This document shows positions 1 through 64,000 of a DNA stretch of 64,000 bases, one piece after another; position 1 is the first letter of the stretch, and every line of letters starts with the position of its first letter. The notes under the pieces were generated by a model. The model had not been told where the DNA came from, searched no databases, and worked only from the letters and a program-made list of their open reading frames with translations. A program made the position numbers and the translations under genes. This stretch comes from Herpetosiphon aurantiacus DSM 785. Lineage in GTDB: Bacteria; Chloroflexota; Chloroflexia; Chloroflexales; Herpetosiphonaceae. The stretch spans positions 3,859,199 through 3,923,198 of the forward strand of contig CP000875.1 of the NCBI GenBank assembly GCA_000018565.1, given 5' to 3'.

Positions 1-118
1 CTCTTCCACGAGGGCTTGGTCGTATCCACAATGCAGCCTCACAACCTAGCCACAATTCAATAATTCCAATCCTCAAACGTTGATTTAATAAGTCACGCTG
101 GATCATTGGGAGTTTGCT
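1..118. other. upstream region of the CHAT gene
   Basis: No gene can be recognised in this edge stretch. It ends with GGGAG six bases before the CHAT start codon, which serves as ribosome binding site. The upstream neighbour of the CHAT gene lies outside the window, so whether the CHAT/hydrolase pair has a third member is unknown. Confidence 0.4.
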
Positions 119-1966
119 ATGTCGTCTAGGTCGATTAATCGCCGGCTATTGGTGCTTCAAGCAGGCTGGACAGTTGCTCAGGCCCAGTTATTGCTCGCCC
201 ATAGCCAAGCCGAATATGTGGTTGTTCAACGCACTGAGCCACAAATCTACTGGTATGTCTACCCTCTCGAAGTTGTCCAAGAACGCTTAAGCTACCATCA
301 CCCTGATATTGCGATCTACCTGGCGCTCAATTTGCAAGAAACCTCAGCTAGTTCGACTCTCAACAGCAATCAACTCGAAACCGCCGACTATTTAAGCGTG
401 GTGCTTGATGATCAGCAACACTTGCAAGGCGTAGTTAATCCGAGTGCTCAAGCCAAAGGCACAGAATTTGATCCATTCTTCAAGGCCTATCCCTCAGTAG
501 TTGCCCAAAACCAAGCCCAACTTAACCAAGCCTTTGATCTAGCGGTTGGCTTTCGCGATACGCCTGATGCTGGCTTAATCGGTGGCCATAACCCGATTGT
601 CATTCATGGCTTGCAAACTGATGAACGTTGCACAATTATGCTCAGCGGCGATGGCTTGCAGTTTGATCGAGAGCAAGCCGAATTGGCCTTTGACATTCAG
701 GCAACCGTATTTTTTAAGGCCACGCCAACCCGCACAGGTCGCTGTGTAATCTATGTCGATTATTATCGCCAACGCCAATTGGTGGGCCATGCCGAGCGGG
801 TTGTGCTGGTCGATAGCAACGCTGAACCAGAACCTAGCAATGCTAGCCCGTTTGATTTTGGCTCAACTCCGGTCGATTTACTGATCAACCTGCGCCGTGA
901 TGGCGATACGTTCAAATGGACGGCAATGCCGCATGATCAAGCCTTTACACCGGTGCACAATTTGCCGAGCCAACAAGCCTTATCCGAGCAGGCTGCCCAA
1001 AATTGTGCCGTTGATCTGTTGGGTGCGGCGGTTAATCCAAGTTTATTGTTGGCGCAACGCGAACTTGAAGCGCTTGCCAGCGATCTAGGCCAATTTGTCC
1101 CAAGCCCAATTTGGCAATTACACAGCGATTTGGCCCAGAAATTGCAGCGTCCACTCACGGTTTTGCTGCGCAGCAACGATTTGGCTTTGCCTTGGGAATT
1201 AGCGATGGTCGAAGCCCCTTTGCTAGCTGGCGATCAGCCGCTGTATTGGGCCGCCCAAACCCATTTTGCCCGTTGGTATATTCACCCCCAAGTTAGCCCA
1301 ATGCCACCCGATCAACTCAACATTAGCCAAATTAGCGCAATTGCCTCACGCTATGGCTGGGATTCAGGCCAAGCTGAATTGGTGCATGCAGTTGATGAGC
1401 AAACCATGCTGCAAAACCAATGGCAAGCCCAAGCCTACGAAGCCACGATTCAGGCGCTTGATCCATTGTTGAGCCAAGCCACGACCCAAGCTGGCCATCT
1501 TTTACACTTTGCCGTGCATGGCCGCAGCCAACCCAACGCCCGCATTCAAGAAATTATCTTGGCTGATAATAATGCGATTTCGGCCAAAGCCTTGGTGGGC
1601 AATACTCGCCGTCGCCCGCCCCAATTTAGCTTTGTGTTTATCAATGCCTGCCAAGTTGCGACCCCAGGCCAGAGCTTAGGCCAAGCGGCGGGCTTCCCCG
1701 CCGAAATTCTCAAAAGTGGTGCGGCGGGCTTTGTTGCACCATTGTGGGAAGCTGATGATCAAGCAGCCGGAACGTTTGCCGCTCAATTTTATAGCCAAGC
1801 GTTTCAAGCCCAACCGTTGGGCGCAATTTTGCAACAATATCGCCTAAGTTATGTGGCCAATAGCACCACCACCCGCCTTGCCTATATCTTTTATGGCCAT
1901 CCCGCCTTGCGTTTGGCCTATTCGAGCAAAGGAGCAACCCATGCCCAACAACCAAGTGCGGCTTGA
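119..1966 (+). CDS. CHAT-domain caspase-like protease
   Basis: 615 residues. The last third is a CHAT (caspase HetF associated with TPRs) domain, a clan CD cysteine peptidase fold. The probable catalytic histidine is H467 in HFAVHG and the cysteine is C511 in INACQ; the downstream GFPAEILKSGAAGFVAPLW stretch is typical of CHAT. The N-terminal 110 residues hold a segment (YLSVVLDDQQHLQGVVNP) that resembles a CBS-type strand-turn. Residues about 120-240 look like a beta-rich module. No TPR or membrane segment is seen. CHAT proteases act as switches that cut a partner protein, for example bacterial gasdermins or the TPR-CHAT of type III-E CRISPR. The gene overlaps the next one, an alpha/beta hydrolase, by 26 bases, so the two are co-translated. 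Function as an activator of the hydrolase is inference. The fold call is firm; the N-terminal description is weak. Confidence 0.85.
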   Translation: MSSRSINRRLLVLQAGWTVAQAQLLLAHSQAEYVVVQRTEPQIYWYVYPLEVVQERLSYHHPDIAIYLALNLQETSASSTLNSNQLETADYLSVVLDDQQHLQGVVNPSAQAKGTEFDPFFKAYPSVVAQNQAQLNQAFDLAVGFRDTPDAGLIGGHNPIVIHGLQTDERCTIMLSGDGLQFDREQAELAFDIQATVFFKATPTRTGRCVIYVDYYRQRQLVGHAERVVLVDSNAEPEPSNASPFDFGSTPVDLLINLRRDGDTFKWTAMPHDQAFTPVHNLPSQQALSEQAAQNCAVDLLGAAVNPSLLLAQRELEALASDLGQFVPSPIWQLHSDLAQKLQRPLTVLLRSNDLALPWELAMVEAPLLAGDQPLYWAAQTHFARWYIHPQVSPMPPDQLNISQISAIASRYGWDSGQAELVHAVDEQTMLQNQWQAQAYEATIQALDPLLSQATTQAGHLLHFAVHGRSQPNARIQEIILADNNAISAKALVGNTRRRPPQFSFVFINACQVATPGQSLGQAAGFPAEILKSGAAGFVAPLWEADDQAAGTFAAQFYSQAFQAQPLGAILQQYRLSYVANSTTTRLAYIFYGHPALRLAYSSKGATHAQQPSAA

Positions 1967-3404
1967 TGGCAGCAGCCAAGCCCATGAAGTTGCCCCAAAT
2001 TATCGGATTATTGCCCAAGGTATCACGGGCAATGCCGCCGTACCAAGCCAAGAGCCACGGCGCGGCGAGGCTGGCGCTGGCGTGATCAAAGGTTTGGATT
2101 TAGCATTAATCACTACCGAAAGTAAATTAGCTCAAACCTTCACCCTCGATCTTGAGAGCAGCCTGCCACCCCCACCCGGTGCAATGCGCGGCAGCAGCGA
2201 TTTTGTGCTCCAAACCCCCGATTTTGGCACTAATACCGCGCAAGCGGTGCTTTATACCGATCAAGCGACTGGCTATAGTCAATGGATTTTTCCTGAGCCA
2301 AGCCCAAATCCAGCGACGCAACGCCGAGGCGGAGCCAGCGTTACCTATCGCCTGCCCCGCGAACCAATCGTGCCACTCCCACCAGCACCAGGCGAAGATG
2401 CCCGCCGTGGCGGCGTGATCAAAGCGATTCGCAAGGTTGTACGGGTGATTGCTTGGAAAACCGATGAATTGATTGGCAACACGCTTGAGGCGATTATTAG
2501 CAAGTGGGAATCGGTCAAACGGGCTTATGGCTGGCAAAACTTACCGCTAAATGATACCAATCCGGTTGATTGGGCACGGATACAAACTGGCCGCAGTTTA
2601 TTATTAATTCATGGCACATTTAGCAGCGCAACCGGAGCATTTGCCGCCTTGCCCAACGAAACCATTGGGCGCTTGCAGCAAATCTATAATGGGCGCTTAT
2701 GCGCCTTCAATCACCCTTCGCTGAGCGTCTCGCCGCAAGCCAATATCGACGAATTACTCAAAACCATGCCAAATAACCTCGAAATCGATGTAGTTACCCA
2801 CAGTCGCGGCGGCTTGGTTGGGCGCGAATTGCTGAGTCGGGTACAGCAGGGGATTCCGTTGCGGGTGCGCAAAATGATCATGGTGGCTTGCCCCAACCGT
2901 GGCACGCCCTTGGCTGATGGTGAACATTGGCTCACCATGCTCGATCGTTATACCTCGCTGTTGGCCGATTTGCCCGATACTAGTGCCAGCGTGATTATGG
3001 AAGGCATTTTGACGGTTGTAAAATTAATTGGCCATGCTGGCTTGCGCAAATTACCAGGCCTCGCCGCGATGACTCCCAAAAACAGCTATTTACAACAACT
3101 CAATGCTGGTCAGCCTGGTCAAACCCAAGTTTATGCAATGGTCGCCGATTACCAACCCAACGACCCTAATTGGATCAAACGTTTTATGCGCCAACAGGGC
3201 AATAAATTGATCGACCATTTCTTTGGCGAGGCCAATGATGGAGTTGTGCCAACAGCGGGGGGCTATCAAGGCAACAGCGATGGCAGCGGCTGGTCAATCC
3301 CCAGCGAGCGCCGCATCCTATTTGATACCGACAAACGGATCAATCACAGCAGTTTCTTTGGCAATCAAGCGGTTAACCAGCAACTAGTCGAATGGCTTCG
3401 ATAA
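1941..3404 (+). CDS. alpha/beta hydrolase (lipase-like) partner of the CHAT protease
   Basis: 487 residues from the ATG at 1941, chosen because AAAGGAG lies just upstream; a longer reading from 1851 lacks such a site. Residues 1-200 are a beta-rich, proline-rich N-terminal region of unknown role. The rest is an alpha/beta hydrolase. IHGTF supplies the oxyanion hole, S288 sits in the nucleophile elbow HSRGG, D433 in NDGVVP and H469 in RINHSSF, giving a plausible Ser-Asp-His triad. The elbow is closest to lipases and GPI-inositol deacylase-like esterases. No signal peptide is visible, so it probably acts in the cytoplasm. The start lies inside the CHAT gene, which suggests tight coupling of the two products. 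The substrate is not known; a lipid or thioester is a guess. Confidence 0.82.
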   Translation: MPNNQVRLDGSSQAHEVAPNYRIIAQGITGNAAVPSQEPRRGEAGAGVIKGLDLALITTESKLAQTFTLDLESSLPPPPGAMRGSSDFVLQTPDFGTNTAQAVLYTDQATGYSQWIFPEPSPNPATQRRGGASVTYRLPREPIVPLPPAPGEDARRGGVIKAIRKVVRVIAWKTDELIGNTLEAIISKWESVKRAYGWQNLPLNDTNPVDWARIQTGRSLLLIHGTFSSATGAFAALPNETIGRLQQIYNGRLCAFNHPSLSVSPQANIDELLKTMPNNLEIDVVTHSRGGLVGRELLSRVQQGIPLRVRKMIMVACPNRGTPLADGEHWLTMLDRYTSLLADLPDTSASVIMEGILTVVKLIGHAGLRKLPGLAAMTPKNSYLQQLNAGQPGQTQVYAMVADYQPNDPNWIKRFMRQQGNKLIDHFFGEANDGVVPTAGGYQGNSDGSGWSIPSERRILFDTDKRINHSSFFGNQAVNQQLVEWLR

Positions 3405-3818
3405 AAGATGAGGGATGAGGGATGAAGGATGATTGATGTCCTCACCTCAAAATCTCTCTCCTGTAGTGCAGGCAAGGGGCAAGGGGATGCTTACAAGGGT
3501 AGGTTTTAATCAGCATCGATCACCACCCTTCCGTCCCGCCTCAAGGCGGGAAACGCAGGGGGCTTTAATCCCCCTGCGCCCCCTCAAGGGCAATCAGTGG
3601 GAGATAAACATCCACCGATGAACCATGCATTCCGTGGTTCGCAGCGGCAACCGAATCTTGTAAGCTGGAGATGAGGGCATATACTTCATTACCAACCCAA
3701 TAAACCATTACAAAACACTACACCCTATTCCAATAGCCCAAAGCCCAAAGACTATAGCCATCAATTACTCTGCACCTCTACGTTAAAAACCTGACTTCTA
3801 GCCCCTGAGCTCTCGTCG
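3405..3818. other. intergenic space with repeats, no gene
   Basis: Just after the hydrolase stop is a GGATGAG/GGATGAA heptad run (about 3407-3435). Then come an 80-bp double-hairpin repeat (3521-3600), a lone AACCATTAC end (about 3708) and a CTCTGC/CCTCTACGTTAA word (about 3770). A 62-codon frame at 3433-3621 runs through the repeat and is not credible as a gene. Confidence 0.6.
3521..3600. repeat. 80-bp double-hairpin dispersed repeat, copy 1
   Basis: Begins CACCACCCTTCCGTCCCGCC. It contains two hairpins: CCCGCC-TCAA-GGCGGG near 3535-3550, and GCAGGGGG-CCCCCTGC at 3555-3577. A second copy lies at 11764-11843 in the same orientation; its changes keep both stems through G-T wobble pairs. Confidence 0.8.
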
Positions 3819-4469
3819 CTACTTCTGATAGCGTGTAATCAAAAAGCCATGCTCTTTGAGAAATTGCAAATTAAATTTAGCAACCATGCGGTGTTCGGGC
3901 TGGCTGGGCGCAGCAAAATGGCTGATAAAATAGCGCTCACCATAGTAAAACTCAATCTCGGTCGGCGTAATGCTAAATGGTGGGGTGGCCATCAGCGGTG
4001 CATATTCTAAAGTGATAATCATCTGCTGGCCGCCAACAGGCAATAATTGATCGATCGTCGCGCGATACTGGTTGCGCATCTCGTGGGGCAAGGCAACCAA
4101 GGCCGCCCGATCATAGACTAAATCGATGTTGCCAACATCAGCGGTGGTTAAACTCAAGACATCACGATTCAAAATCGTAATATTGCCGGAAACATAGGTG
4201 GTTGGGTCGGGTTGCACGTAATCAAGCTCTTGCTCAGCAAAAAATTGCTCAATCGCAGTGGTTACCAACTCCACCCCAATCACGGCCTCGGCATATTGGC
4301 TAAACCAACGCAAATCATTGGTTTTACCACATAAAGGCACCAACACCCGTTTGCCCTGCAAAAATTCGGGCGTAGCAAAATGCTCAACATACGGGTGAAT
4401 ATCGCGCCGATGAAAGCTGGTTGCACTACCGCCTTGTTGCCAAGAATTGATCCAAAATGTCGCTTCCAT
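3819..4469 (-). CDS. thiopurine S-methyltransferase (TPMT) family methyltransferase
   Basis: 216 residues from the ATG at 4469, preceded by AAGGAG eight bases upstream; 30 further residues in frame are rejected. The protein begins MEATFWINSWQQGG, like TPMT proteins (W-x-x-x-W-x-x-G). It carries the SAM-binding stretch VLVPLCGKTNDLRWFS followed by VIGVELV, and the acidic loop DLVYDRAALVALP. Length matches bacterial Tpm proteins of about 218 residues. The family transfers methyl groups from SAM to thiols, selenols or tellurite, usually for detoxification. It stands alone and is transcribed away from the DUF1800 operon. The true substrate cannot be told from sequence. Confidence 0.88.
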   Translation of the reverse strand: MEATFWINSWQQGGSATSFHRRDIHPYVEHFATPEFLQGKRVLVPLCGKTNDLRWFSQYAEAVIGVELVTTAIEQFFAEQELDYVQPDPTTYVSGNITILNRDVLSLTTADVGNIDLVYDRAALVALPHEMRNQYRATIDQLLPVGGQQMIITLEYAPLMATPPFSITPTEIEFYYGERYFISHFAAPSQPEHRMVAKFNLQFLKEHGFLITRYQK

Positions 4470-4715
4470 TGTAGGCTCCTTAATCTCACACAAAGGTGCA
4501 ACCGATGCCCCAAGCAAATTGCTGGCGAGAAAAAGGGGCGCATAGGCTAACCGCATCACAATGGTGATTATCCTACACGCTTCTCACACTTGATTCAAAT
4601 ATTAATTGCTCATAATTAATTAACATCCTATTAATAAAACCTTGGTTAAAGGTCGTTAGACTAACGCCTATCATTTGGCCTTGGTTAATTTTTTTAGCTC
4701 TTTTAAGGAGTCTGT
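4470..4715. promoter_or_regulatory. divergent promoter region with palindrome CGTTAG-A-CTAACG (4654-4666)
   Basis: This 246-base space separates the divergent TPMT and DUF1800 genes and must hold both promoters. A perfect 6+1+6 palindrome lies 50 bases before the DUF1800 start and could be a regulator site. AAGGAG precedes that start. No clear -35/-10 pair could be assigned. Confidence 0.35.
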
Positions 4716-6383
4716 ATGTCGCTGTCGCGTCGCCAGTTATTGTTGGGCGCTGCGCTAGGGGCCACAGGCGCAGTCGTTCATGAGGATGTTGGGGCAGCGC
4801 CGCTGCAACCCTCGACAACTGAAGCCATGGCAACTCCGCCATTCGAGGTCATCGCGCTCTCGCGCATGGCCTACGGAGCACGTTCGGGCGATTTCGCCCG
4901 AGTTCGTAGTATGGGTTTAACTGCCTATGTCGATGAGCAGCTTAACCCTAATTTCAACAACGACACCGATTGTAACACCCGTATCGCCAACGCCACCTTG
5001 CGCATTGTCTACGCCGCTGGCACGGGCTTTCCGGCCATGGATGAAATGCGTGGCCTTGTTACCCTCAACAAAACCCAGCCCGAATTATGGGAATTGCGCG
5101 TACATCCAGCCAACGCTGAGCGCATTCGCCCAATCGATGAAGTGGTAGCCGCCAATTGGATTCGCGCAATCTACAGTAAATGGCAACTATTCGAGATTAT
5201 GACCGATTTTTGGCATAATCACTTCAATGTCTGGGCCTATAGCGATACGCGCATCTCTTCGCTTTGGCCCTATTACGACAAAAGCGTGATTCGCGCCAAT
5301 TGTTTTGGTAACTTCCGCAGCTTTCTCGAAGCGGTGGCCACCAGCCCAGCCATGCTGTATTACCTTGATAATGCGACCAGCCGCGATGGCCCCGCCAACG
5401 AAAATTATGCCCGTGAACTATTTGAATTGCACACCTTTGGTTCGCAAAATTACCTCAATAATATCTACGACAACTGGCAAGAAGTACCGCGCGATTCGCA
5501 AGGCCGCCCAATCGGCTATATCGACCAAGATGTGTATGAGGCGGCCCGCGCCTTTACAGGCTGGACGGTGGCCGATGGCACAGGCGGCATTCCCAACACG
5601 GGTTTATTCCATTATCTCGATACATGGAACGATAATGCCCAAAAGATTGTGCTGGCCAACTTCTTAAATGCCAATGCTGGCCCCCAAGCTCATGGCAAAA
5701 AGGTTTTGGATCTTGTAGCCCAACATCCGGCCACAATTCGCAATCTTTGTACCAAACTGTGTCGCCGTTTGGTCAGCGACAATCCACCAAGCACGCTGGT
5801 AGATAAAGCAGTCGCCACATGGACAGCCAACTATTCAGCCCCTGATCAGATTAAGAAAACCATTCGCACAATTTTGCTAGCTCCCGAATTTTTGAGCACA
5901 TGGGGTGGCAAGATTCGCCGCCCGAATGAAGTTGTTGCCGCCTATTTGCGCTCAACTGGAGCCGAAGTTAAACCGAGCGCCGAGCTATTTAGCTGGGTTA
6001 CCTTGGCGGGGTATCGCATGTTCAATTGGGCTACACCCACCGGCCACCCCGACGAAAGCGGCTATTGGAGCAGCAGCAACGCCCTGCTCAATACCTGGAA
6101 CTTGTTATTCCACTTGCAGCAAAGCTACTTCCCGCCTGCAACCTTCGATTTGCAAGGCCAAATGCCGGGCAGCGTCACCACCGTGCGCCAAATCGTCGAT
6201 TTCTGGATTATGCGCATGCTTGGCTATCAACCTTCAGCCTTGGTCAAAACCAAATTGCTCAAACTGATGGGCCAAAATGGCAATCTCGATCAACCACCAA
6301 CTGGAACCGCCAATGACGTTAAATTACGCTTGAGCAGCCTTGTGCATATGATCGGCATGCTCCCTGAATTTTATACGCGCTAG
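4716..6383 (+). CDS. Tat-exported DUF1800 family protein
   Basis: 555 residues. The N-terminus MSLSRRQLLLGAALGATGA is a twin-arginine signal, so the protein is exported folded. The DUF1800 domain starts at about residue 45 with FEVIALSRMAYGARSGD and covers the rest. Typical motifs are WHNHFNVWA, NENYARELFELHT and the AARAFTGW stretch. AAGGAG lies six bases before the start. DUF1800 proteins nearly always sit beside a DUF1501 protein, as here (9 bases apart). Their reaction is not established; some are implicated in sulfated or polyaromatic substrate handling, but this is not firm. The pair probably acts at the outer face of the cell. Confidence 0.9.
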   Translation: MSLSRRQLLLGAALGATGAVVHEDVGAAPLQPSTTEAMATPPFEVIALSRMAYGARSGDFARVRSMGLTAYVDEQLNPNFNNDTDCNTRIANATLRIVYAAGTGFPAMDEMRGLVTLNKTQPELWELRVHPANAERIRPIDEVVAANWIRAIYSKWQLFEIMTDFWHNHFNVWAYSDTRISSLWPYYDKSVIRANCFGNFRSFLEAVATSPAMLYYLDNATSRDGPANENYARELFELHTFGSQNYLNNIYDNWQEVPRDSQGRPIGYIDQDVYEAARAFTGWTVADGTGGIPNTGLFHYLDTWNDNAQKIVLANFLNANAGPQAHGKKVLDLVAQHPATIRNLCTKLCRRLVSDNPPSTLVDKAVATWTANYSAPDQIKKTIRTILLAPEFLSTWGGKIRRPNEVVAAYLRSTGAEVKPSAELFSWVTLAGYRMFNWATPTGHPDESGYWSSSNALLNTWNLLFHLQQSYFPPATFDLQGQMPGSVTTVRQIVDFWIMRMLGYQPSALVKTKLLKLMGQNGNLDQPPTGTANDVKLRLSSLVHMIGMLPEFYTR

Positions 6384-6392
6384 GAGGCTGCA

Positions 6393-7682
6393 ATGGATTT
6401 AACCCGTCGTCAATTTGTAGTTGGCTGTAGCAGCGCGATTGCAGCTATGGCTGGTGGTCGGCTGGGTGGTTTGGCTTTTGCCGAGCCAGGTGATATTAAC
6501 CGTGATATTTTTGTGGTGGTGTTTCTGCGTGGTGGTTGCGATGGCATCGGTATCGTTTCGCCGCTTGATGATGCCAATTTTCAAGCCGCCCGTAGCACAA
6601 TCACCTTTCCAAGCAGTGGCACAGGCGCGGGCTTTGAATTAGGTTCATTGAGCAATGTGCCGTTTTGGTTGCACCCCAAAGCGGCTGCCTTCAAAGAACT
6701 CTACGATAGCCAAGATTTGGCCTTTATTCACGCTAGCGGCTTGACCAACGGCACCCGCAGCCACTTCGATGCCATGGATTTTATGGAACGTGGCACGCCC
6801 GACAATAAATCAACTAGCACAGGTTGGCTGACCCGCCACATGGCTGCCACTCGTCCCGATGGGGTTGTGCCAGTTATGTCAACAGGATCAGCTTTACCTG
6901 CTTCGTTGCTTGGCAGCCCGAATGCCGTCACGATTTCGAACGTGCAGCGTTACGCTATGCAAGGCTACTCGACCTATGGGGCGCAACAACAAGCCTCATT
7001 AAACGAAATTTATAGCCAAACTGGCAGCTTGCTTGATGGCCCAGCCACCCGTTTGCTTAGCTCAATCGCCGCAGTCAAGGCACGCAACCCCGCCAATCCC
7101 TACGTGCCAATTACCACCTATCCTGCTGGGGGCTTATCGGATTCGCTCAAAGCCATCGCCCAGATGATCAAACTGGATGTTGGTTTGCAAGTTGCGACGC
7201 TTGATTTTGGTGGCTGGGATACTCATGAATCGCAGGTGCCAATTTTGGGCAACCAACTTGATTTATTGACGCGTTCGCTGCATGCCTTCTACAACGACTT
7301 GGTTGATTACCACAGCAAGTTGACGATTGTGGTGATGAGCGAATTTGGCCGTCGCTTGAAGGCCAATCGTAGTGCTGGCACCGACCATGGCCATGGCAAT
7401 TTGGCGATGGTTTTGGGCGGCAACGTCAATGGTGGGCGAATTTTCGGGCGCTGGCCAGGCCTCGCCAATGCCCAACTCGACCATGGCGTTGATTTGGCGA
7501 TTACCACCGACTATCGCACGATTTTGAGCGAAATTGTGGTGCGCCGCTTGCGCAACAATCGTTTAGGCTTGGTTTTCCCACAAATTAGCCAATATCAACC
7601 GCTTGGCTTAGTACGGGGCACCGATCTAACAATTGATTGGACTTCAGGCTTCCGCTCATATTTACCAATGGCCCGCCGCTAG
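6393..7682 (+). CDS. Tat-exported DUF1501 family protein
   Basis: 429 residues. The N-terminus MDLTRRQFVVGCSSAIAAMAGG is a Tat signal. DUF1501 belongs to the alkaline phosphatase/sulfatase-like fold. Recognisable are VVVFLRGGCDGI, the FIHASGLTNGTRSHFDAMDFME stretch (first part near residue 112), TLDFGGWDTHE, and VVMSEFGRRLKANRSAGTDHG (the metal-site region in the fold). TAGGAGG provides the ribosome site. It forms an operon with the preceding DUF1800 gene and is followed by a strong hairpin at 7720-7752. Family function is unknown; a hydrolase role is inferred from the fold only. Confidence 0.9.
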   Translation: MDLTRRQFVVGCSSAIAAMAGGRLGGLAFAEPGDINRDIFVVVFLRGGCDGIGIVSPLDDANFQAARSTITFPSSGTGAGFELGSLSNVPFWLHPKAAAFKELYDSQDLAFIHASGLTNGTRSHFDAMDFMERGTPDNKSTSTGWLTRHMAATRPDGVVPVMSTGSALPASLLGSPNAVTISNVQRYAMQGYSTYGAQQQASLNEIYSQTGSLLDGPATRLLSSIAAVKARNPANPYVPITTYPAGGLSDSLKAIAQMIKLDVGLQVATLDFGGWDTHESQVPILGNQLDLLTRSLHAFYNDLVDYHSKLTIVVMSEFGRRLKANRSAGTDHGHGNLAMVLGGNVNGGRIFGRWPGLANAQLDHGVDLAITTDYRTILSEIVVRRLRNNRLGLVFPQISQYQPLGLVRGTDLTIDWTSGFRSYLPMARR

Positions 7683-7719
7683 CAGCACCGTTGCGTCCAA
7701 CAGCTCGATTATAGGGTTA

Positions 7720-7752
7720 TTAGCAGCCATCCAGATTTTGGATGGCTGCTAA
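7720..7752 (+). terminator. hairpin after the DUF1501 gene, probable terminator
   Basis: Perfect 14-bp stem (TTAGCAGCCATCCA / TGGATGGCTGCTAA) with a 5-base loop, 38 bases after the stop. It lacks a good T-run, so termination may need a factor. Confidence 0.6.
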
Positions 7753-7934
7753 TCCATGTTGGGATATATTGTAAAAAGCCCTCGGTATCCGTAAAAGTCC
7801 ATTTGCTTATACAATTACGACAGGATTTAGTAGCGCAGCTAAGCGGTTGATCAGAGCTTCAAAGGTTGCGGCGAGTGTGTGAGATTGCCAGCAACCTACG
7901 CTGATTGCGCCAACTGCCATGGACGAGATAGCCT

Positions 7935-8357
7935 ATGATTTTGCAAGAGTTTGCCCGATATCATTCGCATTATTTTTTTGATCCCGATGACGCGATCTTA
8001 GCACCGTTGAAAATTTCCAATCCACGCGCCATTGATGGTTTGATTTGTATGCTGCCTGGCAGCGCAGTCGTGTTTTATCGTACTCCGCGCGGGCTATTTT
8101 TGCGCTTGAATCGGCGTGAATTGCAAATTGGCGATGCTACCAGCGCCGATGTGATTCGCGGCGAAACCAACACCCTGATTGTCTATGAACATGTGTATGA
8201 GCGTTTGCGCTGGAGTTACACCCCACCAGCATGGATCGCACCACTCGTGCCCAACGAACATGCTAGCCTCGACGAGGAGCATTTTGATTTTGGGGTGTTT
8301 ATCTACAATGTGCTAAGCAACAAGCAACGCAAACGGCTAGTTTTTTCGCGCAAATAA
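7935..8357 (+). CDS. hypothetical protein, 140 residues
   Basis: I do not recognise the family. The protein is soluble, mixed alpha/beta and rich in aromatic residues (HYFFDPDD, RLRWSYTPPAW, FDFGVFIYNVL), ending in a basic tail KQRKRLVFSRK. No signal peptide, membrane segment or metal motif is visible. The codon pattern fits the neighbourhood and the frame is open throughout, so it is probably real. The ribosome site is weak. It stands alone, 250 bases after the DUF1501 gene and 64 bases before the response regulator, and could share transcription with the latter. Confidence 0.6.
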   Translation: MILQEFARYHSHYFFDPDDAILAPLKISNPRAIDGLICMLPGSAVVFYRTPRGLFLRLNRRELQIGDATSADVIRGETNTLIVYEHVYERLRWSYTPPAWIAPLVPNEHASLDEEHFDFGVFIYNVLSNKQRKRLVFSRK

Positions 8358-8421
8358 GCTTTCTTCGCAGATTCTTCACGGGTTCAGGCTACAATACAAC
8401 CATCACCCAGTGGAGGCTTGT

Positions 8422-9105
8422 ATGAGCGCAAAGATTTTAATTGTTGAAGACGAGCGCAAAATAGCAGTTGGTTTACAAAATTATTTAGAGGGCGTAGGCT
8501 ATAGCACCATCACCGCCAGCGATGGCCAAGCTGGCCTCGATATGGCACGGCGCGAGCAGCCCGATTTAGTTTTGCTCGATTTGATGTTGCCTATGGTTGA
8601 TGGCTTTACGGTTTGTCGTACCTTACGCGCTGAATCAAGCGTGCCAATTATTATGTTAACTGCTCGGGTCGAGGAAGTCGATTCATTGGCAGGCTTGGAG
8701 TTGGGCGCTGACGATTATATTACCAAGCCATTTTCGCCGCGCCAAGTCGTTGCTCGGATCAAAGCCGTACTACGCCGCGTTAATGGCGAGCTAGAGCCAC
8801 CCATGATTGTGCGCAAAAGTGGGATTGAGATCGACTTGCAACGCCGCACCGTCGTGATTGAGCAAAACCCGATCACCAGCCTAACGCCCACCGAATTTGA
8901 TTTATTGGTAACTTTAGTGCGCTCAGCAGGTCGCCCCTTGACCCGTAGCCAATTGCTTGATGCGGTGCAGGGGGAAGAAGGCGAGGCTTATGATCGCACC
9001 GTCGATGCGCATATCAAAAATGTCCGCCGTAAGATCGAGCCAAATCCTAGCGTTCCGCGCTATATTTTGACGGTCTTTGGTGTGGGCTACAAATTTGCGG
9101 AATAA
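8422..9105 (+). CDS. OmpR/PhoB-type response regulator
   Basis: 227 residues from the ATG at 8422; GGAGG lies five bases upstream, and an in-frame GTG at 8410 overlaps that site. The receiver domain (1-118) has the acidic pair in VEDE, phospho-acceptor D53 (LLDLMLP), T in MLTAR and K in ITKPFSP. A winged-helix domain of the Trans_reg_C type follows (about 130-226: TPTEFDLLVTLVRSAGRPLTR and DAHIKNVRRKIEP). It is a DNA-binding transcription factor controlled by the histidine kinase encoded three bases downstream. The signal and the targets are unknown; the operon also carries a thioesterase. Confidence 0.95.
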   Translation: MSAKILIVEDERKIAVGLQNYLEGVGYSTITASDGQAGLDMARREQPDLVLLDLMLPMVDGFTVCRTLRAESSVPIIMLTARVEEVDSLAGLELGADDYITKPFSPRQVVARIKAVLRRVNGELEPPMIVRKSGIEIDLQRRTVVIEQNPITSLTPTEFDLLVTLVRSAGRPLTRSQLLDAVQGEEGEAYDRTVDAHIKNVRRKIEPNPSVPRYILTVFGVGYKFAE

Positions 9106-9108
9106 GCT

Positions 9109-10485
9109 ATGAAACTGCAACGAAAATTATTATTAACCCACATCGCAGTTGCCCTCGTTGCAATTTTGCTGATTACGGCGGTGGCCAACTTCACCGTCAA
9201 TCGCTATTTTAGCGATCTTGCGGCCAAACAGGCCAAACAAGCAGCCCAAGAGTTTGCGCCAACCTTGGCAACCTGCTACCAAATTATTGGCAGCTGGGAT
9301 TTTAATGGCCAGCGTTGTATGCAGCTTGGGCCACGACCGTTCATGCCGCCGCAATTTCGCCATGTCGTGGTAGTTGATACCGCTGGTGAGATTGTTTTTG
9401 ATAGCCGTGGACGCGGCCAAATTAATAAACCAACCAACACCATTACCCAACGCGATATTGAACGTGGCGAATCAATTAATGCTGAAGATGGCACGGTGAT
9501 TGGCACGGTGATTGTGCGACCCAATCAAGGCCAATTTGGCGCAGATGAAGATTATTTTTTGAGTATGGTGCGGCGTAATATTTGGTTGGCCGGAGCAATT
9601 ACCGCCCTCTTAGCCTTGGCTATTGGCATCGGCCTGGCGCGAACCTTGGCCGCGCCGTTGCGCAGCCTGACTGCCGCCGTGCATCAACTGGCTCAGGGCG
9701 AACGTTCAGTTCAAGTTGACGATTCGGGCAACGATGAAATTGCCGAATTAAGCCAAGCCTTTAACACCATGAGCAGCGAACTGCATCGCTCTGAGCAAGT
9801 GCGCCGCCAGATGGTTGCCGATATTGCTCACGAATTGCGTACCCCTTTGAGCGTGCTGCAAATTGAGCTTGAAAGCATCGAGGATGGCGTGAGCAAGCCC
9901 ACACCGGCGGTGATTAGCTCCTTGGGCGAGGAAGTACAACAACTTAATCATCTGATTGAAGATTTACGCACACTTTCCTTGGCCGATGCAGGCCAGTTGA
10001 CTCTCAATCCAATTGAGCTAGAACCCCAAGATGTGGTCAATCGTGCGGTCAATCGTATGCAGTTGGCGGCACGCGAAAAACAATTGGAGCTAGCCAACGA
10101 TAGCGCCGAACAGATCGATTTGGTCCATGCTGATCCATCACGCCTACAACAAGTGCTGGTTAATCTTTTGCAAAATGCCGTTCGCTACACCCCGCAAGGT
10201 GGTAAAATTCGCGTGACCGCCCGCCAAAGTGCTGGTGAAGTTATTTTGGGTGTTCACGACACTGGTGCAGGCTTCGACCCAACCGAGGCTGCCACGATCT
10301 TCGAGCGCTTTTATCGCACCGATAAAGCCCGCGCTCGTGATACGGGCGGCACAGGCTTGGGCTTGGCAATCGTCAAAGGTCTCGTGACCGCAATGGGTGG
10401 CCGGGTTTGGGCAACCAGTGTGCCGAACCAAGGTTCAAGTTTCTATGTTGCTTTACGAGCAATCAGCACCAAGGAGGGTGTATGA
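9109..10485 (+). CDS. membrane sensor histidine kinase (HAMP-HisKA-HATPase)
   Basis: 458 residues. Membrane segments lie at about 8-30 and 160-180 and enclose an extracytoplasmic sensor loop of about 125 residues with two cysteines (ATCYQI, QRCMQ) that could pair. HAMP follows at about 178-232. The H-box is IAHELRTPLSV with phospho-acceptor H241; then the N-box (VNLLQNAVRYTP), G1 (HDTGAGF), the F-box and G2 (GTGLGLAIV). It phosphorylates the adjacent response regulator. Its stop overlaps the next start as ATGA, so the thioesterase is translationally coupled. The signal sensed is unknown. Confidence 0.95.
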   Translation: MKLQRKLLLTHIAVALVAILLITAVANFTVNRYFSDLAAKQAKQAAQEFAPTLATCYQIIGSWDFNGQRCMQLGPRPFMPPQFRHVVVVDTAGEIVFDSRGRGQINKPTNTITQRDIERGESINAEDGTVIGTVIVRPNQGQFGADEDYFLSMVRRNIWLAGAITALLALAIGIGLARTLAAPLRSLTAAVHQLAQGERSVQVDDSGNDEIAELSQAFNTMSSELHRSEQVRRQMVADIAHELRTPLSVLQIELESIEDGVSKPTPAVISSLGEEVQQLNHLIEDLRTLSLADAGQLTLNPIELEPQDVVNRAVNRMQLAAREKQLELANDSAEQIDLVHADPSRLQQVLVNLLQNAVRYTPQGGKIRVTARQSAGEVILGVHDTGAGFDPTEAATIFERFYRTDKARARDTGGTGLGLAIVKGLVTAMGGRVWATSVPNQGSSFYVALRAISTKEGV

Positions 10486-10901
10486 CCGATTTGCCTGATG
10501 TAAGCGCAATGAACGAGTTTCAACGCGGCACACTTGCAGACACGCTTGGAATTAGCTTTACCGAAGTCAGTTTGGATCGCGTAGTAGCAACCATGCCAGT
10601 TGAGCGCAAGGTGCATCAACCATTTGGCTTGCTGCACGGCGGAGCATCGGTTGTTTTGGCCGAATCGCTGGCCTCGGTGGCTGGTTGGGCCAATGTGATG
10701 CACAACAATCAATTGGTGGTTGGGGTCGAAATCAACGCTAACCATCTGCGCTCAATCCGCAGCGGCGTGGTAACCGGAGTAGCCACACCACTACATCGTG
10801 GGCGGCGCACCCAAGTTTGGGAAGTACGAATTAGTGATGAGCAAGATCGCTTGATCTGTGTGTCGCGCTGTACGGTGGCCGTGGTTGACGCTGAGGCTTA
10901 G
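10482..10901 (+). CDS. hot-dog fold acyl-CoA thioesterase (PaaI/YdiI-like)
   Basis: 139 residues from the ATG at 10482, which overlaps the kinase stop by four bases; AAGGAGG precedes it. The motif HQPFGLLHGGASVVLAES is the catalytic helix signature of PaaI/YdiI-type thioesterases, with the glutamate as general base. Strands such as VGVEINANHLRSI and GVVTGVATPLHRGRR complete the hot-dog. Members hydrolyse phenylacetyl-CoA, DHNA-CoA or other aroyl-CoA esters; the substrate here is open. Coupling to a two-component system is unusual and suggests the enzyme is made under the same signal. It ends four bases into the convergent HAD gene. Confidence 0.88.
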   Translation: MTDLPDVSAMNEFQRGTLADTLGISFTEVSLDRVVATMPVERKVHQPFGLLHGGASVVLAESLASVAGWANVMHNNQLVVGVEINANHLRSIRSGVVTGVATPLHRGRRTQVWEVRISDEQDRLICVSRCTVAVVDAEA

Positions 10902-11677
10902 CGATTAACTTCTGCCAACAGTGCGGGCAATTCGGCAATACTGGCTAAAACCCATGTTGGTTGCGCCATGCTGGGGATTAAGGTTTGATCCTGACCCTTG
11001 CCTGTGCGCAACCAGACACTTGCCATCCCACTGTTTGCTGCCCCCACAATATCAGTCGTTAAGTCATCGCCGACCACCACAACTTCATCTGCCGACAAAT
11101 TCAAGGCTTGCATCGCCTGCTCAAAAAACGTTTTTGTGGGTTTGCCCAAAATTGTTGGCGCTATTTGGCTGGCATATTCCAGCAAGGCCGCAAACGCTCC
11201 AGTATCAAGATTCAACCCCGTATTGCTTAAATAATTGCGGCCAGGCTGACTCACTAAAAATTCAGCTCCCTGCAACAGATGCCGAAAGGCCACGTTGAGG
11301 CTTGCATAGCCATCAACCTCGCCACAATGCGCCAACACCACATGGCTCACTGGTTGATCAGCCTTAGGCGGATACTGCTGTTCAAGCCATGTTTTAACCG
11401 TTCGCGGAGCCAAAATGTACAAATTAGGGTCGGTATTGGCGAGATAGGTAGCAATCGCCTGCAGCGGATTCATAATTTCATGCGCTTGGATCGGGATTTG
11501 GCGGGCTTGGAGTTTGGCCGCCAAAGTTTCGGGCAATTGTGAATCGGTGTTGGTTAAAAATAACAATTGATAGCCAGCTGCCCGTAATTGCTCGATTGCT
11601 GCCACCGCCCCCTCGATAAGTGTGCCAGCGCTATAAATCGTGCCATCAAGATCAATTAAACATCCGCGAATTGGCAT
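10898..11677 (-). CDS. HAD superfamily IIA phosphatase (NagD/LHPP-like)
   Basis: 259 residues from the ATG at 11677, preceded by AAGGA; twelve further codons upstream are not used. Motif I is LIDLDGTIY, with the nucleophile and acid aspartates. Motif II is FLTNTDSQ, the K of motif III lies in LGKPTKTFFEQAM, and motif IV is VVVGDDLTTDIVGAANSGM. The cap between motifs II and III marks subfamily IIA, which includes NagD, pyridoxal phosphatase and LHPP. It dephosphorylates small phosphometabolites. The gene is convergent with the thioesterase. An RNA from this promoter would run into the end of the upstream operon. Substrate unknown. Confidence 0.9.
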   Translation of the reverse strand: MPIRGCLIDLDGTIYSAGTLIEGAVAAIEQLRAAGYQLLFLTNTDSQLPETLAAKLQARQIPIQAHEIMNPLQAIATYLANTDPNLYILAPRTVKTWLEQQYPPKADQPVSHVVLAHCGEVDGYASLNVAFRHLLQGAEFLVSQPGRNYLSNTGLNLDTGAFAALLEYASQIAPTILGKPTKTFFEQAMQALNLSADEVVVVGDDLTTDIVGAANSGMASVWLRTGKGQDQTLIPSMAQPTWVLASIAELPALLAEVNR

Positions 11678-11763
11678 TGTACATTCCTTCGTTTCAAATA
11701 GATCTGACCGCAATTGTATCAGTTTAGGGTTTGTGTGTTCTCAATTCCAGTAGTTATCCATTT

Positions 11764-11843
11764 CACCACCCTTCCGTCCCGCCTCAAGGTGGGAGACGCA
11801 GGGTGTTTTCATCCCCCTGCACCCCCTAAAGGACGATCTGTGG
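11764..11843. repeat. 80-bp double-hairpin dispersed repeat, copy 2
   Basis: Same sequence family and orientation as 3521-3600, starting CACCACCCTTCCGTCCCGCC. Differences in the stems (GGCGGG to GGTGGG, and GCAGGGGG to GCAGGGTG) still allow pairing, which points to a conserved folded structure. Confidence 0.8.
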
Positions 11844-11914
11844 ATGACTAGACAATCAAAGAAGCCTCTGGAATTATAGGCTTTGTAATATAGCTAACCC
11901 TTATCTTCCAACTA

Positions 11915-11971
11915 CAACAGCAGCATAATCAGGGCTAATTCGTGGTAGGATACAGCCTGATAATGCTGTTG
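11915..11971 (+). promoter_or_regulatory. imperfect inverted repeat before the site-2 protease gene
   Basis: CAACAGCAGCATAATCAGG(G)CT at 11915-11936 pairs with AGCCTGATAATGCTGTTG at 11954-11971, with a few bulges. It ends 19 bases before the start codon and just before the GGGGAG ribosome site. It could be an operator or a leader hairpin. Confidence 0.4.
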
Positions 11972-11990
11972 CTCGTGGGGAGAGCCTTGT

Positions 11991-12704
11991 ATGCAGATTG
12001 ATATGAATGATTTTGTGATGCGTTTGGTGGCGATTGTTTTAGGCGTAACCATCCATGAATTTTCGCATGCCTTTGTGGCCTTGCGCTTAGGCGACCCAAC
12101 CGCTGCCCAAGAAGGGCGAGTTTCGCTCAATCCGGTGGTGCATTTTGATCCGCTGGGCGCGTTTATGATGTTTTTCGTGATGCTGGGCTATGCCCCGATG
12201 GCCTGGGGTCGGCCTGTGCCAATCAATGTTTTTCGGATTCGCTGGGGGCGACGAGGTTTTGCGCTTTCCTCACTGGCAGGCCCAACCAGCAACTTACTCT
12301 TAGCCTCAATCTTTGCCATCCCGCTCTATATTAATGGTGGGATGTGGCTTTCCGAGCAACTCTATACATTTCTCTATTATGTAATTATAACCAATATTGG
12401 CTTGGCGGCCTTTAATATGCTGCCCTTGCCACCACTTGATGGCTTTAACACCTTTGCTGGCTTGTTGCCACAAGGCTGGGCTACGCCAATGGAGCGTTTA
12501 CGGCGGCCAGCTAATATTATTTTGATGATTTTAATTCTGTTGCCATGGATGATCAATCGGCTTAATCTTGGTCAACTTGATCTTGACCCACGGATTTTAG
12601 ATGCCATGATTGCCCCGATCTTCCAATTATTCCAACGGATCGTTTTGCCCGTTGCTGGTTGTTGTCATGCCGTTGGCCATAATCATGATCATGCTGAAGC
12701 CTAG
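11991..12704 (+). CDS. site-2 protease-type membrane metalloprotease (M50)
   Basis: 237 residues, mostly membrane segments. The zinc motif H22-E23-F-S-H26 lies in the first helix (VTIHEFSHAFVAL), and the third ligand is the aspartate in NMLPLPPLDGF. The PTSNLLLA stretch and LNPVVHFDPLGA are typical of the short, PDZ-less S2P group found in many bacteria and archaea. It cleaves membrane-embedded substrates; none can be named here. The C-terminus is histidine-rich (HAVGHNHDHAEA), perhaps an extra metal-binding tail. GGGGAG precedes the ATG. The next gene follows after eight bases, so the M50, HD and LysE genes form an operon. Confidence 0.9.
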   Translation: MQIDMNDFVMRLVAIVLGVTIHEFSHAFVALRLGDPTAAQEGRVSLNPVVHFDPLGAFMMFFVMLGYAPMAWGRPVPINVFRIRWGRRGFALSSLAGPTSNLLLASIFAIPLYINGGMWLSEQLYTFLYYVIITNIGLAAFNMLPLPPLDGFNTFAGLLPQGWATPMERLRRPANIILMILILLPWMINRLNLGQLDLDPRILDAMIAPIFQLFQRIVLPVAGCCHAVGHNHDHAEA

Positions 12705-12712
12705 GAGTTTTC

Positions 12713-13216
12713 ATGAGTGCGCTGATGCGCTTAGGCCAACTCTGGGCGGCTTTACGCGCCAAGGTAACTCCCGCCGAACGCGCCTTAGTGCAACAACTTT
12801 TAGCGAGCCACGAGTATCCACTGTTTGAACGCATGCCGCTGTATGATCAACGCCATTGCCTTGATGTGTATACGACCTTAGTTACTGCGGGTGAGCAGGA
12901 TGCCGAATTGCTGCGGCTGGCGTTGTATCACGATACTGGTAAGGTTGATCGTCAAGGTCGGCCCGTATCGTTGATTTGGTATGGGATTGCGGTGGTATGG
13001 AAACAGCTTGCGCCGCGATTTTATGCTTGGGCCGCGCAAAAGCCGCGTTGGTGGTGTCGTTCAATCTATCGCTATGCCCATCATGGGCCGCTCGGAGCCG
13101 ATTTGGCGGCTGAGGCTGGTTGCTCAGCCACCATTGTCGCGACTATTCGCCATTATCATGACGATGCGCCAACTGGTTTGGCCGCCCGTTTGCGTTGGGC
13201 CGACGATCAGCATTAA
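12713..13216 (+). CDS. HD-domain phosphohydrolase
   Basis: 167 residues. The HD signature is visible as DQRHCLDVY (first H) and RLALYHDTGKV (HD pair), with further metal residues in YAHHGPLG and RHYHDDAP. This resembles the stand-alone HDIG-like hydrolases related to HD domains of CCA-adding enzymes and RelA. The conserved D near the end is RWADDQH. AGGAG lies a few bases before the start. Second in a three-gene operon between a site-2 protease and a LysE exporter. The nucleotide or phosphate ester it hydrolyses is unknown. Confidence 0.85.
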   Translation: MSALMRLGQLWAALRAKVTPAERALVQQLLASHEYPLFERMPLYDQRHCLDVYTTLVTAGEQDAELLRLALYHDTGKVDRQGRPVSLIWYGIAVVWKQLAPRFYAWAAQKPRWWCRSIYRYAHHGPLGADLAAEAGCSATIVATIRHYHDDAPTGLAARLRWADDQH

Positions 13217-13231
13217 TTCAAGGAATCGGCT

Positions 13232-13828
13232 GTGATTGAATATCTACTACAGGCGTTGGGCTTGGGGCTGGCGGCTGGCCTCTTGCCTGGGCCAATGTTG
13301 GGCTTGGTGATTCGCGAAACCTTGGAGCATGGTCGCCGCGCTGGTTATTTGGTAGCCTGCGCCCCGTTATTGACCGATGCGCCAATTATCTTGATCGCGC
13401 TGTTTGTAGCCAATGCCTTACCAGCCAGCATTAATCGTTGGTTGGGCTTGGCTGGTGGGCTATTTTTGATTTGGATGGGTATCGACGCATGGCGAGCCAA
13501 GCCACCAACTGAGGCGAGTGGCGCACCATGGGCTAGTTTATGGCGGGCATTAATCACCAACTGGCTTAACCCACATCCATGGTTATTTTGGCTGCCAGTT
13601 GGCGGGCCATTGTTGATTAGCATTCAACGTCAGCATAGTTGGTTGGCGACTGTCAGTTTTTTGCTGGTGTTTTATCTTTTGTTGATTGGCAGCAAAATTT
13701 TCCTATGCGAAATCGTTGCTCGTTCGCGGCGTTTTTTGCAAGGCGCGGCCTATCGTTGGGTTATGCGCGGCTGTAGTGTTTTATTGATTGGCTTGGGCCT
13801 AGTACTTATAGCTGAATATCTAGGCTGA
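13232..13828 (+). CDS. LysE/RhtB family amino acid exporter
   Basis: 198 residues starting with GTG; AAGGAA lies about seven bases upstream. About six membrane helices. The N-terminal GLAAGLLPGPMLGLVIRETL matches the LysE motif G-x3-PGP. Helix 3 (GLAGGLFLIWMGIDAWRA) and TNWLNPHPWLFWLPVG are also typical of the family. LysE/RhtB proteins export basic or neutral amino acids and related metabolites by proton antiport. It is last in the operon with the M50 protease and HD hydrolase. The substrate is unknown; export of peptide breakdown products would suit the context but is a guess. Confidence 0.9.
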   Translation: MIEYLLQALGLGLAAGLLPGPMLGLVIRETLEHGRRAGYLVACAPLLTDAPIILIALFVANALPASINRWLGLAGGLFLIWMGIDAWRAKPPTEASGAPWASLWRALITNWLNPHPWLFWLPVGGPLLISIQRQHSWLATVSFLLVFYLLLIGSKIFLCEIVARSRRFLQGAAYRWVMRGCSVLLIGLGLVLIAEYLG

Positions 13829-13894
13829 TCGGCAATTGAGCAGGTTAGGCATTATCCCCCATTCAGGTGGCAATAAAGCTTGACCTTGGTACAC

Positions 13895-13929
13895 TCTTTG
13901 CTTGAGAGCATAATGCTATAATCGAACGA
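13895..13929 (+). promoter_or_regulatory. extended -10 promoter before the kinase-FGE gene
   Basis: TGCTATAAT (the -10 hexamer is 13917-13922) is an extended -10 element with a poor -35. Predicted RNA start is near 13929, about 20 bases before the ATG. Confidence 0.5.
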
Positions 13930-13949
13930 ACCCAAGCTTTTAACCATAG

Positions 13950-15815
13950 ATGAGTACTGTTATGAACGCATTAGCGTGTACAAATTGTCAGATGTTGCTA
14001 GCACCAGGTGCACGATTCTGCTCGCATTGTGGAACGGTTGCGCCAACGCCACCAGCTATCAACCTTCCACGCGAAGCAAGCGGCACGCTGCGACGTGGGG
14101 TGATTCTCCAAGAGCGTTATAAAATTATGACCTTTATTGGAGCTGGTGGTTTTAGTCGGGTTTATGGTGCAATCGATTTGCGGCTCAAAACGCCCTGCGC
14201 CATCAAAGAAAACAATGAATTTGATCAATCGGCTCATGCTCAGTTTTTGGCCGAAGCCCAATTGTTGGCGCGTTTGCGCCACCCCAGCATGACCAAAGTC
14301 ACCGATTATTTCACTGATCCCAGCGGGGCGCAGTTTTTGGTGATGGAATATGCGCCTGGTAAAGATCTCGAAAAGATGATGGATGAAGCCGAAGAGATGG
14401 TTTCATGGCGCAAGGTGGCCGAATGGGGTCAAATTGTCTGTGATGTACTGACCTATTTGCACACCCAAGAGCCGCCAATTATCCACCGCGACATTAAACC
14501 CGCTAATTTGCGTTTGACTCCCCACGGCGACTTGATGGTCATCGACTTGGGAATTGCTAAAGAATATCGCGATGGCTCAGCCACAACTCGCGCCGCCCAA
14601 GCATATTCGGGCGGCTACTCACCAATCGAGCAATATTTGGGGCAAGGCACTGACCCACGTTCAGATTTATATGCCTTGGGTGCAACGCTCTATCATTTGT
14701 TGGTTGGCAAGATGCCACCCGAAGCACCAAACCGCTTGCGCGGCATTTCGATGCAAACCGTTGAGCAAGCTCGCCCCGATATTCCAGTGTTGTTGGCGCG
14801 GGCAATCGATCGCGCGATGGCGATTGAGCCTGATCATCGCCCACCGAGTGCTGCGGCTTTGCATATGGTCTTCGAACGAGTGCTTGAGCAAGATCAAGCG
14901 GTCAGCATCAGCCAACCTGCGGTGATTGCCCAAGCGGCAACCGCCCGAACCCTGCAAGCTGCGGCGCATGCGGTTGCTACGCCTGTGGCAATCAGTCAAC
15001 CACGCATCGGCACGCAACCGCGCTCAACCACCAATGCTGGTCAACCCAGCCGCCCATTACATGTGCCAAGCGAACTGCGTGCTGAACGCTTGCCGCATGG
15101 CATTATTTGGGAAGGTGATCGGCGTGAAATGGTGCGGGTTATGGCAGGGCCAATGCCAATGGGCAGCGAGGGCAATGATCCCGATGAAGTTCCAGTGCAT
15201 CGGCTTGACCTCAAAACGTTTTTGATCGACCGCTTTCCGGTGACATGTGCCGATTATGCGCGTTTTGTGCAGGAAACCGGAACAACACCGCCACGGTATT
15301 GGGGTGGCCCATTGCCGCCGCATATGATCGAAGATCATCCAGTCGTCGAAATAACGCACGACGAAGCGCGAGCTTACGCACGTTGGGCTGGCAAGCGCCT
15401 ACCAACCGAAGCCGAATGGGAAAAAGCGGCAACATGGGATGCCACAACTGGGCACAAGCGGGTTTATCCTTGGGGCGACCAATGGGATGAGCATCGCGCC
15501 AATGCGCGGGAAGGCGGAGCTGGCGGAACCGTGCCAATTGGCGCGTATTCACCACAGGGCGATAGCCCATGTGGCGCAGCAGAAATGGCTGGCAATATTT
15601 GGGAGTGGACAGATACGGCCTATAAGCGCTATCCTTATGACCCAAGTGATGGCCGCGATTTCCCCAAGAATGCTGGCTTGCGCGTCACCCGTGGTGGGTC
15701 GTGGTCGTGTTCGCCGGATGCATTACGCGGAGCGAATCGCAACATAGCTGCTGCCAACGATGCCGATTTTGAGGTGGGCTTCCGTTGTGCCGCTGATGTA
15801 CGCGAGGATTGGTAA
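13950..15815 (+). CDS. zinc-ribbon Ser/Thr protein kinase fused to FGE/SUMF1-like domain
   Basis: 621 residues. A zinc ribbon (CTNCQ and CSHCG, residues about 10-28) is followed by a Hanks-type kinase (about 52-310): glycine loop GAGGFSRV, AIKEN lysine, H179-R-D181 catalytic loop (HRDIKPANL), and DLG in place of DFG. After a linker of about 70 residues comes an FGE-sulfatase fold (about 390-620: MGSEGNDPDEVPVHRL, LPTEAEWEKAA, GNIWEWTDTAY, RGGSWSC, VGFRCA). True formylglycine-generating enzymes need a cysteine pair near the C-terminus. Here one of the pair appears replaced (SCSPDALRG), so this is probably a ligand- or protein-binding version. Such fusions occur in Chloroflexota and Planctomycetota. 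No membrane segment. An extended -10 lies 28 bases upstream. The start could also be the ATG twelve bases on. Confidence 0.9.
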   Translation: MSTVMNALACTNCQMLLAPGARFCSHCGTVAPTPPAINLPREASGTLRRGVILQERYKIMTFIGAGGFSRVYGAIDLRLKTPCAIKENNEFDQSAHAQFLAEAQLLARLRHPSMTKVTDYFTDPSGAQFLVMEYAPGKDLEKMMDEAEEMVSWRKVAEWGQIVCDVLTYLHTQEPPIIHRDIKPANLRLTPHGDLMVIDLGIAKEYRDGSATTRAAQAYSGGYSPIEQYLGQGTDPRSDLYALGATLYHLLVGKMPPEAPNRLRGISMQTVEQARPDIPVLLARAIDRAMAIEPDHRPPSAAALHMVFERVLEQDQAVSISQPAVIAQAATARTLQAAAHAVATPVAISQPRIGTQPRSTTNAGQPSRPLHVPSELRAERLPHGIIWEGDRREMVRVMAGPMPMGSEGNDPDEVPVHRLDLKTFLIDRFPVTCADYARFVQETGTTPPRYWGGPLPPHMIEDHPVVEITHDEARAYARWAGKRLPTEAEWEKAATWDATTGHKRVYPWGDQWDEHRANAREGGAGGTVPIGAYSPQGDSPCGAAEMAGNIWEWTDTAYKRYPYDPSDGRDFPKNAGLRVTRGGSWSCSPDALRGANRNIAAANDADFEVGFRCAADVREDW

Positions 15816-16336
15816 TGACACAAACTGCCTTAGTGTTGCTGGATGTTCAAGTCAATATGTTCGCACCCGAGGCAACGGTCTATGCTGGTGAACGTGTGTT
15901 GGAAGCAATTGCCAGATTAATTCGTGCTGCGCGGGAGAATAACGCAGCGGTGGTGTATGTTCAGCATAATGGCGGCCCCGATGATCCTGATGCACCAGGC
16001 AGCGCAGGTTGGCAATTGCATGAGGTTTGTAAGCTCCAAGCAGGCGATTTAGTTGTGCAAAAAGAAACACCTAATGCCTTTTTGCACACCGATTTGGCCG
16101 AAATGCTGCGCCAGCGCGAGATCAAACAGCTAGTTTTAGCGGGCTTTCAAACTGAATTGTGCATTGATACTACCTGTCGGGCAGCTTGGTCGCGCGGGTT
16201 TCGCGTCAGCCTTGCCGCCGATGCTCATAGCACTTTCGATGGCGAAACCCTCAAAGCAGCCCAAATTATTGCCCACCATAATAGCGTGCTGCGCAATTTC
16301 GCCAAAGTCTATTCAACCACCAACATTACATTTTAA
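15815..16336 (+). CDS. isochorismatase-like cysteine hydrolase
   Basis: 173 residues from the ATG that overlaps the kinase stop by one base (TAATG), so the two are co-translated. The catalytic triad of the family is visible: D10 in LLDVQ, K83 in VQKET and C116 in TELCID, with the usual VLAGFQTELC and GFRVSLAADAHSTFD stretches. Members hydrolyse isochorismate, nicotinamide, N-carbamoylsarcosine or related amides. The substrate is not predictable here. Followed by a strong terminator at 16342-16380. Co-expression with a kinase-FGE protein is noted without a known link. Confidence 0.9.
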   Translation: MTQTALVLLDVQVNMFAPEATVYAGERVLEAIARLIRAARENNAAVVYVQHNGGPDDPDAPGSAGWQLHEVCKLQAGDLVVQKETPNAFLHTDLAEMLRQREIKQLVLAGFQTELCIDTTCRAAWSRGFRVSLAADAHSTFDGETLKAAQIIAHHNSVLRNFAKVYSTTNITF

Positions 16337-16341
16337 TCAGC

Positions 16342-16380
16342 AACGCCGATCGTTGGAAACCCAGCGATCGGCGTTTTTTA
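16342..16380 (+). terminator. rho-independent terminator after the hydrolase gene
   Basis: Inverted repeat AACGCCGATCG...CGATCGGCGTT with CCAACG/CCAGCG around the loop, followed by a run of T. Confidence 0.85.
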
Positions 16381-16659
16381 TTTAATCCACGAAGAGCACG
16401 AAGAATTTTTTAGCCACGAATTGCACGAATGATTATTTTTTAGCCACAGATTGGCACAGATGTTTAGGATTATGATCGTGCTAGCTCAAAGCCATCAATT
16501 CATAACCATGGCTTCTTAGTGCCTCTGCGTTAAATTCTAAACCTGATTTTGCCTTTTGATTTTTGACCTTTGACTTAACTCTATATTCTTTGATCTATGC
16601 ACGTATCCCTATTTTCCCGATCTTCGTGTCCTTCGTGGCTCAACTTCATCCTTCATCGC
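16381..16659. repeat. intergenic mosaic of short repeats, no gene
   Basis: Holds CCACGAAGAGCACGAAG (16388-), TTTTTTAGCCACGAATTGCA (from about 16405), TTAGCCACAGATTGGCACAG (from 16440), CCTCTGCGTTAA (about 16523), a TTTTGAT/TTTTGAC/CTTTGAC heptad run (16553-16577), TTCGTGTCCTTCGTGG (about 16623) and a CATCCTTCATC run (about 16647). All these words recur elsewhere in the window. Confidence 0.6.
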
Positions 16660-18474
16660 TCATAATTCATTCTTCACCCCAGACTCAATATACTCAAGGC
16701 TTTGGTGGCGGAAGTAGGTATTATACAGTTCGGCATAATGACCAGCTTGATCGAGCAGGCCTTCGTGACTGCCAGTTTCGATAATTTCGCCTTTGCGCAG
16801 CACGATAATCCGGTCGGCATGGCGCACGGTCGAAAGGCGGTGGGCAATCACAATCGCTGTGCGATCTTTCAAAATGACATCAAGCCCCTCTTGAATCAAG
16901 GCTTCGGTCAGCGGATCGATGCTGGCAGTCGCTTCATCCAAAATTACAATCGCGGGGTTTTGCAACAACACGCGAGCTAATGCCACCAGTTGGCGTTGGC
17001 CAAGCGAGAGATTGCCGCCACGCTCACCAACATCGGTATCGAGGCCATTCGGCAAGCTGCCCAGCCAATCGCCGCCGCCAACCAAGCGTGCCACAGTTTG
17101 GACTTCTTCATCAGAGGCATCGGGCTTGCCATAGCGAATATTCTCACGCACATTGCCATCGAACAAGAATGGCGTTTGGGTCACAATCCCCAGTTGGCTA
17201 CGATAATCGCCAAGATCAAGCTCGCGAATATCGACACCATCGATTTCAATCGTGCCATGTTGAAACTCATAGAAACGGGCAATCAGTTTGGCGATGCTCG
17301 ATTTGCCTGAGCCTGTATGCCCAACTAAAGCAATCGTTTCACCTGGTTGAATTTCCAACGAGAAATTGCGCAATACTGGTTCATCGGGGGTGTAGCTGAA
17401 ATTAACTTGCTTGAAGTTGATGCGGCCACGCACAGGCGTGAGTTTGCGATTATTATTTTGAACCACATTCGATTCAGCATCGATCAGGGCAAAAACTCGT
17501 TCGCCTGCGGCTAAACCAAGTTGAAATTGGCTCCAGAATGAGGCAATACTGGTCAATGGGAACCAAAACATGGTCAAACCTTGGACGAATAAGAACCAAT
17601 CGCCAATGCTTAAACTTTCGTTATTGACCGAAACTGCGCCCCAGTAAACCAGCAAAGCCGTGCCAATTCCTGCCAAGCCGTTCATCAATGGAAAGATACT
17701 GCTAAACACAAAGCGAGTTTTTTGGTTGACGCTCCGCGATTTTTCGTTAACTTCATGAAACTCGCGATAAATCACTGGCTCTTGGCGAAACGTTTTAGCC
17801 ACGCCAATGCCGCTGACCGTTTCTTGGATATGGCTGCTGACAGTCGCGGTCATACGGCGCGATTGAGTGATGGTGCGGCGGGCGATTTTGCGAAAGCCCA
17901 AAGCAAACAAAAAGATAATTGGGGCAAAACCCAGCAGGGTAAAAGTGAGTTTTACATCAATCGTAAACAGGTAGCCAATCAACAAACTGACCAGCAACAA
18001 GCGGCTGAGCAGATCGAGGGTCAGGGTCATTACTTGCGAAAAGGCTTGGGTATCGGAGTTGACCCGACTGACGACCTTGCCCGATTGAAAGGTATCGTAG
18101 AACGACATGTCGCGCTCAAGCACCGCATCGCAGGCATCTTCGCGCAAGGCTAAAACTACATCGCCTACAGCTCGGCTTGAAAGTTGCTGCCGAACTGCAT
18201 TAAAAACCCAAGCGAGGGTGGCAATCAGGCTCAAGCCAACCGCCAAATAAATAAAGGTGCTCAGGCTGCGGTCAACTTGAAGCTGATCGATGCTGATTGA
18301 AACAAAAATTGGTAAGGCTGTATCCAGCACTGCATTCAAAAAAATTGCTCCCGCTGCAATTGCCATGGCGCGGCGTTGCGGCGAGAAATAGTGCATGATG
18401 CGGCGCAATAACTGACCATCGGTATACGTCCGGTCATAGGCCTCGGCATCAAGCCCATCCATAATAAAGCCCAT
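16660..18474 (-). CDS. ABC exporter, fused permease-ATPase
   Basis: 604 residues. The first about 330 hold six membrane helices of the type I exporter fold (ABC_membrane). The ATPase domain follows: Walker A GHTGSGKSS, Q-loop in LGIVTQTPFLFDGNV, signature LSLGQRQ, Walker B VILDEATASID and H-loop AHRLSTV. The whole resembles MsbA/BmrA-type half-transporters that work as homodimers or heterodimers. Start taken at the first ATG, with a weak GGGGTG site; an ATG four codons on is possible. No partner half-transporter is adjacent. Substrate (lipid, drug or peptide) unknown. Confidence 0.93.
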   Translation of the reverse strand: MGFIMDGLDAEAYDRTYTDGQLLRRIMHYFSPQRRAMAIAAGAIFLNAVLDTALPIFVSISIDQLQVDRSLSTFIYLAVGLSLIATLAWVFNAVRQQLSSRAVGDVVLALREDACDAVLERDMSFYDTFQSGKVVSRVNSDTQAFSQVMTLTLDLLSRLLLVSLLIGYLFTIDVKLTFTLLGFAPIIFLFALGFRKIARRTITQSRRMTATVSSHIQETVSGIGVAKTFRQEPVIYREFHEVNEKSRSVNQKTRFVFSSIFPLMNGLAGIGTALLVYWGAVSVNNESLSIGDWFLFVQGLTMFWFPLTSIASFWSQFQLGLAAGERVFALIDAESNVVQNNNRKLTPVRGRINFKQVNFSYTPDEPVLRNFSLEIQPGETIALVGHTGSGKSSIAKLIARFYEFQHGTIEIDGVDIRELDLGDYRSQLGIVTQTPFLFDGNVRENIRYGKPDASDEEVQTVARLVGGGDWLGSLPNGLDTDVGERGGNLSLGQRQLVALARVLLQNPAIVILDEATASIDPLTEALIQEGLDVILKDRTAIVIAHRLSTVRHADRIIVLRKGEIIETGSHEGLLDQAGHYAELYNTYFRHQSLEYIESGVKNEL

Positions 18475-18667
18475 AATTCACCCCAAGTAGCTCAGATTTG
18501 CTGTTTATGACCTTGTTAGTATCGTTGATTTTACCCCAACTCACTACCGCCCTAAGTCGGATATCCGCACCAATTTGGTGGATTATTGAAACAGATTACT
18601 GAAACCACGAAGCGCACGAAGTGTATGAAGGGGCGAGGGAGCAGGGGTCAGAGGTAGGTTTAGCGTG
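18475..18667. other. intergenic space between ABC exporter gene and repeat
   Basis: Nothing gene-like. Contains a CACGAAGCGCACGAAG word at about 18605. The promoter of the exporter must lie here but no convincing -35/-10 pair was identified. Confidence 0.4.
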
Positions 18668-18730
18668 CCCTCACCCCCGACCCCTCTCCCACTGCGGCGT
18701 TTAAGGGCGGACAGGGACGCACACCATGGG

Positions 18731-18800
18731 TTCACACAACGACCTCGGGTTGGTATACTGGGTGGTGACGAAACCAAACCCATCCCAAAACCGAGGTCGT
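18731..18800 (+). promoter_or_regulatory. transposase promoter with read-through-sensing hairpin
   Basis: -35 TTCACA (18731-18736), 17-base spacer, -10 TATACT (18754-18759). An inverted repeat ACGACCTCGG (18739-18748) / CCGAGGTCGT (18791-18800) ends exactly at the ATG and covers the GAGG ribosome site. RNA from this promoter starts near 18766, after the left arm, so its ribosome site stays free. RNA reading in from outside contains both arms and would hide it. Confidence 0.65.
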
Positions 18801-19970
18801 ATGCCGAGTATACCAGCCCTTGCCCACTGGATCAACACCATCCTGCGCACCGCCGTGCCCACCCTCTCGCCCTGGACTGCCCGTCGGCTCACCGATTGGC
18901 TCGTCAGCATCCTGCTCATGCCGTCCATCACCACGCGCGTCGTGGCCTGGGGCTGTGCCCTTGGACTGTCCACCGCTGCCCACGCCGCCAGTCACGAACG
19001 CCGACTGCGCCGCACCTATCGGGATTCCCAGCTGTCGTGGTCGCTCCATCGCGCCATCCTCGCCACCACCCTCCACATCGCACCCACTGAATCCGTCACC
19101 GTTATCATCGATGAAACCACCCACACCGACCGCTGGACCCTGCTCACCGCCGCCCTCTGGTATCACGGTCGCGCCATTCCGCTTGCCTGGGTGCTCCATC
19201 CCGGCTATACCCGCCGCGCCACCGCCTTCTGGACCGATGTTGCCACCCTGCTGGAGCGCGTGCAGCAGGTGCTGCCCAATGCCATGTCCGTCGTCGTCGT
19301 GGCCGACCGTGCTTTTGGCTGCCCCGCCTTCACCGATCAGGTCGCGGCCTACGGCTGGGGCTGGGTCGTGCGCGTCCAAGGCCATACCCGCATCCAACTG
19401 CGGGGGCACACCGAAACCATGATCCGCACGCTGGTCACGCGAGGCCATCGCGTGGTGCGGCGGGGCCATGCCTTCAAGAAGGCGGGCTGGCGAACGGTGA
19501 CAGTGGTGGCCGCATGGGAGGCGACGTGTCACGAGCCGTTACTGCTGGTGAGCAATCTGGAGGGCATTGGGGCGATTCGGCAGGCGTATGGGCGGCGCTC
19601 TGCGATTGAGGCCCTGTTTCGCGATTGGAAAACGGCGGGCTGGCAATGGGAGGCGAGCCAGTCGCGGAGCCAGACGACGCAGGAGGCCTTGGTGCTGGGC
19701 ATGGCGATCGCGACGGTGCTGGTGCTGCTGGTCGGGACGGCGGAGGCGCAGGCGGTGCTGGCCGAACGCGGGGATCGCCCCAGCCCGCGCCGCCCATGGG
19801 CGGCACGAGAAAGTCTGTTTCGGTTGGGGCGGTATGGGGTGCTGCGCTGGCTGTGGACGGGAACGCAGCCAGCGCTGGGAGCGCGACTATCGTTGGCGGG
19901 AACGGCGCTGCACGAACGGTGGGCCACGACGGTGACACGGGGTGGTCGGCTCGGGACGGCCATCCCCTAA
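18801..19970 (+). CDS. IS4-type DDE transposase
   Basis: 389 residues from the ATG at 18801, chosen because GAGG lies five bases upstream and because the in-frame ATG at 18726 precedes the promoter -10. DDE residues: D in VIIDETTHTD, D in VVVADRAFG, and E in the Y-x2-R-x3-E-x6-K signature YGRRSAIEALFRDWK, which is diagnostic of IS4 transposases. The N-terminus has the usual helical region. It cuts and rejoins the IS ends. Several long antisense frames are by-products of its high GC. The gene appears intact. Confidence 0.93.
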   Translation: MPSIPALAHWINTILRTAVPTLSPWTARRLTDWLVSILLMPSITTRVVAWGCALGLSTAAHAASHERRLRRTYRDSQLSWSLHRAILATTLHIAPTESVTVIIDETTHTDRWTLLTAALWYHGRAIPLAWVLHPGYTRRATAFWTDVATLLERVQQVLPNAMSVVVVADRAFGCPAFTDQVAAYGWGWVVRVQGHTRIQLRGHTETMIRTLVTRGHRVVRRGHAFKKAGWRTVTVVAAWEATCHEPLLLVSNLEGIGAIRQAYGRRSAIEALFRDWKTAGWQWEASQSRSQTTQEALVLGMAIATVLVLLVGTAEAQAVLAERGDRPSPRRPWAARESLFRLGRYGVLRWLWTGTQPALGARLSLAGTALHERWATTVTRGGRLGTAIP

Positions 19971-20189
19971 CACTGATGAATACCCATTCCCCAACCTGTC
20001 CGCCCTTAAACACTGCGGCGGGAGAGGGGAGGTTCCCCCTCGCCTCGCATGCGGGCTAGGGGGTGAGGGAATATTATCTTCAATAACCTCGCCTTAACTT
20101 TGTGCAATCCATCCCTAGTCAAGGCTCTTTGGTTCGTGTTATAGTGATAGGAGCGGTGTCAATTATTTTTAAGGATTTGCGGAGGTGTT

Positions 20190-21560
20190 ATGACTGTTCA
20201 ACAGATGCTCTGGAAGAGTGGCCCAACCGACGCGCCATTGCCCCCGGTTGCTGATGGCTCGTTTTTGGTGGGTAGTTTACAGGCAATGCTCAGCGATCCC
20301 ATTGATTTTTTCGTTAAGCAATATCAAAAATTTGGCCCGATTTTTCGCGTCAAAGCCCTCAATAATAAATTTACTATCTTGGCTGGGCCTGAGGCCTGCC
20401 TCTTTTTAGCCCGTGAAGGCACTAAGCACTTTAGCTCGTGGGAAACATGGCACTCAATGGATGCTGAAATGGGTGCTTCGAAATCGCTGATTAGCGTCGA
20501 TGGCGAGCAACATTCGCGACTGCGAGCCTTGCAAAAACGCGGTTATAGCCGCCAAACGATTGAAACGCAATTTCCCGAAGTGCTCAAGGTCGTTCATGGC
20601 TTCTTGGATCAATGGCAGGTTGGCACATCGAAAGCTACGGTAACTCAACTCCAACGGTTGATTACCGATGAATTGGGGATGTTGATTGCGGGCCAAGGCC
20701 CAGGTGATTATATTGATGATGTGCGGACATTTGTTCGAATTGCGCTCATGACCCACATCACGCGCCAACGCCCAAGCATTTTGCGCATGTTGCCTGAATA
20801 TCGCCGTGCCCGCGACCGCAGCTTGGAATTAAGTAAGCAGGTGCTGAAAGCTCATCGAAGCGGCACACGCGATGCCAACCGCCCGCCCAGCCTGATCGAC
20901 GATATTATCGCCGCGACCAATGACCCGAGCTTAATGCCTGAGGGCGATTTGGTTATGACTGCCTTGGGGCCATACATCGCAGGCTTGGATACGGTTGCCA
21001 ACACCATGGCGTTCTTGTTGTATGTGCTGACCACCAAGCCCGAGCTATACGAACAAGTTGAGGCCGAAGCCGATGCACTGTTTGCCAATGGTGTGCCCGA
21101 TCCAGCCGATTTGCGCAAAATGGAAGTGTTGCATCGCGTAGTGCTCGAAAACTTCCGCATGTATCCAATCGCGCCAGCCGTACCGCGCACCGTCAAAGCA
21201 CCATTTGAGTTTGGTGGCTATCGCGTCGATGCAGGCACACGAACCTTAGTAGCAACTACGGTCGGCCATTTCTTGCCCGAACTCCACCCTGAGCCAGAAA
21301 AATTCGATATTGATCGCTATTTGGCTCCGCGTAACGAGCACCGCATTCCTGGGGCATTTGCACCATTTAGCACTGGCTCGCACACCTGTTTGGGCGCTGG
21401 CCTAGCCGAAGTCCAAATTATGCTGACCACTGCTGCCCTGTTGCACTATGCCAAGTTCGAAGCTGATCCAATCGATTATAAGCTGAAGAAAGTTTTTGCC
21501 CCAACCCCAGCCCCCGACAGTAGCTTCAAATTGCGCTTGGTCACACGCCGTAACAGCTAA
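20190..21560 (+). CDS. cytochrome P450
   Basis: 456 residues, soluble bacterial type. The I-helix motif is GPYIAGLDTVAN (acid-alcohol pair D-T), the K-helix ExxR is ENFRMYP, and the heme-binding loop is FAPFSTGSHTCLGAG with the axial thiolate at C400. GGAGG precedes the ATG by five bases. P450s hydroxylate or otherwise oxidise small molecules with electrons from a ferredoxin or flavodoxin partner; none is encoded next to it. The IS lies 180 bases upstream. The substrate cannot be predicted; the sequence shows general resemblance to fatty acid or terpene hydroxylases. Confidence 0.95.
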   Translation: MTVQQMLWKSGPTDAPLPPVADGSFLVGSLQAMLSDPIDFFVKQYQKFGPIFRVKALNNKFTILAGPEACLFLAREGTKHFSSWETWHSMDAEMGASKSLISVDGEQHSRLRALQKRGYSRQTIETQFPEVLKVVHGFLDQWQVGTSKATVTQLQRLITDELGMLIAGQGPGDYIDDVRTFVRIALMTHITRQRPSILRMLPEYRRARDRSLELSKQVLKAHRSGTRDANRPPSLIDDIIAATNDPSLMPEGDLVMTALGPYIAGLDTVANTMAFLLYVLTTKPELYEQVEAEADALFANGVPDPADLRKMEVLHRVVLENFRMYPIAPAVPRTVKAPFEFGGYRVDAGTRTLVATTVGHFLPELHPEPEKFDIDRYLAPRNEHRIPGAFAPFSTGSHTCLGAGLAEVQIMLTTAALLHYAKFEADPIDYKLKKVFAPTPAPDSSFKLRLVTRRNS

Positions 21561-21581
21561 ATTAATCGAGTTAAAGCGTTG

Positions 21582-21614
21582 ATCGGCATGGATACGAATC
21601 CATGCCGATTTTGT
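21582..21614 (+). terminator. rho-independent terminator after the P450 gene
   Basis: 12-bp perfect stem ATCGGCATGGAT / ATCCATGCCGAT with a 4-base loop, followed by TTTTGT. Confidence 0.8.
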
Positions 21615-21673
21615 ATTAGGGCTAATCGCTTGTGGTACCATACGCTGCGAAGCCACGATCAACAGGAGTAGCT

Positions 21674-23107
21674 ATGACAACCAGCGATTGGCAAACGCCC
21701 GATTGGGTCAAACATGCCGTCTTTTATCAGATTTTCCCTGAGCGCTTTGCCAATGGTGATCGGACAAATGATCCGGCAAATGCGCAACCTTGGGGTACAA
21801 GCCCAACCTTGTATAATTATATGGGCGGCGATCTACAAGGAATTATCGATAAGCTTGATTATTTAGTGGATTTGGGCATTAATGCGCTGTATCTCAACCC
21901 AATTTTTCAAGCCACCACCTCACATAAATATAATACCTTCGATTATTTTAAAATCGATCCCCATTTTGGTACGCTAGAAACGTTTAAAACCTTATTGAAT
22001 GAAGCGCATCGACGTGGCATTAAAGTTATTCTCGATGCGGTGTTTAATCATTGCGGTCGCGGCTTTTTTGCCTTTCACGATGTAATTGAAAATGGTGTGC
22101 ACTCGCCCTACACCAATTGGTTTCATATCTCACGCTTTCCAATTCATCCCTATGAATCGCGCTATGCCGCTAATTATCGCACGTGGTGGGATTTTCGCGA
22201 GTTGCCCAAATTCAACACCGATAATCCGGCGGTACGCAAATATTTGCTTGATGTAGCTCGCTATTGGATTGAATTGGGTATTGATGGTTGGCGCTTGGAT
22301 GTGCCAAATGAAATTGATGATCATAATTTTTGGCGTGAGTTTCGCACAATTGTCAAAGATATCAATCCTGAAGCCTATATTGTGGGCGAAATTTGGACTG
22401 ACGGCTCAGCTTGGCTGCAAGGCGATCAATTTGATGCCGTGATGAATTATCTATTTCGCGATTTATGTACCGATTTCTTTGCTAGCTATCGGGTACGTGC
22501 CGCTGATTTTGCGGCTGGAATTGACCATTTAATTGTGCGTTATCAGCCCCAAGTGACCTATGTCCAATTTAATTTGCTTGGTTCACACGATACTGCGCGG
22601 TTTTTGAGTGTGGCTGAAGAAGCTGGTAAATGGGCTTTAGAGCGCATGAAATTGGCGGTTTTGTTCAAATTAATCTTTCCTGGTGCGCCATGTATCTATT
22701 ATGGCGATGAAATTGGCTTGCATGGCGGCAAAGATCCTGATTGTCGGCGTTGTTTCCCGTGGGATCAACCGCAAACCTGGCAGACCGATCTCCAAGCTTG
22801 GACCAAACGCTGGGTTAAGTTTCGCCATGAGCATACAGCCTTGCGCACGGGCCATTATGCGACGCTGTTTGCCGACAACGATATGAATATTTTTGCTTGT
22901 GCCCGTTGGGATGAGCAAAGCCAATTTGTGATTGTGCTGAATAATAACGAAACACCTTGGACACTCGATTTGCCGTTGCATGCCCAATTACCAAGCGTCA
23001 CTCATTATCGCGATGTGCAAACTGGCGAGTTGTATAGCGTGGCCGAGGGTAAAATTCGCGAGGTAGCATTGGCTCCGTGGAAGCATTTGGTATTACAAGC
23101 TGAATAG
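21674..23107 (+). CDS. GH13 alpha-amylase family enzyme (neopullulanase/cyclomaltodextrinase-like)
   Basis: 477 residues from the ATG at 21674, with AGGAG about six bases upstream. It is a (beta/alpha)8 barrel without a signal peptide. GH13 regions: I DAVFNHCG, II GWRLDVPNE (nucleophile D), III VGEIW (acid E), IV LLGSHDTAR (stabiliser D). The start QIFPERFANGDRTNDP and the NYMGGDLQGI stretch are typical of cytoplasmic neopullulanases/maltogenic amylases (GH13_20 type), though the usual N-terminal domain is absent. It hydrolyses alpha-1,4 and perhaps alpha-1,6 links in maltodextrins. No sugar transporter is near. Confidence 0.93.
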   Translation: MTTSDWQTPDWVKHAVFYQIFPERFANGDRTNDPANAQPWGTSPTLYNYMGGDLQGIIDKLDYLVDLGINALYLNPIFQATTSHKYNTFDYFKIDPHFGTLETFKTLLNEAHRRGIKVILDAVFNHCGRGFFAFHDVIENGVHSPYTNWFHISRFPIHPYESRYAANYRTWWDFRELPKFNTDNPAVRKYLLDVARYWIELGIDGWRLDVPNEIDDHNFWREFRTIVKDINPEAYIVGEIWTDGSAWLQGDQFDAVMNYLFRDLCTDFFASYRVRAADFAAGIDHLIVRYQPQVTYVQFNLLGSHDTARFLSVAEEAGKWALERMKLAVLFKLIFPGAPCIYYGDEIGLHGGKDPDCRRCFPWDQPQTWQTDLQAWTKRWVKFRHEHTALRTGHYATLFADNDMNIFACARWDEQSQFVIVLNNNETPWTLDLPLHAQLPSVTHYRDVQTGELYSVAEGKIREVALAPWKHLVLQAE

Positions 23108-23144
23108 TTAAATTGGGCTGCCCAGCGGCGTGCAGCCCAATTAT

Positions 23145-23591
23145 TTAAATCCAGCGGCGAGTTTGGGCTTGATAAGCGCTGTACTGCTCGCCAAACTTCG
23201 CCAGCATCGCCCGCTCTTCAAAGGCAATATACCAACGATCAACAATAATGACGAACGCGATAACCAGCACCAAATTTGAGATTGCCGCACCAAGCAACAG
23301 GGCGATGCCCAATAAACTGAGGCCAAAGCCCAAATACATGGGGTTGCGGCTCCAACGAAACCAACCTGAAATCACCAAGCGATCAGGCTGGCCGAAGGTC
23401 ATAATATTCGTGCCCATTTGGCGAAAATGGCGGGCACTGCTGATTGCGACGGCCAAACCAGCAATCCCAATCACCAAACCAAGCCAATTAAACGGCATTG
23501 GCACTAAAAGCGCAATTGGCCAAAGCCAGCGAGATGCCAGCATGAGGCCAATCGTCAACAAAAAGAGCCTTGGTGGGAGTAATTTTTGCAT
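23145..23591 (-). CDS. isoprenylcysteine carboxyl methyltransferase (ICMT/PEMT) family membrane protein
   Basis: 148 residues from the ATG at 23591, preceded by AAGGAA; upstream codons are not needed. About four membrane helices. The conserved C-terminal SAM and substrate region is present: SGWFRWSRNPMYLGFGLSLLG, then a helix and FEERAMLAKFGEQYSAYQAQTRRWI (E-E and Y-x-Y-R pattern). The family methylates lipids or prenylated molecules in the membrane. Bacterial members are poorly characterised and often found near heavy-metal or lipid genes. Alone here and convergent with the amylase gene. Confidence 0.87.
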   Translation of the reverse strand: MQKLLPPRLFLLTIGLMLASRWLWPIALLVPMPFNWLGLVIGIAGLAVAISSARHFRQMGTNIMTFGQPDRLVISGWFRWSRNPMYLGFGLSLLGIALLLGAAISNLVLVIAFVIIVDRWYIAFEERAMLAKFGEQYSAYQAQTRRWI

Positions 23592-23685
23592 AGCCAGCGA
23601 TTCCTTTCCACAACAACTGCTGCTCAATCTAGCACAGCCGTTGCAGCCATGAAACCAGCAAACTATGGCCTATCTATTAACATTA

Positions 23686-25350
23686 TTAATCATCAGCTCG
23701 TAGCCAAGCCAAAATTTTCCAGGTCGCGCGGCAATCGGCCTCTAAATAACGGCTGAGTAATTGCATTTCAGCGCTAGTGCGCGGGTTGGGCTGGCGATAG
23801 GCATACCAACCAACTAACTGCGCTTGGGAGCCATCGGCTAAATCGCTGGGCCAGGCTGGATCATATTGGGCATCGAGCGCGGCCAACGCTTTGGCGATGC
23901 TCTTGAGCGAATAATCCCAAGCGCCAGGCACAGCACAGGCATTATCGACCAAAACATTTTTCAAATCGAACCATGGCAAATTGAGCAACAGATGATCGCT
24001 GGGCAGTTGATGACGGGCCGCAGCATGGCGACATTCAACTGGCTCAGCGTTATGCCAATGGTAGAGCACCGCTTGATCAAGTTGCTGATTGGTTTGGGCT
24101 TGTAAAACGGCGATAAATTCAGCCAAGATTGCTTGCTCAGCGAGATGATCTTCGCGCTCAGCAATACACTCGTGATAGTGCCACTCACCGTTTGCCAGCC
24201 AGCCAATCCCAATCATAAAAATCATGGGCGTGCCTTGGAGCGTGGGCCATTGCTGCTCAAAATTTACATTCAGATTGCTGAAAAACTCAAAATCAACAAA
24301 AAACTCGTAAGGTCTGGTGGTTGGTGCAATGCCTTGGGCGCGTTGCGCAAGGCCAGTATGGTTGGCTTGCATAATGGCCTTCATTGGGTCGGGATACTTC
24401 ATCACGCCCTTGGGCAGGCTTTGGCTAGCGGCGTTCATGAGGCTGGACAAGCTGGTAATGCCAGCTTTGACCAATTTTTGTTGGGCCGCTGCCCCTATAT
24501 TCCAGAGCCGCAGCATCTCGCCACCTGGCTGGCGTTGGCGAATTTGGGCACGGGCTTTGCCCCAACGTTCATCGTTAACATTCGGGTTCAGTTGCACAAT
24601 CGGGTCGTTCCATGGCAGATATTGGCCGCCATCGCGCACAATCTCGAAATAGCGCTCACAGTTTTGGCGAATATCGGCATCAAGTGGCTGCCCAAGCTGA
24701 GCCTCAATTGGAATCGAAATTGGATTATGCAAGCGATCACGGGTAATTAAGAAGGCATGTTGTGGCATGATGCCCTGAATCTGGCCTAGCATATAACTAT
24801 ACATACGAGTTTGAGCGCTGTAGCAACTCAAATCAGCAGCTTTTTCGCGCTTTTCAAGGTTGCTTGAAAACTTCAAATCAAGCACCAAATAATGTTCAGT
24901 TTCGCCGACCAAATGCGCCAATTCAGGATATTGCTGGCGAAACCACGAGCTAAGCACAATCAGATCGGGCGTGCCAAAAATTCGCTCAGCAGGCCACCAC
25001 AAGGCTGGTTGGGCAATCACTGGCGTTCTAGCCTCAATCAGGTCGAGGGTTTGAGCGACACGATGGGCTTCGCGGCCTTCATAGGGTTCGACGCAAACTT
25101 GAACTGCATTGGGCGCGACGCGTTGCAGCCAAGCCAGCTCAAATTGATGACCTTTTTCGGCCAGAAAATCGATAAAGGCATAACTGAGCGTTTCAGGCGC
25201 AAAGCCATGTGCCGCTCCATGATGCTCTAGCCAAATCGCGGCTGGGTCATTTAAGTAGAGCGAGCGAATTTTGGTGGGCGGTAGCCAATCGTTGCCTACC
25301 ACCGTTTGGTTTTGTAACAATACCCGCAGAGCATCCGACACTCGTAGCAT
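23686..25350 (-). CDS. TM0106-type RecB-like nuclease with C-terminal RNase H-like domain
   Basis: 554 residues from the ATG at 25350, preceded by AGAGGGA. The N-terminal half is a PD-(D/E)XK nuclease: a glutamate or aspartate in FGTPDLIVL followed by LVLDLKFSS, with the Q-motif in SAQTRMYSYML. A helix-hairpin-like segment lies at about 290-330 (WNIGAAAQQKLVKAGITSL). The C-terminal third resembles the YprB/RNase H-like 3'-5' exonuclease fold (FFVDFEFF as the first acidic motif, YHWHNAEPVE, and a late D in LEADCRATW). The family is known as TM0106 RecB-like putative nucleases and occurs sporadically. Role in repair or defence is unproven. No partner gene is adjacent. Confidence 0.82.
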   Translation of the reverse strand: MLRVSDALRVLLQNQTVVGNDWLPPTKIRSLYLNDPAAIWLEHHGAAHGFAPETLSYAFIDFLAEKGHQFELAWLQRVAPNAVQVCVEPYEGREAHRVAQTLDLIEARTPVIAQPALWWPAERIFGTPDLIVLSSWFRQQYPELAHLVGETEHYLVLDLKFSSNLEKREKAADLSCYSAQTRMYSYMLGQIQGIMPQHAFLITRDRLHNPISIPIEAQLGQPLDADIRQNCERYFEIVRDGGQYLPWNDPIVQLNPNVNDERWGKARAQIRQRQPGGEMLRLWNIGAAAQQKLVKAGITSLSSLMNAASQSLPKGVMKYPDPMKAIMQANHTGLAQRAQGIAPTTRPYEFFVDFEFFSNLNVNFEQQWPTLQGTPMIFMIGIGWLANGEWHYHECIAEREDHLAEQAILAEFIAVLQAQTNQQLDQAVLYHWHNAEPVECRHAAARHQLPSDHLLLNLPWFDLKNVLVDNACAVPGAWDYSLKSIAKALAALDAQYDPAWPSDLADGSQAQLVGWYAYRQPNPRTSAEMQLLSRYLEADCRATWKILAWLRADD

Positions 25351-25488
25351 ACAACATCCCTCTGGTACGCTGGCAAATTGGGCTAAGCATACCATAAGAC
25401 AAGGATGAGGGATGAAGGATGAAGGATGAATAAAGAGCAATGGGTTTTTAACGCAGAGGCGCAGAGGATGAATGGCTATGGGCTATGT
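25351..25488. repeat. intergenic repeats upstream of the nuclease
   Basis: GGATGAGGGATGAAGGATGA heptad run (25403-25433) and TTTTTAACGCAGAGGCGCAG (about 25446-25465). No gene. Confidence 0.55.
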
Positions 25489-25659
25489 GTAATGGTTTAT
25501 CGCATTAACAACGGTCAGAATGCCCTCACCCCCTAGCCCCCTCTCCCGCACACGAGGTGAGGGGGAACCGCTCGGGCAGTGCTCCCCTCGCCCGCCGCCG
25601 TGGGAGAGGGGCTGGGGGTGAGGGCATAAACCATGGTTGTCAACCGATTGAACCATTAC
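25489..25659. repeat. MITE-like element, copy 1 (171 bp)
   Basis: Ends GTAATGGTT / AACCATTAC are inverted repeats with further matching bases inside (CATTAACAAC against GTTGTCAAC). The core (25523-25624) is a long palindrome CCCTCACCCCCTAGCCCCCT ... GAGAGGGGCTGGGGGTGAGG. A second element with the same ends lies at 29706-29939. It carries no gene. Confidence 0.7.
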
Positions 25660-25805
25660 AGCTATGGGCTATCGGAATGTTTTAATCATTTCAAAAATTC
25701 TCTACTCCAAAAGCCTAGAGCCAAAAGCCGATAGCCTAATCTCCCTTCGTGCCCTTCGTGGATCAAAACTCCCTATGTTCTATGCTCTATGTTCTTTGTT
25801 CTTGC
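25660..25805. repeat. intergenic short-word repeats after the MITE-like element
   Basis: Words CCAAAAGCCTAGAGCCAAAA, CTTCGTGCCCTTCGTGG (about 25744) and a TTCTATG/CTCTATG/TTCTTTG heptad run (about 25780-25800). No gene. Confidence 0.55.
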
Positions 25806-28109
25806 TTATGGTTGCTGATACAAGCGCCGATAGGCTCCATAGTTGGCATAAACTACTTCAACATAGTGGCGAGTTTCAGCATAATCAATAATTTCAATAA
25901 AACGGTCGGGATCAGCCACCACGCGACCATCAGCCCAACGCTCGGCATTACCAGGCCCACCGTTATAGGCGGCAAACGCGCCGGGTAGGCTGCCACTCAT
26001 ATATTCGATTTGAGCATCGATATAATAAGCTCCAAAACGAATCGAAGTCACCGGATTATACAAATCATCGACGCTAAAGCCCTCAATGCCTAAATTCTGG
26101 GCGATGCCCTCGCCAGTGCTGGGCATCACTTGGGCCAAGCCACGCGCCCCCACCCATGACGTTGCATTTGGATTAAAAATACTCTCTTGGCGCATCACTG
26201 CATACAACACCCGTGGATCAAGCCCAAACTCTTGGCTTTTGGTCACAACCGCGCTGGGATACGGTGTTGGATAGAGCAATTGGCGAATCGCGACACTTGG
26301 CTCGCCTGCCTCAATTGGCGCAAGTTGCACCAACTTTTGAGCTGTAGTCACGGTAGCATAGGGCATATCGCTGCGTAAAGCGGCCAAAGCAACCCGATAA
26401 ATGCTAAATGGATTATTCAAGGCAGCATCACGTGCGGCAATCCACTCGGCTTGGGCTTCGCTATGCAAATCGGTCCAGCTTAGTTCTTCGGCGCGTAAAC
26501 TATATGGCTCAGTATCTAAGGTGGCGCTGGTTGGTGCAGTTGACCAACTAGCGATCCATTGCCAACCTGCTTGTTCGGCCTCAGGGCTAATTGGCGAGCC
26601 AATCGGCAGTTGATCGCCATCGTTAATGTTGAGGGCATCGGCAACCCGTGCCGCATAATACGAATTTGGATCAGCTGATTGAGCCGAACGTAGCAATTGC
26701 TCGCCTTTTTCCCGATTGCCACGGCTAATTTCCAAGCGCCCCAGCCAATAATAGCCTTCGGCGCGAGGCGGCCCAATATTGCTATCGCCTAATAATTGCC
26801 AAACTGCTGCCGCCTGCTCAACCTGCCCCGTATCCCAGGCATAACGGCCTGCGGCGTGCAAGGCTTGCTGGCCTTCGTGGCTCCAAGGGTAGCGCTGGCC
26901 AAGCATAATTTGCGCATTGGCTGTGGCTGCCGGATCGCCGCTCCACGAGGTAATTTCGACGACGCGGCGCAAAGCTTCGGGTGCTAACGGATCATCGGCA
27001 TAACGCTCGGCAAAATCGAGATAGGCCAAACGTGAGCCTTCACGATCACCCGCTTGGCCTTGGGTTTGAATCGCATCAAGTCGTGCTTGGCGGCCAATCG
27101 GCAACTCGGCAAAACGCTCGGCAATACTATTAAATGCTGCTTGTGCACCAGCATAATCATCGAGCTGGCGCAAGGCCAAAGCCCGTTTGCGCTCGATTTC
27201 GGCGGCTTCTTCGCCACTCAGGCCATTGGCCAGCACTTGGTCGAACAAACTGATCGCATCAAGATATTGACCATGGTTATAGGCAATCCCAGCGGCGGCC
27301 AGCACTGGGGTTGATTCGCCCAAAGCTGCCAGTTCATCAATCGCAATTGGAGCTTCGCTCAAGGTTGGGTGTTGGTTAATGATTTCGCGCAGCCATATTC
27401 GGGCTTGTTCAGTTTTGCCCAAGCGCTGAGCACGTCGCGCTGCATCAAGCAAGGTCGTTGAACGGAAACTTGGGGTTCGGGCAAAGCTCAAAATAACTTC
27501 GAGTTGAGTAAGTGCTTGCTCGGCCTGCCCCGTTTGATCATAAAATTCTAAGGCTTTGTTTAAGCTGGCGACCCGCTGCGGCCCAGCCATATCGTAGCGT
27601 CCGCTGGCAGCATAGGCCGCAATCGCTTGCTCGGTTTGGTTGGTTGCTTGCAGTTGGGCGGCACGGCGCTGAGCTGCATAGCCACTCAACAAGCCTTTAA
27701 GATCTTCATATTGTTGATAGGCCTCGATCGCGATCGCATGGTCACCTTGAATTTCAGCGACCCGTCCCAGCAAAAAGAGCGCCCGCAAATGCCATTGATC
27801 GTGGGTTTGCTCGTTGATAAAGGAAGTTAATTGCGACCATGCAGCAGCCCAATCTTGGCGTAAGAAGGCACTATAGGCTACCCCAAATTTGGCTACCCGC
27901 GCTTCGGGCGCATCGGGGTATTGCAATAACACCTGTTGATAATCGCTCAAGGCCAAATCAACTTGGTCGGCTTGCTGATGTTGCTCGGCTTGCTGCAACA
28001 ATTGGGCAGGGGATGGTAGCGGCGTGGCGGTTGGTTGACCGACGACATCGCGGCTACAACTGGCTAGCAGTAGCACAATCAAGGCTACGTGTGGAATTTT
28101 TTTCAGCAT
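25806..28109 (-). CDS. TPR-rich lipoprotein lytic transglycosylase (SLT, Slt70-like)
   Basis: 767 residues from the ATG at 28109. This start is chosen because it gives a lipoprotein signal (KK, then VALIVLLLASC); longer in-frame readings bury it. Residues about 40-590 are alpha-helical TPR/superhelix repeats like Slt70. The C-terminal SLT domain has the catalytic E in LYAVMRQESIFNP, then GARGLAQVMPSTG and AAYNGGPGNAERW. It cleaves the MurNAc-GlcNAc bond of peptidoglycan with formation of 1,6-anhydro ends, anchored at the outer face of the membrane. No operon partner is evident. The ribosome site is weak. Confidence 0.92.
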   Translation of the reverse strand: MLKKIPHVALIVLLLASCSRDVVGQPTATPLPSPAQLLQQAEQHQQADQVDLALSDYQQVLLQYPDAPEARVAKFGVAYSAFLRQDWAAAWSQLTSFINEQTHDQWHLRALFLLGRVAEIQGDHAIAIEAYQQYEDLKGLLSGYAAQRRAAQLQATNQTEQAIAAYAASGRYDMAGPQRVASLNKALEFYDQTGQAEQALTQLEVILSFARTPSFRSTTLLDAARRAQRLGKTEQARIWLREIINQHPTLSEAPIAIDELAALGESTPVLAAAGIAYNHGQYLDAISLFDQVLANGLSGEEAAEIERKRALALRQLDDYAGAQAAFNSIAERFAELPIGRQARLDAIQTQGQAGDREGSRLAYLDFAERYADDPLAPEALRRVVEITSWSGDPAATANAQIMLGQRYPWSHEGQQALHAAGRYAWDTGQVEQAAAVWQLLGDSNIGPPRAEGYYWLGRLEISRGNREKGEQLLRSAQSADPNSYYAARVADALNINDGDQLPIGSPISPEAEQAGWQWIASWSTAPTSATLDTEPYSLRAEELSWTDLHSEAQAEWIAARDAALNNPFSIYRVALAALRSDMPYATVTTAQKLVQLAPIEAGEPSVAIRQLLYPTPYPSAVVTKSQEFGLDPRVLYAVMRQESIFNPNATSWVGARGLAQVMPSTGEGIAQNLGIEGFSVDDLYNPVTSIRFGAYYIDAQIEYMSGSLPGAFAAYNGGPGNAERWADGRVVADPDRFIEIIDYAETRHYVEVVYANYGAYRRLYQQP

Positions 28110-28333
28110 AAGAATCTCATCGCGCTTCATGGCAGCCATTGTAGCATAGCGACCCTGCAAACTCCGTGCCAACTGGCTAAGAACTTGATGAGATTTTGCA
28201 GTATTTTGCTTAACAATCGCCAAATCCCGCTTGATACCTAGACCAAATGCGCCCAAAGCCCTAGCTCAATCGCTTAAGTATGTGGTTCAATAGCACCATT
28301 AATCTTTGAAACGCGAGATAAGGAGCGCTTTCG
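28110..28333. other. divergent spacer between transglycosylase and DUF4180 genes
   Basis: About 220 bases that must hold both promoters. I see no repeat or clear promoter hexamers. AAGGAG at 28320-28325 is the ribosome site of the DUF4180 gene. Confidence 0.35.
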
Positions 28334-28699
28334 ATGAAGCTTGAGCTTGTGGAAAAACCACCCCTGCGCTATCTGCTCGGGCCGCAGCAACAACCAGTTT
28401 TGCAAACAATAGGTGAAATTAACTTGCTCTTGGAGCATTGTTTTGGCGAAGATTGTCTGAATCTGGCGTTATATGCTGAAAACCTAACCCCAGGCTTTTT
28501 TGATTTAAGCACCCGTGAGGCGGGTGAAATTTTGCAAAAACTCCGTCAGTATCATGTGCAATTGGCAATTATTGTTGATTTGAGCCAACAAGCCCATAGT
28601 CAATATTTTGCCGAGATGGCAGGCGAGGAAAACAAACAAGGCCATTGTTATTTCTGTGCAACCCTTGCCAAAGCCGAAGCTTGGCTTGCCCAAGATTAG
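28334..28699 (+). CDS. DUF4180 domain protein
   Basis: 121 residues, the full length of the family. The stretch ENLTPGFFDLSTREAGEILQKLRQYHVQLAIIVDLS is the DUF4180 hallmark (FFDL-x-T-x2-AGEILQK), followed by FCATLAKAEAWL. Family function is unknown; members are often single small cytoplasmic proteins. AAGGAG lies eight bases upstream of the ATG. The stop codon overlaps the stop of the convergent ATP-grasp gene by four bases. No membrane or signal segment. Confidence 0.85.
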   Translation: MKLELVEKPPLRYLLGPQQQPVLQTIGEINLLLEHCFGEDCLNLALYAENLTPGFFDLSTREAGEILQKLRQYHVQLAIIVDLSQQAHSQYFAEMAGEENKQGHCYFCATLAKAEAWLAQD

Positions 28700-29598
28700 A
28701 TAGTCAACTGTTGAGCCAAGGCTTGCAATAGTTCCTGGGCATCAGCATGATCGGGCAAACCCGATACTTGTGCATCGCCAAGTTCGATAATCAGCCAATC
28801 GCCTGTTTGGGTCAAGGCCAGATCCAATGTCCAAAAGCGACTTTGGATTTGTTGGGCCAGCGCGGTATAGCGCGACCAATCAGGGGTTGGCTGGCTCGGT
28901 TGATGATCCCAGTAGGGCGTAGCCCACAACAGCGTGCCATCAAGCCAAAAGCTGCGATACTCGTAGGCCAAGGCTAAGCCACTTTGCTGGTGTGTTTGCC
29001 AAATCTGCAATGGATGCCATGCCCGCAGCACCACCCCACCAACCAAAGCCTCAGCTTGGCGCTCAATAAACGTCTGAATCACGCGGGCACTTTGGGCTTG
29101 GTCGCTAGCATTGGGAATGAAACAAGCTTCATACCATTCATGTTTACGCGATTTCACATAGTCTTTGATGATCAACGCTTGCTGATTAAAATAGACTGCT
29201 GCTTGGGCAGCAATGCTGGCAGCATCCAAGCCTTGGGATTGAGGAAAAACGAGACTTGCTGGCGTTTGGTCGCCAAGCAAGGGCAACACATTCGGCAAAT
29301 GATGACAAGCGGCATATGCAGCAGGATCGTTAATTAATTGATAGTTTTTAGCCGCCAAGCCCTGTGCGAGTTGTTGATACTGGGCAAGGCTGAGCATCCA
29401 ACCACGATAGATGGCGAGAGTTGGCGCGGAAGCAACAGGCACACGGCGTAAGGCCTGCTTGATCGCACCATCAAATAAAGCCTCAAGATCGATGACCGCC
29501 CAAGCTAGCCTAAGTTGGGCGGAGGCAGCAACTTCCGCAGCATATGCAGCATCAACATGCGGCAAATTAAATGGCTCGGCAGGAAAAAGGATTAGCAT
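28696..29598 (-). CDS. ATP-grasp (R2K type, DUF4343-like) protein
   Basis: 300 residues. The middle and end resemble ATP-grasp ligases of the R2K group: IIKDYVKSRKHEWYEACFIP (nucleotide-binding lysine), an arginine-rich strand EYRSFWLDG, and the C-terminal metal site IIELGDAQVSGLP. Related proteins are predicted to add amino acids to peptides or proteins in phage and conflict settings, but those data are predictive. The N-terminus (LILFPAEPFNLPHVDAAYA) is a pre-ATP-grasp domain. No adjacent peptide substrate gene is visible. It faces the DUF4180 gene with overlapping stops. Confidence 0.75.
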   Translation of the reverse strand: MLILFPAEPFNLPHVDAAYAAEVAASAQLRLAWAVIDLEALFDGAIKQALRRVPVASAPTLAIYRGWMLSLAQYQQLAQGLAAKNYQLINDPAAYAACHHLPNVLPLLGDQTPASLVFPQSQGLDAASIAAQAAVYFNQQALIIKDYVKSRKHEWYEACFIPNASDQAQSARVIQTFIERQAEALVGGVVLRAWHPLQIWQTHQQSGLALAYEYRSFWLDGTLLWATPYWDHQPSQPTPDWSRYTALAQQIQSRFWTLDLALTQTGDWLIIELGDAQVSGLPDHADAQELLQALAQQLTI

Positions 29599-29705
29599 AA
29601 TGGATAATTATAATTGATCCACGAAGGATAAAGAGCTAGGCTATTGGCTTTTGGCTATTGGAGCAATTGTTGGTATTTCCAAGCAATCTCCTCCAGCCCA
29701 TCGCT

Positions 29706-29939
29706 GTAATGGTTTATGAGATTGGCAACCGTTCTTGTTCCCTCACCCCCTGACCCCCTCTCCCGCACGCGAGGCGAGGGGGAGTTTTTGCGAATGGAAG
29801 GTTTTCGCAAGCATGACCCGTTCCCGCACGCGAGGCGAGGGGGAACCGCTCCAACCGTGCTCCCCTCGCCCGCCGCCGTGGGAGAGGGGCTGGGGGTGAG
29901 GGAACGTGACAATTGGTTGTTTATGCAATGAACCATTAC
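29706..29939. repeat. MITE-like element, copy 2 (234 bp)
   Basis: Same GTAATGGTTTAT / AACCATTAC ends as 25489-25659 and the same CCCTCACCCC palindrome core (29740-29903). It is longer because of an internal duplication around TCCCGCACGCGAGGCGAGGG (about 29760 and 29822). Open frames inside it are by-products. Confidence 0.7.
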
Positions 29940-30061
29940 CCATAGCCTCTAGCCTATTGCCACTAATTGCTCTGCGCCTCTGCGTTAAAGCTAGCCCCTC
30001 GCCGCTGCCCCCTGATCCCTAAACCCGTTTTTGACTTCTGACTTTTGACTTTTGACTTTGT
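29940..30061. repeat. intergenic short-word and heptad repeats before the nuo promoter
   Basis: CTCTGCGCCTCTGCGTTAA (about 29971) and a TTTTTGACTTCTGACTTTTG heptad array (30031-30060). No gene. Confidence 0.6.
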
Positions 30062-30167
30062 GCGCTACTCAAAATTGGCTGAATCGGGTATGATAGGCAT
30101 TAGAACGCAAAGTCAATTTAGCCGCGTCAGGTTGCCGCAAAACGCGGGTGAGCGTACTTTGTCCTTT

Positions 30168-30195
30168 TTGACACAATCATCAATAAGGATATAAT
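30168..30195 (+). promoter_or_regulatory. sigma70-type promoter of the nuo operon
   Basis: -35 TTGACA (30168-30173), 16-base spacer, -10 TATAAT (30190-30195): both hexamers are perfect. The RNA should start near 30202, which rules out the ATG at 30201 as the nuoA start. Confidence 0.8.
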
Positions 30196-30233
30196 TCGTT
30201 ATGCCGATTGTGTCCGTGCCGGAGGAGCAGCTT

Positions 30234-30590
30234 ATGCTACGGCCATTTTTGCCGATCTTCATTATCTTTGTTGTTGGGGTGGTGATTCCCGTGGCAGCCT
30301 TGGTGCTGTCGGCCATCCTTGGCCCCAAAAAAGCAACAAAGCGCAAACTCATCCCTTACGAATCAGGGATGACCCCGCTGGGCGATGCAATGCAACGGAT
30401 GCCAGTCCGTTTCTATGTGGTTGCCATGCTGTTCATCTTGTTCGATATTGAAATTATCTTTTTAATGCCCTACGCACTTTATTTCCGCCAAATGGGCCTA
30501 TTTGGGCTAGCCGAAATGGGCGCATTTATGGGCATTCTGCTAGTTGGCTTTGTCTACATCTGGCGGAAAGGGGCGCTCCGATGGGATTAG
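30234..30590 (+). CDS. nuoA: NADH-quinone oxidoreductase subunit A
   Basis: 118 residues, the usual NuoA length, from the ATG at 30234. GGAGGAG lies eight bases upstream, and the promoter -10 is only 38 bases upstream. Three membrane helices (about 5-27, 60-80, 88-110). The conserved loop [24 protein letters not shown] precedes helix 2, whose [11 protein letters not shown] is the family hallmark. It is a membrane-arm subunit of complex I at the junction with the peripheral arm near the quinone site. It heads an operon nuoABCDEFGH and overlaps nuoB by ten bases. Confidence 0.96.
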
Positions 30591-31120
30591 AAGAAAAAGC
30601 TGGCGATTTGGGGATTGTTACGACAACCCTCGAAGGTGTCGTCAACTGGGGTCGCACCAAGGCGATGTGGCCGATGTTGTTTGGGTTGGCTTGCTGTGCC
30701 ATCGAAATGATGGCCGGTCAAGCCTCAAATTACGATATGTCACGCTTTGGGCTGGAGTTGATGCGGGCCTCACCGCGCCAAGCCGATTTGATGATTGTGG
30801 CTGGGCGGGTCAGCCGTAAGATGGCTCCAGTGTTACGCCGCCTCTACGACCAAATGCCCGAACCCAAGTGGGTTGTGGCCATGGGCGATTGTGCCTCGTG
30901 TGGTGGGGTCTACAACAACTATGCGATCGTGCAAGGTGTTGATGAAATTGTGCCAGTTGATGTCTATGTGGCTGGCTGCCCACCCCGCCCCGAAGCCTTG
31001 ATCGACGGGATTTTGCAATTGCACGAGAAGATCAAGCGCGACAAAATCACCGATCACGCCGATGGCAAGCCGATTCGGATCGAACAAGCAGAACGTGGCG
31101 CACTTAAGCCACTTGGCTAA
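30581..31120 (+). CDS. nuoB: NADH-quinone oxidoreductase subunit B
   Basis: 179 residues. It binds the N2 [4Fe-4S] cluster that passes electrons to quinone. Ligands are the adjacent cysteines in [10 protein letters not shown], the cysteine in MGDCASCGG, and [11 protein letters not shown]. The start lies ten bases inside nuoA; the ribosome site is in the nuoA end. After the gene there is an unusual nested hairpin (31140-31186) before nuoC. Located in the peripheral arm, facing NuoD. Confidence 0.97.
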
Positions 31121-31139
31121 ATGTCGCCAATCTGTCGTG

Positions 31140-31186
31140 GGGCAATGGGCCTTGATCACCGGCGATCAAGCGCTAAGGCATTGCCC
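31140..31186 (+). promoter_or_regulatory. nested hairpin in the nuoB-nuoC spacer
   Basis: Outer arms GGGCAATG (31140-31147) / CATTGCCC (31179-31186); inner arms CTTGATC (31151-31157) / GATCAAG (31164-31170). No T-run follows, so it is more likely an RNA processing or stability element than a terminator. Confidence 0.5.
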
Positions 31187-31272
31187 TACGTTGTATTTGG
31201 TGCCACCATTACGCTGGCAACGCCCTGTTGCAGCGTCTCGCCGTGGCTGCGTCACTCTTCATTGAGGAAGCT

Positions 31273-31788
31273 ATGATTGATAGAGCAACCTTGGAGCAGC
31301 GCGTTTCTGCCCAATTCCCTACCGTTCGCATTGGCGATGAATCCGGCGATTTGTGCTTGACCGTCGAACGCCAACAATTGCCTGCACTGGCTGGTTGGCT
31401 GCGCGATGAGCCAGATCTCGCGTTTACCTTTTTAAATCAATTATGTGGGGTCGATTACCTGGGGCGTGATCCACGCTTTGAGGTGGTTGTTCATTTGACC
31501 TCATTTCAAAATAAAATGCGGGTAACGTTGCATATCGAAGTACCCGAAGCTGATCCAACGATTCCAACCTTGGCTCGGCTCTTTCCAACTGCCAACTTCC
31601 AAGAGCGCGAAACCTACGATATGTTTGGCATTATCTTCACCGGGCATCCTGGCTTGGAACGTATTTTGATGCCCGAAGATTGGTTAGGTCATCCCCAGCG
31701 CAAGGATCATCCCTTGGGCTATGAGGAAGTGGCCTTCACCCACAACGAAGATTGGATTTACGCCAATAAGCCCTTCGCGAAGGAGTAA
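31273..31788 (+). CDS. nuoC: NADH-quinone oxidoreductase subunit C
   Basis: 171 residues from the ATG at 31273, preceded by GAGGAA; a longer in-frame reading to 31228 is not supported. The 30 kDa subunit signature is ERETYDMFGIIFTGHPGLER followed by DHPLGYE. A peripheral-arm subunit without cofactor, bound to NuoD. It is not fused to nuoD, as in most bacteria outside the enterics. The nuoB-nuoC spacer is 152 bases and holds a nested hairpin. Confidence 0.95.
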   Translation: MIDRATLEQRVSAQFPTVRIGDESGDLCLTVERQQLPALAGWLRDEPDLAFTFLNQLCGVDYLGRDPRFEVVVHLTSFQNKMRVTLHIEVPEADPTIPTLARLFPTANFQERETYDMFGIIFTGHPGLERILMPEDWLGHPQRKDHPLGYEEVAFTHNEDWIYANKPFAKE

Positions 31789-31794
31789 TGCGCT

Positions 31795-33063
31795 ATGGTG
31801 ATGCACGCACATGCGTATCCCGATATTGAAATTCCAACACCTTCGCAAATTGCGGCGGTGGCATTAAATAACGAGCCTGATGAAAACGGCGAGCAATCCA
31901 TGGTGCTCAGCATGGGGCCACAACACCCTTCAACGCACGGGGTGCTACGGCTAGCCGTCGAACTCAATGGCGAAAACGTGGTGCAACTGGCTCCCGACGT
32001 GGGCTTTTTGCACACCGGCATCGAAAAAACCATCGAAACCAAAACCTACACCAAATCAATTGTGCTGACCGACCGCATGGATTACCTTGCGCCGATGTCG
32101 AACAATATGGTGTATGTGGCGGCGATTGAAAAATTGATGCAGCAAGATGTGCCAGAACGCGCCCAAACCTTGCGGGTGTTGTTGCTGGAACTGACGCGGA
32201 TCAACTCGCACTTGGTTTGGTTGGGCACGCACGCGCTCGACTTGGCCGCGATGAGTGTGTTTTTTTATGCAATGCGTGAACGTGAGTATATTCTCGATAT
32301 TTTCGAGATGCTGACTGGCGCACGTATGATGACCAGCTATTTCCGCGTTGGTGGTTTGGCATGGGATATTCCAGCCGACTTTATTCCAACTGTGGAAGAT
32401 TTCTTGACCCACTTTTTGCCCAAGGTCGATGAATATGAAGATTTGTTGACCAATAACTTGTTGTGGAAACAACGCACCAAGGGCGTAGGCGTGGTCAATG
32501 CTGCTGATGCAATTGCCCTCGGCTTGTCGGGCGCGAACCTACGGGCCAGCGGTGTCGATTGGGATTTGCGCAAAACCATGCCCTACAGCGGCTACGAAAC
32601 CTACCAATTCGATGTACCAGTCGGCCAAGCTGGCGATATTTACGATCGCTATCGCTGTCGGGTGCAAGAAATGCGCGAAAGCGTCAAGATTGCCCGTCAA
32701 GCGATCGAACGCGTCAAGCAAATGCATGGCCAGCCCTATGTGACCGAAAATCGTAAGGTTGCGCCACCACCCAAGAGCGAAATTACCTACAGCATGGAAT
32801 CGCTCATTCACCACTTTAAGCTGTGGACGGAAGGCTTCCGCCCACCGCGTGGTTCGGCCTATGCGGCAATCGAATCACCACGAGGTGAAATTGGCTGTTA
32901 TGTGGTGAGCGATGGCACTCCCAAACCATGGCGTGTCCACTTCCGCGCACCGTCATTTATTAATTTGCAAGCCTTGCCCCACATCGCCAAAGGCAAATTG
33001 ATGGCCGACTTGGTGGCATTGATTGCGAGCATCGATCCGGTGCTTGGTGAAGTGGATCGTTAA
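31795..33063 (+). CDS. nuoD: NADH-quinone oxidoreductase subunit D
   Basis: 422 residues, 49 kDa subunit. Recognised by SMGPQHPSTHGVLR near residue 39, GFLHTGIEKTIE, the DRMDYLAPM stretch and the C-terminal CYVVSDGTPKPWRVHFRAPSF. It forms the quinone pocket with NuoB. AAGGAG lies ten bases before the ATG; a second ATG two codons on is possible. The first about 35 residues are an extra N-terminal extension compared with many NuoD proteins. The gene fits the operon with a seven-base gap after nuoC. Confidence 0.97.
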   Translation: MVMHAHAYPDIEIPTPSQIAAVALNNEPDENGEQSMVLSMGPQHPSTHGVLRLAVELNGENVVQLAPDVGFLHTGIEKTIETKTYTKSIVLTDRMDYLAPMSNNMVYVAAIEKLMQQDVPERAQTLRVLLLELTRINSHLVWLGTHALDLAAMSVFFYAMREREYILDIFEMLTGARMMTSYFRVGGLAWDIPADFIPTVEDFLTHFLPKVDEYEDLLTNNLLWKQRTKGVGVVNAADAIALGLSGANLRASGVDWDLRKTMPYSGYETYQFDVPVGQAGDIYDRYRCRVQEMRESVKIARQAIERVKQMHGQPYVTENRKVAPPPKSEITYSMESLIHHFKLWTEGFRPPRGSAYAAIESPRGEIGCYVVSDGTPKPWRVHFRAPSFINLQALPHIAKGKLMADLVALIASIDPVLGEVDR

Positions 33064-33076
33064 GAAGGAGCTTAGG

Positions 33077-33601
33077 GTGCTGTACGAACAACACAAGGCT
33101 GAAATTGATGAAATTTTGGCCCGCTATCCTGTAGATCGCAAACGCTCGGCCTTGTTGCCGTTGTTATATTTGGCGCAAGATGTCTATGGCCGCTTGGATC
33201 GCGATTCAATTCGCGAAGTGGCCGAGATTCTCGATTTGCCCTATACCGATGTTTTTGAGGTCGTAGGTTTTTATACACTCTTTTATAACGAAGAAGTTGG
33301 CAAGGTTGTGCTCGATGTCTGCGACGACGTGCCATGCTGCTTCTGTGGTGCTGAAGAGTTGGTCGCCGATTTGGAAAATCGCCTAGGAATCAAAGCTGGC
33401 GAAACCACCAAAGATAAGGTTTTCACCTTGCGCCGCGTGAAATGTATTGCTGCTTGCGATCAAGCCCCAGTGCTGCAAGCCAACTTAGAGTTTCACAACC
33501 GCGTCTTGCCCGATAAAGTTGAAGCCATGCTCGCCAAGCTGCGCAACGATGTCGAATCTGGCAAGCCCGTGAGCATCTCTGGCCGCCTTGCAGAACGCTA
33601 A
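33077..33601 (+). CDS. nuoE: NADH-quinone oxidoreductase subunit E
   Basis: 174 residues starting with GTG at 33077. AAGGAG lies six bases upstream and directly after the nuoD stop; the in-frame ATG at 33023 lies inside nuoD. Thioredoxin-like [2Fe-2S] (N1a) subunit with ligands in VCDDVPCCFCGAEEL and VKCIAACDQAP (C-x4-C and C-x3-C spacing). It carries two extra cysteines in the first motif. It works with NuoF in NADH oxidation. A heptad repeat block separates it from nuoF. Confidence 0.95.
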   Translation: MLYEQHKAEIDEILARYPVDRKRSALLPLLYLAQDVYGRLDRDSIREVAEILDLPYTDVFEVVGFYTLFYNEEVGKVVLDVCDDVPCCFCGAEELVADLENRLGIKAGETTKDKVFTLRRVKCIAACDQAPVLQANLEFHNRVLPDKVEAMLAKLRNDVESGKPVSISGRLAER

Positions 33602-33690
33602 ATCAAGTCAAATGGCAAAGGGCAAAAGGCAAAAAGTTTAATTTATCGAACTTCGAGCTTTTGACTTTTGACTTCTGACTTCTGACTTTT
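33602..33690. repeat. heptad repeat block between nuoE and nuoF
   Basis: A GGCAAA(A)/GGGCAAAA run (33611-33636) followed, after a TCGAACTTCGA palindrome, by a TTTTGAC-TTTTGAC-TTCTGAC-TTCTGAC-TTTT run (33659-33690). The two halves are roughly inverted and could fold. The block ends directly at the nuoF ribosome site. Confidence 0.75.
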
Positions 33691-33699
33691 GGAGTGCTT

Positions 33700-34968
33700 A
33701 TGCCTAAGACAGAACTCAAAGAATATATTGTGATGCGCAATCGCGAAATTGAAAATATTCGCGATCTTGATGTGTATCTGGCAAGTGGTGGGTATGCGAT
33801 GGCCAAGCAAGCCTTGACCAGCATGACCCCAGCCGCAATTATCGACGAAGTAAAAAAATCGGGCTTGCGCGGTCGTGGCGGCGCTGGCTTCCCGACTGGG
33901 GTTAAATGGAGCTTCGTTCCCAAGGAATTAAACCCCAAATATTTGGTGGTCAACGCCGATGAGAGCGAGCCAGGCACGTTCAACAACCATGAAATTATCG
34001 ACGAAAATCCCCATCAATTGCTCGAAGGGATTGTAATCAGTGCCTTTGCAATTGGCGCGAACGTCGCCTATATCTACATTCGCGGCGAATTTGCCTATGG
34101 CGCACGTTTCCTTGAGCAAAAAATTGCTGAAGCTCGCGCCCGTGGCTTGATCGGCAAGAATTTGTTTGGCACTGGCTACGATGTGGAAATTTATGTCCAT
34201 CGTGGAGCTGGCGCTTACATTTGTGGCGAAGAAACCGCCTTGCTCGAATCGCTCGAAGGCAAAATCGGCCAGCCACGTTTGAAGCCACCCTTCCCTGCTG
34301 TCGCTGGTTTGTATGCCAAGCCAACCGTGGTCAACAACGTTGAAACCTTGACCAACGTGCCACGGATTATCGAAAAAGGCGCTGATTGGTTCCGCTCGTT
34401 CGGCACCGAAAAATCGCCTGGCACCAAAGCAGTTTCAATTAGCGGCCACGTCAAAAAACCTGGCAACTATGAAATTCCCTTGGGCATCACGATTCGCGAG
34501 TTCATTTTCGATTGGGCTGGCGGTATGCGCGACCCTAATTTGCCATTGAAGTTCATTATCCCAGGCGGTGCTTCATCCAACTGGCTAACCGAGCAACACC
34601 TCGATTTGCCAATGACGTGGGATGATATGGCCGCTGCGGGAACGATGCTCGGCTCAGGCGCGATGGTCGTGCTCGATACCTCGGTTCCAGTGGTGCGAGC
34701 AGCCTTGAAGGTTGACGAATTCTTCAAACACGAATCGTGTGGCAAGTGTTCGCCCTGTCGCGAAGGCACGCACTTCTTGGTCAAGGTGTGGGAGCGGATC
34801 GACGAGGGCCACGGGCGGGTTGGCGATATTGAATTATTGGCTGATGTTGGCAAGCAAATGCTTGGCAAGTGTTTCTGCCCACTGGGCGATTCATCAGTTT
34901 CAGCCGTCAATAGCGCGATCAAATTCTTCCGGCCTGAGCTTGATGCAGCGATCGATGCACAACACTAA
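33700..34968 (+). CDS. nuoF: NADH-quinone oxidoreductase subunit F
   Basis: 422 residues from the ATG at 33700, with GGAG six bases upstream. FMN and NADH-binding 51 kDa subunit. Visible are GLRGRGGAGFPTG (NADH loop), NADESEPGTFNNHEI (FMN), RGAGAYICGEETALLESLEG, and the N3 [4Fe-4S] ligands in ESCGKCSPCREG and CFCPLGD. Entry point of NADH electrons at the tip of the peripheral arm. The upstream spacer is a heptad repeat block that may affect its RNA. Confidence 0.97.
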   Translation: MPKTELKEYIVMRNREIENIRDLDVYLASGGYAMAKQALTSMTPAAIIDEVKKSGLRGRGGAGFPTGVKWSFVPKELNPKYLVVNADESEPGTFNNHEIIDENPHQLLEGIVISAFAIGANVAYIYIRGEFAYGARFLEQKIAEARARGLIGKNLFGTGYDVEIYVHRGAGAYICGEETALLESLEGKIGQPRLKPPFPAVAGLYAKPTVVNNVETLTNVPRIIEKGADWFRSFGTEKSPGTKAVSISGHVKKPGNYEIPLGITIREFIFDWAGGMRDPNLPLKFIIPGGASSNWLTEQHLDLPMTWDDMAAAGTMLGSGAMVVLDTSVPVVRAALKVDEFFKHESCGKCSPCREGTHFLVKVWERIDEGHGRVGDIELLADVGKQMLGKCFCPLGDSSVSAVNSAIKFFRPELDAAIDAQH

Positions 34969-35004
34969 GCATTATTGATCGTTTCAGTTGAGATATCGCG
35001 CAAA

Positions 35005-35484
35005 TTTTTAGCCACAGATTGACACAGATGACACAGATGACCATCGACTGGCATTGTGCGAATCACCAAAGGTGTCAAGATGCCTAAATTTATACACGGT
35101 GAGTTGACCTACACGCTTATTGGGGCCGCGATGGAAGTTCATCAGCAACTTGGGCCAGGTCTGCTAGAATCGGTATATCAAAAGGCCTTAGCTTATGAGT
35201 TGCAACAACGCCATGTTCTTTTTGTCGAACAGCAACATTTGCCTGTTTAGTATAAACAAATCGTTGTTGGGGATTTTATCGCAGATTTTGTGGTTGAGCA
35301 GAGCCTCATTATTGAGATTAAAGCAATTGATAAATTGCATCCCAATCATGTTGCGCAAACCCTTAATTATTTAGCAATTACACGCTTGAACATTGCCTTG
35401 TTACTTAATTTTGGCAGTACATCATTGCAATACAAGCGTTTAGTGCGCTAAATAATCTAATCTGCGCTAATCTGTGGCTAAAAA
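35005..35484 (+). mobile_element. candidate small element with GxxExxY gene between inverted repeats
   Basis: TTTTTAGCCACAGATTGACA at 35005-35024, extended to 35028, is repeated inverted at 35461-35484 with about two mismatches in 24. Between them lies only the broken GxxExxY gene. The left side has an extra ACACAGATG tandem. The unit splits nuoF from nuoG in an otherwise compact operon. Lone copies of the same end sequence occur at 16436-16462 and about 60716-60740. That the unit is mobile is inference; no transposase or target duplication was found. Confidence 0.5.
35080..35451 (+). pseudogene. GxxExxY family PD-(D/E)XK protein, broken by one stop codon
   Basis: Start at the ATG 35080 (AAAGGTG upstream). 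The frame reads MPKFIHGELTYTLIGAAMEV, then GPGLLESVYQKALAYEL (the G-x2-E-x2-Y motif), to LPV. It then meets TAG at 35248-35250, after which the same frame continues YKQIVVGDFIADFVVEQSL, IIEIKAIDKL, AQTLNYL and LLNFG to a TAA at 35449-35451. The nuclease core residues D in IADF and E-x-K in IEIKA are intact, so one base change would restore a 123-residue protein. GxxExxY proteins are common, of unknown role, and resemble restriction-like nucleases. The in-frame stop could be decay, or a sequencing error. Confidence 0.85.
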
Positions 35485-35536
35485 GTTCGTGGCTAAAAAA
35501 TCTTGAAACGTACTTTATACAAGAAAGGGCAGCCTC

Positions 35537-38278
35537 ATGCCTGATATGGTTACGTTGACGATTGATGGGCAGACGGTCTCGGTGCCAAAAGGCACCTTGG
35601 TCGTCGAAGCTGCCCGTCAAGTCGAAAATCTGATTCCGGTGTTCTGCTATCACCCCAAAATGGCTCCCGTTGGCATGTGCCGCATGTGTGTGGTCAAAGT
35701 GGGCACGCCCAAGATGGACCCCGCCACCCGCCAGCCAGTCGTTGATGCTGATGGCAAATCAGTGATTGCGATGATGCCACGCTTGCAAACCGCCTGTACC
35801 ACGCCTGTCAGCGAAGGTATGGTTGTGGTTACTCAAGATGCCGAAGTTGAGCACGCCCAACGTGGTGTTTTGGAAGCCTTGCTTACTAGCCACCCACTCG
35901 ATTGTCCAGTTTGCGATAAGGGCGGCGAATGCCCATTGCAAAACTTGACCATGGGTTGGGGGCCAGGCAAAACCCGCTTCGACTACAACGATAAAGTTCA
36001 CTTCGAAAAGCCAGTGCCACTGGGCGATTTAATTTACCTCGACCGCGAACGCTGTATCTTGTGTGCTCGCTGTGTGCGCTTCCAAGATGAAATTGCTGGC
36101 GATCCGGTGCTTGGTTTCTACAATCGTGGCCGCGCTTGGCATATCATCTCACAATCCGACCCCGAATTTGATAGCAAGTTCTCAGGCAACACCACCGACA
36201 TCTGTCCGGTAGGTGCGTTGACCTCAGCCGACTTCCGCTTCAAAGCCCGGGTTTGGGAATTGCAGCCAATTCCAACCGTTTGTAACCACTGCTCGGTTGG
36301 CTGTAACATGACCTTCGATACCCGCTCGAACGAAATCAAACGGGTGATGCCCCGCGAAAACGATGCAGTCAATGAAATTTGGCTGTGTGATCGTGGACGC
36401 TTCGGCCATCACTTCACCAGCAGCCAGCAACGCCTGACCACGCCATTGGTGCGCAAGGCCGGCAAATTGCAAGAAGCCAGCTGGGAAGAAGCTTTGACCT
36501 TGGTTGCGCAACAACTTGATGGCATTCGCAGCACGACTGGCGGCAAGGCCATCGGCGGTTTGGCAGGCACATCGTTGGCCAACGAAGATCTCTACGCCTT
36601 CCAACGTTTCTTCCGCGAAACGCTTGGCTCGGCTAATCTCGATCATCGCTCAGGCTCGGTCTTAGACTTGCCGCTTGATGATGTTGGCGCACTCTATGGT
36701 ATTCGCAGCGGTACTGATCTTTCAACGCTTGGCAAAGGCACGGTTGTGCTGGTATTCGGCGCTGATCCCGAAGAAGAAGCACCAGTTCATTTGTTGCGGA
36801 TTCGCGGCATCAACACTCGTGGCGGCAGCGTGATTACGCTCAATGGTCGCCCAACCAAACTCGATAGCATCGCCAAGCAAGCTTTGCGCTACAAATATGG
36901 CAGCGAAAGCAGCGTGTTGGCCGCTTTGCTCAAGCCATTACTCGATAGCACCCCAGCCGATGGCAAACGTGCGACCTTGCGTGGCTTCAACGATTTAGTT
37001 GCCGCACTCAAAGGCTTCAATCTCGATGAAAACGCCAGCGGCATTAGCGCCGATAAGCTCAAAGCGGTCGCCGATTTGATTGGTGCTGCTGAAAACTTGG
37101 TGATTTTCTATGGCCGCGATGCCTTGACGGCTGGCGCAAGTGTGCCTGCTGGCTTGGCCAACCTCTTGGTGATGACCCGCAAAGCTGGCGCTGCCAATAG
37201 CGGATTGATCAGCCTGCTCAAAGGCGCGAATGCCCGTGGCGCACTCGATTTGGGCGTGCGACCTGATCGTGGGCCAAATTATGCAGCCTTGAATAATGCT
37301 GGGCTTGATGCCAAGCAAATGCTCAGCGCCGCCCGCGATGGCAAACTCAAAGCCTTGTATGTGGCTGGAGTTGATCCCGTTGGCGATAATCCTGCTGCCG
37401 CCGATAGCTTGAAGAAGCTTGATTTGTTGGTCGTGCAAGAATTGTTCTTGACCGAAACCGCCAAAATGGCCGATGTGGTCTTGCCAGTCTTGAGCGTTGC
37501 TGAGCGCGAAGGTACTTATACTAACGCTGAACGCCGCGTCCAACGCTTCCGACAAGCAATTCGCCCAACGCTGAATGCTCGCCCCGACTGGCAAATTTTG
37601 CAAGCCTTGGCCAACCAATTGGTTTCCGATGCGGTGTTGAACGTGGCTGGTGGCGATAAGAGCCGCAAGCAAGCTCGCCGCGAAGAAGATAAAGCTCGCG
37701 TGCGTACCGAATGGAATTACGCTTCGCCAGCCGAAATTCTGATGGATATTCAGACCAATGTGCCAAGCTACAAAGGTGTGAGCTACGCCTCGATGCAAGG
37801 CCCAACTGGCCAATGGGGTCGCCAAGCCAACGAAAATTACTACTTCGATGGCACTTCCTACCAAAATACTGGTGGGTTGGGTGTGCAATTACCAGCGGCA
37901 GTTGAAACCAGCACAACCTTGAGCTTGCAACCATTCAGCATCAACACCCCAGCTAGCGTTGCCGACCGCCCATGGACCTTGGTTGGCGCAACCTTCTTGT
38001 ATGATGATGCTGGCTTGATGACCGACACAACCTTGTTGAGCAACCGCAAGGCTAAGGCCGTGGCAGCGCTCAACCCAGTTGATGCCGACAAACTTGGGGT
38101 CAAAAATGGCGAGCGGATCACCGTTAGCTCGGGCCGTGGCAGCCTCAGTTTGCCAGTTCACCGTACCAAACTTGCGCCCGAAGGCGTGGTAGTCGTACCT
38201 GTTGGGGTTAATAATGTCGGCTTGGTCAGCGTCGTCGAAGGTGGCGCAACGCCAGTAGCCATTCGACGGGAGGCCTAA
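35537..38278 (+). CDS. nuoG: NADH-quinone oxidoreductase subunit G
   Basis: 913 residues. N-terminal [2Fe-2S] domain (PVFCYHPKMAPVGMCRMC), then DCPVCDKGGECPLQ, the [4Fe-4S] pair ERCILCARCVRF and DICPVGALT. A molybdopterin oxidoreductase-type domain follows, with CNHCSVGCNMTF (N7-type cluster) and LCDRGRFG. The long C-terminal part is the molybdopterin-like fold without evidence of a bound cofactor. A C-terminal Molydop-binding-like beta domain ends it (KLGVKNGERITVSSGRG). Largest peripheral-arm subunit, carrying the electron wire. The ribosome site is weak (AAGAAAGGG), perhaps because the inserted element displaced the original leader. Confidence 0.96.
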   Translation: MPDMVTLTIDGQTVSVPKGTLVVEAARQVENLIPVFCYHPKMAPVGMCRMCVVKVGTPKMDPATRQPVVDADGKSVIAMMPRLQTACTTPVSEGMVVVTQDAEVEHAQRGVLEALLTSHPLDCPVCDKGGECPLQNLTMGWGPGKTRFDYNDKVHFEKPVPLGDLIYLDRERCILCARCVRFQDEIAGDPVLGFYNRGRAWHIISQSDPEFDSKFSGNTTDICPVGALTSADFRFKARVWELQPIPTVCNHCSVGCNMTFDTRSNEIKRVMPRENDAVNEIWLCDRGRFGHHFTSSQQRLTTPLVRKAGKLQEASWEEALTLVAQQLDGIRSTTGGKAIGGLAGTSLANEDLYAFQRFFRETLGSANLDHRSGSVLDLPLDDVGALYGIRSGTDLSTLGKGTVVLVFGADPEEEAPVHLLRIRGINTRGGSVITLNGRPTKLDSIAKQALRYKYGSESSVLAALLKPLLDSTPADGKRATLRGFNDLVAALKGFNLDENASGISADKLKAVADLIGAAENLVIFYGRDALTAGASVPAGLANLLVMTRKAGAANSGLISLLKGANARGALDLGVRPDRGPNYAALNNAGLDAKQMLSAARDGKLKALYVAGVDPVGDNPAAADSLKKLDLLVVQELFLTETAKMADVVLPVLSVAEREGTYTNAERRVQRFRQAIRPTLNARPDWQILQALANQLVSDAVLNVAGGDKSRKQARREEDKARVRTEWNYASPAEILMDIQTNVPSYKGVSYASMQGPTGQWGRQANENYYFDGTSYQNTGGLGVQLPAAVETSTTLSLQPFSINTPASVADRPWTLVGATFLYDDAGLMTDTTLLSNRKAKAVAALNPVDADKLGVKNGERITVSSGRGSLSLPVHRTKLAPEGVVVVPVGVNNVGLVSVVEGGATPVAIRREA

Positions 38279-38281
38279 GCC

Positions 38282-39355
38282 ATGCAAGATCGCTCAGTAT
38301 GGGTGATGATTATCCACGCGGTGGTATTAGCATTTGCGGCCCTGACCAGCTTTGCTTATCTCACCTTGATGGAACGCAAAGTCTTAGCCAAGTTGCAACA
38401 TCGGGTCGGCCCTAACCAGGCTGGCCCCAATGGCTACTTGCAACCATTGGCTGATGCTGTTAAGTTGATGTTCAAAGAAGATATTATGCCATCGCTGGCC
38501 GATAAATGGGTCTTTATTATTGCCCCAATTTTGGCCACGATTCCGGCAATTGTGATCTTCGCAGTGATTCCACTTGGCCCTGATTTGGTGGTTTTCGGCG
38601 AACGAATTCCTTTGGCATTCGCTAGTTTGAATATTGGCTTGCTCTATTTCTTGGCGGTAACTTCAATCGGCGTGTATGGGATTACCCTCGCTGGTTGGGC
38701 CTCGAATAACAAATATTCAATGCTGGGTGGGGTTCGTTCAGCCGCCCAGATGATCAGCTATGAATTGGCCTTTGGGCTTTCGGTGCTGGTTCCAGTGATG
38801 TTGACCGCCTCGCGCTCAGCCGATGGCCTTGGCTCGCTCGATTTGGTTCAAATGGTCAATGCGCAGGCTGGCACATGGCTAGGCTTTATTCCCAAGTGGT
38901 TTGTCTTTACGCCAACCGGCTTTATTGCCTTCTTCTTGTTCTTGATTGCGGCCACCGCTGAAGTGACCCGCGCTCCCTTCGACTTGGTTGAAGCTGAACA
39001 AGAGTTGGTCGGTGGGTATGCCACCGAATATAGCTCGATGAAGTTTGCCTTGTTCTTCATGGCCGAATATATGAAATTGATCGCCATGAGCGGCTTTGCA
39101 GCGACGATGTTCCTTGGTGGTTGGCGCTTGCCCTACCTCGAAGACATTGCGGGCAACTGGGGCGCGTTGGTTGGCTTCTTGGTGATCGCCGCCAAAATCT
39201 TCTTCTTCTTGTTCTTGTCGATCTGGGTTCGCGCCAGCTTGCCACGGATTCGCTACGACAAACTGATGGATTTTGGTTGGAAGCGCTTGTTGCCAGTTTC
39301 CTTGGCAACGGTTGCCGCAACCGCTGTCATCATCGTCTTGACCAACCCACTCTAA
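38282..39355 (+). CDS. nuoH: NADH-quinone oxidoreductase subunit H
   Basis: 357 residues, about eight to nine membrane helices. Hallmarks are LMERKVLAKLQHRVGPNQAG with GYLQPLADAVKLMFKED, the loop RAPFDLVEAEQELVGGYATEY, and the C-terminal VRASLPRIRYDKLMDFGWK. It anchors the quinone site in the membrane arm. It starts three bases after nuoG. The operon ends here and a half palindromic repeat follows; nuoI, J, K, L, M and N would normally come next and are absent from the window. Confidence 0.97.
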   Translation: MQDRSVWVMIIHAVVLAFAALTSFAYLTLMERKVLAKLQHRVGPNQAGPNGYLQPLADAVKLMFKEDIMPSLADKWVFIIAPILATIPAIVIFAVIPLGPDLVVFGERIPLAFASLNIGLLYFLAVTSIGVYGITLAGWASNNKYSMLGGVRSAAQMISYELAFGLSVLVPVMLTASRSADGLGSLDLVQMVNAQAGTWLGFIPKWFVFTPTGFIAFFLFLIAATAEVTRAPFDLVEAEQELVGGYATEYSSMKFALFFMAEYMKLIAMSGFAATMFLGGWRLPYLEDIAGNWGALVGFLVIAAKIFFFLFLSIWVRASLPRIRYDKLMDFGWKRLLPVSLATVAATAVIIVLTNPL

Positions 39356-39374
39356 GCACAACTTGTAAATAGTT

Positions 39375-39418
39375 CCCTCACCCCCTAGCCCCCTCTCCCG
39401 CAAGCGCGGAGAGGGGGA
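39375..39418. repeat. half copy of the CCCTCACCCC palindromic repeat
   Basis: CCCTCACCCCCTAGCCCCCT to GGAGAGGGGG; folds as CCCTCTCC-CGCAAGCGC-GGAGAGGG. It sits directly after nuoH and may act as a terminator or RNA 3' end. Confidence 0.6.
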
Positions 39419-39491
39419 ATTTTGTGCTCTGCAAGATTTTAGCCTGCTCAAGGCTCATTGCACCTACATTTTAGATTTCAGGAGAATGGCG

Positions 39492-40040
39492 ATGCTGTTA
39501 CGTCAAACCGCACGGCTTCAATTGCATGTGCTCGAAGAATACGATGCCCAACGGGCATTGGAGTTCTATCAGGCGAATGCCGAATTTCGCCAACCTTGGT
39601 CGCCAACCATGGATGCGAGTTTTCTGACGCTTGACGGCCAACGCGAACGCCTACGCAGCGATCGGATTAGCCGCGATCGTGAGCAAGGTCTTGCGTTATG
39701 GCTGACCGAAATTGATCAACCTGAGCTAGTTGGAATGGTGGCCTTGCGCAATATTGTGCGTGGAGCGTTTTGGTCGTGCCATCTTGGCTACGAAATTCAC
39801 AACGCCTATGCCAAACGTGGCTATATCAGCGAGGCTTTGCAGGCGGTTGTGGAATATGCGTTTGTGGATTTACGTCTGCACCGCATCGAAGCCAACATTA
39901 TGCCGCGCAACCAACATTCGATTGGGGTTGTTGAGAAATTAGGATTTGAGCACGAAGGCCTCGCCCGTAAATATCTCAAAATCAATGGCACGTGGGAAGA
40001 TCATATCCATTATGTGCTTTTGAATGCAGCAGTTGAGTAA
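39492..40040 (+). CDS. GNAT acetyltransferase, RimJ/RimL-like
   Basis: 182 residues from the ATG at 39492; the ATG six bases upstream is too close to the AGGAG site. GNAT fold: the acetyl-CoA loop is in LGYEIHNAYAKRGYISEALQ (the variant of Q/R-x2-G-x-G/A after the beta-bulge), then DLRLHRIEANIMPRNQHSIGVVEKLGF, and GTWEDHIHYVLL. RimJ-type proteins acetylate N-termini of ribosomal proteins, but related enzymes modify small molecules or drugs. It stands alone between nuoH and a convergent SDR gene. Confidence 0.9.
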   Translation: MLLRQTARLQLHVLEEYDAQRALEFYQANAEFRQPWSPTMDASFLTLDGQRERLRSDRISRDREQGLALWLTEIDQPELVGMVALRNIVRGAFWSCHLGYEIHNAYAKRGYISEALQAVVEYAFVDLRLHRIEANIMPRNQHSIGVVEKLGFEHEGLARKYLKINGTWEDHIHYVLLNAAVE

Positions 40041-40284
40041 GAATCAAATCAAAAGTCAAAAGGCAAAAATCAAAATAAGCTATCGAAATAGTTTCAACCA
40101 ATTTAGATGGTTGACTAGGGTGTGAGGATTCAGGGTCGAGGGATAAAGAGTTTGAAACAGGGTGCTTTAAACTGATCCCTAATCCCTGAATCCTAGCACC
40201 TTCGTGCTCTTCGTGTTCTTCGTGGTTAAATTCCACCCCTTTTGCTCTACACGCTTTTTGCCTTTTGACTTCTGCCTTTTGATT
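40041..40284. repeat. inverted heptad and word repeats between convergent genes
   Basis: The left array AAAAGTCAAAAGGCAAAAAT (from about 40049) and the right array TTTTGCCTTTTGACTTCTGC (from about 40257) are inverted. Inside them GGATTCAGGGTCGAGGGAT (about 40127-40145) pairs with ATCCCTAATCCCTGAATCC (about 40174-40192). A CTTCGTGCTCTTCGTGTTCT period-9 run (about 40200-40222) lies on the right. It could form a long imperfect stem and end both transcripts. Confidence 0.65.
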
Positions 40285-41166
40285 TTATCCTTGTTCTAAG
40301 ACTTTGGCATAATACGCGCCCCAATTGGGCTGACGGCCATCAACATCGAAGAAGCCATATTCTTCCATCAAGGTCCAAGAAGCCCAGGTTTTGCCAGCTT
40401 TTTGAGCAATGTTGGAGTCGCTGGCCAAAGCTACAATTGCCCGACCCAGATAGTAGGGCGTTTCTGATTCGCTGTAATGAGGATCTTTGGCGATGGCATC
40501 ACGCCAGTTTTCCTCGCTGACCCCAAAATAATCAAGCATTTCTTCAGAGCGCAAAAAGCCTGGAGTCACGGCTAAGGCTGTCACACCATGGTCTTTCAAA
40601 TCTTCGTGCATACCAACAGCAATCCGCATAACACTGGTTTTGATCAAGTCGTAGATGCTATGGCCGCGATAATTCAGCGTATCGCCATCGGTAACTTCGA
40701 TAATCAAGCCCTGACCACGGGCAACCATCAGCGGCGCTGCATAAAACGAGGTAATTAAGTGGGTATCGATTGAGTTATGTACGAGGTTTAGATTGGTGTG
40801 AATATCGCCTTGCCAAAACTTCTGCTCCCAAACCAGTGCATGTTGGCCACCCCAAATATCATTCACCACAATATCGAGTTGACCAGATTGCTCAGTGTTA
40901 ATCCGTTGAATCAAGGCTTCAACTTGGGCAGGATCGTTATGATCAACTTGGATGGCAATGCCCTGACCACCAGCCGCCGTCACCATTTCAGCAGTATCGT
41001 CGATTGTTTCAGTTCGATTGATTGGCGAACGTTGATTGCGGGTCGTGCGGCCTGTACAATAGACGGTTGCGCCAGCCTCGCCCAAACTTACCGCGATGCC
41101 ACGGCCACAACCACGGGTTGCCCCAGCCACCAAGGCGACTTTTCCGACTAAAGGTTTGGTTGTCAT
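40285..41166 (-). CDS. short-chain dehydrogenase/reductase (SDR)
   Basis: 293 residues from the ATG at 41166, preceded by AGGAGG; twenty codons upstream are not used. Rossmann motif GATRGCGRGIA, with CTGRTTRNQRSPINR after strand 2 suggesting NADP preference. The catalytic Y-x3-K is YDLIK. The usual SDR serine position is in IEVTDGD, where no serine is present, so catalysis may be altered. An unusual insertion WGGQHALVWEQKFWQGD follows the expected NNAG position (here VNDIWGG). It resembles the less known SDRs annotated as family oxidoreductases. Substrate unknown. Confidence 0.88.
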   Translation of the reverse strand: MTTKPLVGKVALVAGATRGCGRGIAVSLGEAGATVYCTGRTTRNQRSPINRTETIDDTAEMVTAAGGQGIAIQVDHNDPAQVEALIQRINTEQSGQLDIVVNDIWGGQHALVWEQKFWQGDIHTNLNLVHNSIDTHLITSFYAAPLMVARGQGLIIEVTDGDTLNYRGHSIYDLIKTSVMRIAVGMHEDLKDHGVTALAVTPGFLRSEEMLDYFGVSEENWRDAIAKDPHYSESETPYYLGRAIVALASDSNIAQKAGKTWASWTLMEEYGFFDVDGRQPNWGAYYAKVLEQG

Positions 41167-41262
41167 CAGGGTGATCCTCCTAAAACAACAATCGCACGAA
41201 CGCAGAGTGTAATGCACAGAGCACAATCACTCAACGGTCGTGCGACCGATGTTTGAGCCTGA

Positions 41263-42408
41263 TCAACTGAACAGGTGGGCAGTTTCGCTAAAACGTCGAG
41301 CGCTAAACAAGGCAGCAGGTGTGCCAGCCAACTCGGCTAGCAGTTCATCGGCGGCAACCAAGCCTAAGCCAAGGCCATGGCCGCTAAACCCCACAGCAAA
41401 GGCAATTCGGTCATCGCGGCGTAAACGCCCAACCAAGGGGCGATGATCGGGTGCAAAGCCCATTGTGCCCGCCCAACGTCGTTCAATCGGCGCAGCGGCA
41501 GCCTCAGGGAAGTGGCGCTGCAAAAAGCCATCAAGCAAATCTTGGATCAACGGTGTTGTGCAATCGGCAAAGGTTTGCTCTTCAGCAACCGCGCGATTAC
41601 GAAAACCACCCAGCACCAAATTGCCAGCAGGCGTTTGCTGAAAATAGGTAAAGCCATAATCGCAATAGCAGGCTTGGCTCAAAATTGGCTCGATTGGAGC
41701 GGTTGCCAACAACTGGCCACGGGCCGGAATCACCAACTGACTAAATTCAGGCAACAGCAGGCCTGTCCAAGCGTTAGTTGCCACCAAAACCCGTTGGGCT
41801 AGCCAATTGCCAGTCCGTGACCGCACCAACACGCCATCAGCAGTTGATTCAAGCGCGTAAACCTCGCTAGCTTCATAGAGCTGTGCGCCGCTTTCGCGTA
41901 GGAGCGCCGCAGTCAACAAGGCGGCTTGAATTGCACCATCATCGGGGTTGTGCAACGCGCCCCAAAAACCACGCTTGGTTGGATCTTCGGCGTGCCATTC
42001 GGTGCTAAAACCATCTTCATGCATCAAGGCTGCCGCATGGGCTAGCTCGGCATGTTCTTGCTCGCTATAGGCAAAAATTAACGAACCACAACGCCGTACC
42101 GGTGAGCCAAGCTTGGTCGCCCATTCGATCATCAACTCACGATTACGAATCGTTGTGCGCCACAAGCTTTGGGCTAAATCGCGGCCATATTCAGCGCAAG
42201 CCGCCTGATACGAATTGGCAATGCCAGTCAATAGCAAGCCACCGTTGCGCCCCGAAGCGCCGCCAGCAACGTGACGGGCATCGAGCACAACGTCGGCTTG
42301 GCTTTGCAGCGCTAAGTACGAGCCAATCAAGCCCGCACCAATCACCAAGGTTTGTACAAGCTGGGGCTGGGCTGTTGGCTCAGGGGTTTGCCACAGCCCA
42401 ACACTCAT
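41263..42408 (-). CDS. FAD-dependent amine oxidase-like oxidoreductase (DAO family)
   Basis: 381 residues. N-terminal FAD motif VIGAGLIGSYLAL, then ASGRNGGLLLTG, the second half of the DAO family signature. The C-terminal GFSGHGLGLGLVAADELLAEL closes the FAD site, and MGFAPDHRPLVG is typical of glycine oxidase/GlyOX and gamma-glutamylputrescine oxidase relatives. It oxidises an amine or imino acid with release of H2O2. The start overlaps the stop of the upstream receiver gene (ATGA), so the two are translationally coupled, an unusual pairing. Confidence 0.88.
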   Translation of the reverse strand: MSVGLWQTPEPTAQPQLVQTLVIGAGLIGSYLALQSQADVVLDARHVAGGASGRNGGLLLTGIANSYQAACAEYGRDLAQSLWRTTIRNRELMIEWATKLGSPVRRCGSLIFAYSEQEHAELAHAAALMHEDGFSTEWHAEDPTKRGFWGALHNPDDGAIQAALLTAALLRESGAQLYEASEVYALESTADGVLVRSRTGNWLAQRVLVATNAWTGLLLPEFSQLVIPARGQLLATAPIEPILSQACYCDYGFTYFQQTPAGNLVLGGFRNRAVAEEQTFADCTTPLIQDLLDGFLQRHFPEAAAAPIERRWAGTMGFAPDHRPLVGRLRRDDRIAFAVGFSGHGLGLGLVAADELLAELAGTPAALFSARRFSETAHLFS

Positions 42409-50196: not shown

Positions 50197-51139
50197 CCGT
50201 CGCCCGTCGGGCCGTCGCATTGGCAGCATTGCCATTGCAATTGTTATTGCAGTCATAGGCTTGGTGCTGTTAACCGCATCGTGGAAAACCATTCCACCAG
50301 GCTATGTCGGGATTGCCTTCAATAAGGCTAACAATAATGTCACAACGGCAATTGATCCTGGTTGGACGTTAATCAACCCATTTACCACTGCTATCCAGCA
50401 ATATCCAGTGACCATCCAGACCTATATCATGGTCCAAAGCGATAACGAGGGTCAAACTGCTGGCGATGATTCGATCAAAATTCAATCGAGTGAGGCTCAA
50501 CAACTTAATCTTGATGTGGCAGTGCAATATCGAGTGAAAAAAGAAGAAGCTGCGGTGCTCTACACCGATTGGGGTGGCCAAAGCCTTGATGTGATCGAAC
50601 TGCAAGTTGTGCGTCAACAAACCCGTTCAATCTTAACTACTTTGGCTGGCCGCTATTCCTGGGAAGATATCAGCGGTGAGAAACGGGCTGAATTAGCTGA
50701 CAAAGTTAAAGAACAATTGACAACCGAATTTGAACGTCGGCACTTGATTTTGGAAGATTTTGTGATTCGCGAAGTGCACTTGCCCGATAATTTGAAGCAA
50801 GCCTTGGAGAACAAAATTACCGCCCAACAAGCAGCTGAACGCCAAAAATACGAGCTTGAACAGGCCCAAATCAAAGCCGAACAAGATAAGGTTGAAGCCC
50901 AAGGTCGCGCCGAAGCTCAACGCGCTACTGCTAAAGGTGATGCTGACTCGATTTTGATTCGTGCCGAAGCTCAAGCTGATGCCAACCGCCTGCTGGCCGA
51001 AAGCGTCACCGAGGTCTTGATTCGCTATCAAATGGCGCTGCGCTGGGATGGCAAGCTGCCAGTGTTTAGCGGCGGCGGAGCAACACCCTTGGTTGATGTT
51101 AGTGAATTGATCAATTCAACCCAACCAATTAGCCGCTAA
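50183..51139 (+). CDS. SPFH/band 7 (prohibitin-like) membrane protein
   Basis: 318 residues from the ATG at 50183, seven bases after AAAGG; two in-frame ATGs upstream are too close to the site or lie before it. One membrane helix near the N-terminus (about 13-35), then the SPFH domain (IPPGYVGIAFNKA, VQSDNEGQTAGDDSIKIQS, LNLDVAVQYRV) and a long alanine/glutamate-rich coiled coil (AAERQKYELEQAQIKAEQDK). The layout matches prohibitin/HflK-type scaffold proteins that form ring assemblies and regulate membrane proteases or membrane order. Coupled to the 52-residue membrane protein. Confidence 0.92.
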   Translation: MSNASRRPSGRRIGSIAIAIVIAVIGLVLLTASWKTIPPGYVGIAFNKANNNVTTAIDPGWTLINPFTTAIQQYPVTIQTYIMVQSDNEGQTAGDDSIKIQSSEAQQLNLDVAVQYRVKKEEAAVLYTDWGGQSLDVIELQVVRQQTRSILTTLAGRYSWEDISGEKRAELADKVKEQLTTEFERRHLILEDFVIREVHLPDNLKQALENKITAQQAAERQKYELEQAQIKAEQDKVEAQGRAEAQRATAKGDADSILIRAEAQADANRLLAESVTEVLIRYQMALRWDGKLPVFSGGGATPLVDVSELINSTQPISR

Positions 51140-51150
51140 AATTAACCAAT

Positions 51151-51185
51151 AAAGAACGCTGGTTATAGCTTAACCAGCGTTCTTT
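51151..51185. terminator. bidirectional terminator hairpin
   Basis: 15-bp perfect stem AAAGAACGCTGGTTA / TAACCAGCGTTCTTT with a 5-base loop between the convergent SPFH and oxidoreductase genes. Its A-rich left and T-rich right ends suit both directions. Confidence 0.85.
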
Positions 51186-51195
51186 GCGTTTAAAC

Positions 51196-51813
51196 CTATT
51201 CAGCGTGACGTTCTTCTTGCCATGGGTCGGCGTTGTTGTGGTAGCCGTAACGCTCCCAGAAGCCCAAGCGATCGGCGCTCATAAATTCGATGCCACGCAG
51301 CCATTTGGCGCTCTTCCAAAAGTATTTTTTGGGCACAAACAAACGTAACGGAAAGCCATGATCAGGCGCTAGCTCCTCGCCCTCGTACAAATAGGCTAGC
51401 AACACATCATCATCAAACATAATTTCTAGGGGCATGTTGGCGGTGTAGCCGCCCTCAGAGTGGGCCAGCACAAATTGGGCACTGGGTTTGAGCGCTGGAA
51501 TATGGGTGAGAAAATCACGAAAGCGCACGCCCGTCCAGGTTGTGGCGAGTTTGCTCCAACGCGTGACGCAGTGAATATCGATATTTTCAATGGTGACGGT
51601 TGGCAAAGCGCGAAATTCGTTGTATGAAAAGGTTTTTTGGGCTTCAATTTCGCCAAAAACCCGTAAATCCCAGGTTTGCTCAAGCTCTTTGTAGATCGGA
51701 GTCTCGCCATAGTGCAAGACTGGAAATTTCTGGGTAACGTACTGGCCAGGTGGAACGCGTTCTTCCATTCCTTCAGGGGTTGCATCAAACTTTCTTTTGA
51801 ATGCATCAAACAT
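51196..51813 (-). CDS. sulfite oxidase-like molybdopterin oxidoreductase
   Basis: 205 residues. The Moco-binding cysteine is C82 in NIDIHCVTRWS, followed by WTGVRFRDFL, HSEGGYTANMPL, and GFPLRLFVPKKYFWKSAKWL; this pattern marks sulfite oxidase-like and MsrP(YedY)-like enzymes. Unlike MsrP there is no Tat signal, so the enzyme is probably cytoplasmic. A family of such short stand-alone domains is annotated as sulfite oxidase-like oxidoreductase. Substrate unproven; the lack of a heme domain fits a different electron acceptor. Convergent with the SPFH gene. Confidence 0.9.
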   Translation of the reverse strand: MFDAFKRKFDATPEGMEERVPPGQYVTQKFPVLHYGETPIYKELEQTWDLRVFGEIEAQKTFSYNEFRALPTVTIENIDIHCVTRWSKLATTWTGVRFRDFLTHIPALKPSAQFVLAHSEGGYTANMPLEIMFDDDVLLAYLYEGEELAPDHGFPLRLFVPKKYFWKSAKWLRGIEFMSADRLGFWERYGYHNNADPWQEERHAE

Positions 51814-52023
51814 GAATTGACTCCTTCTTGCACAATATAATTATTGTAGCACTGCTTATGCCAGCAACCAAGCTTTCGGTTTACAATTCAAGCATTCGTG
51901 CAATTTGTGTAATTCGTGGCTAGAACCCTCGCGGTTTCTCAATCACTAGGCCAGCAACCAAGCCACGAGCTTTGTCAAAACCCCTAAGGTTTGGTAAGAT
52001 AGGCCAGTCACATGTGAGGCGTG

Positions 52024-55000
52024 ATGTGTATGCAATCCCAAAAACAGGCATTTGAAGATTCCTCAGCCCACTTTTTGCGCGAGTGGCTCCCACGTTTGGC
52101 AACCGCCACGAGCATTAATGGCTTGCACACAAATTTAAGCGCCGCCCTTCGCCAATTTCGCCATAATCCCCACTACCATTTGATTTGGCTTGATCTGGCC
52201 GAAACTCAGCCCGAAATTCCTTTAGAATTAATGCTCTCCAGCAACCAACAGGAGCAGCTTGAGCAAGGTGCAATTTTAACCATCACCACCGCTGATGCCA
52301 CGCAATGGACGATGCTGCCCCTGTTGCACATTACTTTGCGCGGTTGGTTGGCCTTGCCTGAAGCAACCCAAAATGATCAATTGCTCTTGCCCTTAGCGCT
52401 GCAAACTGCCGCCAGCATGTGTACGATCACCAACAATCAACAATTGGTGGCCGAACTGCGCGAGCTGACCCAATTTAATTTGATCAGCCAACGCCTGAAT
52501 AGTTCGCTCGAGCTTGGGCCGTTGATCGAGGCGGTGTATCGCGGCATCCAACAGATGTTTGGTCCGCAAAATCTGTTTGTCTCGTTGTATGATCCTGAGT
52601 CGCAGCTGTTTCAAGTGGCAGCGCATTTTTACGCCGATGGCCGCAGCACGACCCCCAATTCGCAATGGACAGTTGCCCATGGCTTAACTGGGGTGATTAT
52701 TCGGCGCAACGAGCCAATTATCACCGATCGCTATCTCGAAACTTGTGCCCAATATCATGTTACGCCATTGTTTATTGATGATGATATTCCGCCGCTGTTT
52801 TGGGCAGGTGTGCCGCTACGCTTCGGCGAACGGGTGCTTGGCACGTTAGTGATCTACACGCTTGAGCCAGAGGTACGCTACAACGCCGACACGTTACGCA
52901 AATTGGAGATGTTGGCTCATCGTGCGGCTGATAATTTTGAGCAGGCACGGCTCTACGAACGCACCACACGCCAAGCTCGCCAACTTGAATTATTAAACGA
53001 ACTTGGCCGCACCATCACTTCAACCCTCGATTTTGAGGCCGTGCCATCGTTGATCATGGGGCGGGTGCAAGAGCTTTTAAATGTTGAAGAGGGTTCGTTG
53101 TTGTTGCTCGACGAAGCCACCAACGAATTAGTCTTTCGTTATAGTCTGAGTCCAGTTGGCCAGCAACTTTTGGGCAATCGTATCCCGTCTAATGTGGGGA
53201 TTGCTGGCTTGGTGTTACGTACAGGCGAATCATTGATCGCCAATCGTGCTGGCGATCATCCGGCGTTTTATACGGGCATTGATATGTTGGTGGGCCATGA
53301 AACCCGCGATCTGCTGTGTGTGCCGTTGCTTGGCGCTGGCGGAGTCAAAGGGGTGATCGAAATTCTCAATCATCGCAATGGCTTGCCATTTACTGCCGCC
53401 GACCGCGCCTTGCTCGAAGCAGTGGCCGATCAAGCAGTAATTGCGATTGAAAACTCTAATCTCTACACCCAAACCGACCAAGCCCTGACTCGCCGAATCA
53501 GCGAACTCGACCAGCGTAACAAGCAATTTCAAGAGATTGTGCAAATTGGCAATGCGCTCAAAGCTGCTTCAAACCTTGGGTCGGTCTTGCCAGCCTTAGC
53601 CGAGGCTGTGCAAAGTGCTACGGGCTTCAACCAAGTGACGATTAGCCTCGTTCAAACTACGCCAGGCCATAAAGCAATTATCAAACGGGTCGTCAGCGCA
53701 GGTATCGATCGCCAAATTTTCGAGGCCCAAGCTAGCATTACGATTGAGCCTGAGCGCGTCGAGGCTTTGCTCAAACCGCAATATCGCCGGGGTGAATCGA
53801 CCTACTATATCGATCATCGGCGCAATGGTGATGCGCGTTTATGGCCTGATCCCTCAAATGGAGTCGATGTGCCAGAGCTACGGACTGGCATGTGGCATCC
53901 CAACGATAGCTTGTTTGCGGTGTTACGCAGCACCAGCGGCGATCTTTTAGGTCTTTTGACGGTCTATGCACCAAAAAATGGCCTTCAGCCAACCACTGAT
54001 CAAATTCAAATGCTGGAGATTTTCGCCACGCAATTGGCAGTTGCGCTCGAAAACAATCGGCTCTACGAACGCCAACGCCAAACCGTCGAAGGCTTGACTG
54101 CCTTGAGTGCGCTTGGCATGGCGATCAACAGCACCTTCAGCAATGCGCAATCAATTTGGCAATTTACAGTTGGCGGGATGGTCGATTGGACTGGCGCACT
54201 CGGCGCTGGGGTATTACTCAGCGATCCCAATGATCCCACGACATTGCAACCAATTGTCGGCTTGGGAATTGAGCACACACCTGACGAGGCGATTATTCAA
54301 TTTGCCCATAAAGTGCTGGAGCGTGATAAGCCCTTGTTGCTTGGCGATCGCAGCAAATTGCCGAGTGTCTTACGCGATTTAGGTGGTCAAGCCTTGGTGA
54401 TGTTACCGTTGCTAGCAACCCACCAAACCTTGGGCGTGATCTACTTGTGGTATCCCGAAACCTTGCCCAACCGCGAAGCCCAAGATTTGCTCTCGCTGTT
54501 TGTGGGCCAAGCCGCTGTGGCGGTCGAAACTCGGCGTTTGGCCGAAGAAGTGAGCAATGGCCGCGATCGCTTAGCCTCGATTTTGGCTTCAACCGAAGAA
54601 GGCATTATTTTGCTGAGCGCCGATTTGCGGGTGGTCGAGGTCAATGCCGCCGCTCAAACCATGATCGGCAGCAACGAAGTCGCCGAATTGTTGGGAGAGC
54701 CAGTCGATTTGCTGCTTACCCATTGGTGCGCCCAGTGGAATAAATCTGAGGAAGCTTGGAGCGAACTAACGCTGGCGATCTACAAAGTTAGTCGCGGGCG
54801 TTTGGCTGAGGCGCGGGGCCAGTTAGAATTGGGCGGTTTGCGCAGCCAATGGCTCGAATGGACAACTCTGCCAGTTCAAAGCGCGGCGAACCAAAGCCCT
54901 CACCCGATTATTATTGTGCTACGCGATATTACCACCGAGATCGAGGCCGAAAATCTGCGCCACGACCTGACCTATATGATGATTCATGATTTGCGTGGGC

Positions 55001-55659
55001 CACTGAGTTCGGTGATGACCTCGTTGGATATGCTGGCCAAAAAGATGGTTGGCGACCTCAGCGAAGGCCAAGATAAAATTGTCAAAATCGCTTTGCGCAG
55101 TAGTGCTCGTCTGCTCGATATGGTTAATTTGCTGATGGATATTAGCAAACTTGAAGCAGGCCAGATGCCAATCACACCAATTACGGTGGCGGTTGATGAT
55201 GTGGTGCGTTCGGTGATGCAAAATTATGAGCCATTGCTCAACGAGCGCAAAGTCCATGTAGCGCTGAATATTGCTGAAAATACCCCTAAAGCCTCGGTTG
55301 ATATCCAAACCCTAGAGCGGGTCGTGCAAAACTTGCTGGATAACGCGATTAAGTTCAGCCCAGCCTTATCAACAATCACGATTAGCGCCAACAAAGTTCA
55401 AGCCAATCAACTACCAAGCGATCACCCAACTGGTCAATGGATTTTGTTGGGCGTGCGTGATGCTGGGCCTGGCATTCCAGCCCAATATCGCGAACGGGTC
55501 TTTGAAAAGTTTGCCCAAGTCAAACAAACTGGGATCAAAGGCACTGGGCTAGGCTTGACCTACTGTCGCTTGGCGGTCGAAACCCACGGCGGGCGCATTT
55601 GGGTTGCCAATGACGATGGCCCTGGGGCGCTCTTCCTGCTGACTATTCCGATAGCCTAA
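52024..55659 (+). CDS. large cytoplasmic multi-GAF/PAS sensor histidine kinase
   Basis: 1211 residues. There is no membrane helix. The first about 130 residues are an unassigned sensor module. Four GAF-like domains follow (about 145-310, 325-490, 505-685, 690-840). Then a PAS domain (about 850-965: LASILASTEEGIILLSADLRVVEVNAAAQ), HisKA with H988 in MIHDLRGPLSS, and HATPase with NLLDNAIKFSP, GVRDAGPGIP and GTGLGLTYCR. It probably integrates several cytoplasmic or gas/nucleotide signals. No response regulator is adjacent; the closest receivers lie 9 kb away. The start may be this ATG or one two codons later; both follow GAGG. Confidence 0.92.
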   Translation: MCMQSQKQAFEDSSAHFLREWLPRLATATSINGLHTNLSAALRQFRHNPHYHLIWLDLAETQPEIPLELMLSSNQQEQLEQGAILTITTADATQWTMLPLLHITLRGWLALPEATQNDQLLLPLALQTAASMCTITNNQQLVAELRELTQFNLISQRLNSSLELGPLIEAVYRGIQQMFGPQNLFVSLYDPESQLFQVAAHFYADGRSTTPNSQWTVAHGLTGVIIRRNEPIITDRYLETCAQYHVTPLFIDDDIPPLFWAGVPLRFGERVLGTLVIYTLEPEVRYNADTLRKLEMLAHRAADNFEQARLYERTTRQARQLELLNELGRTITSTLDFEAVPSLIMGRVQELLNVEEGSLLLLDEATNELVFRYSLSPVGQQLLGNRIPSNVGIAGLVLRTGESLIANRAGDHPAFYTGIDMLVGHETRDLLCVPLLGAGGVKGVIEILNHRNGLPFTAADRALLEAVADQAVIAIENSNLYTQTDQALTRRISELDQRNKQFQEIVQIGNALKAASNLGSVLPALAEAVQSATGFNQVTISLVQTTPGHKAIIKRVVSAGIDRQIFEAQASITIEPERVEALLKPQYRRGESTYYIDHRRNGDARLWPDPSNGVDVPELRTGMWHPNDSLFAVLRSTSGDLLGLLTVYAPKNGLQPTTDQIQMLEIFATQLAVALENNRLYERQRQTVEGLTALSALGMAINSTFSNAQSIWQFTVGGMVDWTGALGAGVLLSDPNDPTTLQPIVGLGIEHTPDEAIIQFAHKVLERDKPLLLGDRSKLPSVLRDLGGQALVMLPLLATHQTLGVIYLWYPETLPNREAQDLLSLFVGQAAVAVETRRLAEEVSNGRDRLASILASTEEGIILLSADLRVVEVNAAAQTMIGSNEVAELLGEPVDLLLTHWCAQWNKSEEAWSELTLAIYKVSRGRLAEARGQLELGGLRSQWLEWTTLPVQSAANQSPHPIIIVLRDITTEIEAENLRHDLTYMMIHDLRGPLSSVMTSLDMLAKKMVGDLSEGQDKIVKIALRSSARLLDMVNLLMDISKLEAGQMPITPITVAVDDVVRSVMQNYEPLLNERKVHVALNIAENTPKASVDIQTLERVVQNLLDNAIKFSPALSTITISANKVQANQLPSDHPTGQWILLGVRDAGPGIPAQYRERVFEKFAQVKQTGIKGTGLGLTYCRLAVETHGGRIWVANDDGPGALFLLTIPIA

Positions 55660-55676
55660 CATCATATAACAGAAAA

Positions 55677-55706
55677 CCCCGCTCGTAGCAACGAGCGGGG
55701 CATTTT
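55677..55706 (+). terminator. rho-independent terminator after the sensor kinase
   Basis: 10-bp stem CCCCGCTCGT / ACGAGCGGGG with a 4-base loop, followed by CATTTTT. Confidence 0.88.
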
Positions 55707-55731
55707 TGGATCTGCGATGGGCAGGATCAAT

Positions 55732-56700
55732 TTAGGCAGCGGTGGCTGGCTTAACCTTATCTTTGCCACGACCAAACCAGTTGCGCCATTCGCGGTTTTC
55801 CCACACCACCAACAATTGGGCAGCGTTGAAAATTGACGAATAGGTACCGCTGATCAAACCAAGCAACAGAATCAAAACAAACGAGCGAATGCTTTCGCCA
55901 CCAAACAACAACAAGGCGGTCAAGGTAAAGAACGAGGTAAATTGGGTGTTGATCGAACGCGTCAAGGTTTGAACGATCGAGCGGTTGACCACCCGTTCGT
56001 AATCGTCGCTTGAGCGGCGCACGTTTTCGCGCACGCGGTCGAACACCACAATCGTATCGTGGACCGAGAAGCTAATCACGGTCAAGACGGCGGTCATAAA
56101 CAGCGCATCAACTTCAAGGCCAATTAACCAGCCGAGAATTGAAGCCATCCCGATCACCACCAACACGTCGTGCAACATCGCGATGATTGCACACACGCCG
56201 TAGCGAATGGGGTTGGGAGTGCCACGGAAGGCCGCCCATAAATAGCCCATGATCGCCAATGAGGCAATAAAGACAGCTACGATCGCATTGCGAATTGAGC
56301 GCCCACGCACGGTTTCACCGACGGTTTGCACTGTTTCGATCCGCGTATCAGCACCAAACTTGCTGGTCAAGCCAGTTTCTACTGCTTTACGCTCAGCCGA
56401 ATCGCTTTGCACCGACTTTGAGCGCACAAAGGCGATCACAAATTGTTGATTGTTGGTCGTACCTTGTGATAGCTGAGTCCGTGCACCTTCGATGCCGCTT
56501 TCAGCAAACACCGCATTGACATCATTTTCTAAGCCATCGCGGGTTTCGCTAATGCTTGGGATATGAATTTCCCAGCGAGCGCCACCCGAGAAGTCCACCC
56601 CAAGGTTCAAACCAAATACCAGCATGCTAATCAAGCCTGGAATAATTGTCAGGATTGAAATTGCAAACCATAAATAGCGCCGACGCACTAAATCTAACAT
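55732..56700 (-). CDS. secF: protein translocase subunit SecF
   Basis: 322 residues, six membrane helices. The N-terminal helix is followed by the SecF signature LGVDFSGGARWEIHIPS, then the periplasmic domain to about residue 130. The conserved ALFMTAVLTVISFSVHDTIVVFDRVREN is the RND-like core. It forms a complex with SecD that uses the proton gradient to finish pre-protein export. Located 42 bases after secD in the same direction. Confidence 0.97.
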   Translation of the reverse strand: MLDLVRRRYLWFAISILTIIPGLISMLVFGLNLGVDFSGGARWEIHIPSISETRDGLENDVNAVFAESGIEGARTQLSQGTTNNQQFVIAFVRSKSVQSDSAERKAVETGLTSKFGADTRIETVQTVGETVRGRSIRNAIVAVFIASLAIMGYLWAAFRGTPNPIRYGVCAIIAMLHDVLVVIGMASILGWLIGLEVDALFMTAVLTVISFSVHDTIVVFDRVRENVRRSSDDYERVVNRSIVQTLTRSINTQFTSFFTLTALLLFGGESIRSFVLILLLGLISGTYSSIFNAAQLLVVWENREWRNWFGRGKDKVKPATAA

Positions 56701-56742
56701 AGCCCAATCCTTTATCGATGGTATAGTTGAAAATCAACTAAA

Positions 56743-58263
56743 TTAAGCTTGCTCTGACGATAAGGCTGCCACTTCAGCAGCATCTTCTTCGGGGTTAACC
56801 CCAAACCAACGTGGATTCGAAACCCCAAGATCAATCGTCAAGCGCAACAACATGCGCGAAACGGTGATTGCGGTAAACAAGCTGACGATAATCCCCAAGG
56901 CCAAAGTCAATGCAAAGCCTTGGATGATACTTACGCCAAGCCCATTACCCAAGACATACAAGATAAAGCTTGTAATCAAGGTTGAAGCGTTGGAGTCGCG
57001 GATTGATGGCCATGCATGGTTGAAGCCATCTTCGACTGCCCGTTCCAATGAGCGGCCACGGTGCAATTCTTCTTTGATCCGCGCGAAAATCAACACGTTC
57101 GCGTCAACGGCCAAACCAATCGACAAAATAAAGCCTGCGATCCCTGGCAAGGTCAATGTGACCGGAACCAAGTTGTAAATCGCAAATGAGAGGATGGTAT
57201 AAACGATTAAGGCAATGTCGGCTAACAAGCCAGGCAAGCGATAGTACATCAACATAAACAGCATAACCGCAATCAAGCCAATTGCGCCAGCAATTTTGCT
57301 TGCGTCAATTGAGTCGTTGCCAAGGGTTGCGCTGATGCTGCGGTTACTATCTTCGATCAAGGTTACTGGCAAAGCGCCATATTTGAGCTGGTTTTGCAGT
57401 GCTTGCGCTTGTGAATTTTGCTCAGCAACCGTCGTGCCAGTCGAACCCATCGTAATGATCCCTTCGCCAGGCAAAGAGCCATTAATTTGAGGGCTTGAAA
57501 TCACGCGGTTATCAACCACAATCGACATAGGCCGGCCAATGTTTTGGCTGGTAAAGCTAGCGATTTGGGTGGCCGAATCTGAGTTGGTTTGGAAGCGGAA
57601 GAACACTGCTGGACGGCCAGCTTGATCAGTTGTCAAGGCAACTTGGCTGGTGTCGAGATCGCTACCACGAGCAATTGTGGTATATGGCGATTCACAAGGC
57701 CGCTCAGTAGTAGTGGTTGGAGTGGTTGTGGTCAAATTATTGGTTGACGACAACGGGTTGGTGTTACTCAAGCTGTCGGTGGTGGTTACGCCAGTTGTGC
57801 CAGTGACGCTGCTTGGCAACTGCACCGTGATTGGGTAACGTGGCGTAGCGGTGGTACAAACTTCGGTGCCATCGGGCAAATACTGACCTTGAGGATCAAT
57901 AAATTCGAGGTTACCAGCGCCTTTGAGCGCTTCCGAAGCTGCCGCAGGATCTTTGACCCCTGGCAATTCGACCACAATACTATCGCTGTTGACAACTTGG
58001 ACAACCGATTCGCTTACGCCCAAGCCATTGACACGACGCTCGATCACACCAGCGGCATTTTCGAGTTTGGCGGCCAAATCGGCTTCGTTGGGATCGGCGG
58101 GACGTAAAAAGATTTGCGAGCCGCCTTGTAGGTCGAGACCTAAGTGGGTTGAAACATCGCGACCAGTCAGGCTTTGGAACGACTTAGGAAAGAATACAAT
58201 CCAAGTCGCTAAAGCAACTGCCACAATCGTCACGACGAGGGCACTAATTACTTGCTTACGCAC
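56743..58263 (-). CDS. secD: protein translocase subunit SecD
   Basis: 506 residues from the GTG at 58263, eleven bases after GGAGG. The long in-frame extension to 58398 carries no credible start signal. After the first helix comes LGLDLQGGSQIFLRP, the SecD hallmark, then the P1 domain. This holds a striking Thr/Ser/Asn-rich insert (about residues 155-205), which interrupts the usual periplasmic head. Five C-terminal helices include the conserved GLAVDANVLIFARIKEEL and GFNHAWPSIRDSNASTLIT. Partner of SecF downstream. Confidence 0.96.
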   Translation of the reverse strand: MRKQVISALVVTIVAVALATWIVFFPKSFQSLTGRDVSTHLGLDLQGGSQIFLRPADPNEADLAAKLENAAGVIERRVNGLGVSESVVQVVNSDSIVVELPGVKDPAAASEALKGAGNLEFIDPQGQYLPDGTEVCTTATPRYPITVQLPSSVTGTTGVTTTDSLSNTNPLSSTNNLTTTTPTTTTERPCESPYTTIARGSDLDTSQVALTTDQAGRPAVFFRFQTNSDSATQIASFTSQNIGRPMSIVVDNRVISSPQINGSLPGEGIITMGSTGTTVAEQNSQAQALQNQLKYGALPVTLIEDSNRSISATLGNDSIDASKIAGAIGLIAVMLFMLMYYRLPGLLADIALIVYTILSFAIYNLVPVTLTLPGIAGFILSIGLAVDANVLIFARIKEELHRGRSLERAVEDGFNHAWPSIRDSNASTLITSFILYVLGNGLGVSIIQGFALTLALGIIVSLFTAITVSRMLLRLTIDLGVSNPRWFGVNPEEDAAEVAALSSEQA

Positions 58264-58418
58264 GACGAACGCTGCCTCCGTGTTTGGTGAAGGATGGGCG
58301 TGGCGAGGAATACAGCCCACCCAGAGATACCTAAAGAAACTCCCATCGCAACAGCGCATTATAGGCGCGATACCCACTCGCGTCAAACGCCCTTCCACAT
58401 TATGACGAGTTAAATAGA

Positions 58419-58449
58419 CCCCGCCTGTGTGGTTTAGGCACAGGCGGGG
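58419..58449 (-). terminator. terminator after the carboxypeptidase gene
   Basis: 11-bp stem CCCCGCCTGTG / CACAGGCGGGG with a 9-base loop, 30 bases beyond the stop of the minus-strand gene. The minus strand continues TCTATTTAA. Confidence 0.78.
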
Positions 58450-58478
58450 CTAGCTGGAAATTGCGCTGGGCTAGAGCT

Positions 58479-60377
58479 TTAGCGTTGGGTCACGCTAACA
58501 TTATCCACAGCAGCTTCTACCAAGCTAGCAGTGCTGGCATCGGAAGCTTCAATCAAGATTCGCACCGATTGACCAGCGTAGCTGTTTAAGCTAACAGTAG
58601 CGGCTGTCCAGGCGGCATCAACATCGGTTGCGCTGCCCAATTTTTCAAAGACTTTGACCGTGCCAGAGCTGGTGACGAGCGACACGCGGAAGTAATCGGC
58701 GCTGCTGGCATTCGAGCCATGAGCCAAGTAGTAGCTGAAACTCAAGCTCAAATTACCAGAACTTGGCAAGGTGAAGGCTGGCGAACGGACTGACGATGAG
58801 CCACCATCAAGGTCGTAGGCTCCAGCTGAACTGCCAGCCAAACGGCCCGTTACAAGGTCGTTGCTGCCGCTGACAGTTGTGCCAAGCTGCTTGGCTCCGC
58901 TGCTATCGGTTGCTTCAGGGTCGCCCCGTTCCCATGCGCCGGTGGTTGCGCTATCAGTCGCATTGGGATTGGTTGTCCAGCCTTGATTGGCTTCAAAATC
59001 GTCGCTAAATACGGTGACGACTGGGTTTGGTGTAGCGGTTGGGCCTGGGGTTGCGGTTGGCCCAGGTGTCGCGGTTGGGGTTGGCGTGCCACCGCCGCTA
59101 CAATATTGAGCTTCTTTGCCAATCACGCGATAGGGACAATCGGTTTGTTCCAACAAATACAAGACCGATTCACGGTTACGGGTGGTTTCACGGCTAATCA
59201 CTTCGTCAGGTGGGTAGAAACCTGGACTCGAAGAGCGAGGATACATTTCAAAGGTATAGGCAAAGATTCGATGCACCCCATACGCCCAATCTTCATAGGT
59301 GCCATCAGCAACATACAAATCGCTGGATTGTTGTGGTGTATAGCCATTGCTCGATGCCATAGTGCGGCCAAGCGCGGCCATTGCATCATAATCGTCGCGT
59401 ACCATATCGCTCGGATAGGCATCGTAGGTGTAGCCATATGGCCATAACACCAGTTCGCTATAGGTATGGAATGAAATCGAGGTTTTGATTTGTTGTTTAC
59501 CGCCAACTACCCGACTAGCGACGAAATTACGAATCGCTTGGGTTTCGGGAGCGGTAAAGGCTGCCGTGCCCCGATAGGTATCGCTCGAGGTTGAGCCACT
59601 TGAGCCACCACAGCAGCCCCATTTGTAGCTATAGTTGCGGTTAAGGTCGATGCCAACGTAGGAAGAGCCACTGTTGGGTTGGCGATTTTTGCGCCAGCTG
59701 CGATAGCTGCCAGTTGCTACGTCGTATTCGCTGCCATCAGGGTTCAAGCTGAAAACGATGTAGATTTCGCGGCTATTGACAATGTTGGTAATCCGATTGT
59801 CAATGCCATAGTTATCGACCAGCAAATGTAACAGATACAGGGTCATTTCGACGGTCAGGTGTTCGCGGGCATGGTGCTGGCCGATGAACAAGGCTTCTGG
59901 CTCGTTCTCATCGGTTGCGACATTATCGCTAATTTTAACCGCAATCAAATCGCGATTTTCATACGAGCGGCCAATGCTAAAGCGGCTCACAATGCTCGGC
60001 TTGCTGGCAACAACTGCCGCAATATTGCTGGTCATCTCAGCATAATTATGGTAGGCCGAATCTGCGCCTGGAAAATCGGTCAGTTCAGGTAGCTCGACCA
60101 ATTTAAAGCCTAAGCGCTCAATCGCCGCAGCTTCTTCGGCATTGGCGGTAATATCCAACACCTTGCCATGAACTGCATCAATTGAAGCACCAGTTGCGGC
60201 AATTGCATTGCGATCTTCGCGCGTGGTTACGCCTTCAAGATGATAGGCCCGCGCCTGATCAAGCGGCTCCGTTTGCTGAACTGGCTGCCGTGTTTGCCCC
60301 AAAGCACTCAACGGAGCCATCAGCCCTGCGGCTAATGCGAGTGAACCAACCAACCGAACGATGCGTGACGGCTTCAT
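58479..60377 (-). CDS. secreted zinc carboxypeptidase (M14, carboxypeptidase T-like)
   Basis: 632 residues from the ATG at 60377, preceded by AGGAGG. A signal peptide (residues 1-27, ending SALGQ) and a propeptide precede the M14 domain (about 115-425). Zinc ligands are H and E in [12 protein letters not shown] and H in [14 protein letters not shown]; the substrate arginine lies in [11 protein letters not shown], and the catalytic E in YTFEMYP. A flexible [16 protein letters not shown] linker follows, then a jelly-roll of about 150 residues (DDFEANQGW start) like secreted proprotein convertase-type or carbohydrate-binding beta domains. It removes C-terminal residues from peptides outside the cell. 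A promoter with TTGACA and TAATAT lies 144 bases upstream. Confidence 0.93.
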
Positions 60378-60520
60378 GAACCCTCCTGTAGAGATAGGGA
60401 TTGCACCAACCACACGAACAACCTTGTTCGCTCGATAGTGTCCAAATGCCACTAATTCGACACAGATGGTGTTGTCACTTGCTAGTGGTGTCGTTTGATG
60501 GTTTGGGGTGGATAGCGAAT

Positions 60521-60549
60521 ATATTAAATGATCTTAATACAATTGTCAA
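60521..60549 (-). promoter_or_regulatory. sigma70-type promoter of the carboxypeptidase gene
   Basis: On the minus strand: -35 TTGACA (60549-60544), 17-base spacer, -10 TAATAT (60526-60521). The RNA would start near 60514 and have a leader of about 135 bases. Confidence 0.7.
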
Positions 60550-60951
60550 AAAAATATTAATAGATAAAGAGAACAAAGGGCATAGAACATAGAACATTAG
60601 GAGTTGGAGATCGATATTAATTAACGCAGAGGCGCAGAGCGTTGAGAAGGATGAATTATGAATTATGAGGGATGAATTGTGAGAGGATAGGGATCAGGGG
60701 TTAGATAATCAAGCAAATCTGAGCAATCTGTGGCTAAACATACCCTTCGCGATCTCCGCAGTTCCCATCCTTCGTGCCATTCATGGATCAACACCGATCC
60801 CTAGCGCCTGATCCCCGACCCCTATGTTCTATGTTCTTTGCTCTTTATTCTTCGTCTGGTTGATCAGCAACCATAATTACGGTAAAATGAGCCAGAGTGC
60901 CTTTTGGGGCTTTATTCCGTTAAACTTTCATCCTGTCGGAGGTATGGTACC
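60550..60951. repeat. intergenic mosaic of short repeats, no gene
   Basis: GAACAAAGGGCATAGAACAT (about 60572), TTAACGCAGAGGCGCAGAGC (about 60620), GGATGAATTATGAATTATGA (about 60648), CAATCTGTGGCTAA (about 60725), TTCGTGCCATTCATGG (about 60771) and a TTCTATGTTCTTTG heptad run (about 60825-60850). GGAGG at 60938-60942 belongs to the next gene. Confidence 0.6.
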
Positions 60952-61278
60952 GTGCCAACCTATGTATATGCGTGCCAAGCATGTGGCGCACAATTCGAGC
61001 AATTTCAACGCTTCTCTGACGAGCCGCTGACCATCTGTCCGCGCTGTCAAGGCACGATCAAGCGTGTGTTTCAACCGGTTGGCGTGGTATTCAAGGGTAG
61101 TGGATGGTATATTAATGATAGTCGTTCAGGCAATAACAATAGCGCTAGCAGCAAATCAAGCACTCCAGCACCAGGTAGCAGCGATGCTAGCAGTGCCGCG
61201 CCTGCTGCTACTAGCGAAAGCAAGCCTGAAGCACCCAAAGCCGAAGCCAGCAAATCAGAATCATCGGCTGCGGCCTAA
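60952..61278 (+). CDS. FmdB family zinc ribbon protein
   Basis: 108 residues starting with GTG at 60952, with GGAGG nine bases upstream. The N-terminal PTYVYACQACGAQFEQFQRFS and ICPRCQGTIKRVFQP form the zinc ribbon (two CxxC pairs), the FmdB/regulatory protein signature, followed by GSGWYIND. The C-terminal 60 residues are a disordered Ser/Ala/Pro/Lys tail (SKSSTPAPGSSDASSAAPAA). Putative nucleic-acid or protein-binding regulator; the family name derives from formamidase operons, where the role is weakly tested. Upstream of cysE, with a terminator between them. Confidence 0.9.
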   Translation: MPTYVYACQACGAQFEQFQRFSDEPLTICPRCQGTIKRVFQPVGVVFKGSGWYINDSRSGNNNSASSKSSTPAPGSSDASSAAPAATSESKPEAPKAEASKSESSAAA

Positions 61279-61293
61279 AGCGACATTCAAGAA

Positions 61294-61337
61294 CCCAAGG
61301 TACTTGGCTTAAGGCTAATGGCCTTGGGCTTTCTTTT
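61294..61337 (+). terminator. terminator after the FmdB gene
   Basis: CCCAAGG (61294-61300) pairs with CCTTGGG (61322-61328) around a folded interior, followed by CTTTCTTTTTG. Confidence 0.7.
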
Positions 61338-61360
61338 TGTCTGCGAAAGGATGGATCAGT

Positions 61361-62122
61361 ATGCGGCATTGGTGGCGTTTGGTTCGTGAAGATATTCGGA
61401 CAATTTTACACAATGATCCTGCTGCTCGTTCAATTTTTGAGGTGTTGCTCTACCCGGGCTTTCAAGCAGTACAAATCCATCGACTGACCCACTGGCTTTG
61501 GGGTCTGAACTTGCCGTTTATCCCGCGCTTGCTCTCGCAAATTACGCGCTTTTTCACAGGCATTGAAATTCACCCAGGGGCCACGATCGGGCAGCGCCTG
61601 TTTATCGACCATGGTATGGGCATCGTGGTTGGCGAAACCGCGATTATCGGCGATGATGTGGTGATGTATCAAGGTGTGACCCTCGGTGGAACGGGCAAGG
61701 AAACTGGCAAGCGCCACCCAACCATCGGCAATAATGTGGTGATTGGGGTTGGAGCCAAGGTGCTCGGGGCAATTACAATCGGCGATGGCGCTCGGATCGG
61801 CGGCGGCGCGGTGGTGGTTAAGCCTGTGCCCGCCCATTCGACGGCGATTGGCGTGCCTGCGCGGGTCGTCGCCACCCGTGATCCGCAAACCGGCCAAACC
61901 AACCGCGTCGAAATGTTGCCCGACCCAGAGGGCGCGATGTTGCGCTCCTTGCACGAATCAGTTCAACATTTAAATCAACGGGTGATCGAGCTTGAAAGCG
62001 CCATGGGCAGCCAAGCTTATCATATTGCCGCGCTCAGCGCCCAACGCACCAACGGCGATGATCCCTTCGATTGCCTTGATGATTTGCAAAGTTACGAGAT
62101 GCACTACGCTGACGGTATTTAA
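61361..62122 (+). CDS. cysE: serine O-acetyltransferase
   Basis: 253 residues from the ATG at 61361, with AAAGGA about ten bases upstream. An N-terminal helical region ([21 protein letters not shown]) leads into left-handed beta-helix hexapeptide repeats: [63 protein letters not shown]. Catalytic H is in IDHG and the acetyl-CoA loop is GKRHPTIG. It makes O-acetylserine, the carbon skeleton for cysteine. The C-terminal tail is longer than in short SATs and ends [13 protein letters not shown], without the classic feedback-sensing end. It shares an operon with cysS, 25 bases downstream. Confidence 0.93.
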
Positions 62123-62147
62123 TTTTTTGTGTTGAGGAGCCACATCT

Positions 62148-63548
62148 ATGGCATTAGCAATTTACAACACGCTTACCCGCCAGACCGAGCCGTTTACACC
62201 GTTGGTTGCTGACCATGTGTCGATGTATGTCTGTGGGCCGACGGTGTATTCTGATGCCCATATTGGTCATGCCATGTCAGCGGTGGTGTTCGATGTGGTG
62301 CGGCGCTATTTGGAATGGTCGGGCTATACGGTGCGCCATGTGATGAATTTTACCGATGTTGATGATAAAATTATTCGCCGCGCCAACGAGCAAGGCCGTG
62401 ATCCCATGGAATTGGCCGAGAGCTATACCTTGGCCTTTCTTGATCAATTGGGCCAATTGAATGTGCTGCCCGCTACGGCCTACCCCCGCGTTTCAACCAC
62501 GATTCCGCAAATTATTCAATTTATCGAAGGCTTGATTGCCAAAGATGCGGCATACCACGCCAGCAATGGCGATGTCTATTTTCGGGTACGAGCCGACGAA
62601 GATTATGGCAAACTTTCGCGCCGCGCTGTCGATGATATGCGCTCTGGTGCGCGAATTGCTCCCGATGAAGCCAAAGATGACCCGTTAGATTTTGCGCTGT
62701 GGAAATCGGCCAAACCAGGCGAGCCAGCTTGGGAAAGCCCATGGGGTCAAGGCCGACCTGGTTGGCATATCGAATGCTCGGCCATGAGTTTGCACGAATT
62801 AGCTGAGCAAATTGATATTCATGGTGGTGGAAACGACTTGATCTTCCCCCACCACGAAAATGAAATTGCCCAAACCGAATCATTAACTGGCAAAAATTTC
62901 GCCCAAGTCTGGATGCACAATGGCATGCTGCAATTGGCTGGCGAGAAAATGAGCAAATCGCTGGGCAATTTGATCACGATTGATCAATTTTTAAGCGAAC
63001 ACTCCGCCGATATTATGCGCTTGCTGGTGCTTTCTGGCTCGTATCGTGCACCATTGGTTTATAATGATGAGGTTTTGGCTGATACCCAACGCAAACTTGA
63101 GCGAATTATGTCGGCGTTGAAACCAGCCCATGGCACGGCAACCAACGGCCCAGTCGTTGAGACGCTAAATGCAATTGTTGCCAAAGCCCCAGCCGATTTC
63201 CGTGCCGCGATGGACAGCGATTTCAATAGTGCAGCAGCCTTGGCGGTCTTGTTTGATTTGGTGCGTTCGATCAACGCTGCCCGTGATGCAGGCGTTGGTG
63301 GCGAGCCATTCGCAGCAGGTCAAGCCCGTTTACGTGAATTAGCTGCGGTGCTCGGCTTACGCTTAGAAGCGCCCAGCGCCAGCAAAACCGATGCTGCACC
63401 TTTTATCGAATTGTTGATTGAGCTACGCGCCGAGTTGCGCAAAGCTAAACAATGGGCACTCTCCGATTTAGTACGCAACCGCCTGAGCGAGCTTGATGTA
63501 CAACTCGAAGATAGTCCCAACGGCACAACCTGGACGACGAAAGGCTAA
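62148..63548 (+). CDS. cysS: cysteinyl-tRNA synthetase
   Basis: 466 residues, the usual length. Class I synthetase: the zinc ligand cysteine is in MYVCGPTVY, the HIGH motif in [32 protein letters not shown] and [17 protein letters not shown] give the remaining zinc site, and KMSKS is in [12 protein letters not shown]-terminal DALR/anticodon domain follows. It charges tRNA-Cys. GAGG precedes the ATG. Coupling with cysE links cysteine supply to its use in translation. Confidence 0.97.
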
Positions 63549-63685
63549 AACCAAAAGGCAGAAGGCAAAAGTCAGAAATCAAAACAGAGCATACTCTGAA
63601 CTTTCAACTTCTGCCTTTTGACTTTTGATTTCTGACTTTTGACAAAGGTTTTGCCTTTTGACCTTTGCCTTGAATAGGGGTTTTT
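63549..63685. repeat. inverted heptad repeat block between cysS and prmA
   Basis: Left array AAAAGGCAGAAGGCAAAAGT CAGAAATCAAAA (63553-63586), then right array CTTCTGCCTTTTGACTTTTG ATTTCTGACTTTTGAC and GCCTTTTGACC (about 63608-63672). The two are reverse complements in register, so the RNA could form a long hairpin just before prmA. Confidence 0.7.
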
Positions 63686-64000
63686 ATGCAGTGGCTCGAA
63701 CTGAGCGTGACCGTCGATACCGAAGCGGTCGAAAGTGTGTCGGAATTATTTGCCCAATATGGCTATAACGGTGGTGTGGCCGTCGAAGAGGCGATCATTC
63801 CATCACTCGACTCACCTGAATATCAAATTGATACCAATAAACCAGTGATTGTGCGCACTTACCTGCTGGCCAACGAGCAAGCCGCCGATGCCCAAACCCA
63901 GATCGAGCGCGGTTTGTGGGTGCTGGGAATGATGCGTCCAGTCGGCGATTTGCAGGTTAAAACCATCGCTGAGGAAGATTGGGCCAATGCTTGGAAGGAG
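63686..64000 (+). CDS. prmA: ribosomal protein L11 methyltransferase, N-terminal part (cut by window end)
   Basis: 105 residues in the window, no stop. It starts MQWLELSVTVDTEAVESVSE and reads to IAEEDWANAWKE, which are PrmA hallmarks (W-x-E-L-x-V and EEDWANAWK). The catalytic Rossmann part lies beyond the window. GGGG six bases upstream is the ribosome site. PrmA trimethylates L11. Position after cysS and the repeat block suggests the same transcript. Confidence 0.9.
   Translation, partial: MQWLELSVTVDTEAVESVSELFAQYGYNGGVAVEEAIIPSLDSPEYQIDTNKPVIVRTYLLANEQAADAQTQIERGLWVLGMMRPVGDLQVKTIAEEDWANAWKE

Follow-up and report, generated by a model that had tools for sequence, protein, structure and literature searches.

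The window, as we call the whole stretch of 64,000 nucleotides that was analysed, carries two overlapping genes on the forward strand, on which all features described below also lie. The first gene, at positions 119-1966, encodes a CHAT protease of 615 aa (TCAD7, a beta domain and CHAT; called from the ORF, Pfam and the structural model), and the second, at 1941-3404, encodes a DUF7379 lipase-like hydrolase of 487 aa (called from the ORF, Pfam and a fold match). The first-pass annotation had described a CHAT protein with H467/C511, an alpha/beta hydrolase ending at 3404 with S288/D433/H469 and a 26-base overlap of their genes. All of this was borne out: the CHAT ORF is present and includes a Pfam CHAT domain, and with a hydrolase start at 1941, the three hydrolase residues fall as placed and the overlap spans 1941-1966. 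This start is most likely the correct one, rather than 1851, because a ribosome-binding site, AAAGGAG, is present at 1928-1934, the aligned hydrolase relatives open with the same MAxxxxLxG start, and in a close relative (genome G274) the ORF itself begins at the Met equivalent to that at 1941. The genome from which the window comes (6.79 Mb in three contigs) encodes 14 CHAT proteins, one of them with TCAD7, and a single full DUF7379 hydrolase; the sole TCAD7-CHAT protein and the sole full hydrolase adjoin each other.

The N-terminus of the CHAT protein, which the first-pass annotation had left unassigned, can now be assigned because residues 8-104 (positions 140-430) match Pfam TCAD7 (E=1.1e-14); this domain is likely the signal-receiving end of the protein. 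A beta-sandwich middle domain (residues 121-231; 479-811) was recognised in the model and from relatives, in two of which Pfam DUF7363 is called at the same place. The CHAT domain proper covers residues 337-601 (1127-1921) according to Pfam, the alignment and the fold, with the Pfam CHAT match (PF12770, clan CD) extending over residues 337-584 (E=2.2e-12, 47.5 bits versus a cut-off of 24). Its catalytic residues, H467 (1517-1519) and C511 (1649-1651), are invariant in an alignment of 13 CHAT partners. The AlphaFold model, for which alignments of relatives were supplied, had a pLDDT of 72, and the best Foldseek match was TPR-CHAT of Craspase (7zoq), followed by DdvA, separases (5fby, 7nj1) and SAVED-CHAT.

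The second protein matches Pfam DUF7379 at residues 220-388 (E=1.3e-48, 165.9 bits versus a cut-off of 33). Its model, obtained in the same way with a mean pLDDT of 84, consists of a beta-rich N-terminal region (residues 1-156; 1941-2408), which we take to be a putative cap, a long hydrophobic and cationic helix (residues 158-193; 2412-2519), which may act at the membrane, and an alpha/beta core of the lipase fold (residues 216-487; 2586-3401; supported by Pfam, the alignment and Foldseek). The model matched lipases of Burkholderia, Pseudomonas and Geobacillus, which are true bacterial lipases, with a Foldseek probability of 1.00, and the protein is predicted to be a lipase-like enzyme. The triad S288 (2802-2804), D433 (3237-3239) and H469 (3345-3347) is invariant across 30 aligned hydrolases. 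The catalytic residues of both proteins are thus kept in relatives, a point on which the first-pass annotation had made its reading depend.

The arrangement raises the question of whether the two genes are also neighbours in other genomes. Approximately 85,000 species genomes were scanned with a four-sequence hydrolase alignment, and adjacency was scored by HMMs built from Pfam-verified seeds. The scan yielded 70 relatives, which belong to Verrucomicrobiota, Pseudomonadota, Bacteroidota, Actinomycetota, Gemmatimonadota and other phyla. Forty-one of these hydrolases have an active-type CHAT or a C14 caspase as a fusion partner or neighbour: 27 form one chain with a CHAT domain, 12 are encoded immediately after a CHAT gene, one is followed by CHAT genes (including a TCAD7-CHAT), and one is a fusion with a C14 caspase. 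At a further 15 of the 70 loci, a pseudo-CHAT/transglutaminase-like peptidase is encoded directly upstream, while six loci are truncated at the end of a contig and eight lack a neighbouring peptidase. The first-pass annotation would have given up its reading had the genes not been neighbours elsewhere; the pairing of CHAT and hydrolase is kept across phyla.

The distances among the CHAT domains and among the hydrolase cores are correlated (r=0.77, Mantel p=2e-4, n=18), although the P values treat the sequences as independent and ignore their kinship. Together with this correlation, the finding that the nearest relatives of the window's pair belong to other phyla suggests that CHAT and hydrolase were transferred as a unit. 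Within the genus, the same pair occurs in two other genomes, with 97% hydrolase identity, and is absent from three of six genomes. The TCAD7 type is rare in Chloroflexota (5 of 400 genomes) and patchy even within the genus, and the TCAD7-CHAT proteins of two genomes (G216 and G128) have no adjacent hydrolase. Seven of the eight plasmid matches are fusions, lying within genes that carry a CHAT annotation, and no phage-borne copies were found in 50,697 phage records. Fusions of ~1770-1800 aa with DUF7379 and CHAT in one chain were observed at locus L055 (9023-14362) and at the plasmid loci L187-L189; the L055 protein also carries LCAT, a Peptidase_M17_N-like domain and TPR-S.

Alignment of the two-gene type revealed a T-R-(G/S/A) motif repeated at four places within the otherwise variable N-terminal part of the hydrolase. 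In the window's hydrolase (P0002), these places correspond to R41, R83, R129 and R156 and define four putative cut sites: A (R41-G42; 2061-2066), B (R83-G84; 2187-2192), C (R129-G130; 2325-2330) and D (R156-G157; 2406-2411), the last situated just before the core helix. R[GSAT] is present at these columns in 17, 16, 13 and 18 of 18 CHAT-linked relatives, respectively, and at every other N-terminal column in at most 5 of the 18. The places were defined on 14 loci; at four held-out loci, which came from a later separate genome search and each of which has an adjacent CHAT, the motif was found at 15 of 16 places versus a background of ~10%. Among the 68 sites, Thr occupies P2 in 31 and Gly occupies P1' in 48, with Arg at P1 in all by construction. 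Shuffling each N-terminal region alone showed weak enrichment of R[GSA] (93 seen versus 60 expected), and the signal lies in the positions of the motif and not in the composition of the region. In the model, the sites map to the loops of lowest confidence, namely, residues 39-46 (site A), 121-130 (site C, pLDDT 56) and 144-160 (site D) and, less strongly, 71-90; residues 34-165 as a whole are poorly conserved, with a median top-residue frequency of 0.39.

Arginines can be kept for salt bridges, and the Arg-Gly residues could accordingly be structural or binding motifs in a pair formed by a housekeeping lipid enzyme and a non-cutting CHAT regulator, with which the housekeeping character of the window's neighbours (see below) would agree. 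However, the same short motif occurs four times per chain, in low-confidence loops with poorly conserved surroundings; moreover, its copies change together from lineage to lineage, and it recurs in the linkers between hydrolase and CHAT, as described next, and we consider this explanation quite improbable.

Several groups of relatives provide natural controls for the correspondence between the sites and the partner protease. Two Yinghuangia proteins are nested in the CHAT-linked clade, have no CHAT within ~7 kb and carry the motif at 0 of 8 sites; at one of these two loci, a C14 caspase gene lies downstream. The CHAT-hydrolase fusions, with ~27% identity to the window's hydrolase, retain Arg-(Gly/Ser/Asp) at these places and have further copies of the motif in the linker that joins hydrolase and CHAT, as in Intrasporangium calvum with its three copies of (E/S)RDLPMAP, and a Ruegeria plasmid fusion that had been left out of training has 4 of 4 sites. 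Six Chloroflexaceae-type hydrolases without an adjacent CHAT (L109, L110, L113, L115, L118 and L052) keep the four places, at which mostly (V/T/A)-(L/F)-(G/S) is found, the motif being largely swapped as a set; one of the six reads R-G at three places. Repeated sites that change together would be expected from one protease with one specificity. A VLG motif matching the V-L-G hydrolases was not found in the CHAT proteins of two such genomes, and no protease corresponding to these hydrolases came to light. The putative Arg preference of the CHAT is read from the substrate side only. Self-processing of the window's CHAT protein at R-G sites was rejected, as its linkers have no such site; R-G sites are present in the CHAT linkers of some relatives (L069, L077).

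Another question is which peptidase would act on these sites, since active CHAT domains are not the only partners. At the loci L116, L119, L120, L122-L127 and L129-L134, a CHAT-like domain and a transglutaminase-like cysteine peptidase lie directly upstream of the DUF7379 hydrolase; the CHAT-like domain, which is joined to the peptidase or precedes it, has lost the catalytic His and Cys (as read by eye), and the hydrolases of these loci bear Arg-rich sites in their N-terminal part. The weak relatives from Bradyrhizobium and planctomycetes are likewise not solo hydrolases, their upstream genes being a pseudo-CHAT and a transglutaminase-like peptidase. C14 caspases adjoin many hydrolase-CHAT proteins or form one chain with them, and several actinobacteria have such a caspase downstream or as part of a fusion. 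At L066 (2-5110) and L068 (1241-5002), a TPR-CHAT gene immediately precedes those for TCAD7-CHAT and the hydrolase; because of these two arrangements, a protease cascade is plausible, with a possible CHAT-to-CHAT step at L066 and L068. The same arrangements, as well as a Humibacillus protein (L104) that combines the hydrolase with a C14 caspase, has no CHAT and keeps the Arg sites, are consistent with the Arg-Gly motifs being cut by another protease, either a C14 caspase or a general Arg protease, and with the CHAT being only an upstream switch of the cascade. Most two-gene loci, including that of the window, nevertheless have no adjoining C14 gene, and we regard this possibility as unlikely. 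As a separate observation, at L110 (95-7424) and L057 (1263-13410), DUF7379 is found beside a protein of ~740-780 aa without a clear Pfam match and an ATPase-like protein of ~1170 aa (GGTGLGKT), and a similar two-protein pair lies near a fusion of C14 caspase and DUF7379 in a genome of the window's genus.

The first-pass annotation had proposed that the CHAT protein cuts the hydrolase and frees it from its beta-rich N-terminus. This proposal has gained support at the level of sequence from the pairing across phyla, the four Arg-Gly sites in flexible N-terminal loops and the loss of the sites in two CHAT-less relatives, with the cleavage step still inferred. In the mechanism that we favour, the hydrolase would be made inactive or restrained by the beta-rich cap (residues 1-156), and a signal reaching the TCAD7/beta N-terminal region of the CHAT protease would cause the CHAT to act. 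The protease would then cleave on the C-terminal side of Arg at as many as four T-R↓G-like sites of the hydrolase (R41, R83, R129 and R156): cuts at A-C would break up the cap, while a cut at D alone would yield a product starting with Gly-Gly-Val-Ile-Lys, continuing with the hydrophobic cationic helix and then the lipase core. The helix of the released lipase may be able to reach membrane lipid, and the likely outcome would be damage to membrane lipid, arrested growth or death of the cell, which could serve defence. The hydrophobic helix is not in itself evidence of activation because it is also found in the Yinghuangia proteins. Cutting could, conversely, switch the hydrolase off or release a signal, in which case the pair would be real and the hydrolase processed, with the hydrolase being a constitutive esterase/deacylase or a scaffold and the CHAT an effector or a timer. 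Cutting an N-terminal domain at multiple sites would also fit destruction, but all four sites are N-terminal to the core and leave the conserved triad intact, and in the model, site D falls precisely at the border of cap and core helix; this possibility seems to us rather unlikely.

From the observed domain content, pairing, catalytic residues and four-site motif with its partner correlation, we infer a protease and pro-lipase pair in which the motif is cut after Arg, the CHAT is the protease that cuts it, removal of the cap activates the lipase, the substrate is membrane lipid, and the resulting damage is useful for defence; we give this reading slightly better than an even chance. A broader proposal, which is possible and which we put forward tentatively, is that DUF7379 proteins are widespread protease-activated pro-lipases matched to their partner peptidase (CHAT, C14 caspase, or pseudo-CHAT with a transglutaminase-like peptidase), that their four sites change as a set with the protease (from T-R↓G to V-L↓G), and that they may serve lipid-based suicide as a counterpart of gasdermins.

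As to the purpose of the pair, the first-pass annotation had suggested looking for clustering with defence genes, which does not hold for the window, where the pair's immediate neighbours are housekeeping genes (a Bmp/ABC transporter, TPMT, DUF1800, DUF1501 and a response regulator). A reading of the window as a defence island was dropped on account of the Bmp/ABC transporter, TPMT and DUF1800/DUF1501 neighbours. Searches of PADLOC-DB 2.0.0 gave no match for either protein at E<=0.1, and NCBIfam gave no match to a known defence system. At other loci, genes for a DNA methyltransferase and a recombinase flank or adjoin an Azotobacter plasmid fusion gene, and in a Gemmatimonadetes genome (L078, 8606-12700), an nSTAND1-WD40 (NLR-like) gene adjoins the CHAT-hydrolase pair. 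These neighbours, the likeness of the CHAT to immune CHATs, the wide and patchy spread and the plasmid copies are indirect support for a defence role; we consider it likeliest, at roughly even odds, that the pair serves defence or programmed cell death.

No CHAT-lipase system, DUF7379, DUF7379-CHAT pairing or four-site motif was found described in the open literature (subscription journals were mostly outside the scope of this search). Because the cut-like sites are conserved and the partnership recurs across many phyla, CHAT and lipase probably form an undescribed enzyme pair in which cutting switches the lipase on, with cell suicide or defence as a possible purpose. The pairing of a protease with a proenzyme is emerging as a common principle of bacterial immunity, as in pro-nucleases and gasdermins, and a lipase version distributed across phyla would, if true, add a third kind of effector. 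What the majority of bacterial CHAT proteins cut becomes a directly testable question here, as a predicted substrate and its exact bonds are named, and the coordinated change of the motif from one lineage to another might make it possible to deduce the specificity of a protease from sequence alone.

Among known systems, bacterial gasdermins also place a protease beside a membrane-attacking effector held inactive by a removable part; the partner in the window, in contrast, is an alpha/beta hydrolase with a lipase triad and not a pore-former, and its putative removable part is N-terminal. Separase, which cuts after Arg, has a CHAT-related fold (5fby and 7nj1 in Foldseek), but it is a eukaryotic cohesin protease without a lipase partner. 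In Craspase, TPR-CHAT (Csx29) acts with Cas7-11 as an RNA-guided CHAT protease whose target is a specific partner protein (PMC9729208, PMC10028731); the CHAT fold is shared, 7zoq being the top Foldseek match, whereas the Craspase substrate is not a lipase and no CRISPR component is present at the window's pair. According to Kaur et al. 2020, the caspase-superfamily domain in VMAP ternary conflict systems always occurs with a neighbouring alpha/beta-hydrolase gene (PMC7159879), and the window has this combination of a caspase-superfamily peptidase and a neighbouring alpha/beta hydrolase, although no MoxR, vWA or VMAP gene adjoins the pair. The name TCAD7 ("ternary complex associated domain") appears to come from this field. 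The nuclease-protease pairs and Canu (caspase-nuclease), reported in 2025, provide antiphage defence via a protease and a gated MBL-fold pro-nuclease (PMC12799240). Defence has been shown for these systems and is a putative role for the window's pair; their effector is an MBL-fold nuclease gated by active-site insertions, unlike DUF7379 with its N-terminal cap and four Arg-Gly sites. The design otherwise appears alike: adjacent genes encode a protease, of the caspase family in Canu, and an effector, in the window a putative proenzyme, with candidate sites in disordered or low-confidence segments, conserved glycines in the disordered insertions being the proposed cut sites in those systems, and the effector pairs with different protease types in different loci (PMC12799240).
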